NCBI RefSeq assembly: GCF_016765695.1
Contig: NZ_JAETGO010000081.1
Location: 1-32,666, forward strand
DNA: 32,666 nucleotides
Direction of reading: 5' to 3'
Origin: Sporosalibacterium faouarense
GTDB lineage: Bacteria > Bacillota > Clostridia > Tissierellales > VENL01
Under the pieces are notes generated by a model. It saw nothing but the letters and a program-made list of their open reading frames with translations, was not told the origin of the DNA and did not search any database. Shown here piece after piece: positions 1-32,666 of this stretch. Each line of letters begins with the position of its first letter. The first letter of the stretch is position 1. The position numbers and the translations under genes were made by a program.

Positions 1-693
1 TATATCTCCATCATAATTATCATTTGCTATTGCTCCTGCTTCTGTATATGTATCTCCTATATTTAATTCTATGTTGTTATTTCCAGTCAATGTAATTATC
101 GGTTTTGTTGTATCTTCTACATATATTGCTCTAGTTACTGTTGCTTCATTGTCTGAACTATCACTTACTAGATATACTGTCTTATATTCTCCTAATATTT
201 CTGTATCTACTATACCTGTTGTCGTAATACTTTCTGTTATATCTCCGTCCACATTATCTATGGCTATCGCTCCTTCATCTGTATAGCTTGTGCCTACCTC
301 CAGTACAATTGCCTCATCCCCAATTAAACTAATATGTGGAGATGTTACATCTAAAGTTGTTTCTAACAACAAATCACTCCATGCCCCTGTCGTATCTTCT
401 ATCTTTGCTCTAACTCTATAAGAGTGACTTGTCCCCTGTTCTAAGCCCATATGTTTATAAACAGTGTCTATTCCGTTATTTATGACGACACCATCCACCT
501 CTATCTCATATGCTGTTACCCCATCTACTGGAGTCCATTCTACAGTTATTGAGTCTTTAAAGGCTTCTATATTACTAATAACTACTTCTTCTATTCCAGT
601 CAAAGCACTTACTTTAAATGTGTTTGGTAATAAAATCAGGATTACACATAAAATAAGAGCCAAGACTCTATCTATAGTTTTTCTTCTTCCCAC
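1..693 (-). CDS. Secreted FN3 + DUF5011 repeat protein (C-terminus cut by window edge)
   Basis: The visible 231 codons begin at a GTG (691-693) preceded by GGGAGGT with good spacing; the nearby ATG at 696-698 is in another frame and stops after eight codons. The N-terminus is a classical signal peptide: GRRK, a hydrophobic stretch, then a likely cleavage after VSA near residue 30. Residues about 34-115 look like a fibronectin type III domain (SITVEWTPVDGVTAYEIEVDG). From about residue 116 there is a DUF5011/Ig-like repeat (EVGTSYTDEGAIAIDNVDGDI) and a second one starts near residue 194 with the same GDTYTEAGAIANDNYDGDI pattern, running off the window. Such proteins are exported and often carry SLH or other anchoring domains at the C-terminus, which cannot be seen here. 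It follows a wall-polymer cluster with csaB, so a wall-associated role is plausible but inferred. Confidence 0.8.
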   Translation of the reverse strand, partial: MGRRKTIDRVLALILCVILILLPNTFKVSALTGIEEVVISNIEAFKDSITVEWTPVDGVTAYEIEVDGVVINNGIDTVYKHMGLEQGTSHSYRVRAKIEDTTGAWSDLLLETTLDVTSPHISLIGDEAIVLEVGTSYTDEGAIAIDNVDGDITESITTTGIVDTEILGEYKTVYLVSDSSDNEATVTRAIYVEDTTKPIITLTGNNNIELNIGDTYTEAGAIANDNYDGDI

Positions 694-949
694 GGCATGA
701 CCTCCCATGTATTTTAATATGTAAATATAATATACATATTGTATGATAACAAAATCTTTACGCATATTTTGTCAAAATTTGTAGTTTGTAGAAAATATTT
801 TGTATTTTTTTGGATTATATGGTCATTTTCGTTACTTTTTCTTGTATTATTGTAATAGTTTTGAATTATTGTATTTATTTGCTATCATTTTTAGTAAGCT
901 GTATGATTCACTAATTAATATAGACATTCTTGATTTCTTAAAAAATAAA
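694..949 (-). promoter_or_regulatory. Intergenic stretch with candidate promoter for the secreted FN3 protein
   Basis: No gene is visible here. On the minus strand there is a TTGACA at 775-770, followed 21 bases later by TATCAT, and alternatively TTGTTA (752-747) with a 17-base spacer to TATATT (729-724). The second arrangement has better spacing and leaves a short leader before the ribosome binding site at 700-706. Neither is a perfect sigma-A match. The rest is featureless AT-rich sequence. Confidence 0.3.
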
Positions 950-993
950 AACAGGGTAGAGTGCATCAATTTTATGATACACTCTACCCTGTT
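941..993 (-). terminator. Rho-independent terminator after the YitT gene
   Basis: A 19-base inverted repeat (950-968 with 975-993, one G-U pair on the minus transcript) with a six-base loop is followed on the minus strand by TTTTTATTTTTT. It lies 19 bases past the stop of the YitT gene and closes the envelope-glycan run. Confidence 0.92.
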
Positions 994-1011
994 CAAATAT
1001 TTATATAGTTG

Positions 1012-1881
1012 CTATTCTGATGAAATTTCCTTAAAGCCTTCTCCTAACACTTCATGAATATCTGCTACCATTACAAAGGCTCTATTATCTATCTTATTCA
1101 CTACTTCTTTAAGCTTTGTCACTTGTGCCCTGTTAACAACACAAAGAAGAACATCTCTATCTTCACCAGTGTACATTCCTTGGCCTTTAAGAACTGTTAC
1201 ACCTCTATCTATTTCGTCAAGAATTGTTTTACCCATTTCCTCCGGGTCATTTGAGATAATCAAGAATGCTTTGGCATAGCTTATTCCTTCTTGAATTATA
1301 TCAATAACCTTAACCAAAATATATAGAGCTAAAACAGAATATAGTGCCGTCTCAATATTCTTTCCTACTATTCCCGAAGTAGCAACGACACATAAATCAA
1401 TTATCATCATATATGTTGCTGTAGTAAGACCTGGTGAAAACTTATTTAATATAGCCCCAGCTAAATCCGTTCCTCCTGTTGTTCCTCCAAATTTGAATAC
1501 TATACCTAATCCTATACCTATCAAAACTCCACCAAAAACTGAAGCAAGTAGCATATCAGATGTAGCCGACGCCGTTGGAATAAATCTTATAGCAAATGAT
1601 AATGCTAATGTAGCATATAAGGTTTTAGCGCCAAAGGATTTTCCTAAAATCAATACCCCGCCAATAAATAATGGGATATTTATCACCAAGTTTGTTACAT
1701 CTACTGGAATAAGCCCATCTGTAACTTTCTTGATGACAATTCCAAGTCCAGTAACTCCACCAGGAGCTATAGTATTGGGATCTAGAAACATATTTATTGC
1801 AATAGCCATAATAACTGTTCCAACAGTAATGCCTAGATAATCTATTACATATTTATACCATCTTCTTTCGTATTTTTTCAT
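1012..1881 (-). CDS. YitT family integral membrane protein (DUF161 + DUF2179)
   Basis: A 289-residue protein. Residues about 10-200 hold five to six hydrophobic helices with the family's typical glycine-rich motifs (APGGVTGLG near residue 40, KFGGTTGGTDLAG near residue 130). The last 80 residues are a soluble domain of DUF2179 type (GVTVLKGQGMYTGEDRDVLL). Length and layout match YitT/YqfU/YpjC proteins of Bacillota, whose transport substrate is not established. The ATG follows TAGGAGGTAAC. It is the last gene of the csaB/tagA run, 26 bases after tagA, and is followed by a strong terminator, so co-transcription is likely. A direct role in wall-polymer synthesis is not shown by the sequence. 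Confidence 0.9.
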   Translation of the reverse strand: MKKYERRWYKYVIDYLGITVGTVIMAIAINMFLDPNTIAPGGVTGLGIVIKKVTDGLIPVDVTNLVINIPLFIGGVLILGKSFGAKTLYATLALSFAIRFIPTASATSDMLLASVFGGVLIGIGLGIVFKFGGTTGGTDLAGAILNKFSPGLTTATYMMIIDLCVVATSGIVGKNIETALYSVLALYILVKVIDIIQEGISYAKAFLIISNDPEEMGKTILDEIDRGVTVLKGQGMYTGEDRDVLLCVVNRAQVTKLKEVVNKIDNRAFVMVADIHEVLGEGFKEISSE

Positions 1882-1907
1882 TTGTTACCTCCTAAAAAAT
1901 ATATAAA

Positions 1908-2678
1908 TTATTCCACTATTTTTTCCCTTGAGAATAATACCATAAGTACAAATATAGGCAATACTATCTGTCTCTTTATTCTCTTAGGGTCCTTCATTAA
2001 TCTATAAAACCATTCTAAGCCCATTTTTCGATATATCTTTGGAGCTAGCTTTACATTACCCGATAATATATCTATCGTACCTCCATTACCTATCATTACC
2101 TTACAATTTAACTTTTCCTTATTCTCATTAATCCAGATTTCCTGCTTAGGTGCCCCTAGACCAACAAATAATATATCTGCCTTTGATTTATTAATCTTAT
2201 CAATCACTTTTTGCTCTTCTTCATGACCACTATGACCAATATGTGCCCCTTTAAAGAAGCCATGATTATAACCGCAAATATTTATATTAGGATATTTCTC
2301 TCTTATCTTTTTACTGGCAGTCTCAGCTATACCCTTCTGTCCTCCCAATAAAAAAACTTTATATCCCATTTCATTTGCTAATTTAAGCATTTCAACCGAT
2401 ATATCGAAACCTGTTACTCTTTCTGGAAGACTATTTTTCTTAATCCTAGAAGCATATACTATTCCTATTCCATCAGCTATTAGCATATCACCTTTATTAA
2501 GAATTCCTTTAATATTCTCATCCTTTTTAGCTAACATTACCATTTCTGTATTAGGCGTATATATAGCTTTAGGTTTACTTGAATCTTTATCTTCTAAGAA
2601 GCCTTTTATCTTTTCTACAGCTCCATCAAAAGTTATCTTATTTATCTTTACCCCAAGTACCTTAATTAAATCTTCCAT
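1908..2678 (-). CDS. tagA: WecG/TagA/CpsF family glycosyltransferase (GT26)
   Basis: A 256-residue protein of the GT26 family, which transfers N-acetylmannosamine (or a related sugar) from a UDP donor to an undecaprenyl-diphosphate-linked N-acetylhexosamine, the committed linkage step of wall polymers. Visible family motifs are TPNTEMVMLA near residue 42, the ADGIGIV segment with the conserved aspartate near residue 70, LLGGQKGIAE near residue 115, VGLGAPKQEIWI near residue 173 and GNGGTIDILSG near residue 197. The C-terminal tail (GLEWFYRLMKDPKRIKRQ) is the membrane-targeting appendage typical of the family. It lies 18 bases downstream of csaB, a pairing common in Clostridia and Bacillus species with pyruvylated secondary wall polymer. 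The family is certain; the exact sugar is inferred. Confidence 0.9.
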   Translation of the reverse strand: MEDLIKVLGVKINKITFDGAVEKIKGFLEDKDSSKPKAIYTPNTEMVMLAKKDENIKGILNKGDMLIADGIGIVYASRIKKNSLPERVTGFDISVEMLKLANEMGYKVFLLGGQKGIAETASKKIREKYPNINICGYNHGFFKGAHIGHSGHEEEQKVIDKINKSKADILFVGLGAPKQEIWINENKEKLNCKVMIGNGGTIDILSGNVKLAPKIYRKMGLEWFYRLMKDPKRIKRQIVLPIFVLMVLFSREKIVE

Positions 2679-2696
2679 AATAGCACCTACCTTACT

Positions 2697-3791
2697 TTAT
2701 TCATTCTCACTTTCTAACAACTCTATTACCTTTTCAGATACGTTCAATACCTTTTCTTTCAGCTCTACTTTTCTTTCAGCCAATTTATTTTTATATTTAT
2801 CCCTATTATTCCAAACCTCTTCTATACATAAACATAAGTGAGTAAAATCAAGTTTATTTATATCTCCACTATTAACTCCATCAATCAACTGTAAAAAACC
2901 TTTTATCTTGGGGTCATATTCTATTCCTACCACTGGAACATTAGCTATTGCACCAAAAATTAGTGCATGTAGTCTTATTCCTATTAGAATTTCAAATTTC
3001 CCTATTATTCCTAGTACTTCCTTAGGTTTATAATAATTTTCTACTACATAGGGATTAGTTTCACACATTTCTTTAATTTCCAACGAGAATTCTACATCAT
3101 CTGGATATTTCATAGGTATTAATACTACTCTTCTATCTTTAGTAGATAAATAATCTACGGTTTTAGCTATAACATTTTTAGTTTTTTCATCATTTGTCCA
3201 TCTTCTAACCGAAATTCCAATAATTTCTTTATCTTTAGGTATACCCTCTATATCCATTATTTCATCTATTCTCTCTTCATTGGCAGGTTCCATTGTAAAT
3301 GCAGCGTCTGCTGCTACAATAACATTCTCTGTAATACCAATTTTCTTTAATTCTTTTGCTGACTCCTCATCCCTTAATGTTATTAAATCAACTTTATTGA
3401 CTATTTTATTAATAAGCAATTTATTCAACTTCTTCTTTACAGGACCATATCCATTACAAAAAAACATTACTTTCTTTTTAAAAAACTTCGCAATAAAAAT
3501 CAAGCTAAGATAGAATATCAATGACCTACTACTGGTAACATCCTGTAATAGTGAGCCTCCTCCACTTATAAGCAAATCGCAGTCCCTGATATTTTTTATG
3601 ATATCGAATAGCTTTGATCTACTTACAGGTGACACTCCATGAACACCCTTTGTATATTCGGCATCATATGTTAGTGCCGATATCTTTAAGTCTTTATTTA
3701 TATTTTTTAAATTACTAATAATGGAATCTAAAATTGCGTCATCACCACAATTTTTAAATCCATAGTATCCAAAAACAAAAATCTTTTTCAT
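2697..3791 (-). CDS. csaB: Polysaccharide pyruvyl transferase CsaB
   Basis: A 364-residue protein matching CsaB, which adds ketal-pyruvate to wall polysaccharide using phosphoenolpyruvate. That modification creates the binding site for SLH domains of S-layer and S-layer-like proteins. Sequence signs are the N-terminal FGYYGFKNCGDDAILDSII, the SGGGSLLQD motif near residue 75, and the C-terminal GIRLHALIFGAIANVPVVG with the conserved histidine, a GT-B-like donor site. ATG follows AAAGGAAG. It stands between a DUF4330 gene and tagA. The presence of csaB predicts SLH-domain proteins elsewhere in this genome; none is complete in this window. Confidence 0.93.
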   Translation of the reverse strand: MKKIFVFGYYGFKNCGDDAILDSIISNLKNINKDLKISALTYDAEYTKGVHGVSPVSRSKLFDIIKNIRDCDLLISGGGSLLQDVTSSRSLIFYLSLIFIAKFFKKKVMFFCNGYGPVKKKLNKLLINKIVNKVDLITLRDEESAKELKKIGITENVIVAADAAFTMEPANEERIDEIMDIEGIPKDKEIIGISVRRWTNDEKTKNVIAKTVDYLSTKDRRVVLIPMKYPDDVEFSLEIKEMCETNPYVVENYYKPKEVLGIIGKFEILIGIRLHALIFGAIANVPVVGIEYDPKIKGFLQLIDGVNSGDINKLDFTHLCLCIEEVWNNRDKYKNKLAERKVELKEKVLNVSEKVIELLESENE

Positions 3792-3826
3792 GGGTTTCTT
3801 CCTTTCATAATACTAGAACAAATTTT

Positions 3827-4327
3827 CTAGTATTCGATTCCGTAAATAGTAGATAAGAATGTAATCATTCTACTCCTAATTATTATAGATTGTCCTACAT
3901 GGACTTCATCATTGTATGCCTTAATTTTGTCATTAGTCACTAGACCTTTAGTCTTAATAATGAGGGTTAAGTTATATCTACCTGGAATTTCGCTTTCTAT
4001 TACATTTCCTTTTTCGTCTGTAGTCGTCATAGTAGCAGGTTCAACTATCTTATCAACTACTTCACCTATTGTATTGCCACTAGATAAGACACTAAACACA
4101 TCACCCTTTTCAACGCTATCAACAGATACGTCTTTTATACCATTTACAAAATATTTTATAGTTAACTCTTGTTCAGTTTCTGTTTGCTGAACTACATTAT
4201 TACCATCACCGCTTCCAGCTTTATAATAAGCAAATCCTCCAATCAAAACAACTACTACTAAAACTATAGCTAAGTCAATATAATTTATTAGCCCAAACAA
4301 TCTTCCTTTATCATCTATAAGCTTCAA
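3827..4327 (-). CDS. DUF4330 family single-pass membrane protein, copy 2
   Basis: A 166-residue protein with a short cytoplasmic N-terminus (LIDDKGRLFGLINYIDLAI), one transmembrane helix (about residues 17-38) and an extracytoplasmic beta-rich domain. The same layout occurs in the protein encoded at 7149-7637, and both share the patterns KGRxFGxxNxxD, GDxxxSVxSGxxxGEV and a late PGRYNLTLIIKTKGLVT / PGKYDVVLELKSPALVT. The TTG start (4325-4327) has AAAGGAGGT eight bases upstream, and that ribosome binding site contains the stop codon of the preceding glycosyltransferase, so the two are translationally linked. DUF4330 proteins have no assigned function; here they flank the polymerase and glycosyltransferase genes, suggesting an accessory role in polymer assembly or export (inference). 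Confidence 0.85.
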   Translation of the reverse strand: MKLIDDKGRLFGLINYIDLAIVLVVVVLIGGFAYYKAGSGDGNNVVQQTETEQELTIKYFVNGIKDVSVDSVEKGDVFSVLSSGNTIGEVVDKIVEPATMTTTDEKGNVIESEIPGRYNLTLIIKTKGLVTNDKIKAYNDEVHVGQSIIIRSRMITFLSTIYGIEY

Positions 4328-4332
4328 TTGTC

Positions 4333-5457
4333 CTACCTCCTTTTTAAGAGCCTTTCATATATAGTTAATGTTTCTTCCGTCATGGATTTTATGGAAAAAT
4401 ATTTTTCAACAGTACTTCTACCTAGTACACCTAAATCTCTTCTATCTTCAGAGTCCAGCTCGTATAATACTTGCTTTATATCATTTTCAAGAGATTCTTT
4501 AGTTATATTGTTTTCAACTGTTCTTCCAGTGAAATTATTAGAAATAGCTAACTCTATATTATCCTTATTTAATAGCCCCATATACCCTTCTCCACCAGCT
4601 AAAATAACTGGTCTTTTACAGGCCATTGATTCTAATGCTGTCCTAGATACACAGATTGCAACATCTCCTAAAGACATTATATCAGCTATATCAGTTCTTT
4701 TCCCAAGTAGATACATGAAAGGTTTGTCGAACCTTGAATTCACTTCGTTAACTAACTTTTGAATTCTCTCAAAATCATCTCCAGAACCAGCAATTATTAG
4801 CTCTATATCTTTATTATCCTTGTATAAATCCTGGCCAACCTCTATAACAAGCTCCAATAAAGTTGCCAAGTTACCTTCTATTCTACTTATATACACAATC
4901 TTTTTTGAATTTTCCTTTAGCCCTATATCTTTATATAGTGTTGAAACATTCTCAGAAAACGAGAACTTATCTGTGTCAATTCCATTGGTTATAATTGTGA
5001 TCTTTTCTTCATCAACACCAAAGTTATCCATTAAGTGATTCTTAATATCCTCACTTACACTTATTACCTCCTCGCCCCAAAATGACATATATTTGTATAA
5101 TCCTCCGTGGACAAATTTTGCGTGGGCTGAAGTCATAAAAGGTAATCTATTTAATATTGATATTATTTTACCTATAAGTGCTGGTATTCTTCCATGGGCA
5201 TGTATAATCTGAATTTTTTCATCTTTAATGGCTTTTTTCATCATTGTCAATGATTTAATTATACTTTTAATATCCTTTTGGTCTAAAGGAGCATCATAAT
5301 GTGGAATATTCTTATCCAACAATTCATCAACATATACTCCGCCAGAGGAAATGACAACAGGATTATGTCCTATATTCTTAAGTTCCTTTGCCAAGCTGAC
5401 TACATGGGTTTCTGCTCCTCCTATATCAAGCCCCATGGCAACTAATAAAATATTCAT
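4333..5457 (-). CDS. GT4 family glycosyltransferase
   Basis: 374 residues of GT-B fold. The N-terminal domain opens with MNILLVAMGLDIGGAETHVV, which has the GGAETHV loop common to GT4 enzymes. The C-terminal donor domain shows VYISRIEGN near residue 190, and the ALESMACKRPVILAGGEG region with the conserved E and the nucleotide-sugar-binding segment near residue 285. An in-frame ATG three codons upstream abuts the AGAAGAAGG ribosome binding site, whereas the ATG at 5457 has nine bases of spacing, so I chose 5457. It probably adds a sugar to the lipid-linked wall-polymer repeat unit at the cytoplasmic face. Donor and acceptor cannot be read from sequence. Confidence 0.88.
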   Translation of the reverse strand: MNILLVAMGLDIGGAETHVVSLAKELKNIGHNPVVISSGGVYVDELLDKNIPHYDAPLDQKDIKSIIKSLTMMKKAIKDEKIQIIHAHGRIPALIGKIISILNRLPFMTSAHAKFVHGGLYKYMSFWGEEVISVSEDIKNHLMDNFGVDEEKITIITNGIDTDKFSFSENVSTLYKDIGLKENSKKIVYISRIEGNLATLLELVIEVGQDLYKDNKDIELIIAGSGDDFERIQKLVNEVNSRFDKPFMYLLGKRTDIADIMSLGDVAICVSRTALESMACKRPVILAGGEGYMGLLNKDNIELAISNNFTGRTVENNITKESLENDIKQVLYELDSEDRRDLGVLGRSTVEKYFSIKSMTEETLTIYERLLKRR

Positions 5458-5483
5458 GAATATCATCCTTCTTCTAATTTTTC

Positions 5484-6698
5484 TTACACTTCTAATTTAA
5501 GTTTCTTTTCTTCATTGCTATTTAAAACATAATAGTTTATCAAGATTCCTACAATAAGCCAAAATGCCATTATTATTTTGGGATTAAAGAATATATGTTC
5601 CGCTATACCATGGACTAAAATGCCCGATAATGATGCAGCATACGCCGCAGTAAAAATTCCTATAAACCTGCTTTCACTATTAAATGATAGTTTTATACTC
5701 ATCTTCATTAAACTGAAAATTAAAAGTAAGAACACTATTATACCTACAACTCCCATCTCTATTGCGATTTGAAGATACAAGTTATGGGTGTGATATGGTG
5801 CCATAGTTCTTATATATAGTGGTATAATTTGCTGAAAGGGAATATATCCCAATCCTATTCCAGAATACCAAAAATCCTTCACAATATTAACTGACTTACT
5901 TAAAAGATTTAAACGATATATAATGGATGTATCCTGAAAACTACCTAGTGTCATAACTCTATGAATTATTGATGCTGGTAAAAATAATACACCTACCATA
6001 CCCACTGGTATCAACGCTAATAGAGCCTTTCTATTTACTAGGAATAAAAACACTATTATACCGACCATCAATCCTAACCATCCACCCCTTGAGTAGGTTA
6101 ATCCAATAGTTATTAATATAATGAACGTTGCTGCACTGAAAAATAATCTTTTAAATATACTTTTATTATAAAATATCAGTGCTAGACCAACTGGAAATAT
6201 CATTATTAAATATTCTGCCAATAGATTGGGATTTTCAAAGGTAGCAAATACCCTTGTTGTTAGATCAGGATTCTGTGTTGGGTCTACCCATCCACTTCCC
6301 ATCTCAACACCGTTCACGTATTGACTAATTCCATATATTGATACAGTTAGTGCTACCAAAACTAAAACTACATTTATTAGATACATATCTTGCTTTGTTT
6401 TTCTACTGTTAGTAAATACAAAAATCATCCCCAAGGAAGCCATATGTAGCGAAAAATCTCTAAAGCTCCCATTTGGATCAATGGATAGAACAGTATTTAG
6501 AAATACCAATATCCCAAATATAAGTAGAAAAATATTCGCAGGTGTATAGTTAAATTTAAAGTCTCCATCTATAATGTAATATATCAGATAAATGCCAACT
6601 ACGCCTATTGATACTAGCAATAATTGCATGTCCGATAAATAAGGTAATCCGATAATAAAGAAAATTATACTATATATAGGGCTTATCCATTCTTTCAT
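5484..6698 (-). CDS. O-antigen ligase / polymerase (WaaL/Wzy-like) family membrane protein
   Basis: About 404 residues with ten or more hydrophobic helices, a large extracytoplasmic loop between about residues 260 and 320, and the late motif PYHTHNLYLQIAIEMGVVG with the conserved histidine of the O-antigen ligase/Wzy_C superfamily. In this superfamily the enzyme polymerises or ligates lipid-linked glycan on the outside of the membrane. The reading frame could begin earlier, but GAGGAG precedes two adjacent ATGs (6701 and 6698) and the second has the better spacing of seven bases; that ribosome binding site overlaps the stop of the upstream gene. In a csaB/tagA run, its likely job is polymerising the secondary wall polymer (inference). 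Confidence 0.87.
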   Translation of the reverse strand: MKEWISPIYSIIFFIIGLPYLSDMQLLLVSIGVVGIYLIYYIIDGDFKFNYTPANIFLLIFGILVFLNTVLSIDPNGSFRDFSLHMASLGMIFVFTNSRKTKQDMYLINVVLVLVALTVSIYGISQYVNGVEMGSGWVDPTQNPDLTTRVFATFENPNLLAEYLIMIFPVGLALIFYNKSIFKRLFFSAATFIILITIGLTYSRGGWLGLMVGIIVFLFLVNRKALLALIPVGMVGVLFLPASIIHRVMTLGSFQDTSIIYRLNLLSKSVNIVKDFWYSGIGLGYIPFQQIIPLYIRTMAPYHTHNLYLQIAIEMGVVGIIVFLLLIFSLMKMSIKLSFNSESRFIGIFTAAYAASLSGILVHGIAEHIFFNPKIIMAFWLIVGILINYYVLNSNEEKKLKLEV

Positions 6699-6702
6699 CA
6701 TT

Positions 6703-7116
6703 TCACTCCTCAGGTTCAAATACAAAAACCTTAACTAATATTGCTCTCATAAGACTATTTTTAAAGGTTGTCTTAAGGTTTATAAACACTTTATTATTTC
6801 TATTCTTAGGCTTTACTATATTACTAACTCCCTTGATAATTAAACTACCATCTCTACCTTTAGCATAGAGTCTATGGAAAAAGCTTATTAAGTTTCTAAT
6901 TATTGTTTCTATTCCTTTTATAAAAAAGCTTTTATTAGCATATGGGTCTTTATTTCTATTTCCTAATAATATTTTATATATCATACTATTTTTAAAGTAA
7001 TCTTCTAGCTTACTTAGAGTTCTATTTATTACTTTACATGTAAAGCTACTCTTATAGTACTCAACAAATATATTGATTAATTTTAATAAAGCTCTTAATA
7101 TTACACTATTTTTCAT
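6703..7116 (-). CDS. Basic protein of unknown function with internal repeats
   Basis: A 137-residue, very lysine- and arginine-rich protein that I do not recognise. It has no signal peptide and no clear transmembrane helix. It shows degenerate internal repetition of a segment of about 50 residues beginning KNS/KSF, with an amphipathic helix in the middle: KNSVILRALLKLIN near the start, KNSMIYKILLGNRN near residue 45, KSFFIKGIETIIRN near residue 62, and KNSLMRAILVK near the end. A GTG codon three residues earlier keeps the frame open, but GGAG sits eight bases before the ATG at 7116, so that start is preferred. It lies 32 bases after the first DUF4330 gene, and its stop overlaps the ribosome binding site of the O-antigen-ligase-like gene. 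It is therefore a coupled member of the wall-polymer operon. Amphipathic basic repeats suggest contact with the membrane surface or with anionic polymer (inference). Confidence 0.7.
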   Translation of the reverse strand: MKNSVILRALLKLINIFVEYYKSSFTCKVINRTLSKLEDYFKNSMIYKILLGNRNKDPYANKSFFIKGIETIIRNLISFFHRLYAKGRDGSLIIKGVSNIVKPKNRNNKVFINLKTTFKNSLMRAILVKVFVFEPEE

Positions 7117-7148
7117 AACAAACACTCCAAATATAAATTAGAAAGCTC

Positions 7149-7637
7149 TTATTTAACAATATTAATCACATCACAATCAAACACATATAAGTCTGACTTT
7201 AGTCTAGTTTCTGATCCAATATACATTGGTTTTCTTCCAATTAATATTCCTTCCTCAGTGACCAAAGCAGGACTCTTTAGCTCTAAAACAACATCGTATT
7301 TTCCTGGAATACTTTTAAACTCAACTTTTCCATCTTTACCAATTACCAACTCCTGATGAGGCTCCACACTACTCTTGCTTAAAACTTCTCCGAACTCAGA
7401 CCCTCTAACAGAGTCTAGTAATATGTCACCCTCTGTAATCGCTTCTACTAATCCACTACCTATATCTTTAACTTCGATAGTTACAGAAATCTCTTCTGTA
7501 TAGTCTTGAGTTGTATTACTAATCTGACTAAACTTATATACTCCTCCAAAAACCATAAGCAAAACTATCATTAAAACAGCAAAGTCTACAATATTTACTT
7601 TACCAAAAATTCTTCCTTTCTTATCTATAAGTCCCAT
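7149..7637 (-). CDS. DUF4330 family single-pass membrane protein, copy 1
   Basis: 162 residues with the same architecture as the 3827-4327 gene product: GLIDKKGRIFGKVNIVDFAV, one transmembrane helix (about residues 17-35), and an extracytoplasmic domain. ATG follows GGAGGTAATAGA. It is the first gene of the coupled run towards csaB; two near-identical extended -10 promoter elements lie about 130-160 bases upstream. The two DUF4330 proteins are clearly homologous but diverged, suggesting an old duplication with separate roles. Function is not known. Confidence 0.85.
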   Translation of the reverse strand: MGLIDKKGRIFGKVNIVDFAVLMIVLLMVFGGVYKFSQISNTTQDYTEEISVTIEVKDIGSGLVEAITEGDILLDSVRGSEFGEVLSKSSVEPHQELVIGKDGKVEFKSIPGKYDVVLELKSPALVTEEGILIGRKPMYIGSETRLKSDLYVFDCDVINIVK

Positions 7638-7763
7638 TCTATTACCTCCATACTTAGATTTTAAATTAACCTAATAAAATGACATAATTTAATTACGTAT
7701 ATCTCTACAGAATTAATATCCTTTAAATAGCCTATAAAGTCATCTTTTTATAAATCCTAAAAT

Positions 7764-7799
7764 ATTATATCACAAATCCATACCTATGATTATATCACA
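7764..7799 (-). promoter_or_regulatory. Tandem extended -10 promoter elements upstream of DUF4330 copy 1
   Basis: On the minus strand the 11-mer TGTGATATAAT occurs twice, at 7799-7789 and 7774-7764, exactly 25 bases apart. Each reads as an extended -10 (TGnTATAAT). A TTGATT upstream of the first has a long 19-base spacer, so the -35 contribution is weak. They would drive the DUF4330-to-YitT run. Confidence 0.5.
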
Positions 7800-7864
7800 G
7801 TTTGTAAAATTATAATCAAGCTTATGTAATTTAGCAAAGATACGGGAATTTAATTAACGATAAA

Positions 7865-7889
7865 ATAGCTGTAGATTAACTACAGCTAT
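7865..7889 (-). terminator. Terminator-like hairpin after the secreted coiled-coil gene
   Basis: A perfect 10-base inverted repeat (ATAGCTGTAG / CTACAGCTAT, loop of five) lies 22 bases past the stop at 7911. On the minus transcript it is followed by only a short TTTTAT run, so termination may be partial. Confidence 0.6.
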
Positions 7890-7910
7890 CCATATCTTAA
7901 TATTACAATA

Positions 7911-8477
7911 CTATTGTATCCTATAGCTACCTCTAACCATTAATATCGCTGTCTCAACAGCATAAACACCTCTACCATCACTTCTAGGTACTATCAATAG
8001 ATGATTAGGTGTTATTGCCTCTCCCATTGGAATGTCTTGACCACCTGTTACATCGGAAAGTCCTCCAAGCTCACTTGCAATTGCTTGAGCTTGTCCAGCT
8101 CTGAGGATTATTTCAGCCCCTGCGTCACAAACCAACATCTTACCTTTTTCTAATGTAACTACCTCTAGATTTGAACCAGCAGACCCTGATTGATTCTGAA
8201 GCTGTTCTATTTTTCCTTTTAATTCACTATTCTCAGTTTTCAATGTATCTATTTCTGTTTTATTATTAGTTATATTTCCATTAACTTCCTCTATTTTACT
8301 ATTTACATAAAACTTTATTTGTTCTAGTCTTTGCTCCACAAAACTTAATGTTACTAATGGATCATTTGTTGACCCTGGTTCTGAAAATGTGGCATTAGCT
8401 GCAATAACAAATCCTGCTGACATTCCTGTTACTATTACTGATATCAATAGTTTTCTTTTTATCTTTTTAAAATTCAA
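7911..8477 (-). CDS. Secreted protein with coiled coil and conserved C-terminal domain, function unknown
   Basis: 188 residues. A signal peptide (KKIKRK, then a hydrophobic stretch ending near AANA, residue 29) is followed by a predicted coiled coil with an N-glycine break (about residues 45-95, EVNGNITNNKTEIDTLKTEN), then a compact C-terminal domain (about 103-188) with GKMLVCDAGAEIILRAGQA, PNHLLIVPRSDGRGVYAVE and a final ILMVRGSYRIQ. I recall similar C-terminal domains in other Bacillota hypotheticals but know of no assigned function. The TTG start (8475-8477) has AAAGGAGGT eight bases upstream. A hairpin follows it and gtrA lies before it, so it is probably a single-gene unit within the envelope region. 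Confidence 0.75.
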   Translation of the reverse strand: MNFKKIKRKLLISVIVTGMSAGFVIAANATFSEPGSTNDPLVTLSFVEQRLEQIKFYVNSKIEEVNGNITNNKTEIDTLKTENSELKGKIEQLQNQSGSAGSNLEVVTLEKGKMLVCDAGAEIILRAGQAQAIASELGGLSDVTGGQDIPMGEAITPNHLLIVPRSDGRGVYAVETAILMVRGSYRIQ

Positions 8478-8596
8478 AATAGCTACCTCCTTTTAAACTA
8501 TATATAATCTACAAGGTTATGTATCTCTCTAGTATCTATTCGACGCTATTTATAAATATCCTGTAATTATAAAGTATTTTCTATTAGTAAAGTTTG

Positions 8597-9007
8597 CTAA
8601 TTAAGTCTTTTTTCCTTCTTGAAAATATAAAATTTAGATAAAACATAGTTTATTATTACAACAAGCACATTAACTACTAATTTACTTATTACTTGATCCA
8701 TATTTATCAGCTCTATAAGAAGCATTAATCCAAATATATCAAAAAAATATGTGAGAATCCTACTTGATAAAAACTTTAATCCTTCTAATGACATTTCCTT
8801 TATGGATTTTGCTCTAACGCTAAAAACATAATTGCGATTTGTGAAATAAGCAAAGATTACTGACACTATAAAAGCAATTGAAGTTGCTATTTTAAAGTCT
8901 ATATTTAAATAAATAAGCAAATAATAAACAATAAAATTTATTAGTGTGGTAAATACACCAAATATAGTATATAATCCTATTTCTCTAATTGATTTTTTTC
9001 TTGACAT
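8597..9007 (-). CDS. GtrA family membrane protein (lipid-linked sugar flippase)
   Basis: 136 residues with four hydrophobic helices, the usual size and layout of GtrA. The N-terminal helix motif GVFTTLINFIVYYLLI and the loop AYFTNRNYVFS are typical. GtrA proteins are thought to flip undecaprenyl-phosphate-linked sugars across the membrane. The ATG follows GGAGTGCAGAT and the gene overlaps the end of the upstream GT2 gene by 31 bases, implying tight co-expression. It forms a Gtr-like trio with that GT2 enzyme and the large membrane protein upstream. Confidence 0.87.
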   Translation of the reverse strand: MSRKKSIREIGLYTIFGVFTTLINFIVYYLLIYLNIDFKIATSIAFIVSVIFAYFTNRNYVFSVRAKSIKEMSLEGLKFLSSRILTYFFDIFGLMLLIELINMDQVISKLVVNVLVVIINYVLSKFYIFKKEKRLN

Positions 9008-9963
9008 ATCTGCACTCCAGACTTATATAAAATCTTATTATCATTGTATTCATCAACAAAGTATAGAGGTCTTTTTTTTGTTTCATTAAAAATTCTACCT
9101 ACATATTCTCCTATTATGCCTAAAGAAATTAGTTGAATCCCACCTAAAAACAGTATCACAACCATCAATGAAGGATAACCCTTTACAGGCTCATTCCATA
9201 TCAGGGTTTTCACTATAATAAATATCATATATATAAAGCTAAAGAATGAAATGCTCAATCCAAAAAATGATGAAACCTTTAGTGGTGTAGTCGTGAAGGA
9301 TGTAATTCCTTCAATGGCAAGGTTGATTAGCTTCATATAATTCCATTTTGTACTTCCAGCTGCCCTAGGATTTCTATCAAATAGAATTTCTTTTTTGTTA
9401 AATCCAATCCAACTAAACATTCCTTTTGTATATCTCTGATTTTCTCTAAATCCTTTGAGTGCCTCTAATGCTCTCTTATCAAGTAATCTAAAGTCTCCAG
9501 TGTCTTCTTGTATAGGGACGTTAGTCAACCTTTTTAGGATTCTATAAAAGCTATGTGATGTTAGTTTCTTTAACCAAGACTCACCTTGTCTACTCCTTCG
9601 CTTAGCATATACATCGTCATATCCTTCTTCCCAATACTTAATCATTTCTGGAATCAAATCTGGTGGATCCTGTAAATCTGCATCTAAAATAATAACTGCA
9701 TCACTTTGTACATAATCGAACCCAGCAGCCATAGCTATTTCTTTGCCAAAATTTCTAGATAAATTTATATAGGATACTCTAGAATCTTTTTTATGTAGTT
9801 CCTTTAATAGCTCTCCTGTCCTATCCTTACTTCCATCATTAACAAATAAAATCTCAAAGGAATATCCTTGAACTTGTTGAATTACTTCAATTAATTTATC
9901 ATAAAGCATAAATAGAACATCTTCCTCATTGTAAGCAGGAATTAAAATACTGATACTTTTGAT
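8977..9963 (-). CDS. GT2 undecaprenyl-phosphate glycosyltransferase (GtrB/DPM1-like), apparent ATC start
   Basis: The enzyme transfers a sugar from a nucleotide donor to undecaprenyl phosphate on the inner face of the membrane. The GT-A domain shows NDGSKDRTGELL, SRNFGKEIAMAAGFD, the ILDADLQDPPDLIPEM metal-binding DxD region and RQGESW. Two C-terminal transmembrane helices follow (about residues 235-255 and 270-290). The first ATG in frame is at 9909, but this omits the first GT-A strand. In-frame codons upstream encode KSISILIPAYNEED, the expected family N-terminus, and reach back to an ATC at 9961-9963, seven bases after AGAGAGGGG. No ATG, GTG or TTG exists in frame between 9909 and the stop at 9985-9987. 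I therefore place the start at the ATC, giving 328 residues. The alternative is a mutated or miscalled ATG. Confidence 0.82.
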   Translation of the reverse strand: MKSISILIPAYNEEDVLFMLYDKLIEVIQQVQGYSFEILFVNDGSKDRTGELLKELHKKDSRVSYINLSRNFGKEIAMAAGFDYVQSDAVIILDADLQDPPDLIPEMIKYWEEGYDDVYAKRRSRQGESWLKKLTSHSFYRILKRLTNVPIQEDTGDFRLLDKRALEALKGFRENQRYTKGMFSWIGFNKKEILFDRNPRAAGSTKWNYMKLINLAIEGITSFTTTPLKVSSFFGLSISFFSFIYMIFIIVKTLIWNEPVKGYPSLMVVILFLGGIQLISLGIIGEYVGRIFNETKKRPLYFVDEYNDNKILYKSGVQICQEKNQLEK

Positions 9964-9984
9964 AGTATTACCCCTCTCTGTTTT

Positions 9985-12285
9985 TTATTTGATCCTAATT
10001 TCATAAGGTGATTTCTCAGTTCCTTTTCCGCCAACTATTTTAATATCATCAGTAATATAAATAGCTGGAATAACAGCTATATTCTTAACATTTGCATCCT
10101 TATGGTATATTAAGCCATCAGTATCGACGATTCTTACCATACTTGAGCTACTATAATATGGAGTTCTAAGCCAATACTTCATTTTTACTTTTTTATTATT
10201 ATAGCCAAAATACTTATTAACCCTTATATTATTCTCAAAAACGTAATTCACCAATTGATGTATATCTAATAAAAACACTTTATCATTTGATGTCATATAA
10301 TATGCTTGTTCATAATTCTGATCTGCAATTGACGTAATATTTATCCAATAATGAGGTCGGGACCCTCCATCTTTTCTATCTAAATCAAATGCAGACAAAA
10401 CATTTCTGTTATTTACTGATAATATAGCATTCTTTTCCTCTTGAGTAAATTCTGTTAAAAAACCATTGCTTTTATCTTGATTCAACCATTGTCTTATATC
10501 CGAGGTAGCCCAAAGATTAGAACCATAGTTATCCATATCATCATTTAAATTCTCATCTATATGGTCAAATTCATTAATTTCAACTATTTCATCAGACCAA
10601 AGTAGATACCCTACATTTTCGTTATAATTTATTACCTTCCAATCTATAGATTCTTGATTATATGTTCCAAATTTAATAGTATCTCCTATATCTACATTGT
10701 CATCAACCTTTGCAATATTTATTATAGGTGGAATACTAATAATGATTGCTATTGCACTTATGATAGTTATTAGAGCTTTTTTATCAACATTGACTTTTAC
10801 ATATTTTTTTATATTCAATTGACTTACTCTTACTAGTAGCCAAATTATTCCTAAGAAAATCATGAAATCAAAGCATGCATTAAATAAATACATATGCTTT
10901 ACTATATCAGCTTCACCATTACCTATTATTGGTATGGCAAACTGACTTCCGGCAATTAAAAACAATAATGATGCACCTAATATGCTAACTAAATTAGATT
11001 TACTTTTTTTATCAGATCTTATCCATTTAATAAGCTCATAAATTAGAATACAAGCAAATAAAATAAATAGTAAAATAATTATTAGAAATGCTGAGCCTAC
11101 AAATTGTTTTCTAATATAACTCCAAGCAGAAAATCTATTAGTTAACTTAAGTCTTTCTATATAATCAACCTTACGATAATTGCCAAGATATGGTGGACTC
11201 ATCATTATGCTACTTTCAGCGGTTATCTTTAGCTTATCTATAAACCTTGTTGGATGCTTTAGATAAAACTTTAAGACCTCAAAATGGGATGCATTGTCAT
11301 AAACTGCTTCTTTAAATTCATCGCTATATATATTATAACCATTATGATATAGATATCCGTGGGTATCCTTCAAAACTAAATATTCTTCACTTATACCTAA
11401 ATCTCTTAAATCTTCTTCTGGAGTTGGAGAATCTTTTAATACTCCGAAAAATATAGAGTGATAATTAGTAACTTTTCTCATCCAATCGGGAGATTTAGTG
11501 TAAAAGTGCATTGATGTAATTATTAAAGCAATAGATAAGACTGAGATAGTTATTCTAATTTTTAAGTCCTTCTTCAAAAGAATAAAGCTTAGTCCAAAAA
11601 TTGCTATTAAAATTCCCATGGGAGAATTGGCTACCTTTGCACCTACAAAAATAAAAGCTGCTATATAAAACGATATTATTGAAGGTAAATTTGGACTTTT
11701 ATTCTTTATTATCCATAATGTCATGGCTATCATCATAAATAGGGATGTGATAATTGTAGCTTCTCCAAAAAAAGAATTAAAATAAATAATATATCCTATA
11801 TCACAAAACATAAAAATCATAAGTCCAAAAGCAATTATTCTATGGACAGCTTTTTTTATTCTTAAATTCATATAAATATAATAAAGTGATATTCCATATA
11901 TAATTATATATACTATAGCTAGAAATCTGATATCAAATATCCTATTATTTAATCCCATAATCGTTTTAACAATAATATTCAATATCATTGCAACTTTAAT
12001 AATTATAAATTGTGTTGAAACATACTCCTCTTCATTTGGTATTGAAGGACTGATGACATTTGAAATATACTCAAATATATTATTACCTTGGTTCAAATTT
12101 ATGTCATATTCATTATAAAAATAGAAAAATTTCTGATAATCATTAATTTCTAATCCCAAAGGTTGTATTACTCTAAAATAATCAGCATTATCGGCTAATC
12201 CAATAAAAGGTTTAAACAGCAGTAATCCTGATAGTAGAGTAATTAAAAATAAAAAAACAAATATTTTTATGTATTTAGTCTTCAT
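9985..12285 (-). CDS. Polytopic GT-C-like glycosyltransferase with extracytoplasmic DUF6273-like domain
   Basis: 766 residues. Residues about 1-540 contain a dozen hydrophobic helices and a first extracytoplasmic loop starting GLADNADYFRVIQPLGL, with acidic residues placed as in GT-C catalytic loops, and FNSFFGEATI later. I see a loose resemblance to WsfD-type hexose transferases of S-layer glycan clusters, from memory and unverified. After the last helix (about residue 530), a soluble outer domain of about 220 residues has IKFGTYNQESIDWKVINY, SDIRQWLN, KYWLRTPYYSSSSMVRIVDTDG and IPAIYITD, the pattern of DUF6273 domains. The ATG at 12285 follows AGGAGG by five bases; an ATG ten codons earlier lies upstream of that ribosome binding site. 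It is the first gene of the trio with the GT2 and GtrA genes, which suggests it is the final transferase working on the outer face. Confidence 0.78.
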   Translation of the reverse strand: MKTKYIKIFVFLFLITLLSGLLLFKPFIGLADNADYFRVIQPLGLEINDYQKFFYFYNEYDINLNQGNNIFEYISNVISPSIPNEEEYVSTQFIIIKVAMILNIIVKTIMGLNNRIFDIRFLAIVYIIIYGISLYYIYMNLRIKKAVHRIIAFGLMIFMFCDIGYIIYFNSFFGEATIITSLFMMIAMTLWIIKNKSPNLPSIISFYIAAFIFVGAKVANSPMGILIAIFGLSFILLKKDLKIRITISVLSIALIITSMHFYTKSPDWMRKVTNYHSIFFGVLKDSPTPEEDLRDLGISEEYLVLKDTHGYLYHNGYNIYSDEFKEAVYDNASHFEVLKFYLKHPTRFIDKLKITAESSIMMSPPYLGNYRKVDYIERLKLTNRFSAWSYIRKQFVGSAFLIIILLFILFACILIYELIKWIRSDKKSKSNLVSILGASLLFLIAGSQFAIPIIGNGEADIVKHMYLFNACFDFMIFLGIIWLLVRVSQLNIKKYVKVNVDKKALITIISAIAIIISIPPIINIAKVDDNVDIGDTIKFGTYNQESIDWKVINYNENVGYLLWSDEIVEINEFDHIDENLNDDMDNYGSNLWATSDIRQWLNQDKSNGFLTEFTQEEKNAILSVNNRNVLSAFDLDRKDGGSRPHYWINITSIADQNYEQAYYMTSNDKVFLLDIHQLVNYVFENNIRVNKYFGYNNKKVKMKYWLRTPYYSSSSMVRIVDTDGLIYHKDANVKNIAVIPAIYITDDIKIVGGKGTEKSPYEIRIK

Positions 12286-12378
12286 TAGTTCCTCCTGATC
12301 TTTTCTAATAATCAATATTATGATACCACTAAATATGTCTTTTGCATAGTAATCTTACTATTTCTTTCAATATTTACC

Positions 12379-12412
12379 AAAAATAAAAAGAGCCTGGATA
12401 TCTTCCACGCTC
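12379..12412 (-). terminator. Terminator after mazF
   Basis: On the minus strand GAGC-G-TGG ... CCA-G-GCTC forms a stem with one internal mismatch, followed by TTTTTATTTTT. It begins six bases past the MazF stop. Confidence 0.75.
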
Positions 12413-12417
12413 GTATC

Positions 12418-12768
12418 TTAAAAATCTATTAAGCCCATGCTAATTTTTAAGCATTCATTTACTTTATTCATCATATCTTCATCGAAATGTCCGACCTTTT
12501 CTCTCAACCTCTTCTTATCTATAGTTCTAATTTGTTCTAATAATACCACTGAATCCTTAGGTAATCCATAGTCAGAAGCCTTTATTTCAATATGAGTGGG
12601 CAGCTTTGCCTTATTAATCTGTGAAGTGATAGCTCCAACAATTATTGTTGGACTATATTTATTGCCAATATCATTCTGTATCACTATCACAGGCCTTACT
12701 CCACCCTGTTCTGAACCTATAACAGGGCTTAAGTCAGCATAGAAAACATCTCCTCTTTTAACAATCAC
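12418..12768 (-). CDS. ndoA: MazF/EndoA endoribonuclease toxin
   Basis: 116 residues matching EndoA/MazF mRNA interferase. The signature [31 protein letters not shown] contains the catalytic arginine after GGVRP, and the later VGAITSQ holds the family's catalytic serine/threonine region. The start is a GTG overlapping the antitoxin stop as GTGA, so translation is coupled. In Bacillota this pair is a chromosomal toxin-antitoxin module commonly found just downstream of alr, as it is here. Confidence 0.95.
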
Positions 12769-13046
12769 AGTTTTTCACACCCTGTCAAATTATCTTCATA
12801 TTCACATAGAGCTTTGTAGTCTGCTTCATATCCTACTTCTGATAGTACTAAATTTAAATTCGCCATTTCTCTATATCCACTTTTTAGTTCTTCCCTTAGT
12901 TGAACCTTTCTTCTCTCTCTAATATATAGCTTCATGGCCTCTCTTATAAATTCACTTCTATTCCTCTTCTCAATGGATACAATCCCATCAATTTCCTCAA
13001 GCAAACTATCTGGCAAGCTAATCATAATACGTTTTGTCTCGGCCAT
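12765..13046 (-). CDS. ndoAI: Ribbon-helix-helix antitoxin of the MazF/EndoA pair
   Basis: 93 residues. The N-terminus ([19 protein letters not shown]) is a CopG/MetJ ribbon-helix-helix DNA-binding domain, and the C-terminal half (about 50-93) is the toxin-binding tail. The frame stays open further upstream, but GGAGG sits seven bases before the ATG at 13046, which is the clear start. RHH antitoxins of this type neutralise MazF and repress their own promoter; the promoter at 13138-13167 is the likely site. Confidence 0.92.
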
Positions 13047-13137
13047 TAGAGCACCTCCAAAAAAATAAAGCAATATTTGTTTTAAAAAACATTATCCACC
13101 ATTATAGCATATTCATATATATAGCAGTATATACTCG

Positions 13138-13167
13138 ATTATATATTATCTCTTATAAGTGTGTCAA
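13138..13167 (-). promoter_or_regulatory. Sigma-A promoter for the mazEF pair
   Basis: On the minus strand TTGACA (13167-13162) and TATAAT (13143-13138) are both perfect consensus hexamers separated by 18 bases, giving a start about 85 bases before the antitoxin ATG. The palindromic TA-rich sequence between this promoter and the gene could serve as an operator. No terminator separates alr from this promoter, so read-through from alr is also possible. Confidence 0.75.
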
Positions 13168-13201
13168 TCAAAAGGTCAATTTATACTCCCTATTAAATAT
13201 A

Positions 13202-14377
13202 TTATTCTAATAGATAATCTTTTATATCTATAATTTCTCCGTTTTTCACATAAACTCTAGGGACTCTCCTGCTAATCATGCATACTATCTCATAATTGAT
13301 AGTATCTAACTTCTCAGCAATTTCATCAATATGTGGTGTATTATTTTTCCCATTTCCGAATAATATTACTTCATCTCCAATATTTACATCACCAATACTT
13401 GTTATATCAACCATACATTGGTCCATGCATATTCTACCAATAATTGGAACCCTCTTCCCTTTTATAGTTACTTCTGCTTTACTCGTTAACATCCTAGTAT
13501 ATCCATCGGCATATCCTAATGGCAAAGTGCCAACCTTTGTTATCTTATTAGTTACATATATATGACCATAGCTAATACCTTTACTTGATTCTACCGTCTT
13601 AACATTTGAAATACAAGCTTTTAAGGTCATTGCTGGTTTAAGATCAACATTCTTTATCTTTACTTCTTTAGAAGGATAAAGTCCATATAACATAATACCA
13701 GCTCTAACCATATCCATATTATACTCCTTCAAATCAATTATGGCAGCACTGTTTGACACATGCTTTATAGGTATCTCTATGTTCTTTTTCTGTAGTCGAT
13801 TTACTATCCACATAAACTTACTAAACTGTTCTTTAGTTTCTTCTTTATTTTCTTCATCAGCCACAGCAAAATGAGTATAAATGCCCTCTACTTCAACATT
13901 TGGAAGCTTTCTGATTTTTTCTATTTCATCAATAGTTTCGTCATCAACCTTATACCCCAATCTTCCCATTCCAGTATCAATCTTAATATGAACCTTACTT
14001 ATAGTATCAAGCTCCTTTGCAATTAAAGACAAAGTGTGAGCCTGATCATATGTATATATAGTTTGAATTATTCCATATTTAAGTACACTAGCAGCTTGAT
14101 AAGTTGGTGTATAACCTAATATCAATATAGGATCATCAATCCCATTTTCCCTTAACTCAATTGCCTCTGACAATGTGGCTACAGCAAGTCTATCGGCACC
14201 ATTTTCTAAAAAGGTTTTAGCAACAACAGAAGCGCCATGTCCATAACCATCAGCTTTTACTACTGCAGTTATCAAAGTGCCTTTCTGAGTATTCTTAACT
14301 ACCTCATTAATATTATGTGCTAAATTATCCAAATTTATCTCTACCCAAACAGGTCTCGTATTTTCTAATAAAGACAA
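13202..14377 (-). CDS. alr: Alanine racemase
   Basis: 391 residues of the PLP-dependent alanine racemase, which makes D-alanine for peptidoglycan. Visible motifs: AVVKADGYGHG with the PLP-binding lysine (about residue 40), THFAVADEE, HVSNSAAI, GISYGHIY with the catalytic tyrosine and RICMDQCMVDI. The frame is open to 14440, but AAAGGGGGAT lies six bases before a TTG at 14375-14377, and that start gives the normal N-terminus (SLLENTRPVWVEINLDNLAHN). It is downstream of a GerS/LolA-like lipoprotein gene. In Clostridioides difficile alr2 and gerS are neighbours and D-alanine/L-alanine balance affects germination, so a spore link is possible, but a housekeeping role alone is equally consistent. 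Confidence 0.94.
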   Translation of the reverse strand: MSLLENTRPVWVEINLDNLAHNINEVVKNTQKGTLITAVVKADGYGHGASVVAKTFLENGADRLAVATLSEAIELRENGIDDPILILGYTPTYQAASVLKYGIIQTIYTYDQAHTLSLIAKELDTISKVHIKIDTGMGRLGYKVDDETIDEIEKIRKLPNVEVEGIYTHFAVADEENKEETKEQFSKFMWIVNRLQKKNIEIPIKHVSNSAAIIDLKEYNMDMVRAGIMLYGLYPSKEVKIKNVDLKPAMTLKACISNVKTVESSKGISYGHIYVTNKITKVGTLPLGYADGYTRMLTSKAEVTIKGKRVPIIGRICMDQCMVDITSIGDVNIGDEVILFGNGKNNTPHIDEIAEKLDTINYEIVCMISRRVPRVYVKNGEIIDIKDYLLE

Positions 14378-14453
14378 TTTTATCCCCCTTTTACAGTATA
14401 GTTCACTTACTTCATATTTTTTTACTATAACTTTTGTCAATATTACAGTTTAT

Positions 14454-15083
14454 TCAATTAGTTTGTAAATCAAATAACTCATCCTTAATATCAACATTGT
14501 ATTTAAAATCTGAATAATATACTTCTATAGTCGAATTACCTTCTTTATCAAATATATAGAGCTTATAAGGAACAAAGTTCTTCTTGTTTATCCATATTTT
14601 CTCACTTTTTCTATATTTATTATCTTCAGGTATATCGACAGTAATTACTATCTGCTCCTGATTACTCAAGATATCAGACTTTAATTCCCTATGTTTTTCT
14701 GTTATACCTACCCTAAAAAAGTACCCAATAAAAGTATTCATATCCATAAACCCAGATTGACTATCAAAATGAAAAGTCTGATTTATTTGAGGATGCTTCA
14801 ACCAAGTCTCACTACCATTGTATATAGTCATCATACCCTTACTTTCCTCAGGTTCGATGATTTCTATTAAATATTTATCTGGCTTTTTATAGATATGCTT
14901 AGCTTTATATTTACGAGAAGCATCTTCACCTTTTATCAATATAGTCGCTGTACATTCATAAGACTCCATATTATTAAACTGCTTTTGTATCTCAGTATAT
15001 ATTTCCTCATTAGTTGGTTCTTTACATCCACTGGATGTAAAGGCTATTGTCAAAATAATTAAACCAACCAATATTTTTTTCAT
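14454..15083 (-). CDS. LolA-like lipoprotein, GerS-related
   Basis: 209 residues beginning with a lipoprotein signal: KKIL, a hydrophobic stretch, then TSSGC with the lipidated cysteine at about residue 20. The mature part is a LolA/LppX-like half-barrel: short amphipathic strands with ECTATILIKGEDASRKYKAK, KPDKYLIEIIEPEESKGMMTIYNGSETWLKHP and a late KIWINKKNFVPYKLYIFDKEGNSTIEVYYSDFKY. GerS of C. difficile, a lipoprotein needed for cortex hydrolysis during germination, has this fold and sits beside an alanine racemase gene, as here. I therefore call it GerS-related, though length and fold alone cannot prove that role. ATG at 15083 follows GGAG at a rather long spacing. Confidence 0.75.
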   Translation of the reverse strand: MKKILVGLIILTIAFTSSGCKEPTNEEIYTEIQKQFNNMESYECTATILIKGEDASRKYKAKHIYKKPDKYLIEIIEPEESKGMMTIYNGSETWLKHPQINQTFHFDSQSGFMDMNTFIGYFFRVGITEKHRELKSDILSNQEQIVITVDIPEDNKYRKSEKIWINKKNFVPYKLYIFDKEGNSTIEVYYSDFKYNVDIKDELFDLQTN

Positions 15084-15100
15084 TAATAATTTCCAACTCC

Positions 15101-15544
15101 TTAAAAGCTTTTTAGAATATCTGATCTAGAAACTATACCTACTAATCTTCCTTCTTCATCTACCACAGGTACTCTATTAACCTGCTTTTCTAACATTATA
15201 TTAGCTATTTCATGAACTTCTTCATGTTCCTCAACCTTGATAACTGGCTTAGTCATTATATCCTTAACCTTATAAGCAACTTTCTTCCTTAGTTTTTCTT
15301 CAAACTTTTTAATACTCTCAAGAAGTATAAATCCTTCAAAAATTGGAATAAAAGGTGGACTAGATATATCCCTATCTTTAAACATTAAATCCGATTCTGA
15401 AACAATCCCCTTGACTTTATTATCTTCATCAACTACTGGTACGCCACTAATTTTATTCTCAACTATTATCCTCAGTACTTCTTCTACTGTATTCTCCTCA
15501 TTTACTGAAATCACTTCTTTAGTCATAATATCTCTCGCTTGCAT
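15101..15544 (-). CDS. Protein with paired CBS domains
   Basis: 147 residues consisting of two CBS motifs: ARDIMTKEVISVNEENTVEEVLRIIVEN...GVPVVDEDNKVKGIVSESDLM (about 2-55) and VKDIMTKPVIKVEEHEEVHEIANIML...VNRVPVVDEEGRLVGIVSRSDIL (about 92-145), separated by a linker of about 35 residues. Stand-alone CBS pairs bind adenine nucleotides or related ligands as sensors; no effector domain is present. Its ATG overlaps the stop of the AcpS-NnrD gene by one base (TAATG), indicating translational coupling. Confidence 0.92.
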   Translation of the reverse strand: MQARDIMTKEVISVNEENTVEEVLRIIVENKISGVPVVDEDNKVKGIVSESDLMFKDRDISSPPFIPIFEGFILLESIKKFEEKLRKKVAYKVKDIMTKPVIKVEEHEEVHEIANIMLEKQVNRVPVVDEEGRLVGIVSRSDILKSF

Positions 15545-16881
15545 TATACCCCTCCTAATGATTTAATTGCATTTGGTAGCTTCTTAATTATATCTGAAGC
15601 TGTTAATCCATATGTACCCGTCCCATAGGCTGCTAAATCACCTGCTAACCCATGAATATATACACCAGCTATCACACTATCAATCATTTTAATATTTTGC
15701 CCTATAAAACTAGTAATTACACCAGTTAATACATCTCCACTTCCTGCTGTTGCCATTCCCGGGTTACCAGAGGTATTAATGTAGATATTACATTCTTTGT
15801 CGCATATCACAGTGTTTGCACCCTTCAAAACTGTTATTACACCAAATTTTTTTGATGCAATTCTCGCATTTTTTACTCTATCTTTTTGTATCTCTTCTAT
15901 GCTTTTGTTTAATAGTCTTGCTAATTCCCCTGGATGAGGAGTGATAACAATCTCAGCCTTTTTATCTAGCAATGCCTTTTCATTTCTACTAATACAATTA
16001 AGACCATCTCCATCCAAGACTATCGGTATATTAGCAAATTTAATAATTTCTTCTACAACCTTAATCCTTTCACTATCTATTCCTAATCCAGGACCTAAAG
16101 CAATTACGTTAAAATTACTCACTATTGACTTAATATCCTCTAAAGCATCTATTATAAAGTGACCCTTATCATTATCCTTTACTGGTTTTATAATTATTTC
16201 AGTAGTTTTTATCTCCATTATATTTGTTAAGCTTTTAGGAGTGACAGCATAAACTAGGCCACTTCCACTTCTTAATGATGCTTGGGCTGTTAAATATGCT
16301 GCTCCCGTCATACCTATACTTCCAGCTATAACACCAACCCTTCCATAATTACCCTTATGACTTACTAAATTCCTTTCAGGAAGAAGCTTTGAAGTCAAAT
16401 CCTTATTGATTATTGTGAATGAGTTTAGTTTATCTTCAGTAATAAATTTTTCCGTAAGTGGGTTTATGTTCATTCTATCTATTTTATCATCTGTATCCAA
16501 GTTTGTTTTCGATCCTTGTGCTATACAATAAGATATGGCATTGTCGTTGCTATGACTTATAGACAGCTGAATATCTTCTATGCCCAGCTCATGAGATAAT
16601 TCTTTAGCATCTCTCCTTAGATTTACATAGGGTTTGCCTAAAGTATCATGGTCTATTTCTAAATCAGTCCATTTAAAGTTTCTAATTCCTGAACCTAAAG
16701 CTTTACTAATAGCTTCTTTAGCCGCGAACAGTCCTGCAATTGTATTTATGTTTCCATTTCTACTCTCTATGTATTCTTTCTCAATATTCGTAAATACTCT
16801 ATCTATAAATCTTTTATTATTAGATAAAGCCTTTTCAACTCTACCTATTTCTATTATATCTATTCCTACACCTTTAATCAT
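15544..16881 (-). CDS. AcpS-NnrD fusion: holo-ACP synthase joined to ADP-dependent NAD(P)H-hydrate dehydratase
   Basis: One uninterrupted frame of 445 residues. Residues 1-125 are a complete AcpS, which moves 4'-phosphopantetheine from CoA to acyl carrier protein: GVGIDIIEIGRVE with the metal-binding aspartate and LFAAKEAISKALGSG with the metal-binding glutamate. A linker (about 126-170) leads to the NnrD/YjeF C-terminal kinase-fold domain, which repairs hydrated NAD(P)H: GRVGVIAGSIGMTGAAYL, ALGPGLGID, ITPHPGELARLL and NTSGNPGMATAGSGDVLTG with the catalytic aspartate. In most bacteria NnrD is fused behind the NnrE epimerase; here AcpS stands where the epimerase normally is. The AcpS C-terminus and the YjeF N-terminal extension both look intact. 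The ATG at 16881 lies after GGAAGGTGTAATA. Confidence 0.93.
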   Translation of the reverse strand: MIKGVGIDIIEIGRVEKALSNNKRFIDRVFTNIEKEYIESRNGNINTIAGLFAAKEAISKALGSGIRNFKWTDLEIDHDTLGKPYVNLRRDAKELSHELGIEDIQLSISHSNDNAISYCIAQGSKTNLDTDDKIDRMNINPLTEKFITEDKLNSFTIINKDLTSKLLPERNLVSHKGNYGRVGVIAGSIGMTGAAYLTAQASLRSGSGLVYAVTPKSLTNIMEIKTTEIIIKPVKDNDKGHFIIDALEDIKSIVSNFNVIALGPGLGIDSERIKVVEEIIKFANIPIVLDGDGLNCISRNEKALLDKKAEIVITPHPGELARLLNKSIEEIQKDRVKNARIASKKFGVITVLKGANTVICDKECNIYINTSGNPGMATAGSGDVLTGVITSFIGQNIKMIDSVIAGVYIHGLAGDLAAYGTGTYGLTASDIIKKLPNAIKSLGGV

Positions 16882-16898
16882 TATTACACCTTCCCTAT

Positions 16899-16924
16899 AA
16901 AAATAAGCCCTTTCTTAAGGACTT
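16899..16924 (-). terminator. Weak terminator-like hairpin after the small membrane protein gene
   Basis: On the minus strand AAGTCC pairs with GGGCTT (one G-U) around an eight-base loop and is followed by ATTTTTAT. It starts a few bases past the stop at 16929. It probably allows read-through into the AcpS-NnrD gene. Confidence 0.4.
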
Positions 16925-16928
16925 AAAT

Positions 16929-17192
16929 CTATAATAATTCTAAAAAGCTTTTATCAAGTGGTATTCCTAATAAATCTGCTAGCTTATAAATTCCCACTAT
17001 TAAAAAATATACTACAGAAATAAAGAAAATAGCAACACTAATCATTTTTATTACCGTTTTAGACTTTTCTCCTAACTTTATTTTATCTCCAAAAACAGAA
17101 AATATTAAATTGATTAGTTTCGTGAATATATTAAAGAATATCTCTGATCCACTAAGTACCAGTAGTATTAAAAAAATAATTTTAGTAGACAT
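16929..17192 (-). CDS. Small two-helix membrane protein, function unknown
   Basis: 87 residues with two hydrophobic helices (about 4-30 and 47-72) separated by a lysine-rich loop (GDKIKLGEKSKTVIK). The ATG follows a GAAAGGAAGAT ribosome binding site. I do not recognise the family. It sits between the coiled-coil gene and the AcpS-NnrD gene, about 40 bases from each, and is probably co-transcribed with them. The plausible ribosome binding site and clean helix pattern argue that it is real. Confidence 0.6.
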   Translation of the reverse strand: MSTKIIFLILLVLSGSEIFFNIFTKLINLIFSVFGDKIKLGEKSKTVIKMISVAIFFISVVYFLIVGIYKLADLLGIPLDKSFLELL

Positions 17193-17231
17193 TAAAATCT
17201 TCCTTTCAGATTGTTATTTCAGTATCATATA

Positions 17232-17834
17232 CTACTCTATCATACTTTTGTCTAGTTTTTCCATTGCCTTATTTCCTAAAATTCCATGTAACAATCTATA
17301 TGTAGTATTAAGACGTTCTTCATAGTCATTTTTATGTTCAATTAATTCTTTTAATCTATTTCGCATTTCTATTATTTCCTTATTCACATCAGACAGTTTT
17401 TTTTCATTTTCATTTAACTTATCATATGAATATCTTATTGTCTCTTTTAAAAGATTTGTATTCAATCGTCTTATTTCCTTAGGTAGTACTTCGCTCTTTA
17501 TGGTTAATTCCTCAATTCTAGTATTTATATCTATAATTTCCTGCTGACATTTATCCAAAAGTTCAATAGCATAGCTATTATTAGTATTATTTACTTCATC
17601 AGATAAATTCAATATTTTCATCATATTTTTCTTTTTATCCTTCTTCAAACGAATCAATTCTCTATCAACAGTTTTTTGCTCTTGTAGCAACTGACTTAAT
17701 TCATCTCTATATTCTTCAACTTTTTTATTACTCACCTCATCAAATAAAAGCTTCCATTCTTTAACATTTATCAATATTGGGATATTTTTTTTATTTATAA
17801 TATCTAAATCTATATTAAAATCCTTTGAAAACAT
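17232..17834 (-). CDS. Coiled-coil protein of unknown function
   Basis: 200 residues, charged and almost entirely helical from about residue 30 to 180, with heptad-like runs (VEEYRDELSQLLQEQKTVDRE, NENEKKLSDVNKEIIEMRNR). No signal peptide, no transmembrane helix and no known catalytic motif. GGGAGG lies seven bases before the ATG at 17834; a longer frame start would overlap that ribosome binding site. It is the first gene of the run leading through AcpS-NnrD to alr. I do not recognise the family; a structural or adaptor role is a guess. Confidence 0.68.
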   Translation of the reverse strand: MFSKDFNIDLDIINKKNIPILINVKEWKLLFDEVSNKKVEEYRDELSQLLQEQKTVDRELIRLKKDKKKNMMKILNLSDEVNNTNNSYAIELLDKCQQEIIDINTRIEELTIKSEVLPKEIRRLNTNLLKETIRYSYDKLNENEKKLSDVNKEIIEMRNRLKELIEHKNDYEERLNTTYRLLHGILGNKAMEKLDKSMIE

Positions 17835-17910
17835 GGCATTCCCTCCCAATATGATTATACTATAAATCCTATGAATAATTAAATGGTTTTTTAGTACTAT
17901 AATACTATTT

Positions 17911-17950
17911 AAAAGAAAGTCATTCTCCCTAAAATGGGATAATGACTTTC
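17911..17950 (-). terminator. Terminator of the Eis-like gene
   Basis: A 10-base perfect outer stem (GAAAGTCATT / AATGACTTTC), with an inner CCC/GGG pairing, is followed by TTTT on the minus strand. It starts four bases past the stop codon at 17954, so the gene is separated from the next run. Confidence 0.8.
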
Positions 17951-17953
17951 AGT

Positions 17954-19207
17954 TTAAAAGGCAGTAGTACACTTAGGTTTTTCTTCAATATGAAATATCT
18001 TATTTATTTTACTTATATAGGAATCATCAGATATTCTCACTAATCCATAATTACATAGATTTCTAAAGTTTATTACTCCCATAAGTAGTGATGAAAAATC
18101 TGAAATATCCATTGATACTTCGACTTGAAAGTCTTCATCTTCTGACAGATTAGCCTTTCCATTTTTAAAATCGATTATATAACTGCCATCATTCTCTGAA
18201 ATAAAGCTATCTTCAATATTTAGCTTAATCTTACAACTTTCATTGCCAAAATTATGTTCTCCTAGTACTTTAAATATTCCTCTAATATCAATCACACGGT
18301 ACATTAGTCCAACACCCTGTACATTACTTTCATGATAAACGGAGGGTATTATATTATTAGTTCCGTTTACTGGGTTTGATAATAAATGATGAAAGAACTC
18401 ATCCTGAGTGTTTAATATTATATACCTAATCTGGTCACTTTGGGTATTAAGGAAAGTCAATATCTCAGATAGCGCTTCCTTCTTCTCGCAAATAAATTCA
18501 CTAACATTCAAATCATTCTCTAGAAAGCTATCATTATCGTTGTATTTAAAGTTAAAAATTAGATATCCCTCAATTTTATTATTAGTCCTATATGCTATCA
18601 CTCTATTCTCAGAATTCTTAAATATATTTTCTATATCTTTTAGATTCTTTTTAATCATGCCATGAGTTTTCTTCATACATCTATTATAGCAATCTAATAG
18701 TTCTATTTTGTCCTTTTCTCCTGCAAAGAAAACATTATTTTTAGACTCGCCCTTTGGTAAGTACTTCGGTGAAATCCTATATTGATTCATCTTAGTACCA
18801 TATCCAAACCCCATTTTCTTATAGAAATCTGGTCTAAAAGGATATAATACAGCCATGTATATTTCTCTTTCCTTGTAATGATTTAAATAGAAAGTTATTA
18901 ATTCTTTAGCAACCTTCTCCTTCTTATGTAAAAATTCTACTCCTACAAATCCCACACCACCTGCATCAATGATTTGAGAATCGTAATTCATTACGAAATC
19001 ATAGTGTAACATTCCTCCAAGAAGCTTATTATCTCTATACAGACCATAAAAATTTTGATTTTCATTTTCTTCTTGTATCTTTGCAAATCTTTCAGCTGTT
19101 TTTTCTCTATCCTCAACACTACTTGCTTTCATTCTGGGGTAAGCATTTCTTGCTATTTCAACGAAATACTTAAAATCCTCTTTAGGTATTGATTTAACTT
19201 TACTCAT
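17954..19207 (-). CDS. Eis-like GNAT N-acetyltransferase with SCP2-like C-terminal domain
   Basis: 417 residues with the three-part Eis layout. An N-terminal GNAT domain (about 1-150) has VGFVGVEFLHKKEKVAKELI as the acetyl-CoA loop region, followed by YPFRPDFYKKMGFGYGTKMNQYRI. A second GNAT-like domain covers about 155-290. A C-terminal SCP2/sterol-carrier-like domain (about 300-410) has GVGLMYRVIDIRGIF and LCNYGLVRISDDSYI. Eis proteins acetylate amines such as aminoglycosides or lysines; in Bacillota the substrates are mostly unknown, so resistance should not be assumed. ATG follows AAAGGGGTGATAAG. It is a single-gene unit with its own terminator. Confidence 0.88.
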   Translation of the reverse strand: MSKVKSIPKEDFKYFVEIARNAYPRMKASSVEDREKTAERFAKIQEENENQNFYGLYRDNKLLGGMLHYDFVMNYDSQIIDAGGVGFVGVEFLHKKEKVAKELITFYLNHYKEREIYMAVLYPFRPDFYKKMGFGYGTKMNQYRISPKYLPKGESKNNVFFAGEKDKIELLDCYNRCMKKTHGMIKKNLKDIENIFKNSENRVIAYRTNNKIEGYLIFNFKYNDNDSFLENDLNVSEFICEKKEALSEILTFLNTQSDQIRYIILNTQDEFFHHLLSNPVNGTNNIIPSVYHESNVQGVGLMYRVIDIRGIFKVLGEHNFGNESCKIKLNIEDSFISENDGSYIIDFKNGKANLSEDEDFQVEVSMDISDFSSLLMGVINFRNLCNYGLVRISDDSYISKINKIFHIEEKPKCTTAF

Positions 19208-19660
19208 CTTATCACCCCTTTAAATTTTACCAATCATACCAAGAAAATTGGTTGTTAAAATTTTTTATATTTACATATCAAGCTCTTCTTACATATGCAA
19301 TTCTCTTATTTATTAATAACTTCTTTTATAAATAATCACCTTCTTTAATACTCAGTTAGTAATCAGTCAATAATTTTGCAAGATTCTGAATTCTTTTATC
19401 AGTCCTATAAGTAACACCAATTGAATACTGTCAAACTTATTTCGACTCTCTAATTATAATAGTAAATTATTCCTATACTTCTGTCAATATTTTAAATAGC
19501 AAAAAGACTAGAAACTCAATATATCTATTACATAATTATGTGAAATTCTACTTGAGAAAATTCCATACCAAATTTTATCTAACTTCCTCATTTAATATCA
19601 TTTTGTACTATTGTTACCTTTTTTTAATAATAATCAAAAATTATATGATAGCTTAATAAT
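19208..19660. promoter_or_regulatory. Long intergenic region between divergent Eis-like and MFS genes
   Basis: About 450 bases with no convincing gene on either strand. On the minus strand TTGACA (19434-19429) with an 18-base spacer to TTATAG (19410-19405) could drive the Eis-like gene with a leader of about 190 bases. No riboswitch or strong hairpin was recognised. The stretch may hold operator sites, but no regulator gene is adjacent. Confidence 0.4.
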
Positions 19661-19671
19661 TTGAATTATTG

Positions 19672-19677
19672 TATAAT
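19672..19677 (+). promoter_or_regulatory. Perfect -10 box for the MFS gene
   Basis: TATAAT at 19672-19677, with a weak -35 (TAGCTT at 17 bases), lies about 26 bases before the ribosome binding site GGGGGTG. It lies downstream of the first in-frame ATG (19661), so that ATG would not be in the message. This supports the TTG start at 19718. Confidence 0.55.
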
Positions 19678-19717
19678 ATTTAGTGACTCGAAACTCTTTC
19701 TTGGGGGTGAATTAAAA

Positions 19718-20974
19718 TTGGGGAATAAGTTAATTTTTAGAGAGAAATTAGTAAGGTATAATATTAAAATTAATATTTTCAACGGAATTGCTGCTATTAT
19801 TGCAACAAATCTAGTGAATCCATACTTTGTTAAATTTGCAGAAAGAATTGGTGCAAGTGATTATCAAATTGCATACTTATCATCACTTCCAGCTTTAATT
19901 AGTGTTTTTGCATTAATTCCAGGTGGAATTTTAATTGATAACTTTAAGGATAAGAAAAAAATAACAGGTTCAATCATTTTTTGCCATAAGCTATTCTATT
20001 TATTTTTAGCATTTGTACCTTTTTTCAATAAAAACTATCAACCTTGGATTTTTGTTTTACTAGTTGGATTTATGAATTTGCCTGGCTCAATATCTATTAT
20101 TGGATTTCAATCTAGCATTGGGGACGTATTTAATATAAGAGATAGAGGTAGGGCCATGGGTCTACGTAATAAGTATTCTACAATCTTTGGAATGCTTGTT
20201 GCGTTCGTATCAGGTCAGTTGCTGACAAGAGTTCCAAATACAAATGGAGAAACAATAGTCTTATACCAAATTTTCTTTATAATTGCATTTCTAATTGCTC
20301 AAATGGAAGTGTTCTCGTATTTTAAGCTTAGAGGGATAAAGTCTGCAAAACGGGTTACAGGCACATCCTATTGGGAATCATTAAAACATATACTTCATAA
20401 AGATAATTTATTAAAGCAAAAACCATTCTTAATTTTTACAGGATGTTCTCTGTTATTTCATTTTGGATGGCAAATGGGATGGCCTTTATTTAACCTATAT
20501 GCAGTAAAATACTTGGAGGCTAATGAAATATGGTTAAGTGCAATAACCATAGCAAGTAGCATTTCATCCTTTTTAGCTTATCCTATTTGGGCAAAGTTAG
20601 CAGACCGAAAAGGAAACAGCATGATGCTAAGCATAGCAACCTTTGGTATGGCTATAACTCCTATCTTATATGCGATTTCTGGTAGTCTGTTGTCTTTAGT
20701 TCTTTTTAATATAATAATAGGTATATCAGTATCTGGAACAGTTCTAATATTGTTCAATATTTTACTAGAAGTTGTCCCTGATAAGAATAGAACTATTTAT
20801 ATCGCGTTATATAATACTTTAATTAATATCTCAGCTACTTTTTCTCCAATTATAGGTGTAGCGATAAAGGACAAGTTTACCATATATGTAGCATTGATTG
20901 TAGTAGGATGCTTAAGGATGATTGGAAGCATAGCATTTTTTATAAGAAATAAAGTTGTGAATAATGGGAATTAA
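19718..20974 (+). CDS. MFS family transporter
   Basis: 418 residues with twelve hydrophobic helices in two halves around a central loop (about residues 200-225). The first half has GGILIDNFKDKKKITGSIIF, the loop 2-3 motif of the major facilitator superfamily, and RDRGRAMGLRNKYST before helix 5; the second half repeats it as AKLADRKGNSMMLS. The gene starts at TTG (19718-19720) after GGGGGTG. It is the only plus-strand gene in this part of the window and is transcribed away from the Eis-like gene. The substrate cannot be inferred. It is not obviously a drug or sugar transporter subfamily I can name. Confidence 0.88.
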   Translation: MGNKLIFREKLVRYNIKINIFNGIAAIIATNLVNPYFVKFAERIGASDYQIAYLSSLPALISVFALIPGGILIDNFKDKKKITGSIIFCHKLFYLFLAFVPFFNKNYQPWIFVLLVGFMNLPGSISIIGFQSSIGDVFNIRDRGRAMGLRNKYSTIFGMLVAFVSGQLLTRVPNTNGETIVLYQIFFIIAFLIAQMEVFSYFKLRGIKSAKRVTGTSYWESLKHILHKDNLLKQKPFLIFTGCSLLFHFGWQMGWPLFNLYAVKYLEANEIWLSAITIASSISSFLAYPIWAKLADRKGNSMMLSIATFGMAITPILYAISGSLLSLVLFNIIIGISVSGTVLILFNILLEVVPDKNRTIYIALYNTLINISATFSPIIGVAIKDKFTIYVALIVVGCLRMIGSIAFFIRNKVVNNGN

Positions 20975-20978
20975 TAGA

Positions 20979-21020
20979 AAAAAGAGCTATCTCACAATGA
21001 TTTTAAAAATCATTGTGAGA
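20979..21020 (-). terminator. Terminator of the GNAT gene, overlapping its own coding end
   Basis: A 15-base inverted repeat (20990-21004 with 21006-21020) forms a perfect stem. On the minus strand a TTTTTT run begins after a short GAGATAGCTC spacer. The last seven codons and the stop of the GNAT gene lie inside the stem. It sits between convergent genes and may also stop the MFS transcript. Confidence 0.75.
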
Positions 21021-21467
21021 CAGGTCCATTACTTTTCTCATCCCAATCATATCCTCTTCTTGACTATGTTTCACAAACCCAGCCTTTTCATAAACTCTTA
21101 TTGCTGGCTTATTATTAACATTTACGTTTAATTCAATATATTCTCCTTGATAGTCAAACTCTTGTATTCCAAAGTTAATGCCTTGCTCCACAAATTCTTT
21201 GCCCAACCCTTTGTCTGTAAATTTAGGATTTAAAGCAAGACCTATTTCAATTATTCCATCATTATGATAATACTCAAATAATCCAGCTAAATTATTATCA
21301 CTTAAGACAGCAAATGCATCACATCCAGCAGGCCCCTTTACTACTCCAGTTTCAGTATAGCTTTCAAAATATGGGTCAGTAAAAATATCCTTAACGTAAC
21401 CTTCGTATTTCCATGTCTTAATAGCCTTGGCATATTCTAAAGTCATTGGTACAAATTCAAACTTCAT
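21003..21467 (-). CDS. GNAT family N-acetyltransferase
   Basis: 154 residues with the single-domain GNAT fold: IIEIGLALNPKFTDKGLGKEFVEQGI near residue 80, containing the acetyl-CoA pyrophosphate loop, and the late NVNNKPAIRVYEKAGFVKH. The N-terminus MKFEFVPMTLEYAKAIKTWKYEG and central AGCDAFAVLSDNNLAGLFEYY fit the RimI-like group. ATG follows AGGGAGTGGTAAT. The substrate is unknown. The last residues (DLSHNDF) are encoded by the stem of its terminator. Confidence 0.85.
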   Translation of the reverse strand: MKFEFVPMTLEYAKAIKTWKYEGYVKDIFTDPYFESYTETGVVKGPAGCDAFAVLSDNNLAGLFEYYHNDGIIEIGLALNPKFTDKGLGKEFVEQGINFGIQEFDYQGEYIELNVNVNNKPAIRVYEKAGFVKHSQEEDMIGMRKVMDLSHNDF

Positions 21468-21590
21468 ATTACCACTCCCTAAAAAATTTACTTCTTAAAT
21501 ATATTAAAGGATTCAAAATCCAATCCACACAAATAATAATTATTTTGCTATATCCATACTTGTATTTTACTTAGTATATACTTTATGCAT

Positions 21591-22655
21591 TTATTTTCTT
21601 TTTTCCCTTTTATTTACCTTCATTTCTTTAAGTTTATTTTTCCTTTGAATATACTCAGCTTCTCTCTGTAGCTTTAGATAGTTTGCAAATCTATTTTCAG
21701 ATAATGATCCATTATCAATCGCTCCTTTAATTGCACAGCCAGGCTCACTGTCGTGTTTGCAATCATTAAATTTACACTTAGCTGCCAATTCCTCTATATC
21801 GCTAAAAGTATTATCAATCCCTGATTCTGCATCTAATATATGAAGTTCTCTCATTCCTGGAGTGTCAATCACAATTCCCTTATCCTTAAGCAAGATAAGT
21901 TCTCTATGGGTAGTTGTATGCTTACCTTTATCATCACCTTCCCTAATATCCCTAGTCTCTAACTTTTCTTCTCCAGCTAAATAATTGATTAAGGTAGATT
22001 TACCAACTCCAGATGAGCCAATAAATGCAATCGTAGTACCCTTATCTATATATTGATAAATTTCATCTATCCCGTCTCCAGTAACCGAACTAACTACATG
22101 AACATTCACTCCAAATGCTACAGATTCGACATCATTAATTCTTTCATCAATATTATCACTAATATCTGACTTAGTAAGTAGTACTACTGGATTAGCTCCA
22201 CCTTCCCATGCCATTATAAGATACCGTTCTAACCTTCTTAGATTAAAGTCTTTATTCAAAGACATACATATAAACAAGTAGTCTACATTTGTAGCAATTA
22301 TTTGCTCACCTGCCTGATTACCTGCAATCTTTCTCGAGAATTTACTCTTTCTTGGGAAAATTGAATGGATTATAGCATTCCCTGTTTTTTGGTCTGTTCT
22401 ATCTATTATGACCCAGTCGCCAACTGCTGGATAGTCCTCTCTGTCAATAGCATTATGCTGCATTTTACCTGATATAGCTCCTAATATTTCTCCTACAGAT
22501 GTAAATATCTTATATAATCCTTTATATTCTACAGCTACTCTGCCGATTTTATATTCACAGTCATTTTCAATATTAAACTCTTCCAATTGTGTTTGCAGTC
22601 CCTTATTCCAACCTAAATCTTCTAAAGAAATTTTCTCCTTAATATTCATCAACAC
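21591..22655 (-). CDS. rsgA: Ribosome small subunit-dependent GTPase A
   Basis: 354 residues. An N-terminal OB-fold (about 20-110) is followed by the circularly permuted GTPase typical of RsgA: LLTKSDI (G4), SSVTGDG (G5), FIGSSGVGKSTLIN (G1), KHTTTHRELI (G2) and DTPGMREL (G3). The C-terminal zinc finger shows CKFNDCKHDSEPGC (about 290-303). RsgA checks and releases factors during late 30S maturation. The GTG at 22655 has GGAGG six bases upstream; the ATG two codons later is too far from it. A 29-codon ORF overlaps its start by 17 bases. Confidence 0.93.
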   Translation of the reverse strand: MLMNIKEKISLEDLGWNKGLQTQLEEFNIENDCEYKIGRVAVEYKGLYKIFTSVGEILGAISGKMQHNAIDREDYPAVGDWVIIDRTDQKTGNAIIHSIFPRKSKFSRKIAGNQAGEQIIATNVDYLFICMSLNKDFNLRRLERYLIMAWEGGANPVVLLTKSDISDNIDERINDVESVAFGVNVHVVSSVTGDGIDEIYQYIDKGTTIAFIGSSGVGKSTLINYLAGEEKLETRDIREGDDKGKHTTTHRELILLKDKGIVIDTPGMRELHILDAESGIDNTFSDIEELAAKCKFNDCKHDSEPGCAIKGAIDNGSLSENRFANYLKLQREAEYIQRKNKLKEMKVNKREKRK

Positions 22656-22728
22656 TATCTACCTCCACCCTTTTATAAGTATAACTAATATTCTTTTTAG
22701 TATGAATTACACGATAACTATTTTTCAA
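22639..22728 (-). CDS. Candidate 29-residue small ORF overlapping the rsgA start
   Basis: A TTG start at 22726-22728 has the strong ribosome binding site GGAGGGAG seven bases upstream and opens a 29-residue peptide (KNSYRVIHTKKNISYTYKRV...) ending in VDSVDEY. Its stop lies 16 bases inside rsgA, so translation could deliver ribosomes to the rsgA start. The peptide is basic at first and acidic at the end, with no transmembrane segment. I do not recognise it. The frame continues upstream to 22839, but that extension crosses a hairpin and lacks a ribosome binding site. Confidence 0.4.
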   Translation of the reverse strand: MKNSYRVIHTKKNISYTYKRVEVDSVDEY

Positions 22729-22817
22729 AATACTCCCTCCACTCTTGGAATAACTGTACTTTGAAACTCCTAGCATTGATTTTTTAATATTGGAATAAAG
22801 TATAAAAAAGCATAAAG

Positions 22818-22854
22818 ATACCCTTAAAATAGAATACATCTATCTTAAGGGTAT
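22818..22854. terminator. Long hairpin between rsgA and the small-peptide transcript
   Basis: ATACCCTTAA (22818-22827) and its complement (22845-22854) form a 10-base stem that continues inward with a further five pairs (ATAGA/TCTAT) and one G-U on the minus transcript. On the plus strand it is followed at once by TTTTTGC; on the minus strand a T run appears after about ten bases. It could terminate in either direction. Confidence 0.5.
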
Positions 22855-22880
22855 TTTTGCACAACTAATACTGCTAATCA

Positions 22881-22915
22881 TCAGTCAATCATTACAATAT
22901 ACTTGCCTTGACTGA
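22881..22915. repeat. Eight-base inverted repeat upstream of rsgA
   Basis: TCAGTCAA (22881-22888) is repeated in inverted form as TTGACTGA (22908-22915) with 19 bases between. The centre-to-centre distance of 27 bases could suit a dimeric regulator. No function is assigned. Confidence 0.3.
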
Positions 22916-22941
22916 ATCATTGAATAGCTAGTATACAGATA

Positions 22942-22979
22942 TAAAAAACCCTTAAAGCTAGGAGTTCCCTGCTCTAAGG
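22942..22979 (-). terminator. Strong terminator of the small-peptide transcript
   Basis: On the minus strand CCTTAGAGC pairs with GCTTTAAGG (one G-U) and the inner AGG/CCT extends the stem; it is followed by GGTTTTTTATAT. It lies 78 bases past the stop of the 26-codon ORF and well before rsgA. Confidence 0.85.
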
Positions 22980-23056
22980 ATCTAATTCTCAATTTAAATG
23001 TAATTATACTGTCTTATAAATATAATTCATCATTAACAATTTAGCATATTAATATA

Positions 23057-23137
23057 TTAATACAATAAGCTATCCTTAGGAGCAGTCATATTTTTTTCTT
23101 TTAATGAATTTAACACTAACACATTTAATTTTTTCAT
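23057..23137 (-). CDS. 26-residue small ORF with strong expression signals
   Basis: The ORF encodes a 26-residue peptide, starting MKKLNVLVLNSLKEKNM and ending APKDSLLY, with the ribosome binding site AAAGGAGAGG seven bases before the ATG. A near-consensus sigma-A promoter (23172-23200) puts the transcription start about 28 bases upstream of the ATG, and a strong terminator closes the transcript, giving a self-contained message of roughly 220 nt. The peptide has a basic start and six leucines but no transmembrane helix or signal sequence. I do not recognise it. Alternatives are a regulatory RNA with an incidental ORF or a leader peptide, though no amino-acid operon follows. Confidence 0.55.
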   Translation of the reverse strand: MKKLNVLVLNSLKEKNMTAPKDSLLY

Positions 23138-23171
23138 AATACAACCTCTCCTTTCATTACGAATTATAAAC

Positions 23172-23200
23172 AGTATAATACAATTTCTAATATTTGTCAA
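23172..23200 (-). promoter_or_regulatory. Near-consensus sigma-A promoter for the 26-residue ORF
   Basis: TTGACA at 23200-23195 and TATACT at 23177-23172 are separated by exactly 17 bases on the minus strand, with a further T before the -10. This is one of the best promoter matches in the window. Confidence 0.8.
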
Positions 23201-23308
23201 CATAGCATAGAGACTTATTTACATTGATTTTATGCCCAACTCTATAATATATCCCATTATAGTTAATCATACATATAATAATAAGAGGAGGAAGAAAGGT
23301 GGTCTATC

Positions 23309-23569
23309 ATGGTTAACATTAGCAAACAACTCTTAAAAATCTTATCTGCTGAAGTCTTTCAGAGAATTATAAATAATGATGTTATTAGACTTGAGCAGTT
23401 AATGACTGCTCAAGCTCTATTAATAGAAGCTAATATTCCCTATGATTTGGTTTTTGCAGCTGGAACTAGAAGAGATGCCTCTGCAGTTGAATTAATCATA
23501 TATATTAATCCTACAACTACTATGAATTTTACTGTAGCCTTTGAAGCTGGAGGAACAACTATTATTTGA
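23309..23569 (+). CDS. Small protein of unknown function
   Basis: 86 residues. AAAGGTGG lies six bases before the ATG, and a TATAAT at 23243-23248 with TTTACA (23218-23223) 19 bases upstream could be its promoter, divergent from that of the 26-residue ORF. The N-terminal half is helical (KQLLKILSAEVFQRIINNDVIRLEQLM), the C-terminal half strand-rich (ELIIYINPTTTMNFTVAFEAGG). There is no signal peptide, metal motif or catalytic signature. I do not recognise the family. It is isolated from its neighbours by strand. Confidence 0.6.
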   Translation: MVNISKQLLKILSAEVFQRIINNDVIRLEQLMTAQALLIEANIPYDLVFAAGTRRDASAVELIIYINPTTTMNFTVAFEAGGTTII

Positions 23570-23689
23570 ACTTCTTCCTTTTATGCAAGTTATACATTAA
23601 ATAGTACTGTAATATAATAAAAGTCCTACAAATTATTAAAATTCTGATTAGTACATACATAGTAAATATACTATGAAATTATCACGAAA

Positions 23690-23717
23690 TTAAGAGTCCC
23701 TTTAAAAAGACTCTTAA
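23690..23717. terminator. Terminator-like hairpin between convergent genes
   Basis: TTAAGAGTC (23690-23698) pairs with GACTCTTAA (23709-23717) around a ten-base loop. The tracts following it are only short (AATTT on either strand), so it may be a weak bidirectional terminator for the small plus-strand gene and the PLP-enzyme gene. Confidence 0.5.
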
Positions 23718-23741
23718 TAGTTAATTTAAAAACACCTTAAA

Positions 23742-24935
23742 TTATATATTGCATAAGGCATTATCTAAGTCTTCAATTATATCTTCAACGTTCTCTATTC
23801 CAACGGATATCCTGATCATACTCTCTGTTAATCCAAATTCCTCTAATTTCTCCTTTGGATATCCAAGATGAGTCATTGCTGCTGGAAGTTCAATTAGTGT
23901 TTCACAATCTCCCAAGCTAACAGCCAATTGGGCAAGCTTAACACTATCTACTACTTTTTTTGCATCATCTAATTCTCCCTTGATTTCAAAGCTAATCATA
24001 GCCCCAAATCCATCCATCTGTTCTTTAGCTATGTTATGTCCTTGAAAGCTTTCTAGCCCAGGATATAGAACTTCCTTAACATTAGGGTGATTGCTCAAGA
24101 ACTTAGCTACTTTTATTGCATTTCTCTCATGCTCACGCATTCTTACTCCGAGAGTTTTTAATCCTCTAAGAAGTAGCCATGCATTAAAGGGACTCATAAC
24201 CCCACCAAATTCGCACATATAATCAAACTTTAGCTTATGTATATATTCTTCATCCTTAGAAATAGCAACTCCAGCTACAACATCTCCATGACCAGATATA
24301 TATTTTGTAGCTGAATGCACTACCACATCGGCACCTAATGTTAAGGGCCTCTGAAAATAAGGAGTGGCAAATGTGTTATCTATCACCACTTTAATTCCTC
24401 TAGAATGAGCAATTTCAACTACATTTTTGATATCAATTATCTTCAAATTGGGATTAGCAGGAGTTTCAAAATATATAACCTTAGTGCTTTCATCTATTTG
24501 TTTTTCCAGACTATCTAAATTACTTAAATCTACTACTTTATAATTTACATTATATTTAGGTAATAATTGTGTAGCAACACTGTAGCTAGATCCATAAAGG
24601 GTCTTATTAATGATTACATTGTTTCCTGGTTTTAAAAAGGAAAAAAGAACTGAACTAATAGCAGCCATTCCAGAAGCAAAAGCAACTGAGGCCTTACCTT
24701 CCTCTAATGCTGCCATTCTGTTTTCGAATAATCTAAGAGTAGGATTATTACCTCTAGTATAAACGTAGTCACTACTTTCAAAGCTCATTACCTTTCTTAC
24801 ATGTTCAGTGTCATTAAATACAAAGGTAGATGTCTGAAATATAGGAGGATTTAATGCATTCTTAGGATTTTTTTCGTCTTCTCCTCCAGCATGTATCGAC
24901 GTAGTATCAAACCCATATTTTTTATTTTTATCCAT
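23742..24935 (-). CDS. Cys/Met metabolism PLP enzyme (methionine gamma-lyase-like, trans-sulfuration family)
   Basis: 397 residues of the fold-type I trans-sulfuration family. The PLP lysine is K211 in HSATKYISGHGD, with YTRGNNPT near residue 60, the active-site tyrosine Y114 in KTLYGSS and the aspartate in VIDNTFATPY. Numbering happens to coincide with Pseudomonas methionine gamma-lyase, and the length fits. The enzyme would convert methionine to methanethiol, ammonia and 2-oxobutyrate, or cleave cystathionine/homocysteine. However, the cysteine at 116 that marks classical methionine gamma-lyases is serine here, and the K240-D241 pair is absent (YMCEFGG), so substrate specificity is open. 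ATG follows GGAGGTATAGA. It is the last gene of the five-gene salvage run, 26 bases after the aldolase. Confidence 0.85.
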   Translation of the reverse strand: MDKNKKYGFDTTSIHAGGEDEKNPKNALNPPIFQTSTFVFNDTEHVRKVMSFESSDYVYTRGNNPTLRLFENRMAALEEGKASVAFASGMAAISSVLFSFLKPGNNVIINKTLYGSSYSVATQLLPKYNVNYKVVDLSNLDSLEKQIDESTKVIYFETPANPNLKIIDIKNVVEIAHSRGIKVVIDNTFATPYFQRPLTLGADVVVHSATKYISGHGDVVAGVAISKDEEYIHKLKFDYMCEFGGVMSPFNAWLLLRGLKTLGVRMREHERNAIKVAKFLSNHPNVKEVLYPGLESFQGHNIAKEQMDGFGAMISFEIKGELDDAKKVVDSVKLAQLAVSLGDCETLIELPAAMTHLGYPKEKLEEFGLTESMIRISVGIENVEDIIEDLDNALCNI

Positions 24936-24961
24936 TCTATACCTCCGGTCTCTAATATATA

Positions 24962-25615
24962 TTATCTTTGTCCATATTTATTTAGATAAAAGTCCCTCAT
25001 AAAGTCTATATCATCTTGACTTAGCTCTACTACTCCACCCATCATTTGAGCATATATCGTCGCTTTAGCAGACTTCTCCACTATTAGAGCAGTTTTCAAT
25101 GTTTCTTTTAGATTTCTACTTGCTGCTAAACATCCATGATTTGCTAGAATACAAGCATTTCTACCTTCCAATGCCTTAACTGCAGCCTCACCTAACTCTT
25201 TTGTTCCAGGTAATACATATTCACTCACCTTTACATCTCCACCGACAATTTGAACTAAGTCTTCAGCCGCACCTGGTATTGACTTTCTAGCAATAGCCAT
25301 GGCAGTACAATATGTACTATGGGTATGAACGATTGCATTCACATCTGCCCTAGCTTTATATATAGCTAAATGCAAATTATACTCTATTGATGGCTTTTTA
25401 TCCCCATCTATGATATTTCCATCCATATCCATAATGATAATATCCTCTGGAATAATATTATTATAGTCAACTCCACTTGGAGTTATAGCGATGCAGTCCT
25501 CATCTGGTACCCTGGCGCTAATATTTCCCCAAGTCCCAACAACCAGCTGTGAATTCAACATATCTATTCCAGTATTTATAACAGATTCCCTAATTTTGTG
25601 GAATTTTATATGCAA
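24962..25615 (-). CDS. Class II aldolase (FucA/AraD family), likely 5-deoxy/5-methylthio-ribulose-1-phosphate aldolase
   Basis: 217 residues of the zinc-dependent class II aldolase/epimerase family: GNISARV near residue 37, the catalytic-type glutamate in KPSIEYNLHLAIY, the zinc histidines in VHTHSTYCTAMA and ANHGCLAAS. Start: GAGGGGAG precedes a TTG at 25613-25615 by ten bases; the reading frame extends to 25636, but that region contains the ribosome binding site. Fuculose-type aldolases beside mtnA and an MTA phosphorylase cleave 5-methylthioribulose-1-phosphate (or 5-deoxyribulose-1-phosphate) to DHAP and an aldehyde in the DHAP shunt. Position directly after mtnA and mtnP supports that reading, but MtnB dehydratase belongs to the same superfamily, so biochemical proof is needed. 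Confidence 0.83.
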   Translation of the reverse strand: MHIKFHKIRESVINTGIDMLNSQLVVGTWGNISARVPDEDCIAITPSGVDYNNIIPEDIIIMDMDGNIIDGDKKPSIEYNLHLAIYKARADVNAIVHTHSTYCTAMAIARKSIPGAAEDLVQIVGGDVKVSEYVLPGTKELGEAAVKALEGRNACILANHGCLAASRNLKETLKTALIVEKSAKATIYAQMMGGVVELSQDDIDFMRDFYLNKYGQR

Positions 25616-25642
25616 AATAATAAACACTCCCCTCAATAACTA

Positions 25643-26413
25643 TTACAATTCAATAATCGCCTTATGACACATACAGTTTTCTTGCTTCAAATCCTTTCTT
25701 AGGATATCAATAAATGTCTTCGTGATTAATTCCTTATTTTTCTTGATTGAACCTTCTATATCATGAAGATTTATCACATCCTTTTTATATCCTGTACACC
25801 AATTAGTTATAATTCCTATAGCAGAATAGCACATTCCTAATTCTTTCGCTAATACTACCTCAGGTACATTGGTCATCCCTACAACATCTCCACCTAATTT
25901 ACTGTACATCTTGATTTCCGATGCGGTTTCAAACCTAGGTCCCTCAGTACATACATAAACTGCTTCACCCTTAATTTCAATTCCATTTACTCTCGCTTTC
26001 TTTCCAAACTCTTGTCGAAGATTTTTGCAATATGGGTCACTCATATCAGTATGTTTAACTCCTTGCTTCCCACCGTCATAAAAGGTTATAGGTCTTGCTT
26101 TTGTAAAATCAATAAAATCAGTTATTACAACTACATCTCCAGGCTCAAAATTATTATTACATGATCCCACAGCTGCTGTTGAATAGATAAACTTTACTCC
26201 TAAATCATCCAAAGCCTTCATGTTAGCTCTATAGTTTATTAGGTGGGGTGGGTTAGAATGATCCCTTCCATGTCTAGCTAAGAATATTATCTCCTCATTA
26301 TCTATTTCTACAATATCCACTTCTACAGACCCATAAATAGTTTTAATAACTTTCTTAGTGCTTTTTCCTCCTACGTTGTATACTCCTGTACCTCCAATAA
26401 TGGCTCTTCTCAT
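25643..26413 (-). CDS. mtnP: MtnP family nucleoside phosphorylase, probably methylthioinosine/6-oxopurine type
   Basis: 256 residues of the trimeric purine nucleoside phosphorylase/MTAP family. Visible: IIGGTGVYNVGG (phosphate loop), FLARHGRDHSNPPHLINYRANM, YSTAAVGSCNNNFEPGDVV, CTEGPRFETASEIKMY and VGMTNVPEVVLAKELGMCYS with the ribose-contacting methionine. In MTA-specific enzymes the base-binding segment reads TDYD; here it is TNWC, with asparagine in place of the first aspartate, the change associated with 6-oxopurine substrates (methylthioinosine, inosine). A deaminase in the same run would supply exactly that substrate. It would release hypoxanthine and 5-methylthioribose-1-phosphate (or 5-deoxyribose-1-phosphate). 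ATG follows GAGGTGAGTCAGC. Confidence 0.88.
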   Translation of the reverse strand: MRRAIIGGTGVYNVGGKSTKKVIKTIYGSVEVDIVEIDNEEIIFLARHGRDHSNPPHLINYRANMKALDDLGVKFIYSTAAVGSCNNNFEPGDVVVITDFIDFTKARPITFYDGGKQGVKHTDMSDPYCKNLRQEFGKKARVNGIEIKGEAVYVCTEGPRFETASEIKMYSKLGGDVVGMTNVPEVVLAKELGMCYSAIGIITNWCTGYKKDVINLHDIEGSIKKNKELITKTFIDILRKDLKQENCMCHKAIIEL

Positions 26414-26454
26414 GCTGACTCACCTCGTAGTTAAATTTAGATATATTTAATTTT

Positions 26455-27495
26455 TTATTTCTTTAATTTTAAAATATTCTCTTTAAAAGGCTTCTGAATA
26501 ATCCCCTTTTCCGTAATTATACCCGTTATATTTTCATTAGGAGTCACATCAAAAGCAGGATTATAAACATTCATATCTTCAGGTACAATTCTTGTTTCCC
26601 CTATATGGGTGACCTCTTTACTACTTCTTTCTTCTATTTCTATATCTTCTCCTGTTTCAATATCAAAATCTATGGTAGTAGTTGGTGCTACTATGTAAAA
26701 TGGTATTCCATATACTTTTGCCACCACAGATAGCATAAAAGTTCCAATCTTATTAGCAGTATCACCATTTAATGCTATCCTATCTGCTCCAACTAAAATA
26801 ACATCTATTTTCTTATCTCTAATAAGAGTTGCAGCTACACTATCAGCTATCAATTTAGACGGTATATTCTCTTGTCTAAGTTCCCATGCTGTAAGCCTTC
26901 CACCTTGCAATCTAGGTCTAGTTTCATCAGCATAAACAAAAATATTTTTGCCGGTGTAATGGGCTTCCCTAATCACTCCTAATGCCGTTCCATATCCTGC
27001 TGTAGCCAATGCACCAGTATTACAGTGGGTTAATATAGTCCCTTCGTTAGGAACCACTTTGTTACCATGCTTAGCCATAGCTTTATTAGTTTCAATATCG
27101 TCCATTAAAATTCTATCTGCCTCTTTTTCTAATTTTATGCACATTTCTTCAACATTTAAGTCTTGATTGGAAGTAATGATTTCTTTCATTCTCTTAATTG
27201 CCCACATAAGATTTACAGCCGTAGGTCTTGCTTTATTTAATAAGCTACAAGCTTGATTCATATTTTCAATAAAAGAATTCTTGTCTTTATTAACAAATTC
27301 TTTTGCAGCTAATACTACACCATATGCTGCAGCTGCTCCTATTGCTGGCGCTCCTCTAACCACCATTTCTCTTATAGCAAATTCAACGTCCATATAGTTA
27401 TTGCACTTGAATTTTTTATAAATTAGTGGTAGCTTTCTTTGATCAATTAAATAAAGCTTATTGTTCTTAAATTCTATTGCTTTGAGCTCTTGCAT
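26455..27495 (-). CDS. mtnA: 5-methylthioribose-1-phosphate isomerase
   Basis: 346 residues of the eIF2B-related MtnA family, which converts 5-methylthioribose-1-phosphate (and 5-deoxyribose-1-phosphate in some bacteria) to the ribulose-1-phosphate. Motifs: MVVRGAPAIGAAAAYG near residue 50, ILTHCNTGALATAGYGTALGVIR with the catalytic cysteine, and VGADRIALNGDTANKIGT with the catalytic aspartate. The ATG at 27495 has AAGGGTGA upstream; codons further 5' are open but precede that ribosome binding site. It sits 41 bases upstream of the phosphorylase gene and 57 bases after the deaminase gene. Confidence 0.94.
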   Translation of the reverse strand: MQELKAIEFKNNKLYLIDQRKLPLIYKKFKCNNYMDVEFAIREMVVRGAPAIGAAAAYGVVLAAKEFVNKDKNSFIENMNQACSLLNKARPTAVNLMWAIKRMKEIITSNQDLNVEEMCIKLEKEADRILMDDIETNKAMAKHGNKVVPNEGTILTHCNTGALATAGYGTALGVIREAHYTGKNIFVYADETRPRLQGGRLTAWELRQENIPSKLIADSVAATLIRDKKIDVILVGADRIALNGDTANKIGTFMLSVVAKVYGIPFYIVAPTTTIDFDIETGEDIEIEERSSKEVTHIGETRIVPEDMNVYNPAFDVTPNENITGIITEKGIIQKPFKENILKLKK

Positions 27496-27552
27496 AAATC
27501 TCACCCTTTCCAATTATCCATATCATGATTAAATTTAACTTTATAAAAGTAC

Positions 27553-28848
27553 TTATTTCTTTCTGATCACAAGGTCCTTTGCAAACTTTTCTGCATTAAA
27601 CATAACTTCTTCAACATCTATTGTCTTTAGCTCTCTGTTCTCCATAAGAATTTCACCATTAACTATTACTGTATCTACATCTGCTGCTTGAGCCGAATAA
27701 ATCAGTGCAGAAATCGAATTATGTTTTGGATAAAGATGTGCTTTTTTCATATCCACTAAAATGATATCAGCTTTTTTTCCTTCCTCAATGGTTCCAATCA
27801 TTGAATCTAATCCTAAAGCCTTTGCTCCATTTATAGTACCCATCTTTAAAGCTGTAGAAGCTGGAATAGAAGTTGAATCAAGGTTCACACCTTTATTTAT
27901 TAGACCTGCTAAGTTCATTTCTTCAAACATATTTAAATTATTATTACTGGATGACCCATCTGTTCCTAAAGCTACGTTTATTCCCTGCTCAGTCATCTTT
28001 TCTACTGGAGCAAATCCATTCCCTAACTTCAAGTTACTACTTGGGTTATTCAATACACTAACTCCCTTTTGTGCTAAAATATTTATATCCTCATCAGAAA
28101 CGTGAACACAATGGGCAGCCATTGTTGGAAGCTCAAATAACCCTATATCATTAACATGTTTTATTGGAGACTTATTATGTTTTTTATAACTATCTTCTAC
28201 CTCTTTTTTACTTTCTGATAAATGTATATGTATTCTCATATCATGGTCTGAGGCCATCTTAATAATCTTTTCCAAATAATCAGCGCTACAAGTATAAGGA
28301 GCATGGGGCCCTGCTTCTACAGTTATTCTGCCATCAGCTTCATTGTTCCATCTTTTATAAAATTCTATTGTTTCCTTTATCTTGTCAATACCTTCTTCAC
28401 CTTCTCCTGTAAGTCCCCTTACCAAAGATGCTCTCATTCCCGATTCTTTTACTGCCCTTGCTGTTTCATCCATAAAGAAATACATATCAGCAAAGCAAGT
28501 AATTCCTGATTGAATCATCTCAATAATACTAAGCATTGAACCCCAGTATACATCTTCAGCAATCAATTTTTCTTCTAATGGCCATATCTTTTCCGTTAAC
28601 CATGGCCAAAAAGGAAGGTCATCAGCATAATTTCTAAAAACTGACATTGCAACATGAGTATGGGAGTTTATTAGCCCAGGCATAACAATTTTTTCTCTCC
28701 CATCAATTATGCTCTCAGGGGTAAAATCTTCTGGAATATCACCTATAGTCATTATTTTTCCATCTTTAATACTTATATTTACATTTTCTAAAATTTCTTT
28801 GTCATTTGCCATTGATAACACATTGGCATTTTTTATTAGTATTTTCAC
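27553..28848 (-). CDS. mtaD: MtaD-type amidohydrolase: methylthioadenosine/S-adenosylhomocysteine/5'-deoxyadenosine deaminase
   Basis: 431 residues of the amidohydrolase superfamily, MtaD/SsnA group: HTHVAMSVFRNYADDLPFWPWL with the metal-binding HxH, HIHLSESKKEVEDS, MAAHCVHVSDEDI and VALGTDGSSSNNNLNMFEE with the final metal aspartate. The FRNYADDLPFWPWL segment is characteristic of MTA/SAH deaminases rather than cytosine deaminases. It would convert MTA, SAH or 5'-deoxyadenosine to the inosine form. GTG start after AAGGAGGTATTAATT. It is the first gene of the run with mtnA, mtnP, the aldolase and the PLP enzyme, and a TATAAT at 28878-28873 lies just upstream. Confidence 0.9.
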   Translation of the reverse strand: MKILIKNANVLSMANDKEILENVNISIKDGKIMTIGDIPEDFTPESIIDGREKIVMPGLINSHTHVAMSVFRNYADDLPFWPWLTEKIWPLEEKLIAEDVYWGSMLSIIEMIQSGITCFADMYFFMDETARAVKESGMRASLVRGLTGEGEEGIDKIKETIEFYKRWNNEADGRITVEAGPHAPYTCSADYLEKIIKMASDHDMRIHIHLSESKKEVEDSYKKHNKSPIKHVNDIGLFELPTMAAHCVHVSDEDINILAQKGVSVLNNPSSNLKLGNGFAPVEKMTEQGINVALGTDGSSSNNNLNMFEEMNLAGLINKGVNLDSTSIPASTALKMGTINGAKALGLDSMIGTIEEGKKADIILVDMKKAHLYPKHNSISALIYSAQAADVDTVIVNGEILMENRELKTIDVEEVMFNAEKFAKDLVIRKK

Positions 28849-29214
28849 AATTAATACCTCCTTGTCATATTTATTATACCATTATCTTATAAGGTTACTA
28901 CTTTTCCTGGTAAAAAAATACTAAAACTTACTGTCTTAAGTTTTTTTTGATGAAATATTTAAGATTTGTTAAAAAAATTGCTTTTTTTATTGCAAAAAAA
29001 ATATTTAGTTATATAATTTAATCTGGTGGTATATTTAAGAGATTTTGAGTTATAAACTAATAATGTTGAAAATTTTAGGAAATTAACTAGGATTTCTACT
29101 GATTTTTTCTAACATGCAAAAGAAACCTATTAGTGTTATAATTATTGGTGGAGCTTTATTAGTTATATAACTAGTTTTTTTTACTATATTAAACTATATT
29201 AAGGAGTTGATTAA
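28849..29214. promoter_or_regulatory. Intergenic region between divergent mtaD and gdhA
   Basis: On the minus strand a TATAAT (28878-28873) is suitably placed for the mtaD run, with a poor -35. On the plus strand, TATAAT occurs at about 29135-29140 (within TTAGTGTTATAATTATTGG) and could serve gdhA. Around 28940-29010 the sequence has several A- and T-tracts of seven to eight bases spaced roughly a helical turn apart, and the TTTTTTT-ATTGC-AAAAAAA arrangement could form a small hairpin. No S-box or SAM-II-like riboswitch is visible before mtaD. Confidence 0.4.
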
Positions 29215-30549
<1,335 letters not shown>

Positions 30550-30569
30550 AAACATAAATATATATATAT

Positions 30570-30596
30570 AGGGACTTCAAATGAAGTCCCTTTCTA
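30570..30596 (+). terminator. Terminator of gdhA
   Basis: GGGACTTCA / TGAAGTCCC stem (30571-30579 with 30582-30590) is followed by TTTCTATTT on the plus strand, about 20 bases past the stop. A TA-repeat run (30558-30570) lies in front of it. It lies between convergent gdhA and the rubrerythrin-like gene, and the stem could act on both strands. Confidence 0.85.
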
Positions 30597-30619
30597 TTTG
30601 CTAATAAACTAATGATTTT

Positions 30620-31102
30620 TTAATACTCTTCTCCATGAGTGAATTCTGCATCCTCTACCCATTCATTTGGCTTTCTTAAATGTCTTATAACAAACTCTAA
30701 TTCCTCTAAATGTTTCTTCTCTTCTTTAATAAGTCTATTAAAAGTCATCCTTTCACATTTTCGTTCTAGTCCTTCCCGTTTTTCAGTATAGAATTCTATA
30801 CTTTCTTTTTCAAGTTTTGCAGCATACTCATAAGTCTCTATATGGGATTTATCTAAATGAAAGTCATTGATTTCCTTAAGTTTTTCAGAGAATACTGTTT
30901 CTTCATCATTTACTTCTGCTTTATCGTCACAAAAATCAAAGTTTTTTTCTATATTATCCAATATTTGCTGATGTCTTTTCTCATCATTAGCAAGCCTTAA
31001 AAATATACTTTTTAATCCACTACTGTTAGCCTTATCAGCTAATTCCCTATAATACTTTTCTCCATCCTGCTCCATTTTTTTTGCAAGTTCATAAACAGTC
31101 AC
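30620..31102 (-). CDS. Rubrerythrin/ferritin-like di-iron protein without rubredoxin domain
   Basis: 160 residues forming a four-helix bundle with two EXXH-type motifs: ANDEKRHQQIL near residue 39 and IKEEKKHLEEL near residue 126, plus glutamates in EQDGEKYYREL and KLEKESIEFY, so both halves carry one metal-binding helix pair, as in ferritin-like erythrin proteins. The C-terminal rubredoxin domain of true rubrerythrins is missing; the tail simply ends WVEDAEFTHGEEY. Such proteins are usually linked to peroxide or oxygen defence in anaerobes. Start is GTG (31102) with GGGAG seven bases upstream. Confidence 0.85.
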   Translation of the reverse strand: MTVYELAKKMEQDGEKYYRELADKANSSGLKSIFLRLANDEKRHQQILDNIEKNFDFCDDKAEVNDEETVFSEKLKEINDFHLDKSHIETYEYAAKLEKESIEFYTEKREGLERKCERMTFNRLIKEEKKHLEELEFVIRHLRKPNEWVEDAEFTHGEEY

Positions 31103-31271
31103 AAAATCGCTCCCTTCTTTTTATGGATATAAAATCTCCAAATATATATGTAATCATATTTATTTCATACCCATATAATAATATATTTAACACCATCTCC
31201 AACTCTAAAATAATGTAATATTTTTGTTTAGTAAATCCCATACTACTATTAATCTAAAAGGAGGTGTTTTT

Positions 31272-32609
31272 TTGTTAAATTGGTTACTACTTAGAATGAT
31301 GGACCCCTTAGTAGATGATGCTACAGTTAAAATGTTCACAGAAAGCTATCCTGATAATCCCTATGTTATGATAACAGCTGCTCAAAAACTTACACCAAAG
31401 GCTATAATAGAGGCTGGTATGAGAGCTGAATCTGGGAAAGAATTAAATCTGCCCTATGGCAGTAATATAGTGTTATCTCCTTGGGATAAAATTTTGATGA
31501 ATCCTAGACAATTGTTTCATCTACCTACTGATAATATTGATGATATTTCTACTAGTACAATAATAGGACCAAAATCATCTAATCCTATAAATCTAGATAT
31601 TCCTATTATGATTACAGGTATGTCTTATGGAGGCTCTCTAAGTTTGAGAATGAAGGAAGCTCTTGCTAAAGGTGCCTCAATTGCTGGTACATCAACCAAT
31701 ACTGGTGAATCATGCATAACAAAGGAAGTAAGAAATACTGCTAAATTTGTCATAGGCCAATATAATCGAGGTGGTTGGCAGACTAGCCCTGAACACCTTA
31801 GTCAACTAGATGCAATAGAAATACAACTAGGTCAAGGGGCATGGGGAGGTGCAGTTGAATCTGTAATGCAATCTCAAGACATAAAAAGCCATCTAAAAGA
31901 TACATGGCATCTAAAGGATGGTGAAAATGCTACATTATATTCTCGCATGCCAGAACCTAAAATAGATTCTACAGAAGGGATAATTAAATTAATAGATAAC
32001 TTAAAGTCTTCTTATGCTGTACCTGTAGGTATTAAAATAGCAGGTACTGACTTTATTGAATATGAGTTGGAGATTATAGCTAAAACAAAAGCCGATTTCA
32101 TTGTTATTGATGGTGCAGAAGGTGGAACAGCAGTTGCACCACCTACTTTAGAGGATAATTTAGGCCTTCCTACACTACATAGCTTAGCAAGAACAATAGA
32201 TTGGCTAGAGGATAATGGAATAAGAGAACGATTTAGTGTTATCGCTGCTGGAGGATTAACTACTCCAGGCCATTTCTTAAAGGCTTTAGCTCTGGGAGCT
32301 GATGCAATATATATTGGTTCAATTGCAATTTTCGCAGCTATACAATGTCAAGCTGTTAAAGCTCTACCAGATACGTTACCGACTCAATTAGCCCTTTACA
32401 AAGGTAAACTTACAGATAAACTAGACGTTGATAAAGCTGCAACCCATTTAGGAAATTTTCTTAAATCATGTGTTGCTGAAATGAAACTAGCTGCACAAGC
32501 AATGGGAAAAAACTCTCTAAGTGAATTAAGTAGAGAAGATTTAGTAACAGTAGATAAGGATCTGTCTGAGTTCTTAAATATTAGATATGCAGCAAGTCCA
32601 AGAAAGTGA
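31272..32609 (+). CDS. Stand-alone FMN-binding glutamate synthase domain protein
   Basis: 445 residues matching the FMN/synthase domain of glutamate synthase (GltB central part): PIMITGMSYGGSLSLRMKEALAKG near residue 110, TSTNTGESC, the substrate-channel region QYNRGGWQTSPEHLSQLDAIEIQLGQGAWGG and DFIVIDGAEGGTAVAPP, then FSVIAAGGLTTPGHFLKALALGADAIYIGS (phosphate-binding glycines). The glutamine amidotransferase domain is missing and the cysteine-rich segment that normally ligates the 3Fe-4S cluster after the FMN barrel has become AIQCQAVKALPDTLPTQ, so a classical cluster is not expected. Start: AAAGGAGGTG lies seven bases before TTG at 31272. Related proteins in archaea and clostridia are annotated as FMN-binding glutamate synthase family; their reaction is not settled. 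The gene follows gdhA but has its own upstream region. Confidence 0.85.
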   Translation: MLNWLLLRMMDPLVDDATVKMFTESYPDNPYVMITAAQKLTPKAIIEAGMRAESGKELNLPYGSNIVLSPWDKILMNPRQLFHLPTDNIDDISTSTIIGPKSSNPINLDIPIMITGMSYGGSLSLRMKEALAKGASIAGTSTNTGESCITKEVRNTAKFVIGQYNRGGWQTSPEHLSQLDAIEIQLGQGAWGGAVESVMQSQDIKSHLKDTWHLKDGENATLYSRMPEPKIDSTEGIIKLIDNLKSSYAVPVGIKIAGTDFIEYELEIIAKTKADFIVIDGAEGGTAVAPPTLEDNLGLPTLHSLARTIDWLEDNGIRERFSVIAAGGLTTPGHFLKALALGADAIYIGSIAIFAAIQCQAVKALPDTLPTQLALYKGKLTDKLDVDKAATHLGNFLKSCVAEMKLAAQAMGKNSLSELSREDLVTVDKDLSEFLNIRYAASPRK

Positions 32610-32613
32610 ACTC

Positions 32614-32666
32614 GTTCTGCTAAAGCAGAACATCGGGGCTTCAGATGGAGACTCTACTCCACCTGA
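32614..32666. repeat. Two adjacent hairpins cut by the right edge, possible dispersed palindromic element
   Basis: Just past the stop of the synthase gene, GTTCTGCT-AA-AGCAGAAC (32614-32631) forms a perfect 8-base stem. Next to it TCAGATGGAG-ACTCTA-CTCCACCTGA (32641-32666) forms a second stem with one mismatch; its outer GGGGCT (32635-32640) would pair with AGCCCC if that follows outside the window. GC content is higher than in the flanking intergenic DNA. No T-tract is seen inside the window. Confidence 0.5.

Follow-up and report, generated by a model that had tools for sequence, protein, structure and literature searches.

A three-gene set on the minus strand of a 32,666-nucleotide stretch of Sporosalibacterium faouarense DNA (the window, meaning that whole stretch) encodes a membrane protein of 766 aa together with a GtrB-like GT2 and GtrA. 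Most likely, these three genes add single sugars to a cell-surface polymer. We favor, with some reserve, the view that they form an undecaprenyl phosphate (Und-P)-hexose branching cassette in which an acceptor-binding module is built into the transferase, with a CsaB polymer as the acceptor. We infer the donor sugar, acceptor, flipping step and tail function as follows. Inside the cell, the GT2 would charge undecaprenyl phosphate with a hexose taken from a nucleotide sugar. GtrA would flip the lipid-linked sugar across the membrane, and the WsfD-family GT-C would add the hexose outside as a side branch of a surface glycan. The DUF6273 tail, predicted to stand outside on the last membrane helix, most likely grips the acceptor glycan beside the active site, a role also proposed for the carbohydrate-binding domains of AftD-like GT-C enzymes. 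The features of the cassette are the following.

9985..12285, minus strand: GT-C of the WsfD family with a C-terminal DUF6273 tail, 766 aa
10735..12285, minus strand: GT-C membrane part, residues 1-517, GT-C fold by model; residues 10-480 match WsfD
12181..12192, minus strand: D-N-A-D codons (residues 32-35), a conserved acidic motif where the first outer loop begins
9988..10704, minus strand: DUF6273 tail, residues 528-766, with a C-type-lectin fold by model, predicted outside
8977..9963, minus strand: GtrB-like GT2, 328 aa, presumed polyprenyl-phosphate hexose synthase, start apparently ATC
9971..9980, minus strand: ribosome-binding-site-like cagagagggg before the GT2 ATC, at the position of AGGGAGG/AAGGAGG in relatives
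8597..9007, minus strand: GtrA, 136 aa, presumed polyprenyl-P-sugar flippase, PF04138 match
12379..12412, minus strand: terminator-like hairpin and U-run after a MazF-like gene, by fold energy against shuffles

An earlier note had described the trio as adjacent genes with a 21-base gap and then a 31-base overlap, and the ORF coordinates confirm this; the three frames contain no internal stops. The 21-base gap between the GT-C and GT2 genes depends on a GT2 start at ATC (9963-9961). Between the upstream stop and 9909, the GT2 frame has no ATG, GTG or TTG, and the position aligned to the ATC is ATG in four relatives. The ATC start was counted against the Und-P-hexose branching model. The hairpin has a folding energy of -13.1 kcal/mol (z -2.94), with 1 of 200 shuffles equally stable; a simple terminator scan missed it. 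Since this terminator-like element follows the MazF-like gene, the cassette probably starts a transcription unit of its own. Promoter-like sites occurred at chance level (40 observed, 41.9 expected) and terminator-like sites near chance (2 versus 1.3), one of the latter lying within the GT-C gene at 10080-10061.

The family matches of the two small partners support the earlier reading of a Gtr-like three-component cassette. The GT2 matches PF00535 (E 3e-37), the PHROG GtrB-like family (E 2e-114) and the solved glycosyltransferase sll0501 (E 1e-106), which we take to be a GtrB. By eye, it has a DADLQD motif and two hydrophobic C-terminal stretches. GtrA scores 77.7 bits against PF04138 (cut-off 26.1, E 1e-21) and matches the PHROG GtrA-like family (E 2e-6), and it falls short of NCBIfam gtrA_1 (18 bits, cut-off 50). 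It is the single PF04138 match in its own genome at E 0.001.

The membrane part of the GT-C belongs to the WsfD family. It scores 413 bits against NCBIfam NF051875 (cut-off 80, E 1.2e-123) over profile positions 2-451 of 452, and it is the sole WsfD found in its own genome. The model of the whole protein is confident (pLDDT 91.3, pTM 0.91). Structure prediction had been proposed as a check, with the lack of a GT-C fold as the result to fear; instead, such a fold was found. Structural alignment of the membrane part gave Pmt (Z 15.7), STT3 (14.7), ArnT (13.5), PglB (13.1) and EmbB (11.1), and rows 2-43 of the list, from Z 15.7 to 8.6, are all proteins that we class as GT-C or GT-C-like. Rows 45-49, non-GT-C by title, were set aside. 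Foldseek gave weak GT-C matches, STT3 being the best (E 1.7e-3, TM 0.29). For helical proteins, the tool warns that Z below about 13 may reflect a common arrangement only. Because single Z scores under 13 and the Foldseek E values are weak, we base the call on the uniformity of the match list.

For comparison, 230 relatives were found and 80 loci were kept, reaching 8 kb at most and often shorter. By tblastn reach, from which tail status was assigned, 74 of the 80 extend through the tail (residue 728 or beyond) and 6 stop at residues 488-494. From the 74 tailed loci and the window, 43 rows (A2) were chosen for length. NF051875 is matched by 43/43 of these proteins, the window's included (E 0.001). 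N33 and D35 of the acidic motif D32-N33-A-D35 are present in all 43 rows and D32 in 40, again with the window included, making D32-D35 a candidate catalytic or metal site by analogy.

The earlier note's outer DUF6273-like tail exists, but it spans about 240 residues (modelled 528-766) rather than about 220. It scores 49.4 bits against Pfam DUF6273 (PF19789; gathering cut-off 23.5, E 6e-13), and its separate model has a pLDDT of 95.0. The tail superimposes on residues 33-305 of 9qa6, the DUF6273 domain of the ThomasA IgA peptidase, with Z 31.0 and 2.2 A over 233 residues at 31% identity. The match list after 9qa6 consists mostly of C-type-lectin-fold proteins: the Lcl C-terminal domain (Z 8.6), a Treponema variable protein (7.4), PvdO (6.4) and many C-type-lectin domains at Z 5-6.4. 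Foldseek found 9qa6 alone at E <= 0.001, and 9qa6 was also the only PDB sequence that phmmer matched to the whole 766-aa protein at E <= 1. Published work assigns DUF6273 a C-type-lectin fold (PMC10743442). Because single Z values below 8 are weak and Foldseek gave only 9qa6, our assignment of a predicted C-type-lectin fold to the tail rests on the uniform match list together with that work. The charge pattern in the topology prediction places the tail outside the membrane, as the earlier note had supposed. Its suggestion that the tail binds the acceptor is plausible.

DUF6273 domains also occur in phages, and at E <= 0.001 the tail had matches to 24 viral models, of which many bear the name DUF6273. 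A viral origin of the tailed GT-C was considered and dropped: viral contigs were scanned for it, and the 20 pattern matches that came up included no relatives. We also rejected the tail as a target of a DGR, as no template-like repeat was found in 7000-13500, in the whole window or in the eight loci of its own genome that were compared. Separately, six matches to RVT_1 occur in the genome, including two long ones.

The tail could instead be a structural or protein-binding C-type-lectin-like module that docks a polymerase, ligase or divisome partner, leaving the GT-C core to pick the acceptor. Canonical sugar-binding C-type lectins carry EPN or QPD plus a WND motif, and protein binding is frequent among C-type-lectin-like domains, which speaks for such a module. 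In the 43 tails, EPN, QPD and WND were each found in none, and the looser [EQ]P[ND] in 2. Untailed WsfDs evidently manage without a tail, and 32 of the 74 tailed genes lie in a yabPQ-divIC-type sporulation/division locus. Against this, five tail residues (G540, W549, L601, G641 and Y710) are invariant in the 43 rows, a single clade holds 28 of 29 tailed rows and has essentially kept the tail throughout, and the tail is predicted to lie on the side by which the acceptor has to approach. W549, N590, R598, W705, Y710 and R718 may make up a conserved face of the tail. Some larger GT-C enzymes have outer domains for which binding of the acceptor polymer has been proposed (PMC8035078). We regard a purely structural tail as possible, though on the unlikely side.

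The tail had been thought peculiar to this cassette. This was not borne out, as 74 of the 80 kept loci have it. DUF6273 was detected in 43/43 aligned proteins, but because these rows were preselected from tailed loci, this count shows what the tail is, not how frequent it is. In a second tree, a clade of Clostridia and Paenibacillaceae takes in the 28 of 29 tailed rows; Paenibacillus and Cohnella also have tailed WsfDs. This tree had 16 weaker untailed sequences added and others thinned, with 14 tailed rows dropped from still-represented clades, and it omitted L083, L182, L093, L094 and L101. That the tail arose strictly once was considered and rejected: the first tree has one change, and the second has two, with L118 falling outside. 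A single-change history appears in only 12% of the bootstrap trees of the second tree, which is unrooted, so that gain and loss are not separable. Within the window's family, two further genomes (G001 and G002) gave no match, and an apparently untailed relative is co-resident in nine genomes with a tailed WsfD. The tailed transferases are an old, widespread enzyme subfamily.

The trio itself fared differently. The earlier note had treated it as the unit and had named neighbors that do not keep it together as evidence against its proposal. Outside the nearest relatives, this appears largely to be the case. Both GT2 and GtrA were detected within 3 kb, by simple profile, in 7 of the 74 tailed loci. 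On one side, 26 of the 74 extend for less than 3 kb; among the 48 with 3 kb on both sides, 4 have the pair. The gene order of the window recurs in Sedimentibacter-like loci and in two Clostridiaceae (L111 and L113); L116 and 4 of the 6 untailed loci have the trio in a different order. The other genes of the window show nearly no conserved linkage, and the idea was set aside: phmmer searches of the 80 loci with 13 window proteins (E 1e-8) turned up DUF4330 in L116, YitT in L137 and nothing else.

One could therefore read the trio as a lineage accident, with the GT-C functionally separate from GT2 and GtrA and using another donor, since the adjacent pair is missing in 67 of the 74 tailed relatives (with the same limits of span and detection). 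However, no second GtrA or WsfD was found in this genome, and the trio recurs in the loci just named. Furthermore, of the 23 tailed-WsfD genomes outside the nearest, Sedimentibacter-like genus, all 23 have GtrA and 21 have a GtrB-like GT2, in most cases not linked to the tailed WsfD; the GT2 search, at E 1e-30, also takes in GT2s of 32-40% identity that are possibly not GtrB. GtrA occurs in 50 of 53 genomes with a WsfD over the cut-off, compared with 233 of 338 others, and is common in the class sample as a whole (283 of 391 genomes). G254 (a 1205-aa ORF containing fragments of WsfD) and G375 (truncated by a contig end) are counted, regardless of a tail, among the 29 WsfD genomes other than the tailed ones. 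The cross-counts of GtrA, GT2 and CsaB were read by eye from tables. A functionally separate GT-C seems very improbable to us.

Returning to the branching cassette, its acceptor is most likely the pyruvylated secondary cell wall polymer of CsaB type, to which SLH proteins are anchored. This reading draws on a CsaB cluster downstream of the cassette, on 43 SLH matches in the genome and on the presence of CsaB in every tailed genome of the class sample. The cluster reads as follows.

1908..6725, minus strand: co-oriented cell-wall-glycan cluster, by profile matches
1908-2678, minus strand: WecB/TagA/CpsF family GT, over cut-off
2697..3791, minus strand: csaB, polysaccharide pyruvyl transferase (TIGR03609, 271.5 bits, cut-off 213.1)
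3827-4327, minus strand: protein resembling DUF4330; Pfam scored DUF4330 only at 7149-7637
4333-5466, minus strand: glycosyltransferase, match below cut-off
5484-6725, minus strand: O-antigen-ligase-like membrane protein, match below cut-off

CsaB occurs in 24/24 tailed genomes, the window's included, versus 174 of 367 others in the class sample, a contrast inflated by kinship, as the 24 genomes represent 8 families. It is common in the sample overall (198 of 391), and for the 24 tailed and 19 untailed genomes with CsaB the passing of the family cut-off was deduced from E < 1e-60. None of the 80 loci (at most 8 kb, often less) showed a CsaB or TagA homologue next to the tailed gene, so the link to a CsaB polymer rests on the window and on whole-genome co-occurrence. 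The same trio might act on an S-layer glycoprotein glycan, with the tail binding that glycan or the S-layer protein. The namesake WsfD acts on the S-layer glycan of Paenibacillus alvei (PMC2943079), the SLH matches fit this too, and Paenibacillus and Cohnella are among the tailed lineages. But the neighborhood in the window is a CsaB cell-wall-polymer cluster, and a by-eye reading of the window genes found no protein-glycosylation transferase. An S-layer acceptor is rather unlikely.

The cassette resembles several known systems in part. In P. alvei CCM 2051, the branching glucose of the S-layer glycan was shown to need WsfH and WsfD (PMC2943079). The likeness lies in a GT-C that belongs to NF051875 by profile score and has as its partner a GT2 that presumably charges the lipid carrier. 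Unlike that cluster, for which the study reports no flippase (PMC2943079), the window has GtrA, as well as the DUF6273 tail and the adjoining CsaB wall-polymer cluster. The phage GtrA/GtrB/Gtr O-antigen trio is similar in its GT2 and GtrA, which match the PHROG families; here, however, the locus is bacterial, the GT-C is of the tailed WsfD type and no viral-contig relatives were found. The mycobacterial GT-C enzymes EmbB-EmbC have outer carbohydrate-binding domains. So does mycobacterial AftD (PMC8035078), and all share with our protein a GT-C core plus an outer domain (the Emb cores align at Z 8.6-11.1), although here that domain has the modelled C-type-lectin fold. The Gram-positive GtsA/GtsB/GtsC, CsbB/GtcA/YfhO and CsdAB with CflA systems follow the same logic of GT2, GtrA and GT-C decorating an outside polymer (same source, PMC8035078); the lectin-fold tail sets the window's cassette apart from them, and we liken them by component logic. 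The ThomasA IgA peptidase N-terminal domain has the same DUF6273 fold, but unlike in that peptidase, the phage tentaclins and DGR target proteins, DUF6273 is here fused to a GT-C enzyme.

A broader idea is that WsfD-DUF6273 is an ancient lectin-guided branch whose lectin-fold domain would read the wall polymer and gate or position transfer, and which was taken into the yabPQ-divIC locus in gut Clostridia. We consider this doubtful; if true, it would imply that the enzyme is central to glycosylating the envelope of the spore or septum, with the donor and flippase encoded elsewhere. The fusion of WsfD with DUF6273 seems undescribed: we found no account of it in a literature search that covered subscription journals thinly, so that its absence there counts for little. 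The literature found treats DUF6273 mostly as a domain of phage receptor binders and of an IgA peptidase, and WsfD-DUF6273 suggests a cellular setting for it. Reviewers have speculated that some smaller GT-C enzymes may need a second protein to recognize the wall polymer (PMC8035078). WsfD-DUF6273 looks like a natural fusion of a transferase and a polymer-recognition part. Because of this fusion, and with an apparently untailed relative in the same nine genomes, deletion or swapping of the tail can directly test recognition.

We found three reading frames without internal stops on the minus strand, bearing out the three-gene observation of the earlier note:

12285-9985, minus strand: 766-residue membrane protein (GT-C), no internal stops
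9963-8977, minus strand: GT2, no internal stops
9007-8597, minus strand: GtrA, no internal stops

The spacings reported there, a 21-base gap and a 31-base overlap, hold, the gap on condition that GT2 starts at ATC. This apparent start codon lies at 9961-9963, and the GT2 frame has no ATG, GTG or TTG ahead of position 9909, which falls within the catalytic domain. In four relatives the aligned position is ATG. Either ATC serves as a rare start codon, or the gene is weakened, or the assembly is wrong here. Immediately before the cassette, on its upstream side, 12418-13073 holds a MazF-like toxin gene and an antitoxin gene that by eye is ribbon-helix-helix-like. Because a hairpin with a U-run (-13.1 kcal/mol, z -2.94) follows the MazF-like gene, upstream of GT-C, the GT-C gene appears to be the first of its own transcription unit.

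The large protein matches glycan_WsfD of NCBIfam over residues 10-480 (413 bits; cut-off, 80). GT2 matches PF00535 and the solved sll0501 (E 1e-106), while the small protein passes the cut-off for Pfam GtrA and scores under that of NCBIfam gtrA_1. An AlphaFold2 model of the 766-residue protein, made with 43 sequences, had a mean pLDDT of 91.3 and a pTM of 0.91. In structural alignments its membrane part resembled Pmt (Z 15.7), STT3 (14.7), ArnT (13.5), PglB (13.1) and EmbB (11.1). Foldseek alone was weak (STT3, E 1.7e-3), and the structure aligner warns that helical proteins can reach Z up to about 13 by chance. Despite this, we accept the GT-C fold because the structure list is uniform: rows 2-43 are throughout what we take to be GT-C or GT-C-like proteins. 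Mean loop charges over the 43 sequences were +1.8 to +3.1 after helices 3, 5, 7, 9 and 11, indicating the inside, and -0.8 to -3.6 after helices 1, 4, 8 and 10, indicating the outside; helices 2 and 6 fit the alternation poorly. This pattern therefore places the C-terminal tail, behind helix 12, outside. Nine invariant residues (N33, D35, R38, E175, K217, N220, D460, K463 and H464) are in or near loops assigned outside, with K217 and N220 at one of the unclear loops, and form a candidate active site.

The tail matches Pfam DUF6273 at residues 563-741 (49 bits; cut-off, 23.5). Modeled alone (pLDDT 95.0), it aligned with the IgA peptidase 9qa6 (its residues 33-305) over 233 residues, with Z 31.0 and 31% identity. 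The structures listed below 9qa6, to row 39, were mostly C-type-lectin-fold proteins, each at Z 8.6 or less; the canonical lectin motifs EPN, QPD and WND occurred in 0 of 43 tails. A viral model library gave 24 models at E ≤ 0.001, many bearing the DUF6273 name. The authors of the peptidase study term its N-terminal residues 31-322 DUF6273 (PMC12402451), and phage DUF6273 domains are described as having a C-type-lectin fold, and DUF6273 as occurring in DGR targets (PMC10743442, PMC11792537). The tail is best seen as a predicted acceptor-gripping module. Outer domains of this kind have been noted in AftD and perhaps YfhO, and smaller GT-C enzymes are speculated to need a separate binding protein (PMC8035078).

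The same genome has two stand-alone DUF6273 genes (L033, 10204-10881, plus strand, 225 aa; L034, 3291-3917, minus strand, 208 aa), whose 3' parts share about 72% DNA identity across 227 bases and whose proteins end in WWWWLRSPG...GVRPALWL. Two long RVT_1 matches (G000:C38, C90) lie in this genome as well; the loci compared yielded no template repeat. Three loci of the same order (L030, 8330-10390; L031, 3770-5803; L032, 3877-9135) encode proteins of 677-1752 aa with a DUF6273-like stretch near the N-terminus and no WsfD match.

How widespread is the tail? WsfD exceeded its cut-off in 53 of 391 genomes of the class, with ORF lengths mostly in two groups, about 450-550 and about 690-820 residues. 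We fetched 23 long (20 + 3) and 17 short loci, and phmmer found the tail in 23/23 and 0/17, respectively. In one long locus (L067, on a contig shared with L139) the tailed WsfD occupies two overlapping frames, 5425-5796 and 5751-7520, and the tail is a separate ORF; this split is a frameshift or a sequencing error. Scanning one genome for each of 84,980 species gave 230 relatives; among the best 80, which we kept, the match ran through the tail in 74 and ended at residue 488-494 in 6, a ranking biased to tailed relatives because the query is itself tailed. All 43 rows of an alignment picked from the 74 tailed loci plus the window match both DUF6273 and WsfD.

A tree built from 67 membrane parts separates tailed from untailed proteins by one change (support 92/85). 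A second tree, for which we added 16 weaker untailed sequences and thinned others, put 28 of 29 tailed rows in one starred clade (99/95), with L118 outside it. We therefore regard the tail as a long-standing feature, passed down stably, that marks a subfamily, and not as a novelty of this window. Nine genomes (G384, G342, G506, G441, G259, G227, G245, G324 and G207) carry a long, tailed WsfD and a shorter one, classed from ORF length only in G441 and G227; such pairs may serve two acceptors.

GT2 and GtrA lie within 3 kb of 7/74 tailed genes (L104, L106, L110, L111, L113, L116 and L119) and 4/6 untailed genes. With 3 kb available on both sides (48/74 tailed loci), the trio was present in 4/48. 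One locus has GT2 only, where the contig ends (L105), and two have GtrA only (L109, L150). Genome-wide, GtrA was found in 27 and GT2 in 26 of 28 genomes with tailed WsfD (23/23 and 21/23 outside a Sedimentibacter-like genus); GtrA adjoins WsfD in G464 and is 0.5 kb away in G207. In the class sample, GtrA occurs in 50/53 WsfD genomes versus 233/338 others (p 5e-5, kinship not corrected). Searching 199 relatives with the whole protein gave matches in 15. One is the genome of the window itself, six belong to the Sedimentibacter-like genus and seven match in the tail part alone; the last, G117, has a weak match to the membrane part with stops inside. The genus has full-length homologues at 48-49% identity (G086, G110, G125 and G131), a split one (G137) and an N-terminal piece (G134); this search found none in its member G020, nor in G001 and G002, which share the window's family.

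In 32 of 74 tailed loci (L121, L122, L124, L127-L133 and others), the surroundings of WsfD form a conserved core-type locus. Within five genes it has two or more of the HU, S4, YabP, YabQ, DivIC and S1 clusters, each named from one representative, upstream and nicotinate phosphoribosyltransferase or Sua5 downstream. A putative spore or division role is possible there.

A co-oriented wall-glycan cluster lies directly downstream of the trio. It encodes CsaB (271.5 bits; cut-off, 213.1), a transferase of the WecB/TagA/CpsF family and an O-antigen-ligase-like protein. The stretch between trio and cluster encodes a coiled-coil-like protein of 188 aa whose N-terminus is signal-like (7911-8477) and a DUF4330 protein (7149-7637). 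The genome has 43 SLH matches. CsaB (E below 1e-60) occurs in 24/24 tailed genomes of the class sample, the window's included, and 19/29 other WsfD genomes, and is over the cut-off in 155/338 genomes without WsfD. The p values (6e-8 for tailed versus all other genomes, 0.001 for tailed versus other WsfD genomes, 0.05 for untailed WsfD versus genomes without WsfD) flatter the association because the 24 tailed genomes fall in 8 families. In the Sedimentibacter-like genus, 5/6 draft genomes have CsaB. These findings favour a CsaB-type polymer as the probable acceptor. Two points count against it: CsaB was beside the tailed gene in 0 of the 80 loci kept, and Paenibacillus alvei WsfD, together with WsfH, is reported to serve an S-layer protein glycan (PMC2943079).

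We read the cassette as a three-component glycosylation system. GT2 would make undecaprenyl-phosphate hexose, GtrA would flip it, and WsfD would move the hexose, outside, onto the acceptor as a branch, with the tail gripping the acceptor. The interpretation offered in the earlier note is supported in part. Our literature search found no description of a lectin-fold-tailed WsfD. The system is of an already known kind, and the lectin-fold tail on WsfD is a widespread variant of it.
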